From the NCBI GenBank assembly GCA_000972765.1, contig CP011265.1:2403501-2467500 (forward strand): a DNA stretch of 64,000 nucleotides, written 5' to 3'. Each line of letters begins with the position of its first letter. The stretch's first letter is position 1. The DNA is from Verrucomicrobia bacterium IMCC26134 (GTDB lineage: Bacteria; Verrucomicrobiota; Verrucomicrobiia; Opitutales; Opitutaceae). Below are positions 1 to 64,000 of the stretch, one piece after another. The translations under genes and the position numbers were made by a program. Under the pieces are notes generated by a model, which did not search any database, was not told the DNA's origin, and saw only the letters and a program-made list of their open reading frames with translations.

Positions 1-1270
1 CGCCATTGAGAACGATACGGTCAATCACGCCGGGCGTGGACGGCTTGAGGTCAATCTCGGTCAGGGCAATGGCGTCTATGATCGAGATAGTGCCCTCGGC
101 AGTGTTGGACACATAGACGTAACGCCCATCCGCTGAAACCACGGCATCGGACGGACCGCGACCGACCGTGATGGTGCGGATCACAACCGGGCCGCCGGAG
201 GGCAGCGGATCAATCACCGAGACGGTGTCGCTGCGGGTATTGACCACCCAGATGAAATGAGGGACGGGCAACGCGATGCGCTCGCGGTAGTCACCCTCCC
301 AGCGCGATGTGGCCACGGGATCACGGCCAGTAGCACCGGTGAAAGTGAAGTAGTCCACTTTAACTTGAACCTCAAGATACAGACTGCCCAAGGGCAGGCC
401 CGAGGGAACGACGATTTCAAGCGTGTCACCGGAGAGGCTGGAAGGCGTGACATTCCAGATGTTGACGCCCTGAACGCGGCGCGCCTCATCCAGGCTGAAG
501 GTTTCGCTCGTGGTGGCAAAGACAGCCCGCAAGCGCGACACATCGGTCACGCCTAAGAGGGATTCCAGATTGGTGAGGGTGACTTTGATACTCGAGACCA
601 CCGTATTGCCTGCGCCAGTGCCGGAAACCAGCTCCGCACGTGGATCGAATAGAGGGCGCTGGGGGTTCTGATAAGGATCGGCTACATCAATATTGATAAC
701 CTGATTAACGTTTGCGACCACCGTGACCGGCGCCTCCGCAAGAGTCACGACATCACCGTAAGTGCGATAAACGCGAATCTTCACCGCGCTGCTCACCAAA
801 GGCAGGCGCGAATCGTAGATCGAATCACTCCCGATATAGTAGGACTCACCGCCGAGGGTTATGACCTCGTAAATCGCATCGGTGTAAGCAGGCGTGATAG
901 TCGCGAAGGAAGTGATCGGGCCGCGCGCGGCCATGAAGGTGCCAGCGCTGGTCGCACCATCGAAGGGCGGTGAGGCAGTGCGGGCCACTCCGTCAACACC
1001 AACGAAGGCTACGTCAACCAAAGCCCAACCGGTTTTAAGCACGCCAGCGGCGCCAAGAAAGCGGCCGCTGCGGAATAGCAACAACTGTTCACCCACTGCC
1101 GCGCCAATCGGGGCGGTTATGCTGATGCCAAAGGGGTTCGCGGGCGCGGTGCCGAAGCCAACCGAGAAGCCGGACACGAAGGTGAGTCCGCCTGGGATCG
1201 GGAGCGGCAGCGAACCCGCCGCGACGTTCGTGACGGTCACGATCTGGCTCGCGCCGCCGGGAGGCAACGA
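1..1270 (-). CDS. Surface beta-propeller protein, 5'-truncated, runs off the window
   Basis: An uninterrupted minus-strand frame runs from about 1270 to the window edge, so the C-terminus lies outside. The visible end reads as YVTN-type beta-propeller repeats (for example GPSDAVVSADGRYVYVSN, then EGTISIIDAIALTEIDL). The upstream part is Ser/Thr/Val-rich beta-sandwich-like sequence. No signal peptide or start codon is found where the protein homology stops, near the sequence coding MASLPPGG. Further upstream the same frame runs antisense into a receiver domain, so the N-terminus is missing. An in-frame ATG pair at about 1316-1321 lies inside that receiver sequence and is probably not a native start. 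Likely a secreted surface protein; function unknown. Confidence 0.6.
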
Positions 1271-1574
1271 GGCCATCAACTTTGCGGAAAACACCGGCCA
1301 GCCAATCGCCCTCGTCATCATGGATGTGATGATGCCCGGCCGCACCGGCGACCTCATCGCCCTCGAACTCCGCCGCCTCCGGCCCGGCCTGCCCGTGCTC
1401 TTTTCCACCGGTATGGTCAGCGATTCCGGCCCCGAGCAATCCCTCCGCGAGCAACTCTCCCAGCCCGCGACGGATCTGCTTACCAAGCCCTACGACGAAA
1501 AATCTTTGCGACAGGCCGTCCACCGATTGCTCACCGGCCAAAAGGTGGACTCAAGGCCGCCCATTCCGCATTGA
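1258..1574 (+). pseudogene. Response-regulator receiver domain fragment (C-terminal part)
   Basis: About 105 residues look like the second half of a CheY-type receiver domain. The phospho-acceptor Asp sits in VIMDVMMPG, followed by GDLIALELRRLRPGLPVLFSTG and the conserved Lys in LLTKPYDEKSLRQAV. The first beta-alpha unit with its acidic pair is absent. Upstream the frame enters sequence that is coding on the other strand. The end, followed by a stop, resembles the last receiver domain of a hybrid histidine kinase. With no start codon or N-terminus it is probably non-functional. Confidence 0.6.
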
Positions 1575-1609
1575 GTATCTCGGTCGCAGCCTGGAAGTCG
1601 CCGCCCGAC

Positions 1610-2728
1610 TCACGCCTGGCACGCCGCGATAAAATACCCCGCACCGGCAATTGCGATCGCACATGAACCGGCCCGCATCACACCGAGGGGAATCGCAGGC
1701 CGCACCTTTGGGGTTCGCAGCGCATGCATCACCAAAAACACCGGCAGCACGACCCCCAGATGTCCGCATTCCACGCCCAGGCTAAAGGCTCCGATCGCCA
1801 ACCCCACGCTGAGTCCACCCAGGCCCTGCATCGCATCCAATAACCCGCCGGCAAACCCCAGCCCGTGAAACAGGCCGAAGAAAAACGCGATGGCCAAACG
1901 CCCGTTTCCACGGCTCGCCCGTGCATGGAAGACATTTTGCACCGCGATGAACACAATACTCGCCGCAATCATCGGCTCCACGAGCCGGGATGAGACCCGC
2001 AGAATATCCAAGACCGAGAGAACCAAGGTCATGGAATGCGCCAGCGTGAAGACGCTCAATACCTTTACCAAATCCCGAAGCGTCACCGCCGCCAACGCCA
2101 GCGCGGCAATAAACAGCAGATGATCGAAGCCCGTCAGGATATGCCAGACCCCGTGGTAAAGATAATCCCGGGCCAGGCCCGCGCCTCCACGATCTTCGTG
2201 GCCCGCACCCAGCGCAAAAACCAACGGCTCCCTTGCCGTGAGCAGGCTGACCGCCGCCTCCGCCTTGCCCTCGCCAAGCACGTTGACGAAGTGGACAAGA
2301 TAAGTCGCCTCCCACCGATTACCGGGCGCGAACTCAAACTCGTTCAACACGTCTTGCGACACGACCAATCGTCGCGGCACTCGCCCGTCCAACCAGGGGA
2401 ACTCCATCTTATACCCGATCAATTTCCCATCGCCCAATCCTTCTCCGTTGGAGATCACCCTTCCACGCAAACGGCGCCCATCCGCTTCCACGAAAACATG
2501 GCGCAGCAGGTAGGCGGCGTGCGACTCACGCATCGCGCTGGTCGAGGCCAGCGCACTTTCCCCCGCGCCAAAGGTCGCCGCAATCAACTCCTCTTCCGCC
2601 GAGACCCGCGCAGTGATCGCCACCGCCCGCCTGCCCGCCGATACCTCCATCGCGCCTTGCGCAACGGGATGAGCGAACGCGACCGATCCGGCCACCCATG
2701 CGAATATAAGAACGAAGGCCGTGCGCAT
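1610..2728 (-). CDS. HupE/UreJ-family membrane protein
   Basis: The 372-aa protein has a signal peptide (MRTAFVLIFAWVAGSVAFA) and an extracytoplasmic domain of about 190 residues. A C-terminal bundle of about six or seven membrane segments follows. It contains the HupE/UreJ_2 hallmark GFDHLLFIAALAL and a second helix with HSMTLVLSVLDIL. HupE/UreJ proteins are linked to nickel or cobalt uptake in hydrogenase and urease operons, but this longer type sits with DUF4331 and TPR genes, so its substrate is unknown. The start at 2728 was chosen because it begins directly with the signal peptide. A start at 2770 would overlap the upstream stop. Last gene of a three-gene minus-strand operon. Confidence 0.8.
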   Translation of the reverse strand: MRTAFVLIFAWVAGSVAFAHPVAQGAMEVSAGRRAVAITARVSAEEELIAATFGAGESALASTSAMRESHAAYLLRHVFVEADGRRLRGRVISNGEGLGDGKLIGYKMEFPWLDGRVPRRLVVSQDVLNEFEFAPGNRWEATYLVHFVNVLGEGKAEAAVSLLTAREPLVFALGAGHEDRGGAGLARDYLYHGVWHILTGFDHLLFIAALALAAVTLRDLVKVLSVFTLAHSMTLVLSVLDILRVSSRLVEPMIAASIVFIAVQNVFHARASRGNGRLAIAFFFGLFHGLGFAGGLLDAMQGLGGLSVGLAIGAFSLGVECGHLGVVLPVFLVMHALRTPKVRPAIPLGVMRAGSCAIAIAGAGYFIAACQA

Positions 2729-2756
2729 CGCAGCAGAAATGAATTCAGGACGGCGG

Positions 2757-3998
2757 CTAGCGGTGGACATGAAAACCGTTGCACCGCGGGTTGATTGCGA
2801 TCGCAGCCCGCAGATACTCGCCGCCAAGCTTCGGAACGCCGGCCGCGCTGGCAATCAGCGCGGCATGAAAGAGGATATGCGCATCGCGTGTTCCCCGATC
2901 CAGCGCGTTGCGCTCAATCGTCAATGCCTCGGCGTATTTACCGTTCAGATACAAAGCCCAGCCCAGCGCGTCCCGCGCGGCGACACTCCGCCGGAGCTCA
3001 AAATCCTGGCTTGCCCACCGCAACGCCTCCGCTGGATCGCGCTGCACGTCCGCGTAAAAACCGGCGAGGTGGTGATAATAAGAGGCCCCTCCAGCCGCCA
3101 CATCCGCCCGATACGCCTCGAGTGCGCGCCCTTGCCAGACGGTGGCGTCAGAAACCCGGCCAGCCGCCTTTAACACTTCCCCGTAAGCCTGCCATAACTC
3201 AGGACGCCGGACGCGCTCGACAAGTGTTTCGTAAATCCCGATCGCCTCCGCATAGTCGCCCCTCGCCGCCATCGCTTCGGCGAGATGGTCCTCCGCCACA
3301 TACCACCCCGGCCATGCAGCCAACGCCGCACGGTATTTCAACTCCGCCGCGGCCGTGGCACCCGCCGTGAAGTCCAGATAACCTCGCTGCACATAACACC
3401 ACGCGACCAAGTCCGCGGCGGGCGGACCGATCGCCTCCGAAGCCTGGATAGCGACATCCAGACACCGGCTTGCCTCGACGCGATCGCCGCGCAGAAAAGC
3501 CATCCGAAAGCGCCGGATCTGCGTGGCGCTGGCGTCGGGCTCCAGCCGCGCAAGCTCGCCCCACGCACGTTCGGCCTCGGAATAGTCTCCCTGTTCAAAA
3601 CAAACATCGCCCAGCAGGAGCCAGCTTTCGCCATGCGCCGGCGCGATGCCAGCCAGGCTTAGCGCGTCGGCGCGCGCCTCGGCGAAGCGGTGGGCGGCCA
3701 GTGCGGCCTTCGCCCGCAACCCGAGCCCGGCGGGATTCAGTGCCGCAGGCACAATCCGCAAAGACTCATCCGCTGCATTCCGGGCCCGGGGTATATTGGC
3801 AAGGTCACCATCGCGGCGAAGTGCGGCGAGGTAAACGCCGCCCAGACGATTCCACGCGAGCAAGTCATCCGGATCGTTCTTCACTCGAAGCTCGAGAAAT
3901 GCCGTGGTCGGATCTTCGGCGGCCACCTGAAGGTTGGCGCCTAACAGAAACGAGCCGAGGAAAAACAACCCGGGAAGACGACCTCGACGCGGTATCAC
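2757..3998 (-). CDS. Secreted TPR-repeat protein
   Basis: A 413-aa protein with a GTG start and an N-terminal signal peptide (LFFLGSFLLGANLQVAAE), followed by roughly nine TPR-like helical pairs (for example AHGESWLLLGDVCFEQGDYSEAERAW and AEALRWASQDFELRRSVAARDALGWALY). TPRs mediate protein-protein contacts, so it is probably a periplasmic scaffold. It begins 9 bp after the DUF4331 gene and ends 28 bp before the HupE gene, so the three are almost certainly co-transcribed. No catalytic motif is visible. Confidence 0.75.
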   Translation of the reverse strand: MIPRRGRLPGLFFLGSFLLGANLQVAAEDPTTAFLELRVKNDPDDLLAWNRLGGVYLAALRRDGDLANIPRARNAADESLRIVPAALNPAGLGLRAKAALAAHRFAEARADALSLAGIAPAHGESWLLLGDVCFEQGDYSEAERAWGELARLEPDASATQIRRFRMAFLRGDRVEASRCLDVAIQASEAIGPPAADLVAWCYVQRGYLDFTAGATAAAELKYRAALAAWPGWYVAEDHLAEAMAARGDYAEAIGIYETLVERVRRPELWQAYGEVLKAAGRVSDATVWQGRALEAYRADVAAGGASYYHHLAGFYADVQRDPAEALRWASQDFELRRSVAARDALGWALYLNGKYAEALTIERNALDRGTRDAHILFHAALIASAAGVPKLGGEYLRAAIAINPRCNGFHVHR

Positions 3999-4007
3999 GA
4001 CACCGGG

Positions 4008-5216
4008 TTAGTTACGCGTATTGTCGTCCACCGTGCCGGCGACACGCGGTTGCTGTGACGGAGCAAAAAACGGGAATTGGTCTCGTGACGCCACATCATT
4101 GGCATCCACATGATCCCCGAACGGGACGCCATTGTTGATCTCGGTCAGAATGATATCAATCGCGTCGTCAGCCAAACGACGCCCGTTTGGAAAAACCGCT
4201 TCCTTATTCGTCCCTCCACCCGGTCCGTAGTTGGGAATTGTTACGTTCACCCGGATATAATCGCCTCTGAAAACCGCCCCGTTCGCCAGTTTGGAGATGT
4301 GCGCATCATCCGCGCCGAGGAGCACAAGGGTGTCCACAATGTCGTTGGCGAACTTGGCCGTTGCGTCCTCGGTGGGATTTGAGGCGTTAAAGGCGTTTTT
4401 ATTCGCGAAAGGGATGAGAGCGACATTCACCGCCGGAGTGGCGGCACGATCCACCTGATAATAGGGCCCGGTGAGGGTGACTTTGCCCTTGGGACTGACC
4501 ACTGGCGCCCGGCGGTAGGTCAGGACATTTAGACCAATCAGATTAGTCTTAGCCGTCTTGAGACGAGCGAGCGGAATCCTCAGCCCGATCGCCATGGTGT
4601 TGTAACCGGCGCAACTATCCCGCCCCCGGTTAAACTGCGTGCGATCCGGGGCGCCGGCGCGCACGGACGCAACGTAGCGGGAAAAAGCCGGGATATCGAA
4701 AAAGAAGGGATCATCCACCTCGCCGGCAAAAAACGAAATGCCGGTCGAGGCATCAACCGTCACCACCGGTTGCGGCGCAGTCGTCGAGAGCGAGGGATTC
4801 GTCGCGGGGGCGCTGAGGCTTTTCTTGTCCGGTAATACCACGGTGCCGATTTGAGCCTGTGTGGAAACCAGCCGGGCACTAAAGGTGACATCAATATTCA
4901 GATCCGGCTTCGGGTCACCGGTGTTTTCGATCTGGAAACGATAGAGCACGCCGGGATCGAAAATGCCTTGATTGACCGCCTCGCCGGGAACGATGAACCC
5001 GCGCACCGTCATCAACAAAACGAGAAAGCTGTTATCGGTGGGGTCTAGAAAAATATAGGAGTCATTCAGATCGGCCGACGGGTCGTTCGAAGTATTGGGA
5101 GCGTCTGCATGGTCAGCCGCCGAAGCCGGAGCACAGAGCGCCGCACCGGCCAATAACCATCGGAACGAAGTTAAACGCACGACACGAAAGAAATCGGTGG
5201 CAAAGTTAGTGGGCAT
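4008..5216 (-). CDS. DUF4331 family secreted protein
   Basis: A 402-aa protein with a signal peptide ending near ALCAPASAADHADAP. The mature start, HADAPNTSNDPSADLNDSYIF, is the typical DUF4331 opening, followed by LDPTDNSFLVLLMTV and a beta-rich body. The end has the family's NGRRLADDAIDIILTEINNG motif. The biochemical role of DUF4331 is not established. Genes of this family are commonly found beside TPR and HupE-like genes, as here. The start at 5216 puts an SD-like GGAGG about 12 bp upstream and gives a compact signal peptide. An upstream ATG at 5273 would add 19 residues. First gene of the operon. Confidence 0.82.
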   Translation of the reverse strand: MPTNFATDFFRVVRLTSFRWLLAGAALCAPASAADHADAPNTSNDPSADLNDSYIFLDPTDNSFLVLLMTVRGFIVPGEAVNQGIFDPGVLYRFQIENTGDPKPDLNIDVTFSARLVSTQAQIGTVVLPDKKSLSAPATNPSLSTTAPQPVVTVDASTGISFFAGEVDDPFFFDIPAFSRYVASVRAGAPDRTQFNRGRDSCAGYNTMAIGLRIPLARLKTAKTNLIGLNVLTYRRAPVVSPKGKVTLTGPYYQVDRAATPAVNVALIPFANKNAFNASNPTEDATAKFANDIVDTLVLLGADDAHISKLANGAVFRGDYIRVNVTIPNYGPGGGTNKEAVFPNGRRLADDAIDIILTEINNGVPFGDHVDANDVASRDQFPFFAPSQQPRVAGTVDDNTRN

Positions 5217-5371
5217 GCGGGTGATATGCCTCCGTTCCGATGCGGTAATCAAGAAATTCTCAAAAAACACCATCCCCGATAAACCGCAATTGAACTCGTT
5301 CCGGTTGCGGGCACTCTGCCTGGAAGCGACCAGGGTCGCATCCGCTTAAAAAAAGCTACTCCATCGCAAAT
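5217..5371. promoter_or_regulatory. Divergent intergenic region
   Basis: These 155 bp separate the DUF4331 operon (minus) from the heme-binding-like gene (plus) and must hold both promoters. I see no clear sigma-70 hexamer pair or strong dyad. The part next to the plus-strand gene carries a short A-run. Confidence 0.35.
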
Positions 5372-6904
5372 ATGCACAAAATCCGGTTTCTCATTCCGTT
5401 TTTGATGTCCGGTGTCAGCGCCATGCAAGCATCGGCCTTTGATCCCGCTATTACTCCGCCGCCCTACACCGCCGCCGACCTCGACCGCATCCAACAACAA
5501 GCATCTGACCGGGCGATGGAGCGTTTCCCTAAATCGGTGATCGCAATCGTGGATCGCGACGGACGCGTGCTTGTTCTGAGACGCGCCGACGGCACGGGTT
5601 CCATCACGGCCAGCCAACGCGCCATCGCAGTATCCAAGGCCGGCACCGCCGTATTCCTGAGCTCCAACGAACAGGCTTTTACCCCCCGCACCGCCTCCTT
5701 CATTATTCAGCAACACTTTCCGCCCGGCGTGGAAAATCGCCCTCCGGGCCCGCTGGTCGGCGTGGGCTTGTCCAACCTCGCTTATTCAGACGTGAACTAC
5801 TTTCGCTTCCCCGCCGGAGGACGCATTTTACTGACCCGCCTGCGAGCCTCGCCCGGTGGCGTTCCTCTCTACAAAAACAACCGTCTCTTTGCCGGCCTCG
5901 GTGTGACCGGTGACGGCACCGAAGCCGAGTTTGACGATCAACCCGATTACAGTGAAGTCACTGGAGCCGACGAGGATGAGGCCATCGCCCTCTCCGGGCA
6001 GATTGGTTATGCGCCCGATCCCCGTATCCATGGTTCCGAAGTTCTAATAGACGGCATTCGTTTGCCCTACGTTAAAACACCCGTGCGCGCCGCAACGGTC
6101 GCCGGGGTCGCTCCGTCCATCGCCGCTGCCGCCCCACCTCCGCCTTTCGTCTGGCCGACCGACACCATCGGGGGCGTCAGCGGCGAGATTCGCGCCCCGA
6201 TCATCTCCGATCCAGTGCCCGGCACAATCAACGGCCAATCGCGGCTTACCGCCGCCGAAGTCCGCTCCATCATCTCTCTCGCCACTACACGTGCCCAACA
6301 AACCCGCGCCGGCATCCGCCTTCCCTTGGGTCGCCCCGCCCAGGTTTTTATCAGCGTGGTTAACAACCCCGGCCAGCTCGACGTCGCACCCGTCGTTCTC
6401 GGCACCTTCCGCACCCCAGACGCGACCCTTTTTTCGTGGGATGTTTCGGTGCAAAAAGCCCGCACGGTCGTATACTATTCCACCCCCACTCTGGCGCTCT
6501 CCGCTCGGGCCGTCGGGTTTCTTGCCCAGGAACACTTCCCCCCGGGTATCGACAACCGACCGCCCGGCCCCTTGGACGGAGAACAGTTCGACATATCCGC
6601 GCCGCTATTGCTCAGCTCCGCCAGCGCGATCAATGGCGAGCCCGCGCTTCCCAATGGCATCACCGTCTTTCCCGGAGCGTTCCCCGTCTACCGCAACGGA
6701 GTGATCGTAGGTGCCATCGGCGTATCCGGTGATGGCATTGATCAGGACGATATCATCGCAGCCTCGGGAGCGGTCGCCTTCATGCCGCCGAAAAACGTGC
6801 GCTCAGATACTCAGTTTGAGGGCGGCGTGCGCCTTCCTTACGCCAAATTTCCCCGCGATCCACAACTGCGCAACGAGGTCCGGCCGATCACCGCCGGTCC
6901 TTGA
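5372..6904 (+). CDS. Secreted protein with two HbpS/GlcG-like heme-binding domains
   Basis: A 510-aa protein with signal peptide MHKIRFLIPFLMSGVSAMQASA. Two copies of a GlcG/HbpS-type fold follow, at about 30-230 and 290-500. Each copy has a TAADL/TAAEV helix start, a middle beta segment, and the shared element QEHFPPGIDNRPPGPLDG (first copy QQHFPPGVENRPPGPLVG). Each ends with a glycine-rich strand (GLGVTGDGTE, GAIGVSGDGID). HbpS-like proteins bind heme or participate in redox sensing; GlcG has no firm function. This one is longer than usual because of the duplication. It lies between the DUF4331 operon and a multiheme cytochrome, which fits heme-related or extracytoplasmic redox work, but this is inference. 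Confidence 0.72.
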   Translation: MHKIRFLIPFLMSGVSAMQASAFDPAITPPPYTAADLDRIQQQASDRAMERFPKSVIAIVDRDGRVLVLRRADGTGSITASQRAIAVSKAGTAVFLSSNEQAFTPRTASFIIQQHFPPGVENRPPGPLVGVGLSNLAYSDVNYFRFPAGGRILLTRLRASPGGVPLYKNNRLFAGLGVTGDGTEAEFDDQPDYSEVTGADEDEAIALSGQIGYAPDPRIHGSEVLIDGIRLPYVKTPVRAATVAGVAPSIAAAAPPPPFVWPTDTIGGVSGEIRAPIISDPVPGTINGQSRLTAAEVRSIISLATTRAQQTRAGIRLPLGRPAQVFISVVNNPGQLDVAPVVLGTFRTPDATLFSWDVSVQKARTVVYYSTPTLALSARAVGFLAQEHFPPGIDNRPPGPLDGEQFDISAPLLLSSASAINGEPALPNGITVFPGAFPVYRNGVIVGAIGVSGDGIDQDDIIAASGAVAFMPPKNVRSDTQFEGGVRLPYAKFPRDPQLRNEVRPITAGP

Positions 6905-6914
6905 GCCGGACCAC

Positions 6915-8030
6915 TCACTCCCCCCCCACCGCCTTGGCAAAGTCCTCCAATCGGTTCGCAAACTCCGGCGGCGCGAAATCAGGCACCGATTGCGCCGTCG
7001 TGAAAAGCCTGTCCAGCGCCGGACCACACGCGGTTGCGCGGACCCGCTCCGGCCACGACGCCAGCAACCGGTCCAGCCCGAGAACAAGGCGCTCCGCGCG
7101 GTAGGCCTGCTCCAGCCGCTTAACATTCGAGTTGCGGAACTCACCCGCGCACTTTGCCAAGTCCCGCAGCACCTTCTCCCCATCGGCTGCTTGCCAGCTC
7201 TCATTGGCGTTTCGCGCATAGGCATCGGCCTCGCCGCTTTTCGCATCAAAGTCTACCCGCCCCGCACTCGTCGCACCTCCCGCCCGCCGCACCAGCCAGG
7301 ACAGAGCGCGTTCCCGCTCCGCCGCCCCCGCCGAATCGTCGCGCCCCCCACTACGGGCCGCCGCTGCTTCGCGCCACGCCACCGCCTGCCCGACAAACCA
7401 CGCCTTCGCCCCGTCCCAACCGTGCACTTCCCTCCAGTGCCGAGGCTCCGTCGCAATCATGCCGTCTAATTCAAAAATCAAACGCGGATGCCGCCCCGTT
7501 TCCACCAGCCTGGGTTGAATCACCTGATGGCACGCCACGCACGCATTGGCCCGCGCATAAGTCGACCGCAAATCCCGCATGCCAGCCGCCACTTTCTGTG
7601 CGTGGTCGAGATCGGGCCGCGTATGCGAACGCAGCCACGTATCCGAGCTTTCATGACAACTCGCGCACCCCACTCCATCCCCAATGCGCAAATCCTCACC
7701 ACGCATCGCCGCCGGCACGCCCGCCGCCGGCGCATGACAGGCCGTGCAGCTCGGGCTCGTCGTCACGTCTCCGATACCCAAAGCCTCGCCCATTCGCGCC
7801 GAACGTGGCGTCGCCAGGGTCGCAAAGGAACGCGCATGAATATCCGTCGCATTGAATTTACTCAAGGTGCCGTGCAGCGGACCGGACCCGCCGTGGCATC
7901 CGCTTGTCGCGCACGATTGATTACCTAATATCTTATCAACGAGCAGGTCGCTCCTTATTTCCTCCGCAGTCAGCGAAGATATCACCGCCGCGATAGCGCT
8001 CGCCACCCGTATTAATGATTTTAGAGTCAT
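6915..8030 (-). CDS. Secreted tetraheme cytochrome c
   Basis: A 371-aa protein with a signal peptide (MTLKSLIRVASAIAAVISSLTAEE). Four c-type heme motifs are seen: an expanded CX4CH (C40-ATSG-C45-H46) and three CXXCH at 95-99, 122-126 and 164-168. The rest (about 180-371) is helical, with no further heme motif. The expanded first site within SCATSGCHGG is typical of several cytochrome c-554-like periplasmic carriers. The gene is transcribed away from the plus-strand redox cluster across a 93-bp gap and ends 10 bp from the convergent heme-binding-like gene. It may be a periplasmic electron shuttle for that cluster; a catalytic role cannot be excluded. Confidence 0.75.
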   Translation of the reverse strand: MTLKSLIRVASAIAAVISSLTAEEIRSDLLVDKILGNQSCATSGCHGGSGPLHGTLSKFNATDIHARSFATLATPRSARMGEALGIGDVTTSPSCTACHAPAAGVPAAMRGEDLRIGDGVGCASCHESSDTWLRSHTRPDLDHAQKVAAGMRDLRSTYARANACVACHQVIQPRLVETGRHPRLIFELDGMIATEPRHWREVHGWDGAKAWFVGQAVAWREAAAARSGGRDDSAGAAERERALSWLVRRAGGATSAGRVDFDAKSGEADAYARNANESWQAADGEKVLRDLAKCAGEFRNSNVKRLEQAYRAERLVLGLDRLLASWPERVRATACGPALDRLFTTAQSVPDFAPPEFANRLEDFAKAVGGE

Positions 8031-8123
8031 TGCGGCTTAAATTTAGTGACTTGATGCCAGCATTTTACATGCACACAAACATTAAAAGCTCGTTTCTTTG
8101 CCGAACCATTTTTATCAAAACCT
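8031..8123. promoter_or_regulatory. Divergent promoter region of the redox cluster
   Basis: AT-rich 93-bp gap between the tetraheme gene (minus) and the reductase gene (plus), much richer in A/T than its surroundings. A TTGAT half and an ATCAA half occur here but too far apart for an FNR-type box. No confident -35/-10 pair can be given. Confidence 0.4.
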
Positions 8124-9416
8124 ATGCCGGCCCTGAACGTTTTGCCCACCGGAACCACGCTGCTCATCGGTTATGTTGTGGTTGGCGCGGTGCTGATCCA
8201 GCTAGCCGTTTTCCTTTACGGCTCTCTACGCTCCGCCGCCCACGCCCGCGTGGCGCGGGCCCGTGATATTGAACGTCTCGACCTCGAAGTCAGTGCCGCT
8301 CGCTTGCGTCTGGTCTCCGTCGAGCAGGAGCGCTCCGGCTGGAACGGCATCCGCAAGTTTACCGTCGCAAAAAAAATCGCCGAGTGCGCCGACACGTTTT
8401 CGTTCCATCTCACGCCCCACGACAGGAGGCCGATTCCGGCCTTCAAGCCCGGCCAGTATCTTACGTTCCAGCTCACCCTGCCAGGACAGGCCAAGCCCAT
8501 AGTGCGCTGCTATTCCATCTCCGACTGTGCCCGCTACACCCATTACCGGGTCACCATCAAACGCTGCCCACCCCCGCCCAAAACCGACCACCCGCCGGGC
8601 AAGTGTTCGTCGTTTTTCTGCGACAACGTCAAAGAGGGCGACATCCTCGACGTGAAGGCCCCCGCCGGTCACTTTTTCCTCGATCTCGAAAAGGAAAAAT
8701 CCGCCGTGCTCATCTCCGGCGGCGTCGGCATCACCCCCATGATCGCCATGGCCCATGCTCTCATCGAGGCGCGCTCCAACCGCGAGGTGTGGTTCTTCTT
8801 CGGCTCCCGCAGCAGCGAGGACCACATGCTGCGCGCCGAGACCCTAGCCCTCACGCAAAAATACCCGAACCTCAAACTCCACATCTGCTACTCCCGCCCG
8901 GGGAAAGAGGATGTCATTGATCGCGACTTCCAGCACGAGGGCCGCGTCACCGTCGAGCTCATGAAGAGTCTCCTGCCGTCCCAAAACTATAACTTCTACC
9001 TCTGCGGTCCCGGCGCGTTCATGGAGACGATCACCGACGACCTCCGCACTTGGGGAGTGCCCGATGCCGCCGTTCACTTCGAGGCCTTCGGTCCCGCCTC
9101 GGTGAAAAAAGCCGCCAAGCCCGAGGCGAAGGCCGCCTTCACCGCCCTGCCCTTCGCTGGAGGCTCAATGATTAGTTTCGCCAAGTCCGGCCAGTCCACC
9201 CGCTGGTCTCCCGCTCACGCCACCTTGCTCGACGCCGCCGAGGCCTGCGGGGTTCGCATAGAGGCCGGGTGCCGCGCCGGCAACTGCGGCGCCTGCCTCG
9301 TCGCCATCAAATCCGGCGAGGTCGAATACCTCAACGACCACGGCGCCGAGGTCGAGGCCGGCTCCTGCCTCGCCTGCATCTGCAAACCCAAGGGCGCTCT
9401 CACCGTCGACGCCTAG
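8124..9416 (+). CDS. Membrane-anchored NAD(P)H:ferredoxin-type oxidoreductase (FAD + 2Fe-2S)
   Basis: The 430-aa protein starts with one membrane helix (about 10-32) and a short helical linker. An FNR-type module follows with the FAD-binding RCYSIS motif, the pyridine-nucleotide loop GGVGITPM and the FYLCGPG motif. A plant-type [2Fe-2S] domain ends it, with ligands in CRAGNCGAC (from about residue 382) and a distal Cys in SCLACICKP. This order matches Hcr and oxygenase reductases, which pass electrons from NAD(P)H through FAD to a 2Fe-2S centre. It opens a plus-strand run of six redox genes and is the likely cytosolic entry or exit point. The physiological partner is inferred to be the next gene's ferredoxin. 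Confidence 0.82.
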   Translation: MPALNVLPTGTTLLIGYVVVGAVLIQLAVFLYGSLRSAAHARVARARDIERLDLEVSAARLRLVSVEQERSGWNGIRKFTVAKKIAECADTFSFHLTPHDRRPIPAFKPGQYLTFQLTLPGQAKPIVRCYSISDCARYTHYRVTIKRCPPPPKTDHPPGKCSSFFCDNVKEGDILDVKAPAGHFFLDLEKEKSAVLISGGVGITPMIAMAHALIEARSNREVWFFFGSRSSEDHMLRAETLALTQKYPNLKLHICYSRPGKEDVIDRDFQHEGRVTVELMKSLLPSQNYNFYLCGPGAFMETITDDLRTWGVPDAAVHFEAFGPASVKKAAKPEAKAAFTALPFAGGSMISFAKSGQSTRWSPAHATLLDAAEACGVRIEAGCRAGNCGACLVAIKSGEVEYLNDHGAEVEAGSCLACICKPKGALTVDA

Positions 9417-9455
9417 CCCGTCCCTTCAGCTTCTCCAATCCACCTTCTTCACTCA

Positions 9456-11192
9456 ATGTCCGTCACCTCACCCAGCCTCGACCGTCCTCGCCGCTGGGAT
9501 GCACCGTTCGCCGCCGACTTCCCGCCCGAGGCCATCGAACGCCTTCTCTCCATCGCCCCCTTCGATGCGATGAACCCGGACAGTTTTCCCCGCTCCTCCT
9601 CCCTCCCCGACATCCTGCGCAACGACACCGCTCTTCGCACGTTCAAGGCCAACGAGCTCATCGTGCGCGAGGGCGACTACGGCACTTCCGCGTTCCTCAT
9701 TATTCAAGGCCGCGCCCGTGTCGTGCTTTCCCCCGGTCTCCCGCCCTCCGCCGTGGGCCGCAAGGAACGCTCCAAAAAGGGCCTTTTCCGCTCCCTCGCC
9801 CAACTCTGGTCAAATCCGCGCGAGGACGAGGCCATCACCCGCCGCCGCCACCGCGACCAGACCAGCCGTTCGGTTTTTCTCCAGGACGTCCCCCGCCTGC
9901 TAGGGGAGCACAAGACCGCCGCCATGCACGCCGGCGATTTCTTCGGTGAGATCGCCGCCCTCTCGCGCATGCCGCGCACCTCCACCATCTTCGCCGAGGA
10001 GGACAACACCCAGCTCCTCGAGATCCGCTGGCAAGGCCTGCGCGACTTGCTGAAATACGACCCCGCCCTGCGCGCCCACGTGGACAAAATCTACCGCCAG
10101 CGCGCCCTCGCGTCCTACCTTCAGGAAATTCCGTTTCTCCGCCACCTCACCGCCGAGGCCCGCGCCGTCGTCGAGGCCGCCACCCATTTCGAAACCTACG
10201 GCGACTATGACTGGTCCGGCGAATACAAGAAGCTCGTCCAGGCCGGCACCGCCGCCGTCGCCAAGGAAACCACCATCGCCGCCGAGGACGACTACCCGAA
10301 CGGCATCATCATGGTCCGCTCCGGTTTTGCCCGCCTTACCCAGCGCCACGGCGCCGGTCACCGCACCCTCAACTACCTCGGCGCCGGGCGCGTCTACGGC
10401 TTCGACGAGATCGCGCACAACTGGAAAAACCCCGACGCCCCCGTCTCCCTCCAGCACAGCCTTCGCGTCATCGGCCACACCCACGTTCTCACCATCCCGG
10501 CCGCCATCATAGAGCAACATGTGCTCCCCACCCTTCCGGCCGGCCAACTCCCGCCGCCAATCGCGCCGTCTGATGTAGCCCCGACCGCCGGTCGGGGTTC
10601 CGTTTCCGGTTCCTCCGCAGCACGCTCCGCACCCACAGTGAAGAACGTCGCCCCGGTTGACTCCGCCTTGATGGAGTTCCTCACCCAGAACCGTCTCTTC
10701 AATGGCACCGAGTCCATGGTCATTGACCTCGACCGCTGCACGCGTTGCGACGACTGCGTGCGCGCCTGCGCGTCCACCCATGATGGCAACCCGCGTTTCC
10801 TTCGCCACGGTCCCATTCATGACAACCTCATGGTCGCGCAGGCTTGCATGCACTGCGCCGACCCCATCTGCATGATCGGCTGCCCAACCGGCGCCATCCA
10901 CCGCGACGCCTTCGGCGGCGAGGTCGTCATCAACTCCGACACCTGCATCGGCTGCACCGTCTGCGCCAACAACTGCCCCTACGGCTCCATCCGCATGGTC
11001 GAGACCCGCGACGACGACGGCCAGCCCCTCGTCGCCAAGGATCAAAAGCCCCTCCTCAAAGCCACCAAGTGCGACCTCTGCCTCGACCAGCTCGGCGGCC
11101 CCGCCTGCGTCCGCGCCTGCCCCCACGACGCCCTCGACCGCCTCGACCTCAACACCCTCGATCCGCTCACCGCCTGGCTGAACCGCCGCTAA
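9456..11192 (+). CDS. Two cyclic-nucleotide-binding-like domains fused to a four-cluster 4Fe-4S ferredoxin
   Basis: A 578-aa soluble protein. A first CRP-type effector domain (about 50-210) contains FKANELIVREGDYGTSAFLI, a 50-residue insertion, then GDFFGEIAALSRMPRTSTI. A second domain lies at about 215-350. A DmsB/NrfC-like ferredoxin module (about 420-560) has 16 cysteines in four groups: CTRCDDCVRAC, CMHCADPICMIGC, CIGCTVCANNC and CDLCLDQLGGPACVRAC, enough for four [4Fe-4S] clusters. No DNA-binding helix-turn-helix follows the effector domains, so it is probably a ligand-gated electron carrier and not a regulator. It lies 39 bp after the reductase and 28 bp before the b-type membrane protein. 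Confidence 0.82.
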   Translation: MSVTSPSLDRPRRWDAPFAADFPPEAIERLLSIAPFDAMNPDSFPRSSSLPDILRNDTALRTFKANELIVREGDYGTSAFLIIQGRARVVLSPGLPPSAVGRKERSKKGLFRSLAQLWSNPREDEAITRRRHRDQTSRSVFLQDVPRLLGEHKTAAMHAGDFFGEIAALSRMPRTSTIFAEEDNTQLLEIRWQGLRDLLKYDPALRAHVDKIYRQRALASYLQEIPFLRHLTAEARAVVEAATHFETYGDYDWSGEYKKLVQAGTAAVAKETTIAAEDDYPNGIIMVRSGFARLTQRHGAGHRTLNYLGAGRVYGFDEIAHNWKNPDAPVSLQHSLRVIGHTHVLTIPAAIIEQHVLPTLPAGQLPPPIAPSDVAPTAGRGSVSGSSAARSAPTVKNVAPVDSALMEFLTQNRLFNGTESMVIDLDRCTRCDDCVRACASTHDGNPRFLRHGPIHDNLMVAQACMHCADPICMIGCPTGAIHRDAFGGEVVINSDTCIGCTVCANNCPYGSIRMVETRDDDGQPLVAKDQKPLLKATKCDLCLDQLGGPACVRACPHDALDRLDLNTLDPLTAWLNRR

Positions 11193-11220
11193 ACGCCCGC
11201 CTCCAGCTCCTCACTTCGGC

Positions 11221-12048
11221 ATGATCGCCTCGCTAAAACTCCGTCGCACCGTCCTCTCGCTGCTCACCCTCGCCGCGTCTGCCGTGCTCGCCTTCTACTA
11301 CCCGCGTTTGGAGACCGCCCTGCCCCGTCTCGTTTACCTCACCGGCTGGCTTCTCCTGGTCCTCTGCCTGTTCCTGACCGCCTACAACGTCCGCAAAAAA
11401 CTCCCGTTCCTCCCGCTGCTTTCATCCCGGCTCTGGCTTCAATTCCACGCCTACGCCGGTCTCTTCGCCGGTCTCGTATTTGTTTTCCACCTACGCTTCG
11501 CCCTCCCTTTCGGACTCTTTAACCTCACCCTCGCCGCGCTGTTCCTCGCCGTCACGTTCAGCGGCATCTTCGGCTGGTGGCTGTCCCGCGCCATCCCGCG
11601 CCGCCTGACCACCGCCGGCGGCGAGGTGCCGTTCGAGCGCATTCCCGCCATCCGCCGGGATCTGCGGCTCCGCGCCGAAACAAGCGCCCTCGCCGCCATC
11701 CCCGAGGCCAAGGCCGCCACCCTCGCGGATTTCTACGTTCGCACCCTCGCCCCCGTTTTCGCCGCCGGCCCCGCTTTTCTGCCCCATATCCTCGGCTCGC
11801 GCGCCGCGCTCAACGACCGCCTCGCCACCCTCGCCGAGGTCAGCCGCTACCTCAGCCCGCCGGAGCAGGCCCGCGCCGATTCGCTCGCCGAGCTGGTCCG
11901 CGCCCGCCATGTCCTGGATTTCCACTACGCCAACCAGCTTCTGCTCAAAACCTGGCTCTTCAGCCACGTCCCGCTCACCTACGGCCTGCTGCTGTTCACC
12001 GCCCTCCACGTTGTCCTCGTCCATGCCTTTAGCGGAGGAGCCAGATGA
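11221..12048 (+). CDS. Membrane protein, probable diheme cytochrome b
   Basis: A 275-aa integral membrane protein with about five helices: residues 13-30, 37-55, 78-97, 100-122 and a C-terminal one near 248-270. Histidines in FHAYAGLFAGLVFVFHLRF and in the last helix (SHVPLTYGLLLFTALHVVLVHAF) are spaced for axial ligation of two b hemes across the membrane. A 120-residue hydrophilic segment separates helices four and five. It overlaps the next decaheme gene by 4 bp (ATGA), so the two are translationally coupled and probably form one complex. No close named family is recognised. Confidence 0.65.
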   Translation: MIASLKLRRTVLSLLTLAASAVLAFYYPRLETALPRLVYLTGWLLLVLCLFLTAYNVRKKLPFLPLLSSRLWLQFHAYAGLFAGLVFVFHLRFALPFGLFNLTLAALFLAVTFSGIFGWWLSRAIPRRLTTAGGEVPFERIPAIRRDLRLRAETSALAAIPEAKAATLADFYVRTLAPVFAAGPAFLPHILGSRAALNDRLATLAEVSRYLSPPEQARADSLAELVRARHVLDFHYANQLLLKTWLFSHVPLTYGLLLFTALHVVLVHAFSGGAR

Positions 12049-13757
12049 GCACCGAAGGCCGCCAGCCCGCCCCCGAGTTTGATGACACCCGCTACGAGCG
12101 GCCCCAGAAAAACTGGGTCTGCGGTCACGCTTGCGAGGGTTGCCCGTGCCGCCTCGGCCCATCCACTTCCGGAGCCTGCCGCGCCGGCCCCGAGTGCAAA
12201 CCGCTTCTCGTCGCCGCCGCGGGCGAGTCCAAGGGGCTCTGGAAATGCACCCGCCCCGCCGACTGGGGCGGCCCCTGCCCCACCGGTCCGAACCCCGACG
12301 GGACCTGCTGCCAAGTCACACCTCCTTGCGTGCCGGTGCGCAGTCTGCGTTCCCGCCGCGGCCTGCTGGTGCGGCTCACCGTCGCCGCCTGCCTCGGCCT
12401 GCTCCTGGTTGTGCTCTACGGCCCGTGGCGCGAGGCCGCCATTAACCCCGGCCCGCTCACCCGAGTCCACTCCGGGCCGGCCTTCGCCGCCGCTCACTCC
12501 GCCGCCGGGGTCAACGACACCCAGGGCTGCGTCCACTGCCACGCCGTCGCCCACCACCCGCCCGGCGAATGGCTCTCCACTGCCGCAGCCAGCCTCGTCC
12601 CCGGCGCTCCGCTCGCCCCAGCCCAACTGTTTTCCCGCGAGGCCCGCGACTTCGATCCGATGGACACCGCCTGCCAGTCCTGCCATCGCCCCCACTCTTT
12701 CCACCAAGCCAGCGTCGCCAACGACACCTCTTGCTCGGCATGCCACCTCGAACACCAGGGCCGCGGCCAAAACCTCCTCACGGTCAACCCCGCCCACTGC
12801 ACCGCGTGCCATGGCGACAACTCCCATATGACCGACGCCGCCCTACTTGCGCGCCGCCTCGACCCCGCCCTGTTCACCAAAAAAATCGCCGCCGGTCGCG
12901 TCGCCTTCGCCGTCGCCCGCCCGCCCGAGGGCCTCACCGCCCGGATCACTTCTTTCGCCGCCGACCACCCTGAGTTACGCCTCCACGCCCCCGGCACCGC
13001 CGATCCCAATCCGCTCGCCTTCAACCACGCCCTCCACCTTACCGGCGAAACCATTCCGCTGCTCGATGGCAAACGCCTCGACTGCCGCTCCTGCCACGTT
13101 CCCGACCAGAGCGGCGCCCTCATGCAGCCCGTCCGTTTCGCCCTTCACTGCCAGTCCTGCCACGGCCTGCCCATTGATCCGTCCACTCCGTCAGTCGCCG
13201 TCCCCCACGGCAGCGCCGAGGCCGCCCGCGCCTTTCTCCGCGCCTTGCCCGCCGCCTACTCGGATGACGCCGTGCGCCGCCTCGGTCTCTCCGGCGAACC
13301 CCTCCGCGCCCATGTCGCGGAGAAACTCGACGCGCTTCATTTCCTCCACCCGTCCGGCGAGGTCCTCGAGCGCAAGGTCTTCTTCGGCGACCCGTCCGCC
13401 CCCGCCGGCCGCGATTCCTGCAACCTTTGCCATGTCGTCGAGGCCACCCCGGCCGGAGCCACCCCGCGCATCGTCCCCGCCCAGGTTCCCGATATCTGGA
13501 TGCCTCGCGCCCGCTTCGACCACGCCCGCCACACCCAGGTTGCCTGCATAACTTGCCACGCCGCCACCACCAGCACGCTCACCACCGATGTGCTCATGCC
13601 CGCAAAGGCCACTTGCGCAACATGCCATAGCCCCGCCGGCGGCGTCACCGATTCCTGCACCGCTTGCCACGGTTACCATAATCCTCCTCCCACCGGCGTT
13701 ACAAAAACCGCCTCTCTTCCCGACCAGCTCAAACGCGCCTTGGCGTCCGCACCCTAG
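12045..13757 (+). CDS. Membrane-anchored decaheme cytochrome c with Cys-rich N-terminal domain
   Basis: A 570-aa protein. The N-terminal 100 residues hold 11 cysteines (positions 26, 30, 33, 35, 45, 51, 68, 78, 88, 89, 95) in the pattern CGHACEGCPC, GACRAGPEC, WKCTRP, GGPCPTGPNPDGTCC. One membrane helix (about 107-126) follows, then a periplasmic region with ten CXXCH motifs (CVHCH, CQSCH, CSACH, CTACH, CRSCH, CQSCH, CNLCH, CITCH, CATCH, CTACH). With a positive-inside orientation the Cys-rich part would be cytosolic, suited to binding Fe-S or zinc, and could meet the ferredoxin protein. The hemes would carry electrons across the periplasm. No MtrA-like sequence identity is evident by eye. Confidence 0.8.
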   Translation: MSTEGRQPAPEFDDTRYERPQKNWVCGHACEGCPCRLGPSTSGACRAGPECKPLLVAAAGESKGLWKCTRPADWGGPCPTGPNPDGTCCQVTPPCVPVRSLRSRRGLLVRLTVAACLGLLLVVLYGPWREAAINPGPLTRVHSGPAFAAAHSAAGVNDTQGCVHCHAVAHHPPGEWLSTAAASLVPGAPLAPAQLFSREARDFDPMDTACQSCHRPHSFHQASVANDTSCSACHLEHQGRGQNLLTVNPAHCTACHGDNSHMTDAALLARRLDPALFTKKIAAGRVAFAVARPPEGLTARITSFAADHPELRLHAPGTADPNPLAFNHALHLTGETIPLLDGKRLDCRSCHVPDQSGALMQPVRFALHCQSCHGLPIDPSTPSVAVPHGSAEAARAFLRALPAAYSDDAVRRLGLSGEPLRAHVAEKLDALHFLHPSGEVLERKVFFGDPSAPAGRDSCNLCHVVEATPAGATPRIVPAQVPDIWMPRARFDHARHTQVACITCHAATTSTLTTDVLMPAKATCATCHSPAGGVTDSCTACHGYHNPPPTGVTKTASLPDQLKRALASAP

Positions 13758-13761
13758 CTCC

Positions 13762-16011
13762 ATGCGCGCCTTCGGTCCCCTCGTCTCTTTTCTGGTCTGC
13801 GCAGCGCTTCCCCTCGGTGCCTCCGAGCCGCCGCCAGCTCCCGACCTGGCCCCCGGCGAACTCCCGTCCGACGCACCCCGCGCCCATCAACGTCTCGATT
13901 CCGCGCCGCCGCCGGCCTCCCCCGCCGACACGCCTTCCGACCCCGGCTCGCCTCTGCCGCCGCTTCCGCCGCCCGCCGCTCCCGTTCGTATCAACATAAC
14001 CACAACGTCGCCCGCCGCCTCGGCCTTCAATCCCGACCCCGGCGCTCCCGCCGCCCCCCTCTCCCCGGCACCCGGCTCCGCCCCCTACTTCCCGAGCGAT
14101 CCCGCCCCGACTCCCGCTCCTGCTCCCGCCGCCGTCCCCCTGCCCGCCGGCCCGCTCACGCGTCCCGCCGTCGAGACCGTCCCGTCCCCGCTCACCTCCG
14201 ATCCCGCCGCCGTCACTCCCCTCGGCTCCGATTTCCCCGAGCCACTCCCGCGCACCGGCGTCCGCTACACCGATCCGATCTCCCCGCACCACGGCCACGG
14301 CTGGTCCGCCCCAGAGTCCTACCCTCTCGCCGCCAAGGGCCAGGGTTACCCCGCCAACTCCACCCCCGTCCCCGATCGCTGGCGTGACACGTCTTTCGCT
14401 CCGTGGCGCCGCTACACCTCCGGCGACACCAACGAATCCCCGTTCGCCCACCCCGCGCCCGAGACTTGGCACTGGTATCGTCAAAGCCTGCTCAAGGGCG
14501 ACCTCCCTATCCACGGCCAGGACTGGTTCCTCGCTCTCACCGCTTCTTCCGAATCGCTCTACGAGGACCGCTCCCTCCCGCTCCCCAGCGGCGTCAGCGC
14601 GTCGTCGCCCGGTCAATTCGATTTCCTCGGCTCCTACGGCACGACCGTCTTCGTGCAAAACCTCGCCCTCGACGCCGTCCTTTTCCGAGGCGAGACCGTT
14701 TACCGTCCGCCGCACCAAACCTTCAAACTCCGCCTCGTCGGCAACTACAACCGCGTCACCGTGGACGCCCCGGGCCTGCTCAACCCCGACCCGTCCGCCC
14801 CTTCCGGCGGCAACGACGCCCCCACCCGCCGCAACGACGCTTTCCTCGCCGTTCAGGAGGCGTTTTACGAATACCACCTCGCCAACCTCACCCCCACTTT
14901 CGACTTCATCGCTGTCAAGGCAGGTCTCCAGTCCTTCAACTCCGATTTCCGCGGCTTCATTTTTAACGAAACCCAGCTCGGCCTCCGTCTGCTCGGCAAC
15001 GCCGACAACAACCTCTACCAATACAATCTCGCCGTCTTCGATCTGCGCGAGAAGGACACCAACTCCGAGCTCAACACCCTCGACGCCCGCGGCCAATACG
15101 TCGTCGTCGCGAACATTTATCGCCAGGATTTTCTCGTAAAGGGCTACACCGCCCAGCTCTCCCTCCACGGCAACTTCGACCAGGCCGGCATCAACTACGA
15201 CACCAACGGCGGCATCGTCCGTCCCAATCCCCTCGGCACCGTCGCCGCCCACGAGGTGGATGTCGGCTACCTCGGCTGGGCTGGCGACGGCCACTTCGGC
15301 CGTTTCAACGTCAACCACGCCCTCTACTACGCCTTCGGACGGGATGAGTTCAATGGTCTCGCCGGCCGCGAGACCACCATCTCCGCCGGCCTCGCCGCCC
15401 TCGAGCTCAGCTACGATCAAAACTGGATTCGCTTCAAGGCCTCCGCCCTCTTCGCCACCGGTGATTCCGATCCCACTGATGGTCGCGCCACCGGCTTCGA
15501 CTCCATCGTGGAAAACACCAACTTCGTCGGCGGCCCGTTCAGCTACTACGTCCGCCAGGGTTTCAACCTCGCCGGCACCGCCGTCTCCACCAAGCAGCGT
15601 TTCTCCGTCCTGCCGAATCTCCGTTCCAGCAAAACCCAGGGCCAGGCCAACTTCGTCAACCCCGGCGTTTTCATCCTCGGCCTCGGCACCGACATCGAGC
15701 TCACCCCTCGCCTCCGCGCCTTCGCCAATGCCAGCCACATCAGCTTCGCCCAGACCGAGCCGCTCCAGACCGCACTCTTCACCAACACTGTAGCCCCCGA
15801 TCTCGGCTGGGATCTCTCCCTCGGCCTCCAATGGCGCCCGCTCCTTACCGATAACATCATCGTCTCCGCCGGCTACGCCGTCCTCCTCCCCGGCCAGGGC
15901 TTTAACGACATCTACCGCAACACCGTCCCCGCCGTTCCCGGTTTCTCCGCCTCTCCGTCTCCGCCCTCGCTCCTCCACAGCGCCCTCATCGCCGTGACAC
16001 TCACTTACTAA
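13762..16011 (+). CDS. Outer-membrane beta-barrel protein of the cytochrome cluster
   Basis: A 749-aa protein beginning MRAFGPLVSFLVCAALPLGAS, a signal peptide. Residues about 20-170 are a low-complexity Pro/Ala-rich linker. The remainder consists of alternating amphipathic strands rich in Tyr, Phe, Asn and Gly (LGSYGTTVFVQNLALDAVLF, RLVGNYNRVTV, GFDSIVENTNFVGGPFSYYV) and ends SALIAVTLTY, an aromatic C-terminus typical of outer-membrane barrels. It starts 4 bp after the decaheme gene and ends 16 bp before the next multiheme gene. By position and fold it is the likely porin sheath of a porin-cytochrome conduit. An in-frame extension upstream of 13762 overlaps the decaheme gene and was rejected as the start. 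Confidence 0.72.
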   Translation: MRAFGPLVSFLVCAALPLGASEPPPAPDLAPGELPSDAPRAHQRLDSAPPPASPADTPSDPGSPLPPLPPPAAPVRINITTTSPAASAFNPDPGAPAAPLSPAPGSAPYFPSDPAPTPAPAPAAVPLPAGPLTRPAVETVPSPLTSDPAAVTPLGSDFPEPLPRTGVRYTDPISPHHGHGWSAPESYPLAAKGQGYPANSTPVPDRWRDTSFAPWRRYTSGDTNESPFAHPAPETWHWYRQSLLKGDLPIHGQDWFLALTASSESLYEDRSLPLPSGVSASSPGQFDFLGSYGTTVFVQNLALDAVLFRGETVYRPPHQTFKLRLVGNYNRVTVDAPGLLNPDPSAPSGGNDAPTRRNDAFLAVQEAFYEYHLANLTPTFDFIAVKAGLQSFNSDFRGFIFNETQLGLRLLGNADNNLYQYNLAVFDLREKDTNSELNTLDARGQYVVVANIYRQDFLVKGYTAQLSLHGNFDQAGINYDTNGGIVRPNPLGTVAAHEVDVGYLGWAGDGHFGRFNVNHALYYAFGRDEFNGLAGRETTISAGLAALELSYDQNWIRFKASALFATGDSDPTDGRATGFDSIVENTNFVGGPFSYYVRQGFNLAGTAVSTKQRFSVLPNLRSSKTQGQANFVNPGVFILGLGTDIELTPRLRAFANASHISFAQTEPLQTALFTNTVAPDLGWDLSLGLQWRPLLTDNIIVSAGYAVLLPGQGFNDIYRNTVPAVPGFSASPSPPSLLHSALIAVTLTY

Positions 16012-16021
16012 TCCGCTCCGA

Positions 16022-16054
16022 CCTCCGTGCACTCCGTGTCCTCCGTGGTTAAAA
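16022..16054 (+). repeat. Dispersed CTCCGTG-type repeat, copy 1
   Basis: A short repeat built on CTCCGTG units followed by GGTTAAAA. A near-copy occurs at 42766-42797. It overlaps the start region of the 1308-aa multiheme gene, and its GTG triplets supply every available upstream start codon. Confidence 0.6.
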
Positions 16055-19000
16055 AATCCGCCCTCCGCCGTCTCCTCGTCCCCATCGCCGCCGCGTGGGG
16101 TCTGGCCGTCGCGTCCCTTCTCCTCTTCGCCGACTCCACCCCGCACGACGTCGTCGTCTTCGCTCCCGCCGCCTCCATCTCTGGCCCCGCCACATCGGTT
16201 CCGCCCGAAATCCTAAATCCTAAATCCAAAATCCCAAACTCGCCCGCCCCTTCCCTCGTTGACCAATCCCGTGCCGCCGCCGCCCGCAAATCCGCCGGCT
16301 GCATCGAGTGCCATGCCAACATCGAGGACATGCACGCTTCGCCCCACGTCGTGCTCGGTTGCACCGACTGCCACGGAGGCGACCCCACCCCCGGCCTCAC
16401 CCTGCGAAAGGCCCACGTAGCACCGCTCAACCCCGAGCTCTGGCCTTCCTCCGCCAACCCCAACGACTCCTCCGTCCTCCTCAATCACGAGTCCCCCGAG
16501 TTCATCCAATTCGTCAACCCAGGCGACCTCCGCATCTCCGAAAAAACCTGCGCCCCCTGCCACGCCGAGATCAACGCCCACGTCGGTCACTCCATCATGC
16601 GCCACGGTGCAATGCTCTGGGGCGCCGCCCTCTACAACAACGGCGGCACCCCGCACAAAAACCCCACTTACGGCCAGGCCTACGGCGCCGATGGCGTCCC
16701 GCTCCGCCTCGAATCCCCCATCCCCGTCACGCCCGAGATGACACTCCTCCACGGCATCCTGCCTTTCATCGAGCCGCTCCCGCGCTTCGCCCTCGGCCAG
16801 CCGTCCAACATCCTCCGCATCTTCGAGCGCGGCGGCGAAAAAATTACCGAGCTTGGCAACCCCAACGCCTTCGAGCCCCCCGGCCGCCCCGCCCGCCGTC
16901 TCTCCGAGCGCGGCCTCGGCACCAATAACCGCATCGATCCCGTTTACCTCAATCTCCAGAAAACCCGCCTCCACGATCCGATGCTCGATTTCATGGGCGC
17001 GAACAACCACGCGGGCGACTACCGCTCGTCCGGCTGCACCGCCTGCCACGTCCCCTACGCCAACGACCGCTCCCCCACCAATTCCGGCCCGTGGGCCAAA
17101 TACGGCCACCAAGGTCTCTCCTTCTCCGCCGATCCCATGATCTCCAAGAAGGAGAAGGGCCACCCGATCAAACACCAATTCACCCGCTCCATACCGTCCT
17201 CCCAATGCATGAACTGCCACATGCACCAGGGTAACCTTTTTGTAAATCCGTTTCTTGGATACACATGGTGGGACCAGGAGTCCGACGGCGAGTTCATGTA
17301 TCCGAAGGAGCAACACGACCCCACCCCCGCCGAGGAGGTCGCCCTCCACACCAGCACCCCCGAGGCCGCCGCCGCCCGCGGTCTCTGGCGCGATCCCGCC
17401 TTCCTCGAAAAGGTCGCCGAACTTAACCCCAAGCTTAAAGAGACCCAGTTCGCCGACTACCATGGCCACGGCTGGGTTTTCCGCGCTGTCTTTAAAAAGG
17501 ACAAAGAGGGCAACCTGCTCACCCTCGACGACAAGATCATCCCGTCCTCCGACTCCGATAAGTTCAAAAAGGCCGTCCACCTCAAGGACGTCCACCTCGC
17601 CCGCGGCATGCAGTGCGTGGACTGCCACTTCACCACCGATGTCCACGGCAACGGCCTGCTCTACGCCGAGCCCCGTGCCGTCACCGCCATCGAGTGCATT
17701 GATTGCCACGGCACCATCGAAAAACGCCCCACCCTGCTCACCTCCGGCAACGGCGGTCGCGTCGTCAACGGCCAGGTCCTCCCCAACAACCTCGCCGAGG
17801 GCACTACGCCATTCGGCCCGCGCTTCCGCTGGGAAGGCAAAAAACTCCTCCAGCAATCCATGATGGACAAAAATCTCGTCTGGGAAGTCCCGCAGACCAT
17901 GGACTCCATTGATCCCACCAGCGCCCACTACAACCCCAAGAGCGCCTACGCCAAAACCCTCCGCCGCGACGGCCAAACCTGGGGCCCCTCCGTTTCAACT
18001 TCATCTTCCCCCTTGAACTCGGCGCATCCCGCGCCGTCCGACCTCGCCCACGCCAACCAAAACATCTCCTGCCAAATCTGCCATACGTCCTGGGCCACCT
18101 CCTGCTTCGGCTGCCACCTCCCGCTCAAGGCCAACCAAAAGGTCCCCGGCAATAAATTCGAGGGCACCACCACGCGTTTCTACACGACCTACAACCCGCA
18201 AGTCGTCCGCGACGACGTCTTCATGCTCGGCCTCGACGCCACCTACAAAGACAAGCGCCTCGCCGTGCTCCGCTCTTCCTCCGCCGTCATCGTCGGTTCT
18301 CAAAACTCCAACCGCGAGTGGATCTACTCCCAGCAGCAGACCATCTCCGCCGAGGGCTACTCCGGCCAAGCTTTCAACCCCCACTTTCCCCACACCACCT
18401 CTTCCGTCGGCACCACCAAGGGCTGCACCGATTGCCACCTTTCCACCGCCAACGACAATCACGCCTGGATAACCCAGCTACTCGGTTTCGGCACCGGCAC
18501 GGTCAACTTGTTTGGCCGCCACGCCTACGTCGCCTCCGGCTCCGCCGGTCTCGACGCCGTCGTCTGGACCGAACGCGAAGAGCCCCAGGCCGCCAACGGC
18601 TCCCACCTCCAGCACCTCGCCTACCCGCGCAACTACGCCGAGCACGTCGCCCGCAACTCCGTGCTCACCGAGGCCCATCACCACCACGGTCGCGGCGAGA
18701 TTCTCGACCTTCTCCAGCGCGGCGAGTATCTCTACGCAGCCGCCGGCGACGCCGGTTTCATCGTCTTCGACATCGCCAACGTGGACAACAAGGCCTTCTC
18801 CGAGCGCATCACCACCGCCCCCGTCTCCCCCTTCGGCCAGCGCCTGTATGTGAAAACCCGTTACGCCACCAGCGTCGTCTCCCCCTCCACCCTCGCCCTT
18901 GATCCGCTGCGCATCCGCCTGCCCGAGAACCAGGAGCAGCCCATCGGCCTCAACTACGGCTTCATCTACATCACCGACCGCGACGAGGGCATCGTCATGG

Positions 19001-19953
19001 TCCTTGCCGCCACCCTCCTTGACGGCGATCCATCCAACAACTTCTTCGACGAGAAAAAAGACGTCGTCCGCTTCAACCCCGGCCACCTCCTCGACGGCGC
19101 CACCCACGCCTACATGGCCGGCACAAACCTCTACGTCGTCTGCGCCGCCGGACTCGCCGTGGTGGACGTCACCGACCCCTTCCACCCGAAGCTCACCACC
19201 GCGCCCGTGCCCGGCGTCCTGCGCGATCCGCGCAAGATCGCCTTCCAGTTCCAGCACGCCTTCGTCACCGATGCCGACGGCGTCAAAGTCTTCGAGCTTT
19301 CCGCGCCGCTCTCGCCGCACCTCATCGCGACCGTTCCCCTCGCCCACGCCGCCGGCCTCTACGCTGCCCGCACCTACCTTTACGTCGCCGACGGCCCCGA
19401 GGGCCTCGCGATCCTCGACATCAAAAACCCCGCCGCCCCGCGCCTCCACAGCCACTTCACCGCCGACGGCCAGCTCAACGATACCCGCGCCATCCAGATC
19501 GGTGCCGTCAACGCCTCCATGTTCGGCCTCGTAGCCGACGGCAAAAACGGCCTGCGCGTCGTCCAGCTCATCAGCCCCGAGAACCAGCCCAATTACATGG
19601 GTTTCTCTCCCGAACCCAAACCGAAGCTCATTGCCAACTATCCCACCGAAGGTCCCGCCCTCGCCGTCTCGCGCGGTCTCGACCGCGACCGCGTGGTGGA
19701 CGAAACCGGCGGACAGAACGTCGTCTTCGGCCGGCGCGGCAGTCGCCCATTCCACGAACCCGAGTGGATGAAATTCCTCCAACACGCCGACGGCACCCCT
19801 TACCGTGTAGAGGATGTAGTCACCCAGCCCGACGGCACCCTGCAAACCAGCACCGGCAAGGTCCTCGCCCCCGCCGTCTACGTTAACCCCGAGCCTGCCG
19901 AAATCTTCGAGCCCAAACCCCGCCCCCGCCTAGAACGCCGCCCCGTCCGCTGA
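16027..19953 (+). CDS. Decaheme cytochrome fused to LVIVD-type beta-propeller
   Basis: A 1308-aa protein with a GTG start (16027; GTG 16045 is an equally good choice). A signal or anchor segment (RRLLVPIAAAWGLAVASLLLF) is followed by ten CXXCH motifs between about 92 and 800: CIECH, CTDCH, CAPCH, CTACH, CMNCH, CVDCH, CIDCH, CQICH, CFGCH, CTDCH. From about 820 to 1190 come LVIVD-like blades such as YLYAAAGDAGFIVFDIANVD, LYVVCAAGLAVVDVTDPFHP and YLYVADGPEGLAILDIKNP. The C-terminus is Pro/Arg-rich. It follows the barrel gene by 16 bp and is the best candidate for the cell-surface terminal cytochrome. Residues near 60-72 (EILNPKSKIPN) are encoded by a low-complexity repeat. Confidence 0.82.
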   Translation: MHSVSSVVKKSALRRLLVPIAAAWGLAVASLLLFADSTPHDVVVFAPAASISGPATSVPPEILNPKSKIPNSPAPSLVDQSRAAAARKSAGCIECHANIEDMHASPHVVLGCTDCHGGDPTPGLTLRKAHVAPLNPELWPSSANPNDSSVLLNHESPEFIQFVNPGDLRISEKTCAPCHAEINAHVGHSIMRHGAMLWGAALYNNGGTPHKNPTYGQAYGADGVPLRLESPIPVTPEMTLLHGILPFIEPLPRFALGQPSNILRIFERGGEKITELGNPNAFEPPGRPARRLSERGLGTNNRIDPVYLNLQKTRLHDPMLDFMGANNHAGDYRSSGCTACHVPYANDRSPTNSGPWAKYGHQGLSFSADPMISKKEKGHPIKHQFTRSIPSSQCMNCHMHQGNLFVNPFLGYTWWDQESDGEFMYPKEQHDPTPAEEVALHTSTPEAAAARGLWRDPAFLEKVAELNPKLKETQFADYHGHGWVFRAVFKKDKEGNLLTLDDKIIPSSDSDKFKKAVHLKDVHLARGMQCVDCHFTTDVHGNGLLYAEPRAVTAIECIDCHGTIEKRPTLLTSGNGGRVVNGQVLPNNLAEGTTPFGPRFRWEGKKLLQQSMMDKNLVWEVPQTMDSIDPTSAHYNPKSAYAKTLRRDGQTWGPSVSTSSSPLNSAHPAPSDLAHANQNISCQICHTSWATSCFGCHLPLKANQKVPGNKFEGTTTRFYTTYNPQVVRDDVFMLGLDATYKDKRLAVLRSSSAVIVGSQNSNREWIYSQQQTISAEGYSGQAFNPHFPHTTSSVGTTKGCTDCHLSTANDNHAWITQLLGFGTGTVNLFGRHAYVASGSAGLDAVVWTEREEPQAANGSHLQHLAYPRNYAEHVARNSVLTEAHHHHGRGEILDLLQRGEYLYAAAGDAGFIVFDIANVDNKAFSERITTAPVSPFGQRLYVKTRYATSVVSPSTLALDPLRIRLPENQEQPIGLNYGFIYITDRDEGIVMVLAATLLDGDPSNNFFDEKKDVVRFNPGHLLDGATHAYMAGTNLYVVCAAGLAVVDVTDPFHPKLTTAPVPGVLRDPRKIAFQFQHAFVTDADGVKVFELSAPLSPHLIATVPLAHAAGLYAARTYLYVADGPEGLAILDIKNPAAPRLHSHFTADGQLNDTRAIQIGAVNASMFGLVADGKNGLRVVQLISPENQPNYMGFSPEPKPKLIANYPTEGPALAVSRGLDRDRVVDETGGQNVVFGRRGSRPFHEPEWMKFLQHADGTPYRVEDVVTQPDGTLQTSTGKVLAPAVYVNPEPAEIFEPKPRPRLERRPVR
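16208..16238 (+). repeat. AAATCCTAAATCC-type low-complexity repeat inside a coding sequence
   Basis: Tandem heptamers of the form AATCCTA/AATCCAA, lower in GC than the surrounding gene, lie in frame in the 1308-aa multiheme gene between signal segment and first heme. They code a linker. Similar sequence is usually intergenic in bacterial genomes. Confidence 0.55.
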
Positions 19954-19998
19954 TCGACTACCTCGCGCGAACTATAGCCGAAAAGAGCCAAAACCGCT

Positions 19999-20694
19999 CT
20001 AATGGCAGATGAAGCTGTTCACGCTCGGGCCGATCAAACCGAAGTCGGCCCGCAGGCGCCAGAGCAGCACGCCGAGCGCGACCAGCGCGATACCTTGTTG
20101 CAAACGAGTCATGCCGGCCGGCGTGAGCCGCGTGCGCAGCCAGCCGTGGTTAAGTTGCACCGCCCAGAGTAAGGGCACCGTGCCGAGACCAAAGGCAAGC
20201 ATGAGCTCCGCCCCCTGAGCGGCCGAGCCCGCCAGCGAGGAAAAAGCCAATAAAAAATAGAGCGGGCCGCAGGGCAGCAATGGCGTCGCCGCACCCATCA
20301 CCGCCGCCACCTGCCAACCGCTCCTCCCCTGCCGCCAGGTGCGCAGGCCAAGCTGCACGCGGGCGAGCAGCGCAAGACGAGGCAGTCGCGCCCCCAAACG
20401 GAGCGCAACAAAGGCGAAATAAGCCACCATGAGCCACGGCAACACTCTCGCGCCGGACGTATTCAGCCAGCCCAACGGCGCGGCGCCCAAACCGCCGGCG
20501 GCAAGGCCGAGCGTGAGGTAGGCAGCCAGACGCGTGCCGTGATAAGTCGCCTGCATCGTAAGGGGATCGTCCTTCGAGCCTCGGGCCGGCGCCAGCAGGC
20601 AGGCCAGCGGACCGCACATACCGGCGCAGTGCAGGCTGGTTACAAGACCAGCCAACAAAGCGGCCGCCGGGGTATTGACCGAGGCGAGTTCCAT
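19999..20694 (-). CDS. TauE/SafE-like membrane protein of the cbb3 operon
   Basis: A 231-aa protein with about six membrane helices. The first carries LLAGLVTSLHCAGMCGPLAC, a Cys-x3-Cys motif typical of the TauE/SafE-like proteins linked to cbb3 oxidase and copper handling. A second conserved block is AAVMGAATPLLPCGPLYFLLAF. In many bacteria a gene of this type follows ccoG/ccoH and is thought to help metal delivery or thiol redox during oxidase assembly; the mechanism is not established. The start at 20694 lies 2 bp after the upstream stop. Last gene of the cco operon here. No ccoI copper ATPase is seen, so this protein may stand in for it. Confidence 0.75.
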   Translation of the reverse strand: MELASVNTPAAALLAGLVTSLHCAGMCGPLACLLAPARGSKDDPLTMQATYHGTRLAAYLTLGLAAGGLGAAPLGWLNTSGARVLPWLMVAYFAFVALRLGARLPRLALLARVQLGLRTWRQGRSGWQVAAVMGAATPLLPCGPLYFLLAFSSLAGSAAQGAELMLAFGLGTVPLLWAVQLNHGWLRTRLTPAGMTRLQQGIALVALGVLLWRLRADFGLIGPSVNSFICH

Positions 20695-20696
20695 GG

Positions 20697-20861
20697 TCAG
20701 CCGCCCGCTGTTTTTTCCGGAGCAGAGGGCACGGTTTCCAGCGGCACCGTGGCCGTGGGGTGTCTGGAAGCGACGAACAACATCACCGACCAGGCTGCGA
20801 TCAGCAGCACGAACAGCAACCCGACGCCAACCCAGAGTGAACTGATCTTCGGTGCTTTCAC
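20697..20861 (-). CDS. Small CcoH/FixH-like membrane protein
   Basis: A 54-aa reading frame begins with GTG overlapping the ccoG stop (GTGA) and ends 2 bp before the TauE/SafE-like ATG. It reads VKAPKISSLWVGVGLLFVLL, then IAAWSVMLFVASRHP and a Pro-rich tail. That gives one membrane helix with a short periplasmic segment. Tight coupling on both sides is strong evidence that it is real. Position suggests a minimal CcoH, an assembly factor, but it is far shorter than FixH and the assignment is positional. Confidence 0.65.
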   Translation of the reverse strand: MKAPKISSLWVGVGLLFVLLIAAWSVMLFVASRHPTATVPLETVPSAPEKTAGG

Positions 20862-22282
20862 GGCGCCACCCCTCCGGCAACGGCGCGATCCGGGCCGACG
20901 AACTCGATTTCTCGAACGATCGAGAAAGTCCCCGCCTCATCGGTCGCCTTGATGCGGATTGGAAACATTCCCGGAAAACCCGCCCGGGGCGTTTCTACAA
21001 TCAAGGGTCTCACCACCTCGGCCAAGGGTCCAACCTCCACGGTGCCCTCCATGCCGATCATGGTCGCGGGCACTCCGTCAGATTCCAGGGTCAGCAAAAA
21101 ACGGGCGGCGACGTCACGCTTGTTCACGACCCGCACCAGATACTGGTTACGGATCGATGTCGTCTCGATAAAATAGGGTGCGCCCAGCATGCGAGTGATG
21201 CCAAAGTTAGCCGGCCTCACCCCCGATACAGCCCACGTCGCCACGCTCGCGCCCACCGCAAGGAGGATACCGTAAATAACGATACGGGGGCGGAACCAGC
21301 GGGTGCGGCCACCCGTGAACCCGGCCTGCGAATCGTAACGGACAAGTCCTTTGGGGCGTTCGAGCTTGGTCATGACCTCGTCACAAGCATCGACGCAAGC
21401 GGCGCAGGCGATGCACTCGATCTGGAGTCCCTGACGGATGTCGATTCCGGTGGGGCAAACCTGCACACAACGGTTGCAATCAATACAGGCGCCCGCGTCG
21501 GGTGGGCCAACTTTACCGCGCGGTTCGCCACGAGTGGTGTCGTAACCGATGGCGAGCGTATGATCGTCCACCAGCACAGACTGGAGGCGGCCATAGGGAC
21601 AGATAATCAAGCAGAGCTGCTCGCGAAACCAAGCGAAGTTAAAGTAAAGCGCCGCGGTAAAGATGCCCGTGAAAACAAAAGCGGACCAGTGCTCGCGCGG
21701 CGCCTCATGCATCATAGTCCAGAGCTGCGGCAGGGATACGAAGTAGGAAAGAAACAGATGCGCGACGAGCGCCGAGGCGACCACGAAGGCCACCTGCTTG
21801 GCACCGCGCTTGAAGATTTTACCCGACGTCCAGGGCGCTTGATCGAGTCGCCGGCGCGCCACGGCGTCACCCTCTATGACTCGCTCGATCCTGCGGTAGA
21901 CGTGCTCCAGGAAAACCGTCTGCGGACAGGCCCAGCCACACCACACGCGACCCAGAAGAGCGGTCACAAAATAGAGGGAGAAACCGAGCCCGGTGATCAG
22001 AAAAAAGAGCAGCCAGGTGTCCTGGAAAGCCAGGGTCGCTCCAAACAAATGGAACCGACGCTGCGCCACGTCCAGAAACACGGCGGGGTGGCCGTTGACC
22101 GGAATCCACGGCAGCAACAAATAGATTCCGATCAATACCCACGCCGAGGTCCGTCGCAGGGATATCCAGCGTCCTCGTGAATCGGCCGGATGCAGAAAGA
22201 AGCGCGAACCGTCCGCGCGGATGGTGGTGACGCTGTCGCGGTCGGGTCTTGGCGCTTTGGCGGATGAAGCGGTCGCGGGCAT
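20858..22282 (-). CDS. ccoG: Cytochrome c oxidase accessory protein CcoG
   Basis: A 474-aa membrane Fe-S protein of the CcoG/RdxA/FixG family, implicated in copper reduction for cbb3 assembly. Visible are VLIGIYLLLPWI, the conserved GRVWCGWACPQTVFLEHVYR, further helices, two ferredoxin-type motifs (CIDCNRCVQVCPTGID and CIACAACVDAC) and a C-terminal Ig-like periplasmic domain after the last helix. Length and motif order match the family. It lies 1 bp after the ccoP stop and overlaps the small ccoH-like gene. Confidence 0.93.
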   Translation of the reverse strand: MPATASSAKAPRPDRDSVTTIRADGSRFFLHPADSRGRWISLRRTSAWVLIGIYLLLPWIPVNGHPAVFLDVAQRRFHLFGATLAFQDTWLLFFLITGLGFSLYFVTALLGRVWCGWACPQTVFLEHVYRRIERVIEGDAVARRRLDQAPWTSGKIFKRGAKQVAFVVASALVAHLFLSYFVSLPQLWTMMHEAPREHWSAFVFTGIFTAALYFNFAWFREQLCLIICPYGRLQSVLVDDHTLAIGYDTTRGEPRGKVGPPDAGACIDCNRCVQVCPTGIDIRQGLQIECIACAACVDACDEVMTKLERPKGLVRYDSQAGFTGGRTRWFRPRIVIYGILLAVGASVATWAVSGVRPANFGITRMLGAPYFIETTSIRNQYLVRVVNKRDVAARFLLTLESDGVPATMIGMEGTVEVGPLAEVVRPLIVETPRAGFPGMFPIRIKATDEAGTFSIVREIEFVGPDRAVAGGVAP

Positions 22283-22283
22283 G

Positions 22284-22838
22284 TCACTCGACGCCGGCGG
22301 GCGCGGGGTGCTTGCTCAGCACGTAGGAAACCACTGCGGATATTTTCTTGGCTCCCAGCACAGGCCCCCAGGTCGGCATACCCTTGGCGAGCACACCGGT
22401 GTTGACGACACCGATCAGATCCATCGGACGCCCGCCGTGTATCCACTGGTCGTCGGAAAGCTTTACCCCGATGCCGCCCTCCATGTTTTTGCCGTGGCAG
22501 CTGGCGCAGGTGGTCATGAAAATATCCTCGCCCGTTTTCACGATGACGGGGTTTCGGCTCATTTTCCATAGCGCGTTATCGTCGAGCTGGGCGGAGCTGG
22601 AGGAAAGCTTGGCGGCGTCGATGCGCGCGAGTTCTTCCCCCAGCCGGGAGGCGGAGGTGCCGGAGGGGAAATGCTGGTCGGCGAGCCAGTAGATCACCGC
22701 GAAAACGATCGCTCCGTAAAAGGTGAGCAGCCACCAGTTCGGCAGGCGCTTGTCATATTCTTGAATGCCGTCGAAGACGTGCGGACGGACCGGATCTTCG
22801 CCGGGTTCTTGCGGAAGCTTGGGAGCGGGTTCGGACAT
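22284..22838 (-). CDS. ccoP: cbb3 oxidase subunit CcoP, monoheme form
   Basis: A 184-aa protein. The CcoP N-terminus is recognisable (HVFDGIQEYDKRLPNWWLLTF), with one membrane helix (about 34-53) and a single cytochrome c domain with CASCH at 111-115 and the distal Met in KGMPTWG. Canonical CcoP carries two c-type hemes; here the second domain is absent, so electron entry must use one heme. Other genomes have similar short forms. It lies between ccoQ and ccoG. Confidence 0.9.
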   Translation of the reverse strand: MSEPAPKLPQEPGEDPVRPHVFDGIQEYDKRLPNWWLLTFYGAIVFAVIYWLADQHFPSGTSASRLGEELARIDAAKLSSSSAQLDDNALWKMSRNPVIVKTGEDIFMTTCASCHGKNMEGGIGVKLSDDQWIHGGRPMDLIGVVNTGVLAKGMPTWGPVLGAKKISAVVSYVLSKHPAPAGVE

Positions 22839-22863
22839 GGCGGAGAAGGAAGGTTTAAGGTGC

Positions 22864-23019
22864 TCAGTCGTTCAGCGGCAGATTGGCCAGATGGTCGCGC
22901 TGCCCCTTTGGCATACGCAGGGCTCGAATCGAAATGGTGCAGTATATCGAGAGTGCGGTGATAAAGGCGGTGAGTGTGAAAATACTCATCCAGTGGTCGA
23001 TGAGGAGACGGCGGAACAT
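22864..23019 (-). CDS. ccoQ: cbb3 oxidase small subunit CcoQ-like
   Basis: A 51-aa frame beginning MFRRLLIDHWMSIFTLTAF, with one membrane helix and a polar tail RMPKGQRDHLANLPLND. Position between ccoNO and ccoP, size and topology match CcoQ, which stabilises CcoP in the complex. Sequence similarity alone is too short to prove identity. Confidence 0.72.
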   Translation of the reverse strand: MFRRLLIDHWMSIFTLTAFITALSIYCTISIRALRMPKGQRDHLANLPLND

Positions 23020-23058
23020 GGGCGGGAAGGAAGTGAGGTTAACGGGTCGGGGCGTGGC

Positions 23059-25380
23059 TCAGGGCTTTGCGACTGCGCGTTGCACGCGCTCGTATTTCCC
23101 GAGTTTTTGAAGGTAGGCGATGAGGGCGATGATCTCGCGATCAGGTTGGACTTTGATATCGGTGCCGGGTTGGGCGAGGTCAGCGACGATGCCGGCCGCC
23201 TGGGTGCCCACGGCGCTCGCAACCTCGGTGTCCGTCATGGGCGCATAAGGAACGCCAAGCGTGCGCTGGACCGAGAGCTTTTTGGCAAGGGTCGAGAGGT
23301 CCAACGGGTTGGTGAGCAACCATGGATAGTTGGGCATGTTTGACCCGGCCGAGATCGCCCGCGGGTTTTCCATGTGTCGATAGTGCCAGGAATTCGGATA
23401 CTTGCTGCCGACGCGCGCGAGATCCGGGCCGATACGACGGGACCCCCATTGGTAGGGATGATCGTAGATGCTCTCACCGAGCCGGGAATAGTCGCCATAA
23501 CGAAGCACGTCAGGCACGAGCGTCCGAATCATCTGCGAGTGGCAGTTGTAGCAACCCTCGCGAACATAGAGATCGCGCCCGGCGAGTTCCAGCGGGGTGT
23601 AGGGAATCTGACGGCGGTCCTCCACGTTTTCGGCGCGGTTCACCAGGACAGTCGGGATGATCTGGATCATGCCGCCAACCGCGGCGGCGAGGAAGGTCAG
23701 GATGGTAAACGGGAGTGCGCTGACCAGAAGCCGGTCATACCAGTCGCCCCAGTTGCGGCGCTTCGAGTCAAAGTGCATCCAGGCGAGGATCACGCAGATC
23801 ACCGTGCCGAATAGCCCGAGCAATTGCAGGGTCGATCCGCCGAACATCCAGATACAGGCGAACAAGGTGCCGAGCACGGAGAACATGACCGGCGGGCTGA
23901 AAAGGGCCGCGAGCAGACCGATGCGCGCCGACTCGCCGGCGGGCAGACCGTCCTCGACGAAGACCTGCGCGGTGCCATCCACCACCTGCGCACCCTTGAC
24001 GGTGCGGTAAACATTATAGGCCAGCATGAGCCAGCCCATGAAATAGAGTCCGCCGCCGACCACACGGAAGAGCATCATCGGCCGGATGGTGTTGAGCGTC
24101 TCCAGGAAGTTGGGATAGGTCAGCAACGTGCCACCCTCGGTGGTGGAGTTAAGCATGAGACCCTGGGTGATGCCAGAGGTCCACATGGCGGCGACGTAAA
24201 GCAGGATGCCGACCGTCCCCACCCAGAAGTGGGTGTTTGCCAGGGAGACGGAATGAAGCGGCTTGTTCCAGAGGCGTGGCAGCAGCCAGTAGATCATACC
24301 GGCGGCCATAAAGCCGTTCCAGCCCAGCGCGCCGGCGTGGACGTGACCGATGATCCAGTCGGTGTAGTGACCGAGGGCGTTGACGGATTTGATCGAGAGC
24401 AGGGGCCCCTCGAAGGTTGCCATGCCGTAGAAAGTAACCGCGGCCGCGAAGAACTTGAGCACGGGATCGGTGCGGAGCTTGTGCCACGCGCCGCGCAAGG
24501 TGAGCAGGCCGTTCAGCATGCCGCCCCATGAGGGCGCCCACAGCATCAGGGAAAAGGTCATGCCCAGGGTCTGCAACCAGCCGGGGAGCGCGGTGTTGAG
24601 CAAATGGTGGGGACCGGCCCAGATGTAGACGAAAACCAGCGACCAAAAGTGGATGACAGAGAGGCGATAGCTATAGACGGGACGTTCGGCCGCCTTCGGC
24701 ACGAAGTAATACATGATGCCGAGTATCGGGGTGGTCAGGAAGAAGGCCACGGCGTTGTGCCCATACCACCACTGCACGAGACCGTCCTGCACCCCGGCGA
24801 AGATCGGATAAGAATGGGTGAGCGAGGTCGGGATGCTGAGATGGTTGACGATGTAAAGCATCGCCACGGTGATGATCGTGCCGATGTAGAACCAGATCGC
24901 GACGTAGATGCTGCGTTCATGACGCCGGGCGAGCGTCCAGAAAAAGTTGATACCGAATACGACCCAGATACCGGCGACCGCGATGTTGATGGGCCAGATC
25001 AGCTCGGCGTATTCCTTGCCTCGCGTGAAACCCAGCGGAAGCGTGACCGCCGCCGCCACGATGATGAGCTGCCAGCCCCAGAAATGGAGCTGCGACAAGA
25101 AATCACTGGCCAGACGGGCCTTCACCAAGCGCTGGGTGGAATAGTAGACACCGGCGAACATCATGTTGCCGACGAAAGCAAAAATGACCGCGTTGGTGTG
25201 CAGAGGCCGCAACCGGCCAAAGGTAAGCCAGGGCAGATCGAAGTTGACCCGCCAGAAATTGAGCTGGGTTGCCACCAGTATGCCTACCAGCATTCCCACC
25301 GCGCCCCAAATGACACAGGCGAGCAGGAATTGGCGGACGATCTTGTCGTTATAATATATCGTAACGGTGCGGGCGGGCAT
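23059..25380 (-). CDS. ccoNO: Fused CcoN-CcoO cbb3 oxidase subunits I and II
   Basis: A 773-aa fusion. Residues about 1-480 are CcoN, a 12-helix heme-copper core with FGRLRPLHTNAVIFAFVGN, WWYGHNAVAFFLTTPILGIMYY (His ligands) and GHVHAGALGWNGF. After two further helices comes the CcoO part, with its c-type heme motif CYNCH at 610-614 (VREGCYNCHSQMIRTL) and the Met-bearing MPNYPWLL. Together with CcoP it forms the high-affinity terminal oxidase used at low oxygen. The fusion is known from Bacteroidetes and other lineages and is not an artefact: the frame is continuous. Confidence 0.94.
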   Translation of the reverse strand: MPARTVTIYYNDKIVRQFLLACVIWGAVGMLVGILVATQLNFWRVNFDLPWLTFGRLRPLHTNAVIFAFVGNMMFAGVYYSTQRLVKARLASDFLSQLHFWGWQLIIVAAAVTLPLGFTRGKEYAELIWPINIAVAGIWVVFGINFFWTLARRHERSIYVAIWFYIGTIITVAMLYIVNHLSIPTSLTHSYPIFAGVQDGLVQWWYGHNAVAFFLTTPILGIMYYFVPKAAERPVYSYRLSVIHFWSLVFVYIWAGPHHLLNTALPGWLQTLGMTFSLMLWAPSWGGMLNGLLTLRGAWHKLRTDPVLKFFAAAVTFYGMATFEGPLLSIKSVNALGHYTDWIIGHVHAGALGWNGFMAAGMIYWLLPRLWNKPLHSVSLANTHFWVGTVGILLYVAAMWTSGITQGLMLNSTTEGGTLLTYPNFLETLNTIRPMMLFRVVGGGLYFMGWLMLAYNVYRTVKGAQVVDGTAQVFVEDGLPAGESARIGLLAALFSPPVMFSVLGTLFACIWMFGGSTLQLLGLFGTVICVILAWMHFDSKRRNWGDWYDRLLVSALPFTILTFLAAAVGGMIQIIPTVLVNRAENVEDRRQIPYTPLELAGRDLYVREGCYNCHSQMIRTLVPDVLRYGDYSRLGESIYDHPYQWGSRRIGPDLARVGSKYPNSWHYRHMENPRAISAGSNMPNYPWLLTNPLDLSTLAKKLSVQRTLGVPYAPMTDTEVASAVGTQAAGIVADLAQPGTDIKVQPDREIIALIAYLQKLGKYERVQRAVAKP

Positions 25381-25416
25381 GACGGGATGATTAATGGGGA
25401 AAGATTAGAGACTTTA

Positions 25417-25710
25417 TCAGTCGTGATGCTGATCGTGGGCGGCACGACGGCGGCAGCCCTCGCAGGGCGGATGCTCCGCGTCATGGACATGGGCATGGCC
25501 CCGGCCGCAACCGCCGTGAGCATGGCGCGGAACGCGCCCTTTTAACTCCAGCACGATGGGGGCGGCGACAGGTGCGTCGTCGGCCAGCGGCAGCAGTGCG
25601 TCACTCTCCGCGCTACTGTATTGCCGCCTGGTCTGTTCGCGCAAAAAAAACAGAATAAAGGTAAGCGTCAGGCACAGGCTGATCGCGAGAGTGATTGGAA
25701 TAACATTCAT
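25417..25710 (-). CDS. ccoS: CcoS-like assembly protein with His/Cys-rich tail
   Basis: A 97-aa protein with one membrane helix (MNVIPITLAISLCLTLTFILFF) and a short LREQTRRQYSSAESDALLPL segment typical of CcoS, needed for cofactor insertion into cbb3 oxidase. Unusually, the C-terminal 40 residues are metal-ligand rich (HAHGGCGRGHAHVHD, PPCEGC, HDQHHD), with about nine His and three Cys. A copper-binding role is plausible but inferred. It is the first gene of the operon, 36 bp upstream of ccoNO. Confidence 0.75.
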   Translation of the reverse strand: MNVIPITLAISLCLTLTFILFFLREQTRRQYSSAESDALLPLADDAPVAAPIVLELKGRVPRHAHGGCGRGHAHVHDAEHPPCEGCRRRAAHDQHHD

Positions 25711-25734
25711 GAGCGGTGCGTGTGGAAACCGCTA

Positions 25735-25771
25735 CCTTAGCGATATCTAAGGAACCCCGCTGCGCGGGGTT
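25735..25771. promoter_or_regulatory. Adjacent dyads upstream of the cco operon
   Basis: Two abutting inverted repeats: CCTTAG-6 nt-CTAAGG (25735-25752), then AACCCCGC-TGC-GCGGGGTT (25753-25771). Both lie upstream of ccoS (minus) and of the plus-strand gene at 25884. The first resembles an operator for a dimeric regulator; the second is a stable hairpin that could be a terminator or leader structure. Assignments are inferred from symmetry alone. A further 8-bp inverted pair (ATTTGGCT/AGCCAAAT) lies nearby at about 25790-25822. Confidence 0.45.
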
Positions 25772-25883
25772 TGGCCGTGGCTGTGCAGAATTTGGCTGAA
25801 GCAAGATGCACGTAGCCAAATCATGCACAGTCTCGGGCAATCGATGCCGCGCTTACAAATGGCCTTTCAGCTAGGCTTTACCC

Positions 25884-26429
25884 ATGGCGCCAGCTGATAT
25901 CATCCGTTTTTTCCGCACCTTTCGTCCGGATTTGCGCGTGCGCTGGGAAGAACACCTTCGCTCACTCCCGCCGTCGACAGCGATGGCGACGCCCGATGCA
26001 CTGGTTCACCTCATGGACTGGACACTCCAGCGCATCGAGGCCGAGCTTTGCGCCCCCCACGGCAACCGCAATCCGCACCGCGACCCGGTCTGTCCGTGCG
26101 GGCTGAATCCGCTGACGACCTATTTCATCACCGCTGAAAACGCCGTGGTGGAAACGCTCTTCGCCAGCACGAACGGGTGGGTCGCACTACCGCCGGTCGA
26201 GCGCGAAGATGTGCTGCGACGCCTTCGTATCGCCATCCAGCGGGTGGCGCTGCGCGAGGTCGAAGCGTTCTGCGAGATCTGCAAGCAGCGCGAAATGCAC
26301 ACCCGTCATCATTCCAGTGAGCCCGATGCCGCGATTGCAGGCGAAGCGACTTTAACTCCGCCAACGGAAATCAAGCCTCCGGACGAAACCCACCCGGTGC
26401 CACGCCGCGCCGGCTTGCTGCCGCCTTAA
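25884..26429 (+). CDS. Hypothetical protein with Cys/His pairs
   Basis: A 181-aa soluble protein, no signal peptide. It opens MAPADIIRFFRTFRPDLRVRW. Possible metal ligands occur at PVCPCG (about 72-76) and CEICKQREMHTRHH (about 137-150). The C-terminus is Pro/Glu-rich. I do not recognise the family. It is divergent from the cco operon and convergent with the PocR-AraC gene. Codon use looks native, so it is probably real. Confidence 0.6.
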   Translation: MAPADIIRFFRTFRPDLRVRWEEHLRSLPPSTAMATPDALVHLMDWTLQRIEAELCAPHGNRNPHRDPVCPCGLNPLTTYFITAENAVVETLFASTNGWVALPPVEREDVLRRLRIAIQRVALREVEAFCEICKQREMHTRHHSSEPDAAIAGEATLTPPTEIKPPDETHPVPRRAGLLPP

Positions 26430-26453
26430 ACCACAAGGCTGAGAAGGCGCTGG

Positions 26454-27368
26454 TCAGGCCAGTTCGATTCCGCGATGGATGCGACTGCGGTAGTCCGTAG
26501 GAGCCTCCCCGGCAATGCGGCGAAACACCCGATTGAACTGCGACAACGATTGGAAGCCGGCCTCGAACGCCGCTTCGCTGATGCGCTTGTGCGGATTGAG
26601 CAGCAAGTTCTTCACCTTCTCGACCCGCACGCGGGCGAGATAATCGGTAAACGTCATGCCGGTCGACTTCTTGAACATCTTGCAGAAGTAAAACGCGCTC
26701 ATGTTTACCGATTTGGCCACCTGCTCCAGGGCAAGATCCTCGGCATGCCGCTCAGTGATGAAGGCCCGGGCCCTGACAATACTGGGCGCCTCGGCATGGC
26801 TCTCGCGCACGGAGAGATCATTGCTCAGCGAGGATAAATGCTGTGCGAAGATACTCAGCAACCGGAGGATAGACTCGTATTGTCGCCGGTTGAGGACACG
26901 GCTCTGGAAATACGCCTCTTCGAGTTTTTTCAGGTCGATATCGGTGCCAAACTTCAGGAGTTGTTTGGTGGTGGCAGCGAAGACCTTGGTATCGGGCTTG
27001 CTCAGCAAAACCTGACCGGTTTGCAAAAACGCCACCAGGTTTTCCCCTACACGGATAGGCACCGCGGAATCGCAGAGGCCGGCGAAGCACTTGAGGGTCT
27101 TGGGCTCCAACTGGGCTTCTTCCTCTACCCGTTTCTGCAACTGCAGACAGGCGGAGCAACTGTGGTTGGACTTCGCCATTAAAGCGCAGAAGGGATTCTC
27201 GTTCGGGTCTTTATGATGAGGAAGATCGAACGCCTCAATGGGCCGTAAGTTGATCGGAAGTCCGGTGGTGTCGCGAAAGGCCTGCTCGTAATCTTGGAAA
27301 ATTTGCGAGCGCTTGAGTTGTTCCACTAACTCTCTGCTGCGTTTTACGGGATCGGCGGTGGTGGACAT
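26454..27368 (-). CDS. AraC-family regulator with PocR sensory domain
   Basis: A 304-aa protein. The N-terminal half is PocR-like, with a Cys cluster in NHSCSACLQLQ and KCFAGLCDSAVPI followed by VGENLVAFLQTGQVLL. The C-terminus holds two helix-turn-helix motifs of the AraC type (LALEQVAKSVNMSAFYFCKMFKK and RISEAAFEAGFQSLSQFNRVF). PocR domains sense small hydrocarbon ligands such as 1,2-propanediol in some systems; the ligand here is unknown. The start at 27368 is preferred over one 7 codons upstream. It is divergent from a small membrane protein gene across 205 bp. Confidence 0.85.
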   Translation of the reverse strand: MSTTADPVKRSRELVEQLKRSQIFQDYEQAFRDTTGLPINLRPIEAFDLPHHKDPNENPFCALMAKSNHSCSACLQLQKRVEEEAQLEPKTLKCFAGLCDSAVPIRVGENLVAFLQTGQVLLSKPDTKVFAATTKQLLKFGTDIDLKKLEEAYFQSRVLNRRQYESILRLLSIFAQHLSSLSNDLSVRESHAEAPSIVRARAFITERHAEDLALEQVAKSVNMSAFYFCKMFKKSTGMTFTDYLARVRVEKVKNLLLNPHKRISEAAFEAGFQSLSQFNRVFRRIAGEAPTDYRSRIHRGIELA

Positions 27369-27573
27369 GGCAAAATATACGCTAACCAATAAACAGGTAA
27401 TTCATCCGACTAAACTACGGCAACATAAACCGCGACCCGTAGCCAAAAAGTAATTTACCATGTTAATGGCCTCGGGTGCGCACTTATACACGCCCTGCGC
27501 GCGTCCACATCCCTTGCGCCGGATAAAAAAACGGTTCGACAAGTCCGCCCCACCCGCCTGAATTTCGATCATC
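27369..27573. promoter_or_regulatory. Intergenic region between PocR-AraC gene and small membrane protein
   Basis: 205 bp, AT-rich next to the AraC-type gene and GC-rich near 27480-27570. It must hold the promoter of the AraC-type gene. Imperfect inverted segments (GGTAATT near 27396, AATTTACC near 27452) could be an autoregulatory site, but the match is weak. Confidence 0.3.
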
Positions 27574-27840
27574 ATGTCTTCGTCCCAGACCTCCCTGCCC
27601 AAGGCTTCCGGTTTCAATCCCGCGCAGATCGCCGTCGATTTCGTGCTCTGCGGTCTCTTTTTCGCTCTCATTTTTTACTTTGTGCGCAGCCACGTCATGT
27701 CGGAAAACACGACGATGGTGCTGATATTCAGCATCTACACCACGCTTTGCGTGACCGGTGTGTTTTGGATGGCGATCCAGATGTTGCGCGTGGTGATTTC
27801 CGGCGAGCGCATCCTCAAGGCCGAACGCGCGGCTCGCTAA
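27574..27840 (+). CDS. Small two-helix membrane protein, unknown
   Basis: An 88-aa protein with two predicted membrane helices (IAVDFVLCGLFFALIFYFV and MVLIFSIYTTLCVTGVFWMAI) joined by a short loop, and a charged C-terminus SGERILKAERAAR. No family is recognised. It is followed 64 bp later by the mntR-like gene in the same direction. Confidence 0.6.
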   Translation: MSSSQTSLPKASGFNPAQIAVDFVLCGLFFALIFYFVRSHVMSENTTMVLIFSIYTTLCVTGVFWMAIQMLRVVISGERILKAERAAR

Positions 27841-27904
27841 ACCTTCCTTTGCGTCCTACGCCGAGCTTGCATCGATTTACAACGACCTCGCCGCGTTATC
27901 AGCC

Positions 27905-28354
27905 GTGAGCGAGTCAGCCTCTACCAACGACGCAGGCATGCCCGAACCGCTGCCTCGCACGACGACGGCGGCGGAGGACTACCTGGAGCGCATCGCCTCC
28001 CTGATCAAGACCAAGGGCTATGCCCGCGTGGTCGATATCGCCGCGGAGCTTAAAATTTCGCAGGCGAGCGTCACCACCATGGTTCAGCGGCTCGATGCCG
28101 ACGGCCTGGTGAAATACGAAAAATATCGCGGCATGGTGCTCACGCGCGCGGGAGAATTCGTCGCCGCGCGCATCGCCCACCGGCATGAGTTGTTGACCCA
28201 GTTGCTGCGCTTTTTCGAGCTGCCGGAGGATGTCATTTTTCGCGATGTCGAGGGCATGGAGCACCATATCAGCGGCGAGACGCTTGAAGCATTGGAACGC
28301 CTCACCAAACACCTCGAAGCCCATCCCGAGATCGTCGCCGAGCTCAGGAAGTAA
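27905..28354 (+). CDS. mntR: DtxR/MntR-family manganese-type regulator
   Basis: A 149-aa protein with a GTG start. The winged helix (AEDYLERIASLIKTKGYARV, KISQASVTTMVQRL) is followed by the dimer/metal domain. All six MntR metal ligands can be placed: D25, E28, H94, E116, E119 and H120 (in AEDYLERI, RHELL and DVEGMEHH). There is no SH3-like third domain, so it is the short MntR type, which represses metal uptake genes when Mn(II) is bound. No manganese transporter is adjacent; targets may lie elsewhere. Confidence 0.88.
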   Translation: MSESASTNDAGMPEPLPRTTTAAEDYLERIASLIKTKGYARVVDIAAELKISQASVTTMVQRLDADGLVKYEKYRGMVLTRAGEFVAARIAHRHELLTQLLRFFELPEDVIFRDVEGMEHHISGETLEALERLTKHLEAHPEIVAELRK

Positions 28355-28373
28355 GGAGACGCCTGAACGCCAC

Positions 28374-29042
28374 TTAGCGGGCAGGCAGGGCCGCGAGCAC
28401 CTCCACCGAGAGGAGCGCGATCGCGTCGCTCAACTGCCGGGCCAACGCGCTGTAATCGCCCTCCGTCCAGACCGTTTCCGGGGCATTGAACACACGTCTC
28501 ATCCGCACCGCTCCGTCCGACCTGGCGTCCGTCACTTCAACGATGCACGCGAAGCTTGCCGCAGCCGTGCCGTCGGCTTTGACCATACCTTCGCAACGCA
28601 GGATCGAAAGCGTGACATCGACATCCCGCGTCACCTCGAGGGGGAATGGATAGGGATAAACGCGCCCGACCTGGCCCGAAGCCAGCAATTGCGCGCCCAG
28701 CATACGGCCCACGCCGGTGCTCAGGGGCTCCGCCCAACGCGCAAAATCGCGGTAATCGATCTCGTTATCCCCGCGCCGGACGATCATCGACTTGCCGTCG
28801 AGATAAGGCGCGGTGCGCACCGTCTGCAACCCCACCCGCAGGGTGCCGGCCGGCATCGAAGCCGCCACTGCCGGGATCGCTGGTCCGGTCAGCACGTAAA
28901 AGCGCGTGGGATCCGTCTGCGGCTTGGGGAAGACACTGCAGCCCGCGAGCCCGGCCGTCACGGCCAGTGCCAGCACGGCTGACGCCAAACCTGCAAGTTT
29001 ACGGTATGCGCCCGCTCGTTTCGTTTTAGTCGTCATGATCAT
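28374..29042 (-). CDS. ABC-type transport auxiliary lipoprotein (PqiC-like)
   Basis: A 222-aa lipoprotein. The signal peptide ends in the lipobox LAGC (AVTAGLAGCSVF), followed by TRFYVLTGP, the usual start of the ABC-transport auxiliary/PqiC fold, and a beta-alpha domain ending in DAIALLSVEVLAAL. It completes an MCE transport operon and probably sits at the outer membrane, receiving or anchoring the lipid conduit. An alternative ATG at 29078 overlaps the MCE gene stop (ATGA) but would give an unusually long signal peptide. Confidence 0.8.
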   Translation of the reverse strand: MIMTTKTKRAGAYRKLAGLASAVLALAVTAGLAGCSVFPKPQTDPTRFYVLTGPAIPAVAASMPAGTLRVGLQTVRTAPYLDGKSMIVRRGDNEIDYRDFARWAEPLSTGVGRMLGAQLLASGQVGRVYPYPFPLEVTRDVDVTLSILRCEGMVKADGTAAASFACIVEVTDARSDGAVRMRRVFNAPETVWTEGDYSALARQLSDAIALLSVEVLAALPAR

Positions 29043-29074
29043 GGTCGTTTCGTGCCTGATGGTGGAGCTGCAAC

Positions 29075-30076
29075 TCATTCCTTGGTGCGTCCGCTGAGCA
29101 GGGCATTGGGGTTACGTTCCAAAAAGTCCGCCAGACGTGCCACCGCCGCGGCCGCCTCACCCATGCGTGCGAGGGCCTTGGCGGCGTCGTCTCCAAGTCC
29201 CTGTTGCGAACTGATAAAGCGCTTAAAGACTGTCGCAGTCTCCTTGAACTCGCCCAGGGCGCCCTGTGCGTCCCTGAGCACAAGATTCAGCTGCTCGCTG
29301 CCGGGGCCGATGCTCTTTTCGAGCTCCGCGAGAACCTTTTCCAGGTGGGCGGAGGCCGAGGCCGCGTTGACGAGGATCTGGCGCAGTTCGGGGGACTCCG
29401 CCAGCGTGCGCACCGATTTCGCAGTATCCGTCCATTCGCGTGAAAGGGTGGCCAGGTCCGCCGCGTTGACCTGGCGGCGGGTATCGTCCAGCAGACCCTC
29501 GATCTTGCCTGCCAGTCGCTCAAGATCGATCCCCTTCATGTGCTTCAAAATTTCGGTAAGATTGGCCTGGAATTCTGAAATCGCCGAGGGCACCGCCGGC
29601 ATCTCCACGTAGGCCGAGTGAACCCCTTCCCGCTGCCTGAAGGGGTAGTCCTTAACGTTGTAAAAGTTCAACTCCACGTAGAGCAGGCCGGTGGCCAGGC
29701 CGATGACGCCCAGCTGCGCACGCAACCCGTCATGGATCATGCGCTCAATCTCCTTGCGGTCTGAGACGTCCACCGGCTTTCCGCTGCCGTCAGCCACGAC
29801 ATTGCGGCTCAGTTCGCACACCACCGCCACCACCGAACTGCGACCTTCCGCCAGAGCCCGGACATTCAAATCCACCACCCGGCCGATGCGCACCCCGCGC
29901 AGCTTCACCGGTGAACCCAGGTCGAGGCCGTGGATCGATTCGTCGAAATACACGATGAAACGCTCCGGCTTGGAGAAGAAATTGACCCCGCCGAAGGAAA
30001 ACAAGGCGATGAGGCCGACGCTGAAAGCACCGAGCACGAATAAGCCGACAACAGCGGGACTGATTTTGGTTTTCAC
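29075..30076 (-). CDS. MCE/MlaD-family lipid transport protein
   Basis: A 333-aa protein with a GTG start, an N-terminal membrane anchor (VVGLFVLGAFSVGLIALFSF) and one MCE domain (VYFDESIHGLDLGSPVKLRGVRIGRVVDL to about residue 145). A long helical region of about 170 residues follows, rich in Ala, Leu and Glu and probably coiled coil. MlaD-like proteins form hexameric periplasmic rings that carry phospholipids for an ABC transporter. The long helical tail resembles PqiB/YebT-type tubes more than short E. coli MlaD. Confidence 0.88.
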   Translation of the reverse strand: MKTKISPAVVGLFVLGAFSVGLIALFSFGGVNFFSKPERFIVYFDESIHGLDLGSPVKLRGVRIGRVVDLNVRALAEGRSSVVAVVCELSRNVVADGSGKPVDVSDRKEIERMIHDGLRAQLGVIGLATGLLYVELNFYNVKDYPFRQREGVHSAYVEMPAVPSAISEFQANLTEILKHMKGIDLERLAGKIEGLLDDTRRQVNAADLATLSREWTDTAKSVRTLAESPELRQILVNAASASAHLEKVLAELEKSIGPGSEQLNLVLRDAQGALGEFKETATVFKRFISSQQGLGDDAAKALARMGEAAAAVARLADFLERNPNALLSGRTKE

Positions 30077-30118
30077 GGGAAAAAAGGATTGGGTCGCGAC
30101 GCGCTCAAGGGGCTGTTT

Positions 30119-30931
30119 TTACGCAAGGGCCGCGGATGGCGAGGTGGGTTGATGCGCGTCTTCACCGCGCCCCAGAAACTCCCGCACCCGGGGATCGGTG
30201 CTGGACTTCACCAGCACGCGCGGGTCGCCGTCCGCGATCACTCCTTTGGCCGTTTTATCGAGCATGATGACGCGATCCGCTATGGCGAAGATCGAGGCCA
30301 GCTCATGCGAGACCACCACGCAGGTCATGCCCAGCAAATCGCGCAGGTTGACGATGAGTTCATCGAGCTTGCGCGAGGAGAGCGGATCGAGTCCCGCCGA
30401 GGGCTCGTCGAAAAAAACGATCGCGGGATCCAGGGCCAGCGCCCGCGCCAGACCGGCGCGTTTTTTCATGCCTCCGCTGATCTCGTCGGGGAAATAGCCC
30501 TCGTAGCCGGACAGGCCCACCTGCGCCAGCTTCATGGCCGCCAGCTCCTGCCGCTCCGGAGCACTCAAGGGGGTGTATTCTTCGAGCGGCAGCATCACAT
30601 TCTCCATCAAGGTCAGGGAACTCCACAGCGCGCCGCCCTGATAGAGCACGCCGATGCGCTTGAGCATCTCCCGCTGCCGGTCTGCATCGGATACATTGAA
30701 GCTTTCGCCGAAAAAACTCACCGTGCCGGCCGTGGGCGTCCTCAGTCCGACCAGATGGCGCAAGAGCGTGCTTTTGCCGCAGCCCGAACCGCCGATGATG
30801 AAAAAAATCTCCCCGCGCCGGACCTGGAAGTTAAGGTTCTTGAGCAGCACCTTGCCATCGTAGCCGCATTGCAGACCGGCCACCTCGAGCGCAGGCCGAT
30901 CGGGGATGGAATTAGACGTCAAATCATTCAC
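30119..30931 (-). CDS. MlaF-like ABC transporter ATPase
   Basis: A 270-aa ATPase with Walker A GGSGCGKST at 47-55, a signature region in ISGGMKKRAGLARAL, Walker B AIVFFDEPSAGLDP and the switch His in VVVSHE. The ISGGM signature is typical of the Mla/MCE-associated group. It energises the lipid transporter with the MlaE-like permease, whose gene overlaps its start by 4 bp. Confidence 0.9.
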   Translation of the reverse strand: MNDLTSNSIPDRPALEVAGLQCGYDGKVLLKNLNFQVRRGEIFFIIGGSGCGKSTLLRHLVGLRTPTAGTVSFFGESFNVSDADRQREMLKRIGVLYQGGALWSSLTLMENVMLPLEEYTPLSAPERQELAAMKLAQVGLSGYEGYFPDEISGGMKKRAGLARALALDPAIVFFDEPSAGLDPLSSRKLDELIVNLRDLLGMTCVVVSHELASIFAIADRVIMLDKTAKGVIADGDPRVLVKSSTDPRVREFLGRGEDAHQPTSPSAALA

Positions 30932-32064
30932 AGGCCGAAGACGTTAAAAACAACCGCGAACAAGGCGTCGAACACGATGATAAACAAGAGGCCCATGACC
31001 ACCGCCGAGGTCGCCGCCCGCCCCACCCCTTCCGCGCTGCGATCCGCGCGCAGACCGCAATGACAACCCGCCAGCCCCACCAATAACCCGAAGGCGGAGG
31101 CCTTGATCAAACCCGTGCAAACATCCGACAGGTCGATGGCCGACTGCGTCTGCACCCAGTAGGCGGCCGGCGGGATGTCGAGCAAACCGAGCGCTACCAA
31201 CAGGCCTCCGAAGATGCCGAGCGCATTGGCATAGAGCGCCAGCAAAGGCATCATCACCGCCAGCGCCACCAAGCGCGGCAGGACTAGGAAATCCACCGGC
31301 CGGATGCCAAGCGTCGTTAACGCATCGATCTCCTCGCCCGCTTTCATGTTGCCCAGTGTGGCCGCAAAGGCCGCTCCGGTGCGACCGGCCAGAATGATCG
31401 CCGTCATCATCGAGCCCATCTCGCGCACCATCACCAAACCGACCGCGTCGGCCACGTAGATGTCCGCCCCGAACTGCCGCATCAAAATCGCCGATTGATA
31501 GGCCATGATCAGCCCCACCAGCAGGCTGATGAGGCTCACGATCGGCAGCGCCATCGCCCCGCATTGCTGCATCTGGTCGAGGCAGTCCCGCCAGCGAAAT
31601 TTAGCCGGTAGTTTTGCCAGCGCCGACGCACTCAACACACATTCGCCTACAAACGTCGCGATCTCACGGGTCTTGGCCCACACGTCTTGTGCCGCGAAGC
31701 CCACCGTGCTCAGAAAATCGCCCGCTCGATCAAAGCTCACTTTCGTCTCGTTCACCACCAGGAGCTGTCCCAGCAGTTTTTGCAACGCGACCGGAAGTTC
31801 CGTCAGGTCGCAATACGCGCCTTGAACCCGGCACCACTGCCTCACCTCGAAGACGAAGAGCAGCAAGGCGCTGTCCCAGCCCTCCAGCTTGCCCCACTTC
31901 AACTTCACCCTTCGCGCTTCCAGTCCTCCCCGTAGTTGCGACCAGACCGGCCTCGGCTCGGTGATGCGCCAGGTGCCGCGCAACTCCACCACCAGCCAGT
32001 CGTCCTGGACGGACGCGTGCACGCGCGGATCGGCGGCGGTGGTGGGCGTGGGCGCTGCTCTCAT
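30928..32064 (-). CDS. MlaE-like permease with N-terminal STAS-like domain
   Basis: A 378-aa protein. Residues about 15-115 resemble a STAS/MlaB domain (DDWLVVELRGTWRI, WDSALLLFVFEVRQWC), then the MlaE permease with five helices (LISLLVGLIMAYQSA, VREMGSMMTAIILAGRTGAAFAA, EEIDALTTLGIRPVDFLVLPR). In E. coli MlaB is separate; here it is fused, as in several other phyla. The start at 32064 has a well-placed AAGGTG 6 bp upstream; a GTG three codons earlier is the alternative. First gene of the operon. Confidence 0.9.
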   Translation of the reverse strand: MRAAPTPTTAADPRVHASVQDDWLVVELRGTWRITEPRPVWSQLRGGLEARRVKLKWGKLEGWDSALLLFVFEVRQWCRVQGAYCDLTELPVALQKLLGQLLVVNETKVSFDRAGDFLSTVGFAAQDVWAKTREIATFVGECVLSASALAKLPAKFRWRDCLDQMQQCGAMALPIVSLISLLVGLIMAYQSAILMRQFGADIYVADAVGLVMVREMGSMMTAIILAGRTGAAFAATLGNMKAGEEIDALTTLGIRPVDFLVLPRLVALAVMMPLLALYANALGIFGGLLVALGLLDIPPAAYWVQTQSAIDLSDVCTGLIKASAFGLLVGLAGCHCGLRADRSAEGVGRAATSAVVMGLLFIIVFDALFAVVFNVFGL

Positions 32065-32221
32065 CGCCGTCACCTTGCAAGATCACGCCTAGGTAAACCA
32101 CCCTCAATTTGCACTCCGGCCAACTTCTCCCCCCTTGCACCTCACGAATCCCTTACGCCGCTCATCCCGGCAGGTAACAGCAGGGCTTGCGGCAGTCGCC
32201 CCTCCTCTCTCGACTCCTTCC

Positions 32222-32893
32222 ATGCGTATCCGCACCGTGCTCTTCGACCTCGACGGCACCCTCCTCGACCACTTTTCCGCCATTCACCGCTCGCACAACC
32301 ACGTGCGGCGCCACTACGGCCTGCCTGAAGCCACCCGCGACGAGATCATGCGGGCCGTCGGGGGCGGGTTGCCCGAGGCTTTGAATAAAACGCTCGGCGC
32401 CTCCCACCGCCATCTCCTTGAGGAGGCCTTGCCGGTCTACCGCGCCTATTGGGACGCCACCATGCTGGACGACGTCATCCTGCTCCCGGGCGTGCGTGAA
32501 CTGCTCGCCTCGCTTCATTCCCTCGGCGTGCGCTCCGCCGTTTTCACCAACAAACACGGCCCCTCCGCCCGCCGCATCTGCACCCACCTCGGGCTCGATG
32601 CCCATCTGGCCGGTGTCTACGGTGCCGCGGACACCCCCTGGCTCAAACCCGATCCCGCCTTCACCGCCCACGCTCTGGCCGCCCTGAACACCACCGCAGC
32701 CGAGAGCGCCCTGGTCGGCGACTCTCCGTGGGATGTCCTCGCCGCGCTGCGCGGCGATCTCGCCGCCTGCTACGCCGTGACCACCGGCACGCATACGGCC
32801 GCCGAGCTCGCCGCCACCGGCGCCCCCTCCGCCAATATCTACGCCGACTGCCGCGCCCTCGCTCCCGCCTTGCTCGCCGCCTGCTCTTCTTAA
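32222..32893 (+). CDS. HAD-superfamily phosphatase (Gph-like)
   Basis: A 223-aa hydrolase. Motif I is VLFDLDGTLLD with the nucleophile and acid Asp; the helical cap follows; motif II is in AVFTNK; motif III Lys in LKPDP; motif IV in LVGDSPWDV. This arrangement fits phosphoglycolate phosphatase-like enzymes, but substrates in this group cannot be read from sequence. It is divergent from the Mla operon and immediately followed by recD2. Confidence 0.82.
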   Translation: MRIRTVLFDLDGTLLDHFSAIHRSHNHVRRHYGLPEATRDEIMRAVGGGLPEALNKTLGASHRHLLEEALPVYRAYWDATMLDDVILLPGVRELLASLHSLGVRSAVFTNKHGPSARRICTHLGLDAHLAGVYGAADTPWLKPDPAFTAHALAALNTTAAESALVGDSPWDVLAALRGDLAACYAVTTGTHTAAELAATGAPSANIYADCRALAPALLAACSS

Positions 32894-35164
32894 TTGACGC
32901 CGCCCGTCTCCTCCGTGGCCAAATCCGCCCCAGCCTCCTCCGCCTCCTCCCCGCCTGACGCCCTCTCCGGCGTGCTGGAGCGCATCATCTTCGCCAACGA
33001 GGAGAACCACTACACCATCGCCGAGTTCATGCCCGACGGCGGCGACGAGCGCGTCACCATCGTCGGCACCCTCCCCGGCATCCAATGCGGCGAGACCCTC
33101 CGCCTGCGCGGCACCTGGGCCAGCCACGCCCAGCACGGCGCCCAGTTCAAGATCGAGACTTTCACCTCCGAGCTCCCGTCCAGCGTATATGGGATTCGCA
33201 AATACCTCGGCTCCGGACTCGTCCAGGGCGTGGGCAAGGTTTACGCCAACAAAATAGCCGACGCCTTCGGGGCCGACACCTTCCGCGTCCTCAGCGAGGA
33301 ATCCGGCCGCCTGCGTGATGTCCCCGGCATCGGCAAGGTCCGCGCCTCCGCCATCAAGAAGGCGTGGGACGAGCAGCGCGCCTTCCGCGAGCTCTACATC
33401 TTCCTCCAGACTTACGGCGTCACCACCGGGCAGTGCGTGAAGCTCATCAACAAATACGGCGGCGAGGCCCGCCAGATCCTCACCCACGAGCCCTACCGTG
33501 TCGCCCGCGAGATAGACGGCATCGGCTTCAAGACCGCCGACCGCATCGCGATCAACCTCGGCTTCGCCAACGACGCCCCGCCCCGCCTCGACGCCGGCAT
33601 CCTCTACGCCCTCGATGTCCTCCAGGAGGAGGGCCACACCGCCCTGCGCGAGATGGAGATTCGCGACTACGCCGCCGGCCTGCTCGAAACCTCCGCCGAG
33701 CGCATATCCGCCCGCCTCGAAGCGCTCGTCGCCTCGCGTGATCTCGCCCGCCACGCCCCCGCCGGCGTCGTCGATCCCCTGCCCGGCTCGTCCCTCATCC
33801 AGCTTCCCGTCCTCGACCGCGCCGAGGCCAAGATCGCCGGTGCCGTCCGCCGTCTCACGCTTGTCCCCAGCGGCCTGCCGCCCATCAAGATCGACGCCGC
33901 CGTGGTCTGGGCCGAGGCCAAGGCCGGCTTCACCTTCGCCGAGGCCCAGCGCGAGGGCATACGCTCCGCCCTCGGCTCAAAAGTCTCCGTGCTCACCGGC
34001 GGTCCCGGCACCGGCAAGACGTCCTCGCTCCGCGCCCTCGTCGATATCCTCAAGGCCAAGAAGGTCCGCCTCTCCCTCGCCGCCCCCACCGGCCGTGCCG
34101 CCCAGCGCCTCACCGAGTCCACCGGCGGCTTCGCGCAAACCCTCCACCGTCTGCTCAAGTTCAACCCCCAGCGCGGCGGCTTCGATGCCAACGAGGACCA
34201 CCCCCTCGCCACCGATTTCCTCATCGTGGACGAGGCCTCGATGCTCGACACCCGCCTCGCCGCCGCCGTCTTTGCCGCCGTGCCCGCCCGCGCCCACCTC
34301 CTGCTGGTCGGCGACACCGACCAGCTCCCCAGCGTCGGCGCCGGCAACGTGCTCAAAGACCTCATCGCCACCGGCACCGTGCCCGTCACCCGTCTCAGCG
34401 TCGTCCACCGCCAGCAGGGCCAGAGCGAGATCGTCACCACCGCCCACGCCATCAACGCCGGAGAAACCAGCCTGCCCATCGCCGTCGATACCCTCGAAAA
34501 ACTCCAGCCCTGGGCGGACCTGACCTTCATCGTCGCCACCGACGCCGAGGACTGCATCCGCAAGACTCTCGCCCTCTGCACCGACTTCATCCCCACCCAC
34601 TACCGTTGGATGAAGCCCGGGGACATCCAGGTCCTCGCCCCCATGCACAAGGGCACCGCCGGCGTCGGCAACCTCAACCTCCAGCTCCAGACCGCCCTCA
34701 ACCCCCACGGTCGCGGCCTGCGCGGTCCGAGCGGAGAATTCCGCACCGGCGACAAGCTCATCCAGCTGCGCAACAACTACGACAAGGCCCTCTTCAACGG
34801 GGACATCGGCCTCGTCACCGCCACCGACCCCGACGCCGGCACGCTCGAGGCCGACTTCGACGGCACTCGACACACGTTTACCCGCGGCGAGCTGGGCGAT
34901 GCCGCCCTCGCCTACGCCATCAGCATCCACAAGAGCCAGGGCAGCGAGTATCCCGTAGTGATTATTCCGCTACTGAAGGCCCACTTCATGATGCTCCAGC
35001 GCAACCTTCTCTACACCGCCATCACCCGCGGCAAAAAAAAGGTCTTCATCGTCGGCGAACCCGCCGCCTACGGCATGGCCGTGCGCAACAACGAGGCCCG
35101 CACCCGCAGCACCCACCTGAAGGAAAAGATCACCGCCCTCGCCAACGGCGCGCCTGCCGCCTGA
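32894..35164 (+). CDS. recD2: RecD2-like ATP-dependent DNA helicase
   Basis: A 756-aa superfamily 1B helicase, 5'-3'. The N-terminal domain (GVLERIIFANEENHYTIAEF) and helix-hairpin-helix region are followed by Walker A LTGGPGTGKTSS (about 367), motif II IVDEASMLDTRL and the C-terminal motif ALAYAISIHKSQGSEYP with the AITRGKKKVFIVG ending. RecD2 acts without RecBC in repair. The TTG at 32894 touches the previous stop; a GTG at 32915 is an equally good start. Confidence 0.92.
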   Translation: MTPPVSSVAKSAPASSASSPPDALSGVLERIIFANEENHYTIAEFMPDGGDERVTIVGTLPGIQCGETLRLRGTWASHAQHGAQFKIETFTSELPSSVYGIRKYLGSGLVQGVGKVYANKIADAFGADTFRVLSEESGRLRDVPGIGKVRASAIKKAWDEQRAFRELYIFLQTYGVTTGQCVKLINKYGGEARQILTHEPYRVAREIDGIGFKTADRIAINLGFANDAPPRLDAGILYALDVLQEEGHTALREMEIRDYAAGLLETSAERISARLEALVASRDLARHAPAGVVDPLPGSSLIQLPVLDRAEAKIAGAVRRLTLVPSGLPPIKIDAAVVWAEAKAGFTFAEAQREGIRSALGSKVSVLTGGPGTGKTSSLRALVDILKAKKVRLSLAAPTGRAAQRLTESTGGFAQTLHRLLKFNPQRGGFDANEDHPLATDFLIVDEASMLDTRLAAAVFAAVPARAHLLLVGDTDQLPSVGAGNVLKDLIATGTVPVTRLSVVHRQQGQSEIVTTAHAINAGETSLPIAVDTLEKLQPWADLTFIVATDAEDCIRKTLALCTDFIPTHYRWMKPGDIQVLAPMHKGTAGVGNLNLQLQTALNPHGRGLRGPSGEFRTGDKLIQLRNNYDKALFNGDIGLVTATDPDAGTLEADFDGTRHTFTRGELGDAALAYAISIHKSQGSEYPVVIIPLLKAHFMMLQRNLLYTAITRGKKKVFIVGEPAAYGMAVRNNEARTRSTHLKEKITALANGAPAA

Positions 35165-35173
35165 GCCTCTCCG

Positions 35174-36262
35174 ATGCCTTGGACAACGAAAGCCACCCGG
35201 CGCCCGATGCTCCCCGATTGGGCCCTCGCCGCCTCGGCCCCCGCCGCCCCGCGCTCCCGTTCACGTGCGCTTCTGATCATCGACCAGCGCCCGCTCCAAC
35301 GCTCCGCCTGGGCCGAATTCCACTCCGCCCGCAAGCGCCATGAAAAGGCCGGTCGCGATCTCCAGCGCCACGAAGAGACCGACACGCCTTCCTTCCAATC
35401 CTGGCTCGCCCAGACCTTCCCCCAGCTCGTCACCGCCCTGCGCGAGTTCGAACAGGATCTCGCCCAAAAAGCCGCCGCCGTGCGCTCCGTCGAGTTCCAG
35501 GCCGCCATGAGCGGTCGCTCCCTCAAAAAGCTCTGGGCCGAATACAAGGCCTACCAGGCCGACCCCGAGGCCTTCGAACGCGCCGCCCGCGACGAGGAGG
35601 AGGCTGAGGCCAAGGCCCGTGCCGAAGCCGAGGCGAGCAATCCCCGCCGCTCCGGCCGCCACCCCGCCGACGCAATCGACAACGCCTTTGACGACTTCTT
35701 CAAAAGTTTCATCGACGATGACGAGTTCGGCGACTCCTTCCGTCACGACCCGCGCTCCCGCGACCAAGCCGACCACGACGTCCACGCCCGCCGCCTCGCT
35801 CCGAAACCGGAAAACGCCGGCGCCAGGGACATCTACCGCCGCCTCGTCTCGCACCTGCACCCGGACCGCGGCGGCGACTGGACGCCCGCCCGCGAACGCC
35901 TCTGGCACGAGGTGCAGGATGCCTGGGCCGCCCGCGACGCCGACTGGCTTTCCCGCCTGGAAGTGAGTTGGGAAACCGCCAACGACACCGTCGGCCCCGA
36001 CTCCTCCCTCGGCCGCCTGCGCCTCGCCATCGCCGAGCTCGAAGCCGCCCGCCGCGACACCGAGCACAAGCTCCGTCACTACCGCAAAACCCGGGCCTGG
36101 CGCTTCACCCTCTCAGAGAAAAAGCGCCCGAAGCTGCAGCAACAGGTCCACGCCGAACTCCTCCACGATCTCGAGCACCTTCGCCGCCAGCTCGACCACC
36201 TGAACCGCACCATCGCCGCCTGGGAGGCTCCCCTCCCCAGCCGGCGCCGACACGGCGCCTAA
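35174..36262 (+). CDS. J-domain protein with C-terminal DnaJ-like module
   Basis: A 362-aa soluble protein. The N-terminal half is charged and helical, with a Glu/Ala-rich coiled segment (RDEEEAEAKARAEAEASN) and an acidic patch (DDFFKSFIDDDEFGDSF). The J domain lies late, near 215-265, with IYRRLVSHLHPDRGG carrying the HPD tripeptide needed to stimulate Hsp70 ATPase. A helical C-terminus follows. The client is unknown. It begins 9 bp after recD2 and is probably co-transcribed. Confidence 0.7.
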   Translation: MPWTTKATRRPMLPDWALAASAPAAPRSRSRALLIIDQRPLQRSAWAEFHSARKRHEKAGRDLQRHEETDTPSFQSWLAQTFPQLVTALREFEQDLAQKAAAVRSVEFQAAMSGRSLKKLWAEYKAYQADPEAFERAARDEEEAEAKARAEAEASNPRRSGRHPADAIDNAFDDFFKSFIDDDEFGDSFRHDPRSRDQADHDVHARRLAPKPENAGARDIYRRLVSHLHPDRGGDWTPARERLWHEVQDAWAARDADWLSRLEVSWETANDTVGPDSSLGRLRLAIAELEAARRDTEHKLRHYRKTRAWRFTLSEKKRPKLQQQVHAELLHDLEHLRRQLDHLNRTIAAWEAPLPSRRRHGA

Positions 36263-36287
36263 ACCCCGAAGCACTCCGCCATCCCCC

Positions 36288-37898
36288 TCATCCTCCGCCC
36301 ACCAGCCGGAAGGTGTGGCCGATCGAGTTCACCTGGCCGCTGATGCGGCGCAGGGCGTTGAACATATCGAGGAAATACCCGCTTGCCTCCAGCACCTCGG
36401 CATCACCCGAGCGCAGGCGTTCGTAGTGTTTTTTCTGCACCTCGATGCACCACTCCTTCAGCGCCTCGCCCTCCTTCAAAAACTCCTCCGCCAGGCTGCG
36501 CTCCCGCGTGGCCAGCAAGGATATCGCCATGCTCAAGCGGTGCTGCACCCGCCGCTGCAACTCCGCCAGACTGGCCGAGTCCTCCGCCGCCAGCGGCAAT
36601 GGCCGCTCCGCGTGCTTCAGCGCCTGCACACAGAGTTCCTTGGCCACGATATCACCCACCGCCTCCAGCTGACTGGCAAAGTGCAGCAGTCCGAAGCGCA
36701 GCTCGCTGTCGCGCGAGTTCAGCGACTCCACGGATATGTGGCTCAGGTAGTTTTTGATCGAGGTGTGCAACTCGTCCACCCGGTCGTCCCGTGCCCGCAC
36801 CTGGGCGGCCTGCTCGGCGGAGCGTTGCAGATAGGCCTCCCAGCTGCCCGCGAGCATGCCCTGGACGTCGTCGGCCAGCCGGAGCACTTCACGCGAGGCG
36901 TTGGCCAGCGCGAAGACCGGACTGCCCAGCGCGCGCGGATCGAGGTGGGTCGAGACCGCCGCTCCCGCCGGCACCGCCACCACCGGACGGATGAGCCGCG
37001 CCATCCAGTTCGAGAGCAGCCCGGCAAAAACCAGCCCGAGCAGGGCGGACAGCACGTTGAACCCGGTGTGCAAATCCGCCCCGTGCCGCGTGAGCGTGCC
37101 CGGCATCTGCGTCACCAGGTTCACCAGCGGGTCAAAAGCCACCAGCACCGCACCGGCCACCCCGCATTTGATCACCAGATTCGCCCAGGTCAGCCGGCGA
37201 CCTTCGAGCGTGCCCCAGCCCGCGAGCAAGGAGGTCAACCCGAGCCCGATATTCGCGCCGATCACGACCGCCAGCACCACCGGGAGCGTCACCGCACCCG
37301 CCTCGCCGAGAGCGAGGGTGAGCCCGATCGAGGCGGTGGAACTTTGCATCAACATCGTGAGCAACGCCGCCACGATCACCAAGGCCAGCCGGTAGTGCGT
37401 CGCCACCGCCATCAGAGTCTGGAAATCGGCCACCCCCGCCAGCTCGCGCGCGGCGTTGCTCGTGATCGTCATTGAGAGAAAGACGAAGCCGAGCCCGAGC
37501 AGGGTCTGCCCGATGCCGCGCACCGTCTCGCTGCGGCCGTATTGAAACCCCAGCAGCCCGAGCACCAGCATGACCGCGTAATAATCAAAAAAGCGAAACG
37601 CGATGAGCTGCACCGTCACCGTGATACCGATGTTCGCCCCGAGCAAAAAAATCAGCAGACGGCTGCCCGCGAGTTGACCGGCATTGAGCAACTGCAGGGT
37701 GAAGAGGGTCTGCGCGGTCGAAGACGGTGCCGCCGCCCCGAAGGTGAAGCCGGCCAGCAAGGCCGCCCCGCGCCGTTTTTGCAGCGTCTCGATCCAGCGG
37801 TGGATTCGCGCGCCCGCCAAGCGGTCGAGTCCTTTGCGCAGGAATCGTGTGCCGAATAGAATCAGGGCGATGCCGCCCGCGATATCCATCATTACCAT
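36288..37898 (-). CDS. Na/Pi cotransporter family protein with PhoU-like domain
   Basis: A 536-aa protein. The N-terminus has the duplicated NptA/Na-Pi cotransporter repeats with the QSSTAS motif (MLMQSSTASIGLTLAL) and its partner SSTAQTLFTLQLLNAG. Helices end near residue 295. The C-terminal 200 residues are PhoU-like helices (LRFGLLHFASQLEAVGDIVAKEL). Such proteins take up or export phosphate. It is convergent with the J-domain gene and preceded by 150 bp, including tRNA-Gln further upstream. Confidence 0.88.
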   Translation of the reverse strand: MVMMDIAGGIALILFGTRFLRKGLDRLAGARIHRWIETLQKRRGAALLAGFTFGAAAPSSTAQTLFTLQLLNAGQLAGSRLLIFLLGANIGITVTVQLIAFRFFDYYAVMLVLGLLGFQYGRSETVRGIGQTLLGLGFVFLSMTITSNAARELAGVADFQTLMAVATHYRLALVIVAALLTMLMQSSTASIGLTLALGEAGAVTLPVVLAVVIGANIGLGLTSLLAGWGTLEGRRLTWANLVIKCGVAGAVLVAFDPLVNLVTQMPGTLTRHGADLHTGFNVLSALLGLVFAGLLSNWMARLIRPVVAVPAGAAVSTHLDPRALGSPVFALANASREVLRLADDVQGMLAGSWEAYLQRSAEQAAQVRARDDRVDELHTSIKNYLSHISVESLNSRDSELRFGLLHFASQLEAVGDIVAKELCVQALKHAERPLPLAAEDSASLAELQRRVQHRLSMAISLLATRERSLAEEFLKEGEALKEWCIEVQKKHYERLRSGDAEVLEASGYFLDMFNALRRISGQVNSIGHTFRLVGGG

Positions 37899-38049
37899 TT
37901 ACGACGCGATTGTATACCCGTCAGGTCTGGTAACACAATCGTAACATCTGTGTTTTTGTAGTGCTTGTCCGAGGAGCGAGCGACCGGCCGAGGCCCTGCC
38001 CCTCATCCGGCCTCAATCGAGCCTTCCGTCACCCCAAAAACCCCTTCCT

Positions 38050-38123
38050 TGGCTGCCCGACATGGATTCGAACCATGACTAGGTGAGTCAAAGTCACCGG
38101 TGCTGCCATTACACCATCAGGCA
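38050..38123 (-). tRNA. tRNA-Gln(TTG)
   Basis: A complete cloverleaf on the minus strand: acceptor TGCCTGA pairs with TCGGGCA, the anticodon stem GGTGA/TCACC closes a CTTTGAC loop with anticodon TTG, and the T arm contains GGTTCGAATCC. The CCA end is encoded (38050-38052). Confidence 0.95.
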
Positions 38124-38223
38124 AGGAAGGGATGGGAAAACGTGCGCGCCGTCTGGTTCTCGTCAAGGCCTGAGATTAGGCTCCCCTCCAGACCCTGCCG
38201 GCAATAGGGCGCGCTCACCCCGC

Positions 38224-39525
38224 TCAAGACTCGACCACAAAGGGCTGATAGACGCCGGCCTGCCCGGGCGAAAGCCGCACTTTGAGGAACACGCCGTTGT
38301 CGCGCTCTTCCTCGTGCTGGATGTGGCCCACCGCGTGGAGTTTAGCGATCAAGTCGTAACGGGAGTGCGGGATCAGCAGGTCCATCTGCCCGAAGGCATC
38401 CGCGATCAGCTCCAGGCATTGGTCCACCAGCCCGTCCATGCCTTGGCCGGATTTGGCGCTCAAAAAGATTCCCTCCGGCACCAGAAGTTTTGCGCGCAGC
38501 AGATGACCTTCGTCGGCGGCGTCCACTTTATTGAAGACCGTGACCATGCGTTTCTCGTCCGCGCCGAGTTCCTTCAAGACGTCGAGCGTGGTCTGGTGGT
38601 GCGCGGCGAGATTGGGCGCGGTCACGTCCAGCACGTGGATAAGAAAGTCCGCCACCAGCGCCTCTTCGAGCGTGGCCTTGAAGGCCTCGACCAGACCGTG
38701 CGGCAGGCGGCGGATAAAGCCCACCGTGTCCGTGACCAGCACCTTCTGGTTGCCGCGCAACAGGAGCTGGCGGGTGGTCGGGTCGAGCGTCGCGAAGAGT
38801 TTGTCCTCCGCCAGCACGCTCGCGCCGGTGAGGGCGTTGAGCAGGGAGGATTTGCCGGCGTTGGTGTAGCCGACGATCGCGGCGGTCGGCACCGGCACGC
38901 GCTGGCGTTTGTGGCGTTGCACGCCGCGCTGTTTGCGCACCTCGAGCAGCTCGCGCTTCAGGCGCACGATGCGGTCGTTGACGAGCCGGCGGTCCTGCTC
39001 GAGCTGGGTCTCGCCTTCGCCGCCCATCGCGCCGCCACCGCCGCCGCCGCCGCGCTGGCGGGAAAGGTGCGTCCAGGCCCGGGTCAGGCGGGGCAACGAA
39101 TACTGCATGCGCGCCAGCGCCACTTGCAGCACCGCCTCCCGGGTGCTCGCCCGGTCGGCGAAGATGTCGAGGATCACCTCTTCGCGGTCGATCACCGCGA
39201 GTTCGGATTGTTTTTCCCAGTTGCGCTGCTGCGCCGGCGAGAGCGACTCGTCGATCACGATCAGGTCGGCGTCCAGCTCCTTCGCCCTGGCGATGAGCTC
39301 CTCGGTTTTGCCGCTGCCGGTCAGCGTGGCGGGGGTCGGCTGGCGCAGGTTGACCAGCTCCATGCCGACGACGTCGATGCGGAGGTTCTGCACCAGCTCC
39401 TCCAGCTCGGCGAGCAGCTCGGCCGCCTCTCCGGGCGCCATCTCGGTCGTCTGTATGCCCACCAAAAACGCCCGCTGGCAGCGCTTCGAATCCGTCGCGG
39501 GAACTTGATCAAGGAAATCGGCCAT
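38224..39525 (-). CDS. hflX: Ribosome-associated GTPase HflX
   Basis: A 433-aa GTPase. The N-terminal HflX domain includes NLRQPTPATLTGSGK and LIVIDESLSPAQQRNWE, followed by a Gly-rich loop (RQRGGGGGGGAMGGEGETQLE). The G domain has P-loop GYTNAGKSS, G3 DTVGF and G4 NKVD. HflX splits stalled 70S ribosomes, especially in stress. The order and length match the family. The gene starts 18 bp after the HAD gene stop. Confidence 0.95.
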   Translation of the reverse strand: MADFLDQVPATDSKRCQRAFLVGIQTTEMAPGEAAELLAELEELVQNLRIDVVGMELVNLRQPTPATLTGSGKTEELIARAKELDADLIVIDESLSPAQQRNWEKQSELAVIDREEVILDIFADRASTREAVLQVALARMQYSLPRLTRAWTHLSRQRGGGGGGGAMGGEGETQLEQDRRLVNDRIVRLKRELLEVRKQRGVQRHKRQRVPVPTAAIVGYTNAGKSSLLNALTGASVLAEDKLFATLDPTTRQLLLRGNQKVLVTDTVGFIRRLPHGLVEAFKATLEEALVADFLIHVLDVTAPNLAAHHQTTLDVLKELGADEKRMVTVFNKVDAADEGHLLRAKLLVPEGIFLSAKSGQGMDGLVDQCLELIADAFGQMDLLIPHSRYDLIAKLHAVGHIQHEEERDNGVFLKVRLSPGQAGVYQPFVVES

Positions 39526-39543
39526 GTGGGATAACGTAGCCGA

Positions 39544-40149
39544 TTATCGGCGGCTGTCCACGCGCACCACCGTCATGCCCGCCGCCTGCGCCGCGCGTAT
39601 GCCCGGCTCGGCATCCTCGAACACGAGGCACTTCTCCGGCGCCACGCCGATGCGGCGCGCCGCTTCAAGGAACATGTCGGGAAAGGGTTTTCCGCGTCCC
39701 GGTGCCACGTCTTGCGGGGTCACGATCACCTTGAACAGGTCGCCGAGGCCCGCCGCCTGGATCGAGGGCAGCGCCACGTCGGGCGTGCCGCCGGTGGCGA
39801 TGGCCACCGGGTGCGTTTTCGCCATCAGGCGGGCAAACTCCACCACTGGAGCGATCGCCGCGATCGCCTCGCTGCTCAGGCGTTCGCGGTAGAGTTCCTC
39901 CTTGTGCTCGGCCACGCTGTCCGGCGACTCGATGGCGAGGCCGTGCTTCTCCGCCAGCAAGGCCGCCACTTGCAGCGAAGGCACCCCGCCCAGCGCATAA
40001 AAATAGTCCTCGTCGAGCACGCCCGCCAGGCCTTGGTGACGCATCGCGGCCGACCAGGCGCGGTAGTGGACCGGCATCGTGTCAATCAGGGTTCCGTCGA
40101 GGTCGAAGATGTAGCCGTCGAAATCGCCGGCGGGGATGTTGAGTTCCAT
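39544..40149 (-). CDS. HAD-family phosphatase/phosphomutase (beta-PGM-like)
   Basis: A 201-aa protein with motif I YIFDLDGTLIDTMPVHYRAW, a helical cap, AIATGGT (motif II), Lys in GRGKPFPDMF and CLVFEDAEPGIRAAQAAGM (motif IV). This is the beta-phosphoglucomutase-like subgroup, which includes sugar-phosphate phosphatases. The start at 40149 fits directly before the catalytic domain. An upstream ATG would add 17 poorly conserved residues. Confidence 0.82.
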   Translation of the reverse strand: MELNIPAGDFDGYIFDLDGTLIDTMPVHYRAWSAAMRHQGLAGVLDEDYFYALGGVPSLQVAALLAEKHGLAIESPDSVAEHKEELYRERLSSEAIAAIAPVVEFARLMAKTHPVAIATGGTPDVALPSIQAAGLGDLFKVIVTPQDVAPGRGKPFPDMFLEAARRIGVAPEKCLVFEDAEPGIRAAQAAGMTVVRVDSRR

Positions 40150-40196
40150 AAACGGTCCAACAGAGCGAACCCCCTCCGCCGGCGCAACCGAAACCA

Positions 40197-41269
<1,073 letters not shown>

Positions 41270-41273
<4 letters not shown>

Positions 41274-41731
41274 GCGCCCGCCTTCGCCGCCAGTTTCAGC
41301 TGGTCGCGCCGTCCTTCGGCGTAAGCCGTGAACACGCGGCGGATTTCGTTCCTCACCTGGCGGAACACCGCGAGCTTTTCCTCGTCCGTGCCGGTCGCGT
41401 GCGCCGGGTCATAAAAGGGCCAGTGGTGGCGGTTCAACTGTCCGGGGAAAATCGGGCAGTCCTGGTCGGCGTTTCCGCACACCGTGATGACGGTCTCAAC
41501 GGTCTGCTCCATGAACTCTTTCATGTGCTTCGAGCGGTGCCCGGAGATGTCGATGCCGATCTCCTTCATCGCCACGATGGCGAGCGGATGCACGTAGCCC
41601 GCCGGTTTCGACCCGGCGCTCACGACGTTAAACAGGTCGCCCGCCGCCGCGCGCAACAGGCCTTCGCCCAGATGACTGCGGCACGAGTTTCCCGTGCAGA
41701 GAACAAGGATGGTGGGTTTTTCGTTACTCAT
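41270..41731 (-). CDS. arsC: Arsenate reductase, thioredoxin-dependent low-MW PTPase type
   Basis: A 153-aa enzyme with the CX5R phosphatase loop CTGNSCRS and a downstream Cys pair in [11 protein letters not shown], matching the three-cysteine relay of the thioredoxin-coupled ArsC. It reduces arsenate to arsenite for export by the ACR3 gene product next to it. Confidence 0.93.
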
Positions 41732-41755
41732 AAAAAAGTCTCCTTCGCGTCGCGC

Positions 41756-42262
41756 TCAGCAGCAGCCGGACCCGGGTTTGCACGCGCCCGCAGCCGTCGC
41801 AGCCGAGGGCACGCAGAGCTCCTTCGCCAGGCAGTCGGTGTGTTTCTTGCCCAGCTTCACGCTCAAGCCCCCGGCCCCGCGCTCCACCGCCACGACGCGC
41901 AACTGCACGACGTTGCACGCCTCGTATTCGAGCTCCACCGGCAGGTCCTCGTCGCGCAGGATGGGGGCCGCCGCCGTGATGGCCTTGAGCAACTTGCCGC
42001 CGGTGATGCGGTGGTCGGTGTCGTCGCCCACCCAGGTTTGCAGCAGGCAACTGACCACGCGGCGCACCGTGCCGCCGCAATCGACAAAATCCTTCTGCAC
42101 GCGCCCGACCTCGGTCACGTGGAAATGCGCCTCGATCGGCTCGCCATCGGGCCAGATCACGGTGAGCGGCAGCTCCGGCGCCGCCGCCAGCGCGGCGCAC
42201 AGCGCGTTCAAACTCATCGTGGTCTGGTCCGTTTCGGTCGTAGTGCAGCAGGATATGGTCAT
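41756..42262 (-). CDS. DUF6428-like protein of arsenic operon
   Basis: A 168-aa soluble protein. It contains IWPDGEPIEAHFHVTEVGRV, FVDCGGTVRRVVSCLLQTW and DTDHRITGGKLLKAI, typical of the small family found in arsenic operons and labelled DUF6428. It has Cys pairs at both ends (ISCCTT near the start, GSGCC at the end) that could bind As(III); that is inference. It sits between arsR and arsC. No enzymatic role is known to me. Confidence 0.75.
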   Translation of the reverse strand: MTISCCTTTETDQTTMSLNALCAALAAAPELPLTVIWPDGEPIEAHFHVTEVGRVQKDFVDCGGTVRRVVSCLLQTWVGDDTDHRITGGKLLKAITAAAPILRDEDLPVELEYEACNVVQLRVVAVERGAGGLSVKLGKKHTDCLAKELCVPSAATAAGACKPGSGCC

Positions 42263-42291
42263 AAAAATGATTCGCGACCGCGCACGCCGCC

Positions 42292-42687
42292 TCAGCCAGC
42301 CTCCGCGCAGCCGCAGGCCGCCTCCGCGTCGCGTTTGCCCGCGACCGGCGAGCAGGCGACATCGAGCTTTTTAAGCCGGGCCCGGTCGCGCTTGAACTCC
42401 GCGTCGGTCTTCACGCAGTCCGCCAGGCACGCCAGATTGGCCTCCAGCTCCGTCGACCGCGCCCGCTCCGGCGGCAGCGCGTAGATAACCCAGTTGCCGC
42501 GCCGGCTGGCGACCACCAGGCCGCGCTCGCGCAGGTAGCCGAGGTGCTTGGAGATTTTCACCTGCGGCTCGGCCAGCACCGTCTGGAAGTGACACACGCA
42601 CAGCGGCCCGTCCTGCAATACGCACAGGATACGCAGCCGGGTCGCGTCGGCAAAGGCACGATAGAGCTGCACCAGTTCCATGACCAT
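42292..42687 (-). CDS. arsR: ArsR-family arsenic-responsive repressor
   Basis: A 131-aa winged-helix protein. RAFADATRLRILCVLQ is followed by the metal-sensing LCVCHFQ (Cys-Val-Cys) and recognition helix EPQVKISKHLGYL. The C-terminal tail has extra cysteines (VACSPV, AACGCAEAG). The start at 42687 was chosen because a GTG at 42699 overlaps the operator-like dyad. Releases DNA on binding As(III); controls the operon from its own promoter. Confidence 0.9.
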   Translation of the reverse strand: MVMELVQLYRAFADATRLRILCVLQDGPLCVCHFQTVLAEPQVKISKHLGYLRERGLVVASRRGNWVIYALPPERARSTELEANLACLADCVKTDAEFKRDRARLKKLDVACSPVAGKRDAEAACGCAEAG

Positions 42688-42698
42688 ACCGGTGCGCA

Positions 42699-42732
42699 CG
42701 AAAGCATATTCCGCAAGCGGAATACGCTTTCG
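42699..42732. promoter_or_regulatory. ArsR operator-like inverted repeat
   Basis: Two 16-bp arms around a 2-bp centre match at 15 of 16 positions: left arm CGAAAGCATATTCCGC, right arm GCGGAATACGCTTTCG. It lies 12 bp upstream of the chosen arsR start, as expected of an autoregulatory site. Confidence 0.75.
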
Positions 42733-42765
42733 CCGCCGTATCGTAACCCGTCACGCATTCTGCTT

Positions 42766-42797
42766 CCTCCGTGCTCTCCGCGCCCTCCGTGGTAAAA
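42766..42797 (+). repeat. Dispersed CTCCGTG-type repeat, copy 2
   Basis: A near-copy of the repeat at 16022-16054: CTCCGTGCTCTCCG, then CCCTCCGTGGTAAAA. It is in the gap between arsR and the SNF2 gene. The rest of this 210-bp gap (42733-42942) shows no gene. Confidence 0.6.
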
Positions 42798-42942
42798 GTC
42801 CGTCAATTCAAGCACCGCGCTCACAAAGGCCGCGGAGTTCGCTTCGGCACCCGGTTGCCTGCCGCCTCCGCTGCAAATACCTCGGCGCCGCCCCGCTTTC
42901 TCTTTGCCCGCCCGCCGTGCTTCCAGTCCCCTCCTCCCCATC

Positions 42943-45390
42943 ATGACGTCACGCCGCGATTCCGCCCCAAACCCCGCTGCCGGCCCGCTCCCGCCCGTCA
43001 CCGACTGGCGCACCTCCGACGCCGACGAGATCAACCGCCGCCGCGCCCGCGCCCGCGAGGAGCAGCCCGGCGTCGTCAACCTCAGCCCCGCCCACCCCGT
43101 CTTCTCCAACTTCGAGGTCCACTCCCCCAGCGGCCAGACCTACCGGGTCGAGGTCCGCGCGCTCTCCGCCCCCCAACACGCCTGCACTTGCACCGATTTC
43201 CGCATCAACGGTCTCGGCACCTGCAAACACGTCGAAGCCGTCCTTCTCCACCTCGAGCAGACCGAGCCCGCCGCCTTCGCCGCCGCCCGCACCTCCGGCT
43301 CCAGCCGCCTCGACCTCGTCCCCGATCCCGCCGCCTCCACTCTCCGCCTCGAGCGCAACCTCGCACTCCTGCCCGCCCGCCTCCGCCCGCTCTTCCGCGA
43401 GGACGGCCGCCTCCGCCCCGACCTGCAACCCCACGACGCCCTCGCCCGCCTCACCGCCGCCGAGAGCCCCGTGCGCGTCTCCCAGGAGGTCGCCCCGTGG
43501 TTCGACGCCCGCCGCCGCGAGCGCGAACGCCGCGACCGCCGCCGCGATTACGAGACGGGCGTTACCATCGGCCGCCATCCCGCCCACGAGACGCTGCTGC
43601 CGCTCTTCCCCTACCAACGCGAGGGCATGCTCCACCTCGCCTTCGGCGAACGCGCCCTGCTCGCCGACGAGATGGGCCTCGGCAAGACCGCCCAGGCCGT
43701 CGCCGCCTGCGCCCTGCTCCACCGCCTCGGCCACGCCCGCCGCGTGCTCCTCGTCACCCCCGCCTCGCTCAAGGGCGAGTGGGAGGAGCAGATCCGCCGC
43801 TTCACCACCCTTCCCTTCCGCCTCGTCTACGGCGGCCAGGCCGCCCGCCTCCGCCTCTACGCCGAGCCCCACCCGCCCCTTTTCACCATCGTCAACTACG
43901 AGCAGGTCGTCACCGACTTCGCCGCCATCAACGACCACCTCCGCCCCGACATCGTCGTGCTCGACGAGGCCCAGCGCATCAAAAACTGGGCCACCAAGAC
44001 CGCCCTCGCCGTCAAACGCCTCCGCTCCCGCTACGCCTTCGTCCTCACCGGCACCCCCATCGAAAACCGTCTCGACGAGCTCCGCTCCATCGTGGACTAC
44101 CTCGACCCCGCCCTCCTCGGCCCGCTCTTCCGCTTCAACCGCGACTACTACGTGTTCGACGACAAGGGCCGGCCCTCCGGCTACAAGAATCTGGAACAAC
44201 TCCGCGCCCGCGTCGCCCCCCTCATCCTCCGCCGCCGCAAGGCCGACGTCGAGACCGAGCTCCCCGACCGCACCGACCGCACCCGCTTCGTCACCCTCAG
44301 CTCACGCCAGCGCGCCATCTACGCCGACTACCAGTCCGAGGTCGCCCGCCTCGCCACCCTCGCCGGCCGTCGCCCCCTCGCCCCGAAGGAGCAGGACCGC
44401 CTCATGATCCACCTCGCCATGATGCGCATGGTCTGCGCCACCCCCGCCATCATCAAGGGCCAGGACTGCACCGACTGCCCCAAACTCCCCGAGATCGCCC
44501 GCCTGCTCGACGAGGCCCTCGCCGATCCCGACGTGAAGGTCATCCTCTTCTCCGAGTGGGAAAAGATGCTCGCCCTCGTCCGCGCCCACGCCGTCGCCCA
44601 GGGCATCGGCCACGCCTGGCACACCGGCTCCGTCCCGCAGTCCAGGCGCCGCGCCGAGATCAACGCCTTCCGTGACGACCCCGCCTGCCGCCTCTTCCTC
44701 AGCACCGATTCCGGCGGCGTCGGCCTCAACCTCCAGCACGCCAGCGTCGTCATCAACTGCGACCTCCCCTGGAACCCCGCCAAGCTCGAGCAACGCATCG
44801 CCCGCGCCTGGCGCAAAAACCAGTCGCGCCCCGTCACCGTCTTCAACCTCGTCGCCGAGGGCACCATCGAGCAGGGCATCCTCAACAGCCTCGCGTGGAA
44901 ACAAGACCTCGCCGACGGCGTGCTCGACGGCCGTGGCGACCTCACCGCCCTCAAACTCCGCAGCGGCCGCCACGCCCTCCTGCAACGCATCCACCAGATC
45001 CTCGACCTCCCCGCCGCGCCCTCCACCCCCGCCCCCACGCCCGCCGCCGATCCCGCGCTCGCCTTCGCCGCCGCCGCCCGCGCCCGCCTCGGCCCCCGCC
45101 TCGTCTCGTGCGACGAGACCCACTCCGCCCCCGCGCCGAAACGCGGTCCGGGCTTCGTCCCCCTGCCCAAGCCCGCCAGCGACATCGTCCTGCTCGCCGT
45201 GGTGACCGGTTCCGCCGCCGACGCCCGCCCCCACCTCGAGGCCCTCCTCGCCGCCACCCCCTGGACCGGTCCGCGCCCCACCCTCCAGGTCATCGACCTG
45301 CCGAGTTGGGCCGCACTCGAACAACTCCGCTCCGCCGGCCTGCTCACCCTCTCCCCCCGCCCCCCGCGCCAACTCCTCCCCGCCCCCTGA
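42943..45390 (+). CDS. SNF2-family helicase with SWIM zinc finger
   Basis: An 815-aa protein. A SWIM-type zinc motif (CTCTDFRINGLGTCKHVEAV, near residue 80) precedes an SNF2 ATPase domain with Walker A LLADEMGLGKTAQ (about 239), VLLVTPASLKGEWEEQ, DEAQ box VVLDEAQRIKNW (about 338) and FVLTGTPIENRLDEL. The helicase C domain has FLSTDSGGVGLNLQ and RIARAWRKNQSRPV. The last 150 residues are Pro/Ala-rich. It likely remodels protein-nucleic acid complexes; target unknown. The upstream in-frame TTG at 42904 was rejected. Confidence 0.9.
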   Translation: MTSRRDSAPNPAAGPLPPVTDWRTSDADEINRRRARAREEQPGVVNLSPAHPVFSNFEVHSPSGQTYRVEVRALSAPQHACTCTDFRINGLGTCKHVEAVLLHLEQTEPAAFAAARTSGSSRLDLVPDPAASTLRLERNLALLPARLRPLFREDGRLRPDLQPHDALARLTAAESPVRVSQEVAPWFDARRRERERRDRRRDYETGVTIGRHPAHETLLPLFPYQREGMLHLAFGERALLADEMGLGKTAQAVAACALLHRLGHARRVLLVTPASLKGEWEEQIRRFTTLPFRLVYGGQAARLRLYAEPHPPLFTIVNYEQVVTDFAAINDHLRPDIVVLDEAQRIKNWATKTALAVKRLRSRYAFVLTGTPIENRLDELRSIVDYLDPALLGPLFRFNRDYYVFDDKGRPSGYKNLEQLRARVAPLILRRRKADVETELPDRTDRTRFVTLSSRQRAIYADYQSEVARLATLAGRRPLAPKEQDRLMIHLAMMRMVCATPAIIKGQDCTDCPKLPEIARLLDEALADPDVKVILFSEWEKMLALVRAHAVAQGIGHAWHTGSVPQSRRRAEINAFRDDPACRLFLSTDSGGVGLNLQHASVVINCDLPWNPAKLEQRIARAWRKNQSRPVTVFNLVAEGTIEQGILNSLAWKQDLADGVLDGRGDLTALKLRSGRHALLQRIHQILDLPAAPSTPAPTPAADPALAFAAAARARLGPRLVSCDETHSAPAPKRGPGFVPLPKPASDIVLLAVVTGSAADARPHLEALLAATPWTGPRPTLQVIDLPSWAALEQLRSAGLLTLSPRPPRQLLPAP

Positions 45391-45468
45391 TTTTGGCCTC
45401 TCCCGTTCTCGCCTGAGGTTGCCCCGAATCGACGGACACGAGTTGAGCCACTAAAGAAAGACTCAACG

Positions 45469-45810
45469 ATGAAAGAACAAAAGCAGACAGGAATGAAGCC
45501 ACCAAGGCACGACGAAGCGTTTCGTCAGCAAGCAGTGCGCATGTGGAAGCAAAGCGGGAGGTCAGCGGAGCTGACTGCCCGGGAGCTGGGAATCAGTGTG
45601 TTTCAGCTCTACGACTGGAATCGGACGGGGCAGCCAGCCCGGGCCGCCGGGCTGGCTGCCCCGTCCGATAGCAAGGAGGTGTTGCAGGCCGAGAACGAAC
45701 GACTGCGGCAAGAGCTGGCGAGGATCACCGAGCAGAGGGACATCCTAAAAAAAGCTGCGGGCATCCTCTCCGAACCATCGCACAGCGGTATGCCCGGATT
45801 AAAGCGATGA
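45469..45810 (+). CDS. IS3 transposase OrfA
   Basis: A 113-aa protein with a helix-turn-helix (EAFRQQAVRMWKQSGRSAEL, TARELGISVFQLYDW) and a leucine-zipper-like helix (EVLQAENERLRQELARITEQ). It binds the element ends and provides the N-terminal part of the OrfAB fusion made by -1 frameshifting. Confidence 0.92.
   Translation: MKEQKQTGMKPPRHDEAFRQQAVRMWKQSGRSAELTARELGISVFQLYDWNRTGQPARAAGLAAPSDSKEVLQAENERLRQELARITEQRDILKKAAGILSEPSHSGMPGLKR
45747..45754 (+). promoter_or_regulatory. Programmed -1 frameshift slippery site
   Basis: Seven A followed by G, read as CTA AAA AAA GCT in the OrfA frame. OrfB lies in the -1 frame, and that frame is open from here into OrfB (…RYARIKAMSHEHPTK), the usual IS3 OrfAB junction. 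Confidence 0.75.
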
Positions 45811-46643
45811 GCCACGAACATCCGACCAAAACGATGTGCGAGGTGCTGGAAGTCTCGCGCAGTGGTTACTACCAATGGCAAAGCGCGCGGGCCTCGGCTC
45901 GTGCACTTAAAACCAAAGCGATCAGGGCAAAGATTGCCAGCGTGCACGCGGCCTCCCGTGGCACATATGGGAGTCCGCGGGTGACGGTGGCCCTGCACAA
46001 GCAAGGCGAAGCGGTAGGCCGCAACCGCGTGGCCCGCTTGATGAAAGAAGCCGGACTGCACGGTCGACAGGCCCGCCGGTATCGGGTTCGAACCACCGAC
46101 AGCGCGCACAACGAGCCTATCGCCCCAAACCTGCTGCCAAAGGCAAGCGTCCCCACCAAGCCCGACGAAGTGTGGGTCACCGATATCACCTATGTCGAAA
46201 CCGGCGAAGGCTGGTTATACTTGGCCGGAGTGCTCGACCTTTATAGCCGCCGATTGATCGGCTGGGCCATGGGATCGAGCCTGGAGACAGCGCTCCCGCT
46301 GGCCGCCCTGCACATGGCCTTGCGAAAACGCCGGCCGGGCGCAGGCCTGCTTCATCACTCGGATCGTGGCTGTCAGTATGCCAGCGCAGCCTATCGCTCC
46401 ACCTTGTCCGGCCACGGTTGCATCGCCTCCATGAGCCGCCGGGGTAACTGTTACGACAACGCTACAATGGAGTCGTTCTGGAGCACGCTCAAACATGAGC
46501 TGATCTACCGCCGCCGCTTCGCCACCCGCAGCGAAGCCACCACCGCCATCTTCGACTACATCGAGAGCTTCTATAACCGAATACGCCTTCACTCGTCCCT
46601 CGGCTTTAAAAGCCCCCTCGACTACGAATCCAACCTCAACTAA
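45807..46643 (+). CDS. IS3 transposase OrfB (DDE integrase core)
   Basis: A 278-aa protein starting MSHEHPTKTMCEVLEVSRSG. After an HTH_21 region it shows the DDE core: D in VWVTDITYVETGEGWLYLA, D in LHHSDRGCQYAS and E in NCYDNATMESFWSTLKHEL. The ending RIRLHSSLGFKSPLDY is typical of IS3. It overlaps OrfA by 4 bp and is expressed mainly as a frameshift fusion. The frame is intact, so the element may be active. Confidence 0.94.
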   Translation: MSHEHPTKTMCEVLEVSRSGYYQWQSARASARALKTKAIRAKIASVHAASRGTYGSPRVTVALHKQGEAVGRNRVARLMKEAGLHGRQARRYRVRTTDSAHNEPIAPNLLPKASVPTKPDEVWVTDITYVETGEGWLYLAGVLDLYSRRLIGWAMGSSLETALPLAALHMALRKRRPGAGLLHHSDRGCQYASAAYRSTLSGHGCIASMSRRGNCYDNATMESFWSTLKHELIYRRRFATRSEATTAIFDYIESFYNRIRLHSSLGFKSPLDYESNLN

Positions 46644-46722
46644 CAAAAGTAAAATCTAGCCCAACTAGTGTCCGTTTTATCGGGGGAAGCCCACTCGCCG
46701 CACTCGAAACGAGAACGAACGT

Positions 46723-47166
46723 ATGCGCATTTGGCACGCGGCCAAAAAAGCCGTCGAGGAACTCAACACCGCCAGAGCGGCTGCTTCCAAGCCTCTGATC
46801 CCTACACCCACGCGCCGTCGTCCAAATGGATTTTTCCGGAAGCTAGCGAAGACCGCGAACGCTTCGAACATCACGCCCACCGCCACCAAGATACTCGATC
46901 TGGTTCAAATTCTCATTCCCGGCGCGAGTGAGGCGAACGGCGTGATCATCCTCCCGCCGAACAAGCGCCGGACGAAGCACAAGAAATTCCCAGTGCACGT
47001 GCTCGTCGCTGGCGTGGAGAAGGCGCGCGAGGAAATCGCGCAAGAAACACGGGGCAAATCCGCGCCCCTCGTTGAGCCCTCCGCCGAGCAGCAAAAGCAC
47101 ACCGACGTGATACAGCCTCTTAGCAAGATGCACAGCTGTATTACGCCCACTTTTTTTCCCCGCTAA
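46723..47166 (+). CDS. Hypothetical protein of integrative element
   Basis: A 147-aa, basic, soluble protein beginning MRIWHAAKKAVEELNTARAA. A Pro/Arg-rich stretch (PTPTRRRPNGFFRKL) and charged helices follow. No family is recognised. It starts 35 bp downstream of the IS3 right end, so its promoter may have been replaced by the IS. Lower GC than chromosomal neighbours. Confidence 0.45.
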   Translation: MRIWHAAKKAVEELNTARAAASKPLIPTPTRRRPNGFFRKLAKTANASNITPTATKILDLVQILIPGASEANGVIILPPNKRRTKHKKFPVHVLVAGVEKAREEIAQETRGKSAPLVEPSAEQQKHTDVIQPLSKMHSCITPTFFPR

Positions 47167-47178
47167 CCCATAACCACC

Positions 47179-47394
47179 ATGAATAAAATCACCACCATCA
47201 CCAAGGCAAAGCTGAGCAAAGAAGGGTTCAAACCCAAGGCCACTAGCATCGACCGCGTCATCGACGAGATCACCGAGAAGAGCGGCGTGCATGCTCAAAT
47301 CGACGCGCTTACGCCGCACCAAATCCTCGACATCATCTCCAAGGAAAAACCAAAAAAAGGAGGGGCCAATGGCGAAGCGAAAAAACCTTCCTAA
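47179..47394 (+). CDS. Small hypothetical protein
   Basis: A 71-aa protein beginning MNKITTITKAKLSKEGFKPK, with a predicted helical region (SIDRVIDEITEKSGVHAQID) and a Lys-rich end. No family is recognised. It overlaps the next gene by 26 bp, which suggests translational coupling. Confidence 0.5.
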   Translation: MNKITTITKAKLSKEGFKPKATSIDRVIDEITEKSGVHAQIDALTPHQILDIISKEKPKKGGANGEAKKPS

Positions 47395-47971
47395 GTTCAA
47401 GGTCTCGAAAAACGGCAAATCGTATCGCCTTCCTGCGGAAGTTCAGCTTCGCCTCCTTGACCTCGTGACCGCCTCTGGCGCTACAGCCACCGACGTGGTC
47501 ATTGCGGCTGTCATGCAATTCGGAGGCGATCTCCGCGCTGTCACTCACGCGGCTTCCGAAACCAACGCGGTGGCGGAACTCAAGCAACGCATCAAAAACG
47601 CGCGCAAGTTCGCTACTGAAGTCGACGCCATCGTCGAGATGGAATGGCCGAGGGATAACCTGGGCCTAAAAGAACAGTCTCTCGCCGAGGTCAAGTGGCT
47701 GCTAGGGGTCAAAACGCGGGAAATCGTAGAACAGGCTCTTGTGGTGGCGGCCACCGCCGAAAAGCACCAACTGCTCGGACTCACCAAGGCCCAACTGAAC
47801 GCTGCCGCTGAGGCACTCGACAAAACACACCAGCATTTTCTGAAGCGTGCTGAGACGTCTCCGCCAGAAATGCGTGCGGACTACGAGCGCCTTAACTCGG
47901 GGCTCGAAGATGCGATCAAAGCCGTGAAATTCGTTAAACGCACGTCAACCGAATGCGAACCTCAAAAGTAA
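47369..47971 (+). CDS. Hypothetical protein of integrative element
   Basis: A 200-aa protein. The start ATG at 47369 has a strong AAGGAGG ribosome-binding site about 5 bp upstream. The N-terminus (KKFKV-like KFKVSKNGKSYRLPAEVQLR) is basic; helices rich in Ala, Glu and Lys follow. It could bind DNA, but no motif proves this. Confidence 0.6.
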   Translation: MAKRKNLPKFKVSKNGKSYRLPAEVQLRLLDLVTASGATATDVVIAAVMQFGGDLRAVTHAASETNAVAELKQRIKNARKFATEVDAIVEMEWPRDNLGLKEQSLAEVKWLLGVKTREIVEQALVVAATAEKHQLLGLTKAQLNAAAEALDKTHQHFLKRAETSPPEMRADYERLNSGLEDAIKAVKFVKRTSTECEPQK

Positions 47972-47983
47972 GGAGAACGTTCC

Positions 47984-48280
47984 ATGTTCGGCATCAACCA
48001 CGACTTCTCGTCTGAAAACGCACCTTTGGTGCCGCTTAAAATCACCGTGGAAAATACGGGCGCGATGCGTCCACGGTTTGCAGAAACCTTTATGACCGGC
48101 AAAGAGGTGATGGTGCTTTTAGGTTATCGCGATCCGGGTTCCTTTTGGTTTTTCGTGCGTTCACAAGGAGTTCCGCACATCGTGCTAAACCAACGAAAAA
48201 TAGTCTTTGATCGCCGGGCCTTGGACGCATGGATTCAACGCCGCTCTGTCGGCAAGCATCCGCCGCGTGATCGCTGGTGA
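47984..48280 (+). CDS. Excisionase/AlpA-like small DNA-binding protein
   Basis: A 98-aa protein. The C-terminal part (FMTGKEVMVLLGYRDPGSFW, then FVRSQGVPHIVLNQRKIVFD and RRALDAWIQRR) matches the layout of MerR-like winged helix excisionases: T-x-E-V-x-x-L-L-G, then R-x-G-V-P, then strand-turn-strand, then L-x-x-W. It probably assists the integrase in excision. Convergent with the integrase gene. Confidence 0.65.
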   Translation: MFGINHDFSSENAPLVPLKITVENTGAMRPRFAETFMTGKEVMVLLGYRDPGSFWFFVRSQGVPHIVLNQRKIVFDRRALDAWIQRRSVGKHPPRDRW

Positions 48281-48329
48281 CGAATCAAACCGGATACGGG
48301 TCAAGGTCAGAATGGCGAACCCAACACTC

Positions 48330-49583
48330 TTAATCTGACGCTGGTTTAATCCCGAACCAAACCTTACCCTGCTGCGGGGTGACTAATTCTCGATAGTGCC
48401 GAAAGACAATTTTCGGCGAGTTACCCGCCTCTTGCGAGGTCTGATCAACACTCCCCGAAGCCGCGCATCGATACGAAATAAACGAGTGGCGCAGCGCGTT
48501 TGCCGGACACGGAATTTTCGCCTCGCGGAGGCGAGCGCGGACGTGGTCACTTGCCCAACTGGGCCCGATCAGTTCGCCGTCCTGGTTGCAAATTGCCAGC
48601 CAAGCCCGGGCCGCCGGACATATCGGAACGAGACGTCGGGCGGGGGTTCGCCGTTTGGCTTTTGAAACCCGCAGATGGCCACGCTTCAAATCAATGTCGG
48701 CCCACCGCTGAGCCATCAGCTCGGAGCGCCGCATCCCGCAAAAACCCGCGATAACCAAAGTGGCGAGCAGGCGAGGGGCATCGTTCCAAATTAGAACCAG
48801 CGACGCTTTCCAGTCGGGCACACTCATAATTCCAATTGGCTCCTGGTCGCGCGCGACATCCTTTCGCGTCTTTATTTCCTCAGGCGCGGTCCGCGCAAGC
48901 TTCGGCAGGAAACCCTCGTCGCGACCCCACCGCCAAAGAGTCACGAACCGGCGCCTAGCCGTGTTAAATGTTTCCGGGTGCGCTTCGGTTTTCCCTTCAA
49001 CCGCAAAAGCGGAAAGCGTCCAGCTCGCCAGTTGGTCACGCCCGATCACCTCGATCGGCAGATTCCCCAACTCGCCATCGCGAAGTCGTGGGAGAATTTT
49101 TTCGTAGCTCGCCTTCACGTTAATACCCTCGGCACGCTTGGCCTTAAGAAAACGCTCCACCGCATCCTTCACCAAAATCGACTTGGCCTCGGATTTCGAA
49201 AAGTGGTCGACGTAGAAACGCACCGCCGTGAGGAGACTGCCGCCAGAAATCTCACGGGCCTGCTTCCACTCCTGAAGAGCAGACAATGGCGGAACATCTC
49301 CAGCCAAAAGCCGCAGAGCCGCCAGTTCCTCGTGGTCATTCACCGACATCTGTGTGGATTCGATTCGGCCTGCGTTCAGTTTGTTAGCTTGGAGTCGCGC
49401 CTCCTCCATCGCGGCTGCCTCATCGGCAATCTTCCTCCGATGCCGCCCCATGGGGGTCAACCATGCGACAACATGGGTAACACCGGATTTGCCTCTCGGC
49501 TGCTTGATTCGGTAAATTTTGACGCAGGCGTGACCGACACGCACCTGCCTCGGCCAATCCTTTGGTTTCGCTGCTTTGCCCAT
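48330..49583 (-). CDS. Tyrosine-type site-specific integrase
   Basis: A 417-aa recombinase. A SAM-like core-binding region (about 115-225) precedes the catalytic domain with Arg in GFCGMRRSELMAQRW, the HxxR box region ANALRHSFISYRCA (His-Ser in place of the His-x-x-Arg spacing, so the second Arg is less certain) and the nucleophile Tyr in VFRHYRELV. The start at 49583 (ATG) was preferred to an upstream TTG. It points away from tRNA-Leu with its 5' end 79 bp from the tRNA. Confidence 0.88.
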   Translation of the reverse strand: MGKAAKPKDWPRQVRVGHACVKIYRIKQPRGKSGVTHVVAWLTPMGRHRRKIADEAAAMEEARLQANKLNAGRIESTQMSVNDHEELAALRLLAGDVPPLSALQEWKQAREISGGSLLTAVRFYVDHFSKSEAKSILVKDAVERFLKAKRAEGINVKASYEKILPRLRDGELGNLPIEVIGRDQLASWTLSAFAVEGKTEAHPETFNTARRRFVTLWRWGRDEGFLPKLARTAPEEIKTRKDVARDQEPIGIMSVPDWKASLVLIWNDAPRLLATLVIAGFCGMRRSELMAQRWADIDLKRGHLRVSKAKRRTPARRLVPICPAARAWLAICNQDGELIGPSWASDHVRARLREAKIPCPANALRHSFISYRCAASGSVDQTSQEAGNSPKIVFRHYRELVTPQQGKVWFGIKPASD

Positions 49584-49662
49584 GAGTGGGGACAATTAGG
49601 GACAACCACGCCCCTGCAAACCCTATCTAGTCTCAACAAGCTCCCTAGGGAGCGTCTCAAAT

Positions 49663-49746
49663 TGGTGCCCGGGACAGGACTCGAACCTGCACACCTTACG
49701 GCAAAGGCTTCTAAGACCTTCGTGTCTGCCATTCCACCACCCGGGC
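49663..49746 (-). tRNA. tRNA-Leu(TAG)
   Basis: A class II tRNA on the minus strand: acceptor GCCCGGG pairs with CCCGGGC, the anticodon stem AAGGT/GCCTT closes CTTAGAA with anticodon TAG, a short variable arm follows, and the T arm has GGTTCGAGTCC. CCA is encoded (49663-49665). The 3' end is the probable attachment site of the adjacent integrase. Confidence 0.95.
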
Positions 49747-49821
49747 GCTCAATCGAAAGGCTACCAAGTCGTCCCACCCATCGCCTCGCAAGCGCGGAGT
49801 GCAGGAAAAAGAAAGATACCC

Positions 49822-50238
49822 TCAGCTCTGTTTAGACTGGGTCACTGGCTGCGTTTTGGCCGGTTTCTGAAAGGGCAACGCCGTCTCATCACGGTCGTCC
49901 AGCTTCTCTTCCTTCGTGGCGTGCAGCGTATCCCGAACCATCCTGCGCATCGCACGGGTCGAGATACGTAGATTCATGGTTAAACGCCAAAAGCCACGGT
50001 TCGCCGGATGGTGCGCATATTCCTGAGCCTCAAAATCAAAATCCCGAAAACGCTTCAGGACGCCGACTGCACGGACAAAGTCCAAATCCGCCGCTAAGTG
50101 GTTCTGTTGCGAAAGCAGAATCCAAACCAAAAGACGGGCATGAGGATAAAGCGCACGAGTCAACACGTCGCGCTGATAGCGGGAGGGCTCCAGGTTGTTC
50201 CGTTCGCAGTAAAGCTCTGCAAATGTTTTATCACTCAT
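49822..50238 (-). CDS. Hypothetical protein
   Basis: A 138-aa soluble protein beginning MSDKTFAELYCERNNLEPSR. It has hydrophobic helices (HARLLVWILLSQQNHL) and a basic region (RISTRAMRRMVRDTL). The C-terminus is Lys/Gln-rich. I recognise no characterised family. Preceded by an AT-rich 134-bp region that probably contains its promoter. Confidence 0.65.
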   Translation of the reverse strand: MSDKTFAELYCERNNLEPSRYQRDVLTRALYPHARLLVWILLSQQNHLAADLDFVRAVGVLKRFRDFDFEAQEYAHHPANRGFWRLTMNLRISTRAMRRMVRDTLHATKEEKLDDRDETALPFQKPAKTQPVTQSKQS

Positions 50239-50372
50239 TCAGGGGAAGGGTATTTAAACGAAGCAGTGTAAGTAATTCGGACTATTAAAAATAAGTAAAT
50301 TAATAAAAATAAGCAAAAGCAACTCACGGGGAACGCATCAGGCGTATTAACCCGTGAACGGCAGCTTGCAGC
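50239..50372. promoter_or_regulatory. AT-rich intergenic region upstream of the 138-aa gene
   Basis: 134 bp with strong A/T bias (runs such as AATTAATAAAAATAAG) between the M23 gene's stop and the next gene's start. Both flanking genes are minus strand. A promoter for the downstream gene is likely. Confidence 0.35.
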
Positions 50373-51497
50373 TCAGCGATCAAACGCTTGTTCCAGGATA
50401 GTTTCCAGATCGTCCCCAAGCACCCAGCGGTCACCGCGTTGCACGGCTAGTTTTCGGCCGCGATTAGCCGCGAGTAACCCGGCGTCGGCCTTCATGATCC
50501 GCACTTCCCCGGTCTTAAAACCGACCAAGTCCGCCGCACCCAACCTGCGCCAGCGAAAGGGCAATCCCGTTGCATTGACCGTAATCTCCCACCCCGCCGA
50601 CGCCGCGCTCGAAGCCGTTGTCCCCGTCTGCTCCACCAGCTCCGGGTAGCGCCTCACAAAGTCAGGCTCCGTCGCGCGGGCGATCCGCAAGGTCACCGCC
50701 GCGGGCAGTCGGTCAAAGAACTCCTCCAGACTGCGCAAGCCGCCGTTTTTTTGCAGCGTAAAAAGCTCCAGCGGATCCACGCCGGCGAGATTCATGCCGT
50801 TCCAGATTCCATGCGGATTCGGGTTTCCGAATCCGCGCCGCGCATACCATGCATTAAATTGATCCGTCACCCGCACGCCCACCTCGAAGTGGAGGTGCGA
50901 ACGCTCTCTGGGGATACCCGTGCCGCTCGAGGTGTGGCCCATCGTGCCGAGACGCTCCCCCGCGGCCACCGCCCGGCCTGGGTGCATGCCCGGCGTGACG
51001 TCACGCAAATGGGCGTAGAGGGTGTAAATCGCAGGCTTCATCTGCGGATGCTCCAGAACGACATAACGCCCGTAGTTGCTGTTGCCCGCACTCTGACTGA
51101 CGTAACGCACGACACCCGCGAGGGAGGCCCCCACGGCGTCGAGCGGCTCACCTTTCCGGTCCCGCGAAACCGGCAGGATATCGAGCCCCTCATGAAACTG
51201 GCGGCCGCCGCTTCGCACGCTGCCAAACAGGCCGGAGCGAGGTTCACCCGATGCAGTCGGCTGGATAAACGCCGCGATCTCTCGCCCCTCGGCGAAGGCT
51301 TGATTCGGCGTCGGCCAGATAAATTCCACCCGCACCGGTGAGGCAGCCGTCGCGGACACGCGAGGCGCGGCCGCCTTGGGATGCACCCCGGGGGAATCCT
51401 TGCGCGACGCGGCGGCTTCGTAACAGCCGCTCAGCCCGATGAGCCCAAGCGCTATGAACAGACCAAACGAACGCCGCACAGCACGCAACTCCGTCAT
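50373..51497 (-). CDS. M23-family metallopeptidase lipoprotein
   Basis: A 374-aa protein. A lipobox IGLSGC ends the signal peptide. The M23 domain includes FHEGLDILPVSRDRKGEP (HxxxxD) and the HxH motif SHLHFEVGVRV. Additional C-terminal region of about 130 residues. M23 enzymes cut peptidoglycan peptides; all visible zinc ligands are present, so it may be active. It overlaps the neighbouring lipoprotein gene by 4 bp. Confidence 0.85.
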   Translation of the reverse strand: MTELRAVRRSFGLFIALGLIGLSGCYEAAASRKDSPGVHPKAAAPRVSATAASPVRVEFIWPTPNQAFAEGREIAAFIQPTASGEPRSGLFGSVRSGGRQFHEGLDILPVSRDRKGEPLDAVGASLAGVVRYVSQSAGNSNYGRYVVLEHPQMKPAIYTLYAHLRDVTPGMHPGRAVAAGERLGTMGHTSSGTGIPRERSHLHFEVGVRVTDQFNAWYARRGFGNPNPHGIWNGMNLAGVDPLELFTLQKNGGLRSLEEFFDRLPAAVTLRIARATEPDFVRRYPELVEQTGTTASSAASAGWEITVNATGLPFRWRRLGAADLVGFKTGEVRIMKADAGLLAANRGRKLAVQRGDRWVLGDDLETILEQAFDR

Positions 51498-52003
51498 TTC
51501 TTGGCTTTGGCGGCGTCCTTGCGGGCGTCCGTCGAGGTCAACGTGATGTTCTTCGCCAGCTCGGTCAGCTCCGTTTCAGGTATTTCGACATACAGCACCA
51601 GGTAGCCTTGCATATTCGGACTCAGGATACGCTGCGCGCCGATGGCCACGCCGTTCAGCACGACGACGATGCGTTTGCCCTGGTTGGTCGCGGTGAAACG
51701 GTAGAGATCCCGGGTGGCGTCTTCGGTGAACTGAAACACGAGGCTTTTGCCGAGCTCGTTGTCCACCACGTCGCACCGCACGATGTCATACTCGGTAAAA
51801 AAGGTCTTGGGCGCGATCGAGATGGCCACCCCGCTTTGCGGCAGTCGCACCATTCCCCCGTTTTCCTGGGCGGTGGCTTCGATCATAAAACGCACCACCG
51901 AAATGGGGTAGTCTTTTTCCTTGGGGCCGGAGGCGCAGCCGACGAGGGCGAGCCCCGCGAACAACAGGCAGAACAACGAAAGCAGCTGACGACGGGTGAA
52001 CAT
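51494..52003 (-). CDS. Small lipoprotein with SecD-P1-like domain
   Basis: A 169-aa protein. Signal peptide with lipobox LVGC. The mature part (ISVVRFMIEATAQENGGMVRLP, LVFQFTEDATRDLYRFTATNQGKRIVVVLNG) resembles the periplasmic P1-type domain of SecDF. It is coupled to the M23 gene. No direct function can be assigned. Confidence 0.65.
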   Translation of the reverse strand: MFTRRQLLSLFCLLFAGLALVGCASGPKEKDYPISVVRFMIEATAQENGGMVRLPQSGVAISIAPKTFFTEYDIVRCDVVDNELGKSLVFQFTEDATRDLYRFTATNQGKRIVVVLNGVAIGAQRILSPNMQGYLVLYVEIPETELTELAKNITLTSTDARKDAAKAKK

Positions 52004-52079
52004 ACAGGGAAGGTGAAGTGCGTTTGCCGTCGCTGGCAAGTAAGCGTGCGCAGGAAACCCGCCGGATTATCCCGGCGGC

Positions 52080-53105
52080 TCAAGCCTCCGGCGTGGGGCC
52101 CGTCGTTCGCGGCTCTTCCTCGCGAGCCAGTTCGGGCTCGGAGAAGATAAACTTGAGGTTGAACAGCGGCAGCAGGCAGAGCAGTCCCACCACCGTCAGC
52201 CCGAGCACCGCATAACCGGCCGCGTCGTGCACGAAGCCCTCGATCGCCTCCGGTCCGTAGTTGTAGGCCCAGGCGGTCAGGAAAAGGCTGCGCAGCAGAT
52301 TCGTCAGCACCGCGAACATCATGGCCATGACCACCAGGGAAACCTTCTTCCACAGCCGGTCGAGAAACACCGAGGCGAGGAACGATCCGGCAAACAAACA
52401 GGCGGTCAGCGATCGGATGCCCGAGCAGGCCTCGGCCACACCTACACTGCCCTTGGGCAACACCAGCACGTTGCCCTGCTGCTCGATCGGCAGTCCGAGC
52501 AGGTCAAAAACGAAAAACACCACACTGGTGACTTTCATCAGCAGAAACAGGCTGAGCGTATTCTCCACCGCCGTGACCATCGGCGCCGAGACCAGCCACA
52601 CCAGCGCTGGAAAAAGAAACCACGCCACCAGCCGGACCCGTGCATCGTCCGCCAGCTTCGAGCCTTTCACCACCTGCGGCGAATCCGGCGTGTTCAAAAA
52701 CAGCCAGGGCAACACCACCGCCGCCGCGCCCAGCGTGATGGTCAAGGTGCCGGGATACGAGGCTCCGGCGCCGGCCCTCTGGAACGCACCGGCCAAAAAC
52801 AGCAAGGCACCGACCCCCAGCGACCCGTAGGACACGATGTTCAACAGACCCGCCAGCCACCCGCTCACCCGCGGACTGCCGGGCGCCACGCAAGCCGCCG
52901 CCGCCGCCGTGATCCGCGGCCAGCGGTCATGGATGACAAACGCCACGAACGCCGGCACCAGCCAGCCGAAACCGTAGTCATCCTTCTCCGACCACCAATG
53001 CGATTGATCCCAGGCGATAAAACCCCAAAACGCGGCCGCCACCACCAAGGCCCCCGCAAAGGGCATGGGCATCGCCGCAGTGAATTTGCTCCAGATTTGT
53101 TTCAT
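52080..53105 (-). CDS. xrt: Exosortase
   Basis: A 341-aa membrane protein with about eight or nine helices. The predicted catalytic residues are present: Cys in VGVAEACSGIRSLTACLF, Arg in LLRSLFL and His in FVHDAAGYAVLGL. Exosortases cleave and process proteins with a C-terminal PEP-CTERM signal. Start at 53105 (ATG) was chosen over upstream in-frame starts that would read into the neighbouring gene. It is upstream of the small lipoprotein, on the same strand. Confidence 0.9.
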   Translation of the reverse strand: MKQIWSKFTAAMPMPFAGALVVAAAFWGFIAWDQSHWWSEKDDYGFGWLVPAFVAFVIHDRWPRITAAAAACVAPGSPRVSGWLAGLLNIVSYGSLGVGALLFLAGAFQRAGAGASYPGTLTITLGAAAVVLPWLFLNTPDSPQVVKGSKLADDARVRLVAWFLFPALVWLVSAPMVTAVENTLSLFLLMKVTSVVFFVFDLLGLPIEQQGNVLVLPKGSVGVAEACSGIRSLTACLFAGSFLASVFLDRLWKKVSLVVMAMMFAVLTNLLRSLFLTAWAYNYGPEAIEGFVHDAAGYAVLGLTVVGLLCLLPLFNLKFIFSEPELAREEEPRTTGPTPEA

Positions 53106-53179
53106 CGGATTTTGACCCAAAGACGCCCATCCCGGGACAAAGCTCAAGCCTTCGCCGCGAGTTTCGTAGCGGTCACCTT

Positions 53180-53839
53180 TCAGCCGGGCATGCGCGCCAC
53201 CGCACGATCCTGCGCCCGGCCGAGGAAAACCAGTGCCACCACCGCACCCAGCAGCGCCATCGCCATGTCCGTCTGCGTATCCCAGATGTATCCCTGGGTT
53301 CCGAGAAAGGCCTCCGCCCCGTCGCCCGAAACCACCGCCGTCAGCCACTCGATCAGCTCATAAAGCGCGCTGAAAGCCAGCGCCACGCTCACGCATAAAA
53401 ACCCCAGCCAGCGACTCGCTCCGCGCCCGCCCGCCACCGGCCCCAAGGGCGAGGTCCGCAGCAAAATCTCCCGCACCAGAAGCGCCGGCACGAAGCCCTG
53501 CGCGAAGTGCCCGAGTTTGTCGTAGTTGTTGCGCGGCCAGCCGAACCACTCGCGACACCACTCCCCGAGCGGCACCTCCGCGTAGGTGAAGTGCCCGCCC
53601 GCCAGCAAGATCACCGCATGCAGCCACAGCGCCAAGAGGAGCATGCGCGTCAACGCGAACCGCCGCCGCACCCCGCACGCCGCGCCATAGCCGAGCACCA
53701 CCGGCGCCACTTCCAACCACCACGTCACCCGCTCCTTCGGCATCCAGGCCGACCAGGCAAACACCGGCGCGAGCAGCGCGGCGAACACCAGCAGGTCACG
53801 CGTGCCGTCCCGCGTCGTCACTGGGGTCGCCTCAGCCAT
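53180..53839 (-). CDS. DUF2238/YjdF-like inner membrane protein
   Basis: A 219-aa protein with about six helices. It contains NNYDKLGHFAQGFVPALLVREILLR and SALYELIEWLTAV, with GTQGYIWDTQTDMAMALLGAV, all typical of YjdF (DUF2238). No function is established. It begins 4 bp after fabF. Confidence 0.82.
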   Translation of the reverse strand: MAEATPVTTRDGTRDLLVFAALLAPVFAWSAWMPKERVTWWLEVAPVVLGYGAACGVRRRFALTRMLLLALWLHAVILLAGGHFTYAEVPLGEWCREWFGWPRNNYDKLGHFAQGFVPALLVREILLRTSPLGPVAGGRGASRWLGFLCVSVALAFSALYELIEWLTAVVSGDGAEAFLGTQGYIWDTQTDMAMALLGAVVALVFLGRAQDRAVARMPG

Positions 53840-53843
53840 GCGC

Positions 53844-55172
53844 TCAGGCGGCGGTGAAAACGAGCGAGGCGTTCGTGCCGCCGAAGCCAAAACTGTTGGC
53901 CAGCGCCGCGCGCACCGGTTTATGCACCGCCGTGTTCGGGGTGATATTGAGGCCCAGCGCCGCCACCACCGGGTCCAGGGTGCCGAGGTTGATCGTGGGC
54001 GGCACCACGCCCTCCTGGATGGCCTTCACCGCCGCAAAGGCGCCCATCGCGCCCGCCGCGCCGAGCAGGTGGCCGGTCATGGACTTCACCCCGCTGACGT
54101 GGAGCGCGGCCTTGTTTTCGGCGAACACCGCCGCGATCGCCGCCGCCTCCTCGCCGTCGCCGCCGGGCGTGGAGGTCGCGTGCGCCGACACATAATCAAC
54201 CGCCGTCGCCGCCAGCCCCGCGTCGGCCAGCGCCGCCTTCATCGCGCGCGCCGAGCCCTCCGCGCCGGGCGCGAGCGAGGAGAGATGGTAGGCGTCCGCC
54301 GAGGCTCCGTAGCCCGCCAGCTCGGCGTAGATTTTCGCCCCGCGCGCCAGCGCCTGCCCGCGCTCCTCGAGCACGAACACCACCGCGCCCTCGCTCAACA
54401 CGAAGCCGTCGCGCTCCGCATCGTAAGGCCGCGAGGCAGACTCGGGCGCGTCATTGCGGGTCGAGAGCGCCTTCATCTGGGCAAAGGCGCCGATCGCCAG
54501 CGGCGTCACCGTGCTCTCCGCCCCGCCCGCCACCATCACGTCGGCCTGGCCGCGCGCGATCATCGCCGCCGCCTCGCCGAGCGAGTGCCCGCTGGTCGCG
54601 CAGGCCGAGGCCACCGCGAAGTTGGGGCCTTGTAAATTCAGCGCGAGGCTCACCTGCCCGGCGAGCAGGTTGGGCGCGATTTGAATGATGAAAAACGGCG
54701 AGATTTTGCGAAAGCCACCGGTCTTCCACGTCTCCTGCATCGCCTCGATCTCGGGCAGGCCGCCGAGGCCGACGCCGAGGTTCACGCCCATGCGCTCCGC
54801 CGGCAGGGTGTCGCGATGCGCGTCCAGGCCCGAGTCCGCATAGGCCTCGATCGCCGCCGCCGCGCCGAGGTGGGTGAAGCGCCCGAACTTCTTCGCGTCC
54901 TTCGGGGTAAACGCACTCGTCAGCGCCTCGCCCGCCGCGCCGCGCGGCTTGAGCGGAGTGGCCAGCGGGGCGGTGGGCTCAAACCCGCGCACCTCACCGG
55001 CGATGCGGGCGTTGCACAGGGTGGCGTCGAAACGCGTGATCGGCCCGATGCCCGAGCGCCCGTTGCGCAGCCCGTCCCAAGTCGCCGCCGCGTTCAATCC
55101 GAGCGGAGTGACCGCCCCGATACCTGTGACCACGACCCGACGACGCACGGAGGAAAACGGCTGCATAGACAT
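53844..55172 (-). CDS. fabF: Beta-ketoacyl-ACP synthase II
   Basis: A 442-aa condensing enzyme. RRRVVVTGIGAVTPLG is the typical start, active-site Cys is C191 in AVASACATSGHSLGEA, and the two His lie in SAHATSTPGGDGEEA and KSMTGHLLGAAGA. The SAHA version of the usual NAHGTSTP motif is a mild divergence. It extends malonyl-ACP in fatty acid synthesis. No acpP or other fab gene is near, so it may serve a specialised or second FabF role. Confidence 0.9.
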   Translation of the reverse strand: MSMQPFSSVRRRVVVTGIGAVTPLGLNAAATWDGLRNGRSGIGPITRFDATLCNARIAGEVRGFEPTAPLATPLKPRGAAGEALTSAFTPKDAKKFGRFTHLGAAAAIEAYADSGLDAHRDTLPAERMGVNLGVGLGGLPEIEAMQETWKTGGFRKISPFFIIQIAPNLLAGQVSLALNLQGPNFAVASACATSGHSLGEAAAMIARGQADVMVAGGAESTVTPLAIGAFAQMKALSTRNDAPESASRPYDAERDGFVLSEGAVVFVLEERGQALARGAKIYAELAGYGASADAYHLSSLAPGAEGSARAMKAALADAGLAATAVDYVSAHATSTPGGDGEEAAAIAAVFAENKAALHVSGVKSMTGHLLGAAGAMGAFAAVKAIQEGVVPPTINLGTLDPVVAALGLNITPNTAVHKPVRAALANSFGFGGTNASLVFTAA

Positions 55173-56061
55173 AGTTTTTAAAAAGAGAGAACTGGATGGA
55201 CGGTTGAGTCGCAAAGTCACCCCGGCGGCAACCCCGCGAAACCCGCCACCGTGAACCGCCCCGCGCCCGCCGACAACGTCCAAAACCAACGCCCCCAAGC
55301 GCCTCAGGCTTTTAGGTAACTCCCCCGGCCACCAAAGGCACGCCGGGGATCGGCGTGGTGTTCGACCGCAAATCGAAAACCAAATAATCGGGCCCGGTGG
55401 CCCCGCCCAAGCCCGGTTAGTGTGCCTAAATTCTAACTGCATCGAGTGATTGGTCTTACGTTATCAGACCGTCGCCAGCCAAGCTCGGCGTTCCGCACTT
55501 CGAGTGCGGCGCTCCGACCTTTTTCATTGGCGCTCCGACCAGAAAGCTCGGCGTTCCGACCTTTTCCATCGGCGTTCCGACCAGAAAGCTTGGCGCTCCG
55601 ACCTTCGAGTGCGGCGCTCCGACCTTTTTCATCGGCGCTCCGACCAGAAAGCACGGCGCTCCGACCTTTTTCATCGGCGTTCCGACCAGAAAGCTCGGCG
55701 TTCCGCACTTCGAGTGCGGCGTTCCGACCTTTTTCATCGGCGTTCCGCACTCCGAGTGCGGCGCTCCGACCTACCGCATCGGCGCTCCGCACCGCGACCT
55801 CGGCTCGCCGCCCTTTCGACCGCACCTGGCGACAGCATCCCACCCGCAACCCAACCAAGGGGCGAAGCCCTCCCCCACCCGTCCGGACCAGCGTCCGTCA
55901 GAACACCAACTTTTCAGCATTGCTCGGCCAGTCCCCCCCATAGGCTGGGTCGCCAAAACCTGGGGCCATGGCAATGTTTGCAAAGTGAAATTTCTACGGG
56001 CTACGGTAAAGTGCTCCGGCATACTTTTCGATAAAAGATCGCCTACACGAAACATGAGAAA
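55173..56061. other. Gene-free stretch with modular repeat array
   Basis: About 890 bp without a credible gene. The first 270 bp (55173-55440) hold the fabF promoter region and nothing recognisable. The middle is the repeat array described separately. From 55805 to 56061 it is a GC-rich stretch followed by an AT-rich part that probably contains the promoter of the beta-helix gene. Open frames here come from the repeat structure, not coding bias. Confidence 0.6.
55484..55804. repeat. Tandem array of about 15 modules of 18-24 bp
   Basis: Each unit begins CGGCG(C/T)TCCG(A/C)C and ends in one of three variable modules: ACTTCGAGTG, TTTTTCATCGG or AGAAAGCT. Order is irregular but modules recur. 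GCACTTCGAGTGC forms a perfect 5-bp hairpin at 55495-55507 and 55705-55717; GCACTCCGAGTGC at 55747-55759. No protein product is credible, since all six frames are open only through periodicity. Confidence 0.8.
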
Positions 56062-57723
56062 ATGAGACCCCGAATGAAAAAGAGCCTATCATACACATTC
56101 CTGTTCGTTAGCTTGGCGTTTTTTGTCTCCGCGGCCTTTTCCGAGCCTGATCAAGGGAAAGGGGTGCCTCAAGTTTCCTTGGTTCCGACATTCCACTGCA
56201 TGAGCATCTACTGGTCGCCTGCACAGGGAGGTTCCGGGCGTGAGGTTTCCGTCCGATTTCGCGAGGCGGGTGAGAAGCAGTGGCGGGAAGGGCTGCCGAT
56301 GCGGTATAACCCAATCGTAACGCCGGAATGCCGGGAGGACTATCGCGGCAGCCTGGTGAACTTGAAGCCCGCCACCACCTATGAGATCGCGCTGAAGCTT
56401 GATGGGACCGACCTGATTGCCAACTGCAGCGCGACCACGTGGAGCGAAGCCTTTCCTGTCGGCGCCGTTATCAAGGAATCAAGTCGCAAGACGGCGCTCA
56501 AGGTCAGCCAGTCGGGAACCGCTTCAGCCTATGTGCTTTATGATGGCACGGGTTGCAACATCGACACGGACAACCAAGCTAATACCGGCATAGCCGTGGA
56601 CGCCAGCTACGTCATCCTGCGCGGGTTCACCGTCAGGAACGTGAAGCAGCACGGGATTCGCATCTTCAGCGGACACCATATCGTTATCGAAGACTGCGAC
56701 ATCAGCCAATGGGGCAGCGAAGACGAAAAAGGCTGGGGCGTGAACTATCAGGCCGGCGTGTATAGCAACAACAAAGGCATTAACGCCGTGGTCGTTCAGC
56801 GCTGCAAAATCCATCATCCCTCGTGGGACACCAACAGCTGGGCGGAAAAACACGGCCCGTCCACGCATCCGGCGGGTCCGCAGGCGATCGTGCTCTGGGA
56901 GTCTGCGGGCAATCATGTGTTCCGTTACAACGAGTGCTGGTCCGACAAAGACCACTATTTCAACGATGGACTTGGCGCTGGTGAAAACGGCAGCTACCGG
57001 GGGTTTCCCGGGGCGGACAGCGATATCTACGGAAACTACATCGCCAACTGCTGGGACGATGGCATCGAGGCCGAGGGCGGTGACCAGAATGTGCGGATTT
57101 GGAACAACTACATGGAGGACGTGTTGATCCCCGTCGCCAACGCAGCGGTATCGATCGGACCGCTTTATGTCTGGCGGAATGTATCCGGACCTTGCTACAG
57201 CCCGCCGGGCAGCAGTTGGAACATGACGCACGGCCCTTTTATGAAGATGGGCTACGCCGATGGCGTGAAGTGGATGACGGGACACATGTATGTCTTCAAT
57301 AACACCGTTTTCCAAGGCGACCCGGGTGCCGGCGGCCTGGGCGATGACGACAGGATTATCAAGCACTGCACGTCGCGGAACAACATCCTCCACCTGCGCG
57401 AGAAAGACCGCTGGAGCGTCGCGAACAATCGCTCGCATGAGGACAATGATTTCGACTACGATCTCTTGTCCGGAGCGTTTCCTTCAAATCACGAAAAACA
57501 CGGCATAGCGGGAGTCCCGCGCTATGTTACGGGCGCCGGATTTGACCCCGAGACGAGAACCGGAATTTTCCGACTAAGCGCCGATAGCAAGGGTGCCGGT
57601 GCCGCCGCAGTCATTCCCAACTTCTGCGAAGCGATCAAAGGGGAGAAGCCGGACATGGGAGCCCACGACCGCGGGATGGCGAAAATGGAGTTCGGCCTGA
57701 AAGCTCGGTTCACCCCCTTTTAA
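56062..57723 (+). CDS. Secreted parallel beta-helix protein
   Basis: A 553-aa protein. Signal peptide around SLSYTFLFVSLAFFVSAAFS (an ATG at 56074 gives the same signal). Residues about 35-115 look like a fibronectin III-type module (LKPATTYEIALKL). The rest is a right-handed beta-helix with PbH1-type turns (YVILRGFTVRNVKQHGIRIF, HHIVIEDCDISQW, NAVVVQRCKIHH, DIYGNYIANCWDDGIEAEGG). Such folds occur in polysaccharide lyases and glycosidases, but no catalytic set can be identified. Lower GC than the 8-20 kb region. Confidence 0.78.
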   Translation: MRPRMKKSLSYTFLFVSLAFFVSAAFSEPDQGKGVPQVSLVPTFHCMSIYWSPAQGGSGREVSVRFREAGEKQWREGLPMRYNPIVTPECREDYRGSLVNLKPATTYEIALKLDGTDLIANCSATTWSEAFPVGAVIKESSRKTALKVSQSGTASAYVLYDGTGCNIDTDNQANTGIAVDASYVILRGFTVRNVKQHGIRIFSGHHIVIEDCDISQWGSEDEKGWGVNYQAGVYSNNKGINAVVVQRCKIHHPSWDTNSWAEKHGPSTHPAGPQAIVLWESAGNHVFRYNECWSDKDHYFNDGLGAGENGSYRGFPGADSDIYGNYIANCWDDGIEAEGGDQNVRIWNNYMEDVLIPVANAAVSIGPLYVWRNVSGPCYSPPGSSWNMTHGPFMKMGYADGVKWMTGHMYVFNNTVFQGDPGAGGLGDDDRIIKHCTSRNNILHLREKDRWSVANNRSHEDNDFDYDLLSGAFPSNHEKHGIAGVPRYVTGAGFDPETRTGIFRLSADSKGAGAAAVIPNFCEAIKGEKPDMGAHDRGMAKMEFGLKARFTPF

Positions 57724-57908
57724 CACGCTCCCTGCGGTTAGCGTATCCCGCGCAGGGCACTACCTAGCTAACAAAACTCGGCCCGACCCCATAGATTGGG
57801 CCGGTGCGAAATTTCGGTTTCAATTGCGAAGATAAGAACAGGTTAAGCACAGACCCTTGGCGTGCGAGCGATCGGGGTATCCGTGGCAGCGGGCTTAGAT
57901 CCGAACCC
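57724..57908. terminator. Convergent intergenic region with inverted repeat
   Basis: 185 bp between convergent genes. A dyad of CGGCCC and GGGCCG arms near 57780-57804 could terminate both genes. No T-run is clear, so an intrinsic terminator is only possible. Confidence 0.35.
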
Positions 57909-60900
57909 TCACGGGGTCGCATAGAAGGCATCAATGTAGTCCTTCAGGTCGGTGGCGTCTTTTACGAAAACACAGGTTCCTGAAGAATTGATTGTGCCCG
58001 TGATAGCCTTGCTCACCAGCTTGCCAAGGGCGACACTGTATTCGCTCACGGTTCCTTTGGATGTGCCCGTGAGCGTCACGGTGCCGTTGGTGTCGCCGTT
58101 AACGTTTAGCCCGGTGAAGGTCACCTTGACCGTGATGGTTGCGGTGCCGGTTTCGCGGCGCTCTCGGGCGTTTGCATCGGTGCTCACATCGACGTAGCTG
58201 TCGGTAATCACCCATTGGGCCGCGGTGGGGGCCAACCGTTTGTAGGTGTAGGAAATCTTGGGATGGGTCGTTGTGACGCCGTCGGAGTCCACGACTCCGT
58301 CCTGAACGTCCTTCAGGAGGATAGCGCTCAGCACTTTGAAGCCGCTGGCATCGCGGCTACCGTCCGGGGTTGAGAAGAGCGCAAAGCCATTGCCGACGCT
58401 CAGCGACGCCGGCGCGGTGTTTACGGTGATCATTTTCGTCACCGCCGTAGCCGCCTTTACGCGGATGCTGCCGCCTTGCGTGGCGCTGATCGTAACCACA
58501 CCGCTACCCGTCAATTCCAAGGTGCGATTATCGACTCCGAGGCGGGCGGGGCCGGACACTGCGCTCAAGGTCACGGGCAAGCCAGAGCTTGAAGTGGCCA
58601 CCAGCAGGATCGGTGAGCTGTTCAGCATGACGCTAAGCGGCGGATTAAAGGTAATCGTCTGAGCGGCCTGCACGACTTTGATTGTGATCTGCACTGGCGC
58701 AGCGGCCTGATAGACGAGATTGCCCGACTGGATAGCTTTGATCACTACTGATCCACCACCGCTTAGACTGAAACTTTGGCCATCGGCACCAAGGGTGGCG
58801 GCACCCGATACAATTTGATAGGCAACAGGAAGACCCGAGCTGGCAGATGCAGTTAAGGGTATGGTCGCGGCTGCCAATTGGACGGCTGCAGGTGGCTTGA
58901 ATGTGATCTTCTGGGTGACTTGACTAACGTTGAAGCTGAACTGGGCGGTCGCCGCCGGCACATACGTGTCGTTACCATTCTGATTGGCTTTGATCACGAC
59001 CATACCCGTGCCGGACAAGGTAAGAGTTTTGCCATTCGGGCCAAGAGTCGCAGGACCGGAAACCACCGCGAATGAAACCGGAAGTCCAGAACTAGCCGTA
59101 GCCACTAGATCAAATGGTGCTGCGTTGACCAGTTTTGCCGACGGAACAGTGAATTTAATCGTCTGCGTCTTATTAGGAACAACCAGTCTGGCATTAAAAC
59201 TGGAAGTGGAACCCAATGCATTCCTTGCTTCGCAACTGTAGTTTCCGGCATTTGAAAGTTGGACACTCGCGAGCGTATAACCGGCTGAAGTTGCTCCAGT
59301 TATTATCACCCCGTTTTTATACCACTGGTATGTGGGAGCAGGATTCCCGGTCGCCACCACCGAAAAGGAAACTCCCTCGCCTTGGTTTATTTTCTGACTC
59401 ACAGGCTGCGTAATGATGCCCGGCGCATAATTCACCGCCAAAACAGCTGTGCTCGTGGTAACGGCACCCAATGTATTACTTACTCCACAGCTATAGTTAC
59501 CGGCATCTAAAGGTTGGACAGCGGCTAGCGTATAACTGGCTGACGTTGCTCCAGCTATCGGCACGCCGTTTTTATACCACTGGTAGCTAGGAGCAGGATT
59601 TCCGGTAGCCACGAGCGAAAATGCGACCCCCACGCCTTGGTTTACTAACTGACTGACAGGCTGTATAGTGATTAACGCCGCATAATTTACCGTCAAATCC
59701 ACCATGCTCGTGGTAGCGGATCCCAGCGCATTACTTACTAAACAGCTATATTTACCGGCATCTAAAGGTTGGATATTGGCGATAATATAATCGGATGATG
59801 TTGCGCCAGCTGCTATCACCCCGTTCTTATACCACTGGTAGGTGGGCGCAGGATTACCGGTTGCAACCACCGAAAAGGCGACCCCCGCTCCTTGGTTTAC
59901 TAACTGACTAGCAGGCTGCGTAATAATGCCAGGCGCATAATTCACCGCCAAAACAGCCGTGCTCGTGGTAGCTGCCCCCAACGTATTACCTAGTCCACAG
60001 CTATAGTTACCGGCATCTATAGGTTGGACAGCGGCTAGCGCATAAGTGGCAGACCTTGCTCCAGGGATTGCCACCCCGTTTTTATACCACTGGTAGCTGA
60101 GCGCAGGATTGCCGGTTGCAACCACCGAAAAGGCGACCCCCGCTCCTTGGTTTACTAACTGACTAGCAGGCTGCGTAATAATGCCAGGCGCATAATTCAC
60201 CGCCAAAACAGCCGTGCTCGTGGTAGCGGCACCCAATGTATTACTTACTCCACAGCTATAGTTACCGGCATCTAAAGGTTGGACAGCGGCTAGCGTATAA
60301 CTGGCTGACCTTGCTCCAGCGATTGCAGCCCCGTTTTTATACCACTGATAACTGGGCGCAGGATTGCCGGTCGCACCGACCCAAAATGCAATCCCCGCGC
60401 CTTGGTTTACTGTCTGACTGTCAGGCTGCGTAGTAATGTCAGGCGCATAACTTACCGTCAAAACTGCTACGCTCGTGGTAGCTGAGCCCAGCGCATTGCT
60501 CACGACACAGCTATAGTTACCGGCATCTAAAGGTTGGACAGCGGTAAGCGTATAACTGGCCGACCTTGCTCCAGCGATTGCAGCCCCATTTTTATACCAC
60601 TGGTAGCTGGGCGCAGGATTGCCGGTCGCCTCCACCGAAAAGGCGACCCCCGCTCTTTGGTTTACTAACTGACTGGCAGGCTGCGTAATAATGCCAGGCG
60701 CATAATTCACCCCCAAAACAGCCGTGCTTGTGGTAGCTGCCCCCAACGTATTACTTACTCGACAGCTATAGTTACCGCCATCTAAAAGCTGGACAGCTGC
60801 TAGCGTAAAAGTGGCTGAGGTCGCTCCAGCGATTGACACACTGTTTTTATACCACTGGTAGCCAGGAGCAGGATTTCCGGTCGCCACCACCGAAAAGGCA

Positions 60901-62654
60901 ACTCCCGCGCCTTGATTTACTGTCTGGCTCACGGGCTGTGTGGTGAGTCCAGGCGCATAATTTACCGTCAAAACTGCTGTGCTCGTGGTAGCTGAGCCCT
61001 GCGCATTGCTCACTACACAGCTATAGTTACCGGCATCTAAAGGTTGGACAGCGGCAAGCGTGTAACTGGCCGACCTTGCTCCAGCGATTGCAGCCCCATT
61101 TTTATACCACTGGTAGCTGGGCGCAGGATTGCCGGTTGACTCCACCGAAAAGGCAACCCCCGCGCCTTGGTTTACTGTCTGGCTCACGGGCTGTGTGGTG
61201 ATGATTGGGCCAGGGATTTCGAGCAGGTAAGGACTCTTACTCGAATTTGGCCCATCATTCCAATTGTATGTAGCATTCGGATAAATACCCGCATAGTCTT
61301 CATCTCCCTGATTATTTGGCTCACCAGGCTCCCAATTGCTGACAGTAAGTGCCTCGCCACTAATCCATTTCCATTGACCCTCTATAACTTCATCCGTCAA
61401 CCCAATCCAAACCCAATACCAGTCCGGCATTGTGGGGAGCGACATTAGGTAAGCGTTCGCAGTATTAACCTTATCTTGCGTAGTCAAAACCGCAAGGCGC
61501 CCACCACGGGACTCAGCATCAACCTTAGCCTCCGCCCAGGTAAAGGAACCTTGTATTAAACTGTATTGCGTCTCAAGTGGAGCGGAGGGTGAAAGATCAA
61601 TAATCGTTTTTTGACTGGGATTCATTGACCCCACCGAGTGACTGCCTGTTGCCACAACCCAGCCTTCCGCAGTAAGAAAAAGCCCCCTCGAAATAGACCT
61701 AATGTTATTTGCAACCGCTACTTTGACCGGGGATAATCTGCCGGAGGTAGTTCCATCACCAATCTGCCCGCTTGCATTGTAGCCACACGCGTAAACATTC
61801 CCATCTGATTTAAGGAACCAAGTCGTGCTATTGCCATACCCGCGCTCCGCAAATGCGTCGACGCATCCAGTCAATACCTGCACCGGATATAATTGGTTGG
61901 ATGTATTGCCGGTCCCGAGTCGTCCATCCTGCCCCTTACCACAAATCCAAACCGCCCCGTCCGTCTTTACAAATATACTATAGTTATCTCCAGCGGAGAT
62001 GGCCGCCACGTTCGACATTACCTGATAAGGGGTTGACCTGGCGTTGGTGGTGCCATCACCCAGTGCACCCTCCCAGTTACTTCCGGCGGCCCAAGCTGTG
62101 CCATCTTCTTTCAAAAAAAGGCTATGTCGAACCCCTGCTGATATAGCTTTAACACCAGTCATGATTTGAACAGGGGTGTATCTATCGGAAGTGCTACCAT
62201 CACCAAAGGGATAATTGTTTCTGCCCATCCCCATGGCGACACCTCCGGAAGTCAGATAGAGCGAGTGCCATGTGCCCGCTGACACCGCCTTGACTCCATC
62301 CGCTATCTTTACAGGCGAAGTCAAGGCATTGGTATTGCCCGTCCCAAGTTGCCCGAAATCATTGCGACCCATAACCCAAAGTGAGTTATCAAATCTTACA
62401 ATCAGGGTCTGCCCTGATCCATTGGAAGCGTCCTTCACCGAGCTCATCAGCAATTTCGGAGGGAGGGTCGTGCTCGTGCCACCATCCCAGCCCACATCGC
62501 CATTAAAATATAGGTCACCCAGATCGTTAATGTATAACGAGGCCCATTCCCCGCCGAAAATTTTCATGGGGACTGCCGATAGGGTTGCTGCACTTAGAAG
62601 CGCACATAACGCCATGATAAAAACCGAAAATAAGTGCTGCGTTTTCTTTATCAT
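57909..62654 (-). CDS. Giant surface protein: RCC1 repeats, C-type lectin domain, eight Ig-like repeats
   Basis: A 1581-aa secreted protein. Signal peptide at the start, then about six RCC1-type beta-propeller blades (60-345; e.g. DNSLWVMGRNDFGQLGTGNT), a C-type lectin-like domain (about 355-485; WIGLTDEVIEGQWKWISG, NWEPGEPNNQGDEDYAGIY), eight Ig-like domains of about 82 residues (490-1150; QWYKNGAAIAGARSASYTL), three Ig/cadherin-like units (QTIKFTVPSAKLVNAAPFDL type) and a novel C-terminus. It probably acts in adhesion or carbohydrate binding. No PEP-CTERM or LPXTG tail is visible, so attachment is unclear. Confidence 0.85.
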   Translation of the reverse strand: MIKKTQHLFSVFIMALCALLSAATLSAVPMKIFGGEWASLYINDLGDLYFNGDVGWDGGTSTTLPPKLLMSSVKDASNGSGQTLIVRFDNSLWVMGRNDFGQLGTGNTNALTSPVKIADGVKAVSAGTWHSLYLTSGGVAMGMGRNNYPFGDGSTSDRYTPVQIMTGVKAISAGVRHSLFLKEDGTAWAAGSNWEGALGDGTTNARSTPYQVMSNVAAISAGDNYSIFVKTDGAVWICGKGQDGRLGTGNTSNQLYPVQVLTGCVDAFAERGYGNSTTWFLKSDGNVYACGYNASGQIGDGTTSGRLSPVKVAVANNIRSISRGLFLTAEGWVVATGSHSVGSMNPSQKTIIDLSPSAPLETQYSLIQGSFTWAEAKVDAESRGGRLAVLTTQDKVNTANAYLMSLPTMPDWYWVWIGLTDEVIEGQWKWISGEALTVSNWEPGEPNNQGDEDYAGIYPNATYNWNDGPNSSKSPYLLEIPGPIITTQPVSQTVNQGAGVAFSVESTGNPAPSYQWYKNGAAIAGARSASYTLAAVQPLDAGNYSCVVSNAQGSATTSTAVLTVNYAPGLTTQPVSQTVNQGAGVAFSVVATGNPAPGYQWYKNSVSIAGATSATFTLAAVQLLDGGNYSCRVSNTLGAATTSTAVLGVNYAPGIITQPASQLVNQRAGVAFSVEATGNPAPSYQWYKNGAAIAGARSASYTLTAVQPLDAGNYSCVVSNALGSATTSVAVLTVSYAPDITTQPDSQTVNQGAGIAFWVGATGNPAPSYQWYKNGAAIAGARSASYTLAAVQPLDAGNYSCGVSNTLGAATTSTAVLAVNYAPGIITQPASQLVNQGAGVAFSVVATGNPALSYQWYKNGVAIPGARSATYALAAVQPIDAGNYSCGLGNTLGAATTSTAVLAVNYAPGIITQPASQLVNQGAGVAFSVVATGNPAPTYQWYKNGVIAAGATSSDYIIANIQPLDAGKYSCLVSNALGSATTSMVDLTVNYAALITIQPVSQLVNQGVGVAFSLVATGNPAPSYQWYKNGVPIAGATSASYTLAAVQPLDAGNYSCGVSNTLGAVTTSTAVLAVNYAPGIITQPVSQKINQGEGVSFSVVATGNPAPTYQWYKNGVIITGATSAGYTLASVQLSNAGNYSCEARNALGSTSSFNARLVVPNKTQTIKFTVPSAKLVNAAPFDLVATASSGLPVSFAVVSGPATLGPNGKTLTLSGTGMVVIKANQNGNDTYVPAATAQFSFNVSQVTQKITFKPPAAVQLAAATIPLTASASSGLPVAYQIVSGAATLGADGQSFSLSGGGSVVIKAIQSGNLVYQAAAPVQITIKVVQAAQTITFNPPLSVMLNSSPILLVATSSSGLPVTLSAVSGPARLGVDNRTLELTGSGVVTISATQGGSIRVKAATAVTKMITVNTAPASLSVGNGFALFSTPDGSRDASGFKVLSAILLKDVQDGVVDSDGVTTTHPKISYTYKRLAPTAAQWVITDSYVDVSTDANARERRETGTATITVKVTFTGLNVNGDTNGTVTLTGTSKGTVSEYSVALGKLVSKAITGTINSSGTCVFVKDATDLKDYIDAFYATP
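59165..61215 (-). repeat. Eight tandem Ig-domain repeats, about 246 bp each
   Basis: Eight highly similar units within the giant surface gene. Phrases such as TACCACTGGTA and GCAGGATT(G/T)CCGGT recur at regular spacing. The DNA similarity is well above what protein constraint needs, indicating recent expansion or gene conversion. Confidence 0.85.
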
Positions 62655-62783
62655 GTTTGGACTTTTCAGGTAGGCAGGGCTAAAAATGACCCAATAGTAT
62701 CAAGAATCAGCTACCGCATAACCAACAGCCACCCTATTTAGGTTTATATAGGTTTAGTCGGGCGCCTTGGCATAATATCAATT

Positions 62784-62857
62784 CGCCTACGGATTTGGAC
62801 TTTTGCTGGATGTAGGGACGGACCGCTGGGCCGTGCGTAGGTCTGCGCGGCGAGCCC
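62784..62857 (+). repeat. Dispersed repeat, copy A
   Basis: Shares CGCCTACGGATTT and CTGCGCGGCGAGCCC, in the same order and about the same spacing, with 63923-64000. GACCGCTGGGC (62821-62831) and GCCCGGCGGTC (62854-62864) form a stem. The rest of 62655-63052 (398 bp) shows only the promoter side of the surface gene and the 3' side of the protease gene. Confidence 0.65.
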
Positions 62858-63052
62858 GGCGGTCTATCCTTACCTTAAATCCAACAGCGCCCGGCTGATT
62901 GGCCTAAGTTTGCACCCGCACGTTCGCTCCACGTGCAGCGCAAACGGCCTTTAAATGAGTTCCCTACGAACAACGGGAATCGCTTAACTGAGCCCATCGA
63001 GGCGGATCCGCCTTAACCGCCCGTCGGTAAGTTTATAGGCTTCCGGCCAATT

Positions 63053-63802
63053 TCAGGGCGCTGGCCGCAATACACTCGCCTCTGGCTTTTGGCTGGGCTG
63101 CCACACCGCTCGAATGGCTGTGGCCGGGGGGCCGTAACCAAACCGTCGCCCCGTTTTGGACGTAAATAGGCCCAGATTCATACCAACCACTTTACCTTCG
63201 GCCGATATAATAGGTGCCCCGGTGCTTCCCCTGAAATCAGCCTCCTGATTTTCGAAAAAATAGCGCACCTCTTTTTCCGAAACATAAGCGATCACGGCAC
63301 TCTCAAGCCCCACCCTTCCCGTGCCAGCATATTTTAGGTAAACCCATATTTTATCGCCCCGAACGAGCGGTGTGGTATCCAATAATAGCGAATCGTCTCC
63401 CAAGCGATTCGGCAGCTCAAAGACCGCAAGGTCCTTTTCCGCTCCATCGCCATCCGCACGGCGTGCACCCGGTAGCAAAACGTAGTTACGCGCGACCACG
63501 ACATTTCGCGGATCCGTGCACGATACTCCCACTGCGGCCACGATCACGCGCGCGATATCCTCGGAGCTCATTTGCACATCCATGTCAGCGGCGGGTCCGA
63601 AAAGTGAATGCGCGGTCACAAAATAGGGCTGCCCATTGGCGCCGTCTTTTACCCGAAACGCCGTCCCGGCATAGTGCGCGATATCCGGTGATAAAAACGT
63701 GGGACGAAACAACACATTGCCGGGTGGCACCGGAGCCGCGAAGGCCGGCAACACGTTTACCAAAAAGATAATCCAAATGAACCTGACACAGTTATGGTGC
63801 AT
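63053..63802 (-). CDS. Secreted trypsin-like serine protease
   Basis: A 249-aa protein with a signal peptide (MHHNCVRFIWIIFLVNVLPAFA). The catalytic triad can be placed: His in YFVTAHSLFG, Asp in EKDLAVFEL and Ser in FRGSTGAPI. The canonical GNSGGP around the Ser is replaced by GSTGAPI, as in many bacterial trypsin-like proteases. Start at 63802 gives a clean signal peptide; an in-frame ATG at 63910 would add 36 residues. No regulatory PDZ domain is present. Confidence 0.75.
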   Translation of the reverse strand: MHHNCVRFIWIIFLVNVLPAFAAPVPPGNVLFRPTFLSPDIAHYAGTAFRVKDGANGQPYFVTAHSLFGPAADMDVQMSSEDIARVIVAAVGVSCTDPRNVVVARNYVLLPGARRADGDGAEKDLAVFELPNRLGDDSLLLDTTPLVRGDKIWVYLKYAGTGRVGLESAVIAYVSEKEVRYFFENQEADFRGSTGAPIISAEGKVVGMNLGLFTSKTGRRFGYGPPATAIRAVWQPSQKPEASVLRPAP

Positions 63803-63922
63803 TCTGCAGCGTATGAGTGGGTGTGCGAGGTAGAAGCGTTTGAGGAAGGCTCCAAGATCAATCGTTTGGCCGTGATTTAGACGAGATTTTACCATTTGCG
63901 ATCCTTTCAAGACTAATACCTG

Positions 63923-64000
63923 CGCCTACGGATTTTGATTTATGCTGGGGTGGCAGGAAGGAACTGCGATGGTCATCCGTAAAACTGCGCGGCGAGCCCA
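63923..64000 (+). repeat. Dispersed repeat, copy B, at the window edge
   Basis: Second copy of the element at 62784-62857; it runs to the edge of the window and may continue. It sits just upstream of the protease gene. Confidence 0.6.

Follow-up and report, generated by a model that had tools for sequence, protein, structure and literature searches.

Described electron conduits and the locus in the window

Among the inner-membrane multihaem cytochromes, CymA is formed by a NapC/NirT domain and CbcL carries a b-type domain within its multihaem chain. In the core of NADPH oxidases and ferric reductases, an FAD-NAD(P)H part feeds two stacked b-haems, and bis-haem b cytochromes of this kind have two helices, each with an H-x13-H pair. 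By description, the known inner-membrane multihaem cytochromes are quinol oxidases or quinone reductases, and the inner-membrane entry points named in an excerpt of one survey (PMC6295460) start from quinol. For Verrucomicrobia, the abridged text of He et al. 2017 (PMC5615132) describes a putative porin together with multihaem proteins, proposed for extracellular electron transfer.

The window, which is the whole 64,000-nucleotide stretch of DNA analysed here, encodes a cassette with the following features:

6915..8030, minus strand: cytochrome c554-type protein, divergently transcribed (PF13435, 1.5e-09)
8124..9416, plus strand: membrane-anchored FAD/NAD(P)H reductase, C-terminal 2Fe-2S (NAD_binding_1, 4.9e-22; Fer2, 1e-12)
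9456..11192, plus strand: protein with cyclic-nucleotide-binding domains and four [4Fe-4S] motifs, here the cNMP protein (Pfam cNMP_binding, 2.4e-21; Fer4 families)
11221..12048, plus strand: b-type cytochrome, probably with five transmembrane helices; H76/H90 and H249/H263 form two H-x13-H pairs
12045..13757, plus strand: decaheme c-type cytochrome of 570 aa with an N-terminal Cys module and an N-in single-helix anchor (Paired_CXXCH_1, 6.2e-07)
12114..12203, plus strand: Cys unit 1 (residues 24-53), W-x-C26-x8-C35-x2-GP-x3-G-x-C45-x5-C51-x-P, which pairs with unit 2
12240..12335, plus strand: Cys unit 2 (residues 66-97), W-x-C68-x9-C78-x2-GP-x3-G-x-C88-x6-C95-x-P
12360..12416, plus strand: transmembrane helix (residues 106-124) behind RSLRSRRG, hydropathy 2.49
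12528..13670, plus strand: ten periplasmic c-haem motifs, CXXCH at residues 162-542
13762..16011, plus strand: putative outer-membrane barrel of 749 aa with a signal-peptide-like start, named from its place and the literature
16027..19953, plus strand: large multihaem/LVIVD protein, weakly ExtM-like (LVIVD, 1e-14)

The N-terminal hydrophobic segment of the reductase spans residues 13-31. In the cNMP protein, the 16 Cys encoded between nucleotides 10737 and 11120 were invariant in 67/67 sequences, and its first cNMP domain kept G164, E165 and R174, which we take to be the phosphate-binding cassette, in 65 of the 67. The four His of the b-cytochrome were invariant in all 68 sequences and in 41/41 of a set (A3) that included Sphingobium, which identifies it as a bis-haem b cytochrome; the Pfam model Ferric_reduct matched only one of 41 members (0.0014), and the protein was not placed in that family. 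The barrel candidate, whose length was counted from the ATG that follows the decaheme gene, had no Pfam match. The ExtM profile matched the large multihaem protein at 1.8e-20, scoring 72.8 bits where the cut-off is 800.

Like the known inner-membrane multihaem cytochromes, the window decaheme protein would pass electrons to a periplasmic and outer-membrane multihaem chain. Unlike those quinol-linked systems, it belongs to a cassette that supplies a dedicated NAD(P)H reductase, an Fe-S protein, a b-type subunit and a cytosolic Cys module. The decaheme protein was matched by neither NapC/NirT nor cytochrome b models at E 1, which separates it from CymA and CbcL, and the b-cytochrome of the window is a separate gene. 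The likeness to NADPH oxidases and ferric reductases extends at locus L139 to a single chain formed by reductase and b-cytochrome; window-type cassettes differ from them in their mostly split subunits, the 4x[4Fe-4S] relay and the decaheme acceptor. The clusters of He et al. 2017 (PMC5615132) share the putative porin and multihaem proteins in Verrucomicrobia; their periplasmic cytochrome has eight haem sites, compared with the window locus by description only, and the abridged text makes no mention of a cytosolic Cys domain or an NAD(P)H-linked cassette. A keyword search of titles and abstract starts in the open-licence literature returned no description of this cassette or module.

Architecture and conservation of the Cys module

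The decaheme open reading frame starts with an ATG preceded by GGAGGAG, and this start codon and the stop codon of the preceding gene overlap within ATGA. Residues 106-124 make up one hydrophobic segment, C-terminal to the module Cys, and the ten CXXCH behind it, with the Pfam match listed above, make the protein a multihaem c-type cytochrome. Ten CXXCH were also found in 81 of 87 distinct two-unit sequences. The other six comprised four that were cut by a contig end, as judged by frame position, one with an interrupted frame and one with six haem motifs.

The eleven Cys that the earlier note had reported before the membrane helix were confirmed (residues 26, 30, 33, 35, 45, 51, 68, 78, 88, 89 and 95; eleven within the 70 residues 26-95). 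Its account of a Cys-rich region stood, and its motif reading was slightly off, as the core consists of two four-Cys units and not of CXXC-type pairs. The eight core Cys were invariant in 69/69 sequences, as were non-Cys residues including Y17, R19, P20, W24, G38, P39, G81 and P82; the variable Cys were C30 (44/69), C33 (51/69) and C89 (48/69). Alignment of unit 1 with unit 2 gave an hhalign score of 38.5, against 16.7 for the best of 100 column shuffles with the Cys fixed. At the level of sequence, the module consists of one four-Cys unit duplicated in tandem. Residues 1-105 were under purifying selection (dN/dS 0.05, 0.13 and 0.15 against three relatives), which together with the invariance of eight of the eleven Cys shows that the Cys-rich region is not a chance feature.

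Sorting of 106 loci by unit pattern gave 92 with two units, ten with one unit only and four odd ones. Nine of the ten were counted as single-unit loci, L093 having two units with other spacing, and these nine formed one group in the b-cytochrome tree (support 84/95). Among the odd loci, L139 and L160 were taken as two-unit, L141 was a hybrid and L238 was cut.

That the module fits no known family, as had been supposed, was borne out by profile searches. None of 67 members matched any Pfam or NCBIfam model at 0.01, Fe-S and zinc domain families included, so that the module is a domain without a model in either collection. The best PDB profile match, LEU3 at 0.099, was at chance level and was rejected. 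ScmA (TIGR04252) matched the first 100 residues of the window protein at 0.0091, scoring 16.2 bits where the cut-off is 35, and none of the 67 relatives at 0.01; it was also rejected. Within the window's own genome, a weak second module match (0.333) was regarded as chance, and a plasmid search with the module gave no match at 0.01. Structure models were of no more than fair quality (with the transmembrane helix, pLDDT 83 and pTM 0.58; for the module alone, 74 and 0.49), and Foldseek searches with them gave best E values of 6.0 and 5.8.

Distribution of the cassette and occupants of the slot

Judged by record titles, the cassette occurs in Verrucomicrobiota, Planctomycetota and Proteobacteria. 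Beside the module-bearing decaheme gene, the b-cytochrome was present at 99 of 102 loci (counted without L019, L024, L034, L239 and L240) and the 16-Cys cNMP protein, the ferredoxin gene with which co-occurrence had been proposed as a check, at 97. The reductase lay nearby on the same strand at 78 of these loci, and anywhere in the locus stretch at 86. In the window's phylum, the ten genomes with the module (288 sampled) were the same ten that had the b-cytochrome at E <= 1e-80 (276 sampled). Two further module matches had been dropped before counting, as each contained a stop codon; around the G062 match there was no frame with at least five haem motifs, and in G110 the module motif was not seen in the local frame. 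In the phylum of L089, the module was present in 12 of 398 genomes, all among the 13 with the b-cytochrome at E <= 1e-86; in the thirteenth, G644, only the module's end was in frame.

Co-occurrence of this kind establishes that the parts share a system, but not that they touch. A strict tie between module and cNMP protein was rejected because L139, where the reductase is fused to the b-cytochrome, keeps the module with no cNMP protein at the locus (the genome has one elsewhere), and L235 and L236 have the cNMP protein without the module. A six-haem frame with the module but no adjoining cassette was found at L073. The b-cytochrome of G960 is nested among module carriers in the tree, yet the module is absent, and neither the cNMP protein (at 1e-60) nor the reductase family (at 1e-20) was found in that genome; this joint absence is a single instance, and the branch concerned is long (1.53). 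For the tree, the 68 loci L026-L093 were thinned of near-copies to 29, and the sampling excluded the hybrid L141 together with L019, L024, L034, L073 and L239-L242, which were duplicate, interrupted or distant copies.

A homologous cassette of Proteobacteria has an FHA domain, of a type familiar from regulatory proteins, in the slot of the Cys module in 14/14 sequences. All 14 N-terminal domains matched PF00498 and PF16697 at 0.1 (best 1.9e-07 and 4.2e-10), and the best PDB profile match was 3.8e-08; some matches were weak singly, and L222 at full length had no FHA match at 0.001. These loci form one side of a 100/100 branch in the b-cytochrome tree, and the cNMP protein and b-cytochrome accompany the decaheme gene at 13/13 loci checked. 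At one FHA-type locus, L233, the 4x[4Fe-4S] protein is fused to the b-cytochrome. Sphingobium herbicidovorans pMSHV (NZ_CP020539.1), like the window, encodes a homologous cNMP-4x[4Fe-4S] protein, a b-cytochrome and a decaheme protein, the haem part of which matched at E 2e-20; it differs from the window in that its cNMP protein is fused to a pyridine-nucleotide oxidoreductase and an FHA-type domain stands where the window has the Cys module. At L235-L237 and L221, the slot N-terminal of the decaheme part is empty.

Probable role of the module in the proposed conduit

The earlier note had placed the Cys-rich part on the cytosolic side, and the topology signals agreed. K and R were commoner N-terminal of the transmembrane helix in 86 of the 87 distinct two-unit sequences, which include L024 with an interrupted frame that stops before the helix, and a hydrophobic stretch ahead of the helix was absent in all 87. 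A periplasmic, disulfide-held N-terminal part would suit a small module that is rich in Cys, Gly and Pro and modelled with little secondary structure, like many disulfide-rich domains, but these signals, the attachment of the c-haems on the outside and the FHA domain in the same slot of 14 homologues make it a most improbable reading; judged by sequence topology, the module does not belong with the disulfide-rich periplasmic domains. A structural stub that contacts no partner and only aids anchor insertion or stability is also highly unlikely. The absence of the domain from some lineages (L235-L237, L221) would fit such a stub, whereas the invariant non-Cys residues, close cassette linkage and low dN/dS suit a specific interaction better.

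It had also been proposed that the module could be the docking or first-acceptor site. Electrons need not pass through it, since homologous cassettes carry FHA or no domain in the slot and the bis-haem b subunit, which supplies the path into the membrane, is fused directly to the reductase at L139 and to the Fe-S protein at L233; a first acceptor is thus unlikely and docking is plausible. The same evidence, with the single-unit versions and the lack of a matching Pfam Fe-S family, weighs against both units holding Fe-S clusters that relay electrons to the membrane haems, with redox centres on both sides. We regard such a relay as unlikely, although each unit has four strictly conserved Cys with no replacement by His or Asp in 69 sequences and the module's partner is a 4x[4Fe-4S] protein. 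Rather less probable is a thiol/disulfide or metal-occupancy sensor whose Cys gate the conduit beside cyclic-nucleotide gating. The regulatory type of domain in the relatives' slot and the conserved G164, E165 and R174 of the partner would favour it, but eight strictly invariant Cys are more in keeping with a structural metal site than with a switch of one or two Cys.

Our preferred reading (probability about 0.55) is that the module is a cytosolic, two-unit, probably metal-binding N-terminal plug of an NAD(P)H-to-periplasm conduit and is not an obligatory carrier. Each four-Cys unit would most likely fold round one metal ion like a zinc knuckle, or less probably hold an Fe-S centre. Electrons from NAD(P)H would enter the FAD/2Fe-2S reductase, pass to the 4x[4Fe-4S] protein with its cyclic-nucleotide-binding domains, cross the membrane through the two b-haems to the ten periplasmic c-haems and, in the window and close relatives, may leave through the outer-membrane barrel and the large multihaem protein. 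The module's most likely task is to dock, assemble or tune the cytosolic redox subunits beneath the membrane part, and its contribution is probably to the cohesion or tuning of the machine and not to the carrying of current.

The components needed for electron entry from NAD(P)H are present in the window cassette, together with an Fe-S protein bearing cyclic-nucleotide-binding domains. We tentatively suggest that at least three phyla might share an undescribed, quinone-bypassing and cyclic-nucleotide-gated transmembrane wire that runs from NAD(P)H to haems in the periplasm and has on its cytosolic side a control plug that can be exchanged between branches, FHA in one and a novel, duplicated tetra-Cys metal fold in the other. 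The exchange of FHA for the Cys module offers a ready comparison for testing the role of the cytosolic plug. If the cassette does start from NAD(P)H in this way, cells could dump reductant outside with a second messenger in control.

The decaheme protein and its duplicated cysteine unit

The open reading frame at 12045-13757, whose ATG is preceded by GGAGGAG and shares bases with the stop codon of the gene upstream (ATGA), encodes a 570-residue protein. Cysteines were found at positions 26, 30, 33, 35, 45, 51, 68, 78, 88, 89 and 95, followed by a single hydrophobic segment (TM, residues 106-124) and, beyond it, ten CXXCH motifs between residues 162 and 542, which bears out the earlier note's description of a Cys-rich region, a membrane helix and a decaheme cytochrome. 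The dN/dS of residues 1-105 was 0.05, 0.13 and 0.15 against L026, L027 and L043 respectively (L numbers denote the loci compared, G numbers their genomes).

A search of the window's phylum (288 genomes) with the Cys-rich module gave 12 matching genomes; after two were discarded as chance, 10 remained. A scan of the genome collection found 68 loci. In an alignment of the window with these loci eight cysteines were invariant (69/69), and those at positions 30, 33 and 89 were present in 44, 51 and 48 of the 69 rows. Adding loci of two further phyla (88 rows in all) left seven of these columns invariant and the eighth at least 90% cysteine, possibly through a shift of the alignment in one divergent row. 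The eight cysteines form two four-Cys units with the common frame W-x-C-...-C-x2-GP-x3-G-x-C-...-C-x-P. Profile comparison of the units gave a score of 38.5 with all 34 columns of unit 1 aligned; the best of 100 column-shuffled controls scored 16.7 with the cysteines fixed and 14.3 with them free. Nine loci (L142-L150, in the phylum of L087, titled Phycisphaerales) carry a single unit immediately ahead of the TM. The decaheme protein of L141 (7102-9150) has a hybrid Cys region, by appearance the first three cysteines of unit 1 and the last two of unit 2, which looks like the remnant of a deletion between units. The single-unit loci and this hybrid indicate that the building block is the four-Cys unit, for which tetrathiolate metal binding would be the natural inference.

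No module member (0/67) matched Pfam or NCBIfam at 0.01, and a PDB profile search gave nothing better than 0.099. AlphaFold models with the TM (pLDDT 83.2, pTM 0.58) and without it (pLDDT 74.2, pTM 0.49) showed scarce regular secondary structure in the module, and Foldseek found no match to either. This agrees with the previous remark that the region has no known Fe-S or zinc fold; the fold may be new, absence of matches being no proof. No description of the cassette or module was found among the open-licence papers searched, as judged by title or abstract opening.

Topology was assessed in 87 distinct two-unit sequences. In 86 of them lysine and arginine were commoner before the TM than after it; none of the 87 had a hydrophobic stretch ahead of the TM, and 81 had ten haems. 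Among the other six, the frames of L059, L138, L158 and L161 reach a contig end, L240 has six haems and L024 is an interrupted frame that stops ahead of the TM. Since attachment of c-haems takes place in the periplasm, the charge pattern and single TM place the module most likely in the cytosol, the side first proposed, and speak against a periplasmic location. The module is real and conserved, a predicted cytosolic domain with no family name.

The module cassette

The cassette and a further multihaem gene are encoded in the window as follows:

8124-9416, 430-aa FAD/NAD(P)H reductase with a 2Fe-2S domain and a hydrophobic N-terminal segment
9456-11192, 578-aa protein with cyclic-nucleotide-binding (cNMP) domains and four [4Fe-4S] motifs
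11221-12048, 275-aa membrane protein (b-cytochrome), directly upstream of the decaheme gene
12045-13757, decaheme protein with the module
16027-19953, LVIVD-repeat multihaem protein, weakly ExtM-like

Histidines H76, H90, H249 and H263 of the membrane protein were invariant (68/68) and form two H-x13-H pairs, which we take to be the signature of two membrane-spanning b-haems. The cNMP-Fe-S protein has 16 invariant cysteines (67/67). Its first cNMP domain region keeps FGE..AL....R and may still bind nucleotide; a later cNMP domain looked degenerate by eye.

Across 102 module loci with duplicates removed, the b-cytochrome adjoined the module gene in 99 and the 16-Cys protein in 97, the latter being the co-occurrence proposed earlier as a check. 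The reductase lay on the same strand within 7 kb in 78, and anywhere within the retrieved stretch in 86. Of the five loci without an adjoining 16-Cys protein, L054 has its start 148 bases from the end of a contig, the genomes of L055 and L157 encode the protein elsewhere, L073 encodes a short module protein with six haems, and the fifth is L139. The genome of L073 (G121, titled Kiritimatiellae) has two more cassette copies, L024 and L239, both with interrupted frames; the L073 protein stands alone elsewhere in it. The b-cytochrome was encoded at E ≤ 1e-80 by every module genome in two phyla, the window's (10 genomes) and that of L089, titled Gammaproteobacteria (12 module genomes among 398). 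Phylum names were taken from the titles of the centre loci, and the assignment of copies from metagenome bins may be wrong. The cassette also occurs under the titles Klebsiella pneumoniae and Akkermansia muciniphila (L050, L027, L028, L043). The two of these included in the tree, L050 and L043, cluster with Verrucomicrobia-titled rows or the window, so the titles look wrong.

Other occupants of the N-terminal slot

A homologous cassette was found on the Sphingobium herbicidovorans megaplasmid pMSHV (L162, NZ_CP020539.1). There the cNMP-Fe-S protein and a pyridine-nucleotide oxidoreductase form one fusion protein, the b-cytochrome has both H-x13-H pairs, and the decaheme protein aligns with the window type across the haem part (2e-20) but has an FHA-type cytosolic domain where the window has the Cys module. 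Eleven other plasmid records of Sphingobium contain this FHA-decaheme protein too, and L162 has a large multihaem gene in its vicinity. The FHA-type slot recurs in thirteen loci of the L089 phylum, each of which also encodes the cNMP protein and the b-cytochrome. Models for FHA and for the YscD cytoplasmic domain matched 14/14 at 0.1 (best 1.9e-07 and 4.2e-10), single-sequence matches being weak in some loci; L222, searched on its own, gave no FHA-type match at 0.001. A PDB profile search with these domains retrieved Rv1747 (3.8e-08) and GarA (8.3e-08), both FHA proteins. In the b-cytochrome tree a 100/100 branch separates the FHA rows from all others.

In L235, L236 and L237 the slot is empty, with a short basic tail instead of a domain; L235 and L236 retain the cNMP protein. 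L221 (G960) lacks the module, yet is nested among module carriers in a four-row group (100/93, b-cytochrome tree). Searches of its genome found neither the cNMP-Fe-S protein (at 1e-60) nor any reductase relative (at 1e-20); upstream is a 2Fe-2S/FAD/NAD reductase with a different domain order.

Two fusions involve the b-cytochrome. In an FHA-type cassette (L233, 4844-8203, G625:C50) a 1120-aa frame joins the cNMP-4x[4Fe-4S] protein to a b-cytochrome with both H-x13-H pairs. In L139 (8761-11394, G371:C37) an 878-aa chain comprises an N-terminal hydrophobic part, FHA (2.7e-16), FAD/NAD, 2Fe-2S and a b-cytochrome identified by tblastn and two H-x13-H pairs. This chain adjoins a module-bearing decaheme gene, the second in G371, and the locus lacks the cNMP protein.

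Proposed role of the module and probable route outward

The fusions indicate that the membrane haems are fed by the reductase in one case (L139) and by the Fe-S protein in the other (L233), and the FHA and empty slots that the place before the TM can do without a redox centre. Both observations count against an Fe-S relay through the module, which appears unlikely, and of the earlier proposal of a docking or first-acceptor site only docking survives them. A thiol or metal sensor seems somewhat less likely still. An adaptor or plug is favoured, with a probability of about 0.55, the module most likely serving in docking or tuning of cytosolic subunits. The joint absence of module and cNMP-Fe-S protein from G960 fits docking of that protein, in one case; L139 and L235/L236 argue against strict pairing.

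Among the 23 loci L026-L048, the same-strand genes downstream include a barrel-like relative in 20 and one related to the large LVIVD multihaem protein in 18; two of the misses, L032 and L046, are at contig ends. These genes point to a conduit that would export electrons across the outer membrane in this branch. The FHA-type cassettes L224 and L229 likewise have LVIVD multihaem genes of comparable size nearby. In L241 and L242 distant b-cytochrome homologues precede frames with 21 and 24 CXXCH motifs, and the frames after these contain 8 (truncated by the contig end) and 27. Possible counterparts of this locus are the putative porin-multihaem clusters described in Verrucomicrobia, whose periplasmic cytochromes have eight haem sites (PMC5615132), and putative porin-cytochrome genes mentioned for Verrucomicrobia (PMC6344600). 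Electrons would most likely pass from NAD(P)H through FAD, 2Fe-2S, 4x[4Fe-4S], the b-haems and the decaheme protein to the outer membrane, and in some hosts the direction could be reversed.
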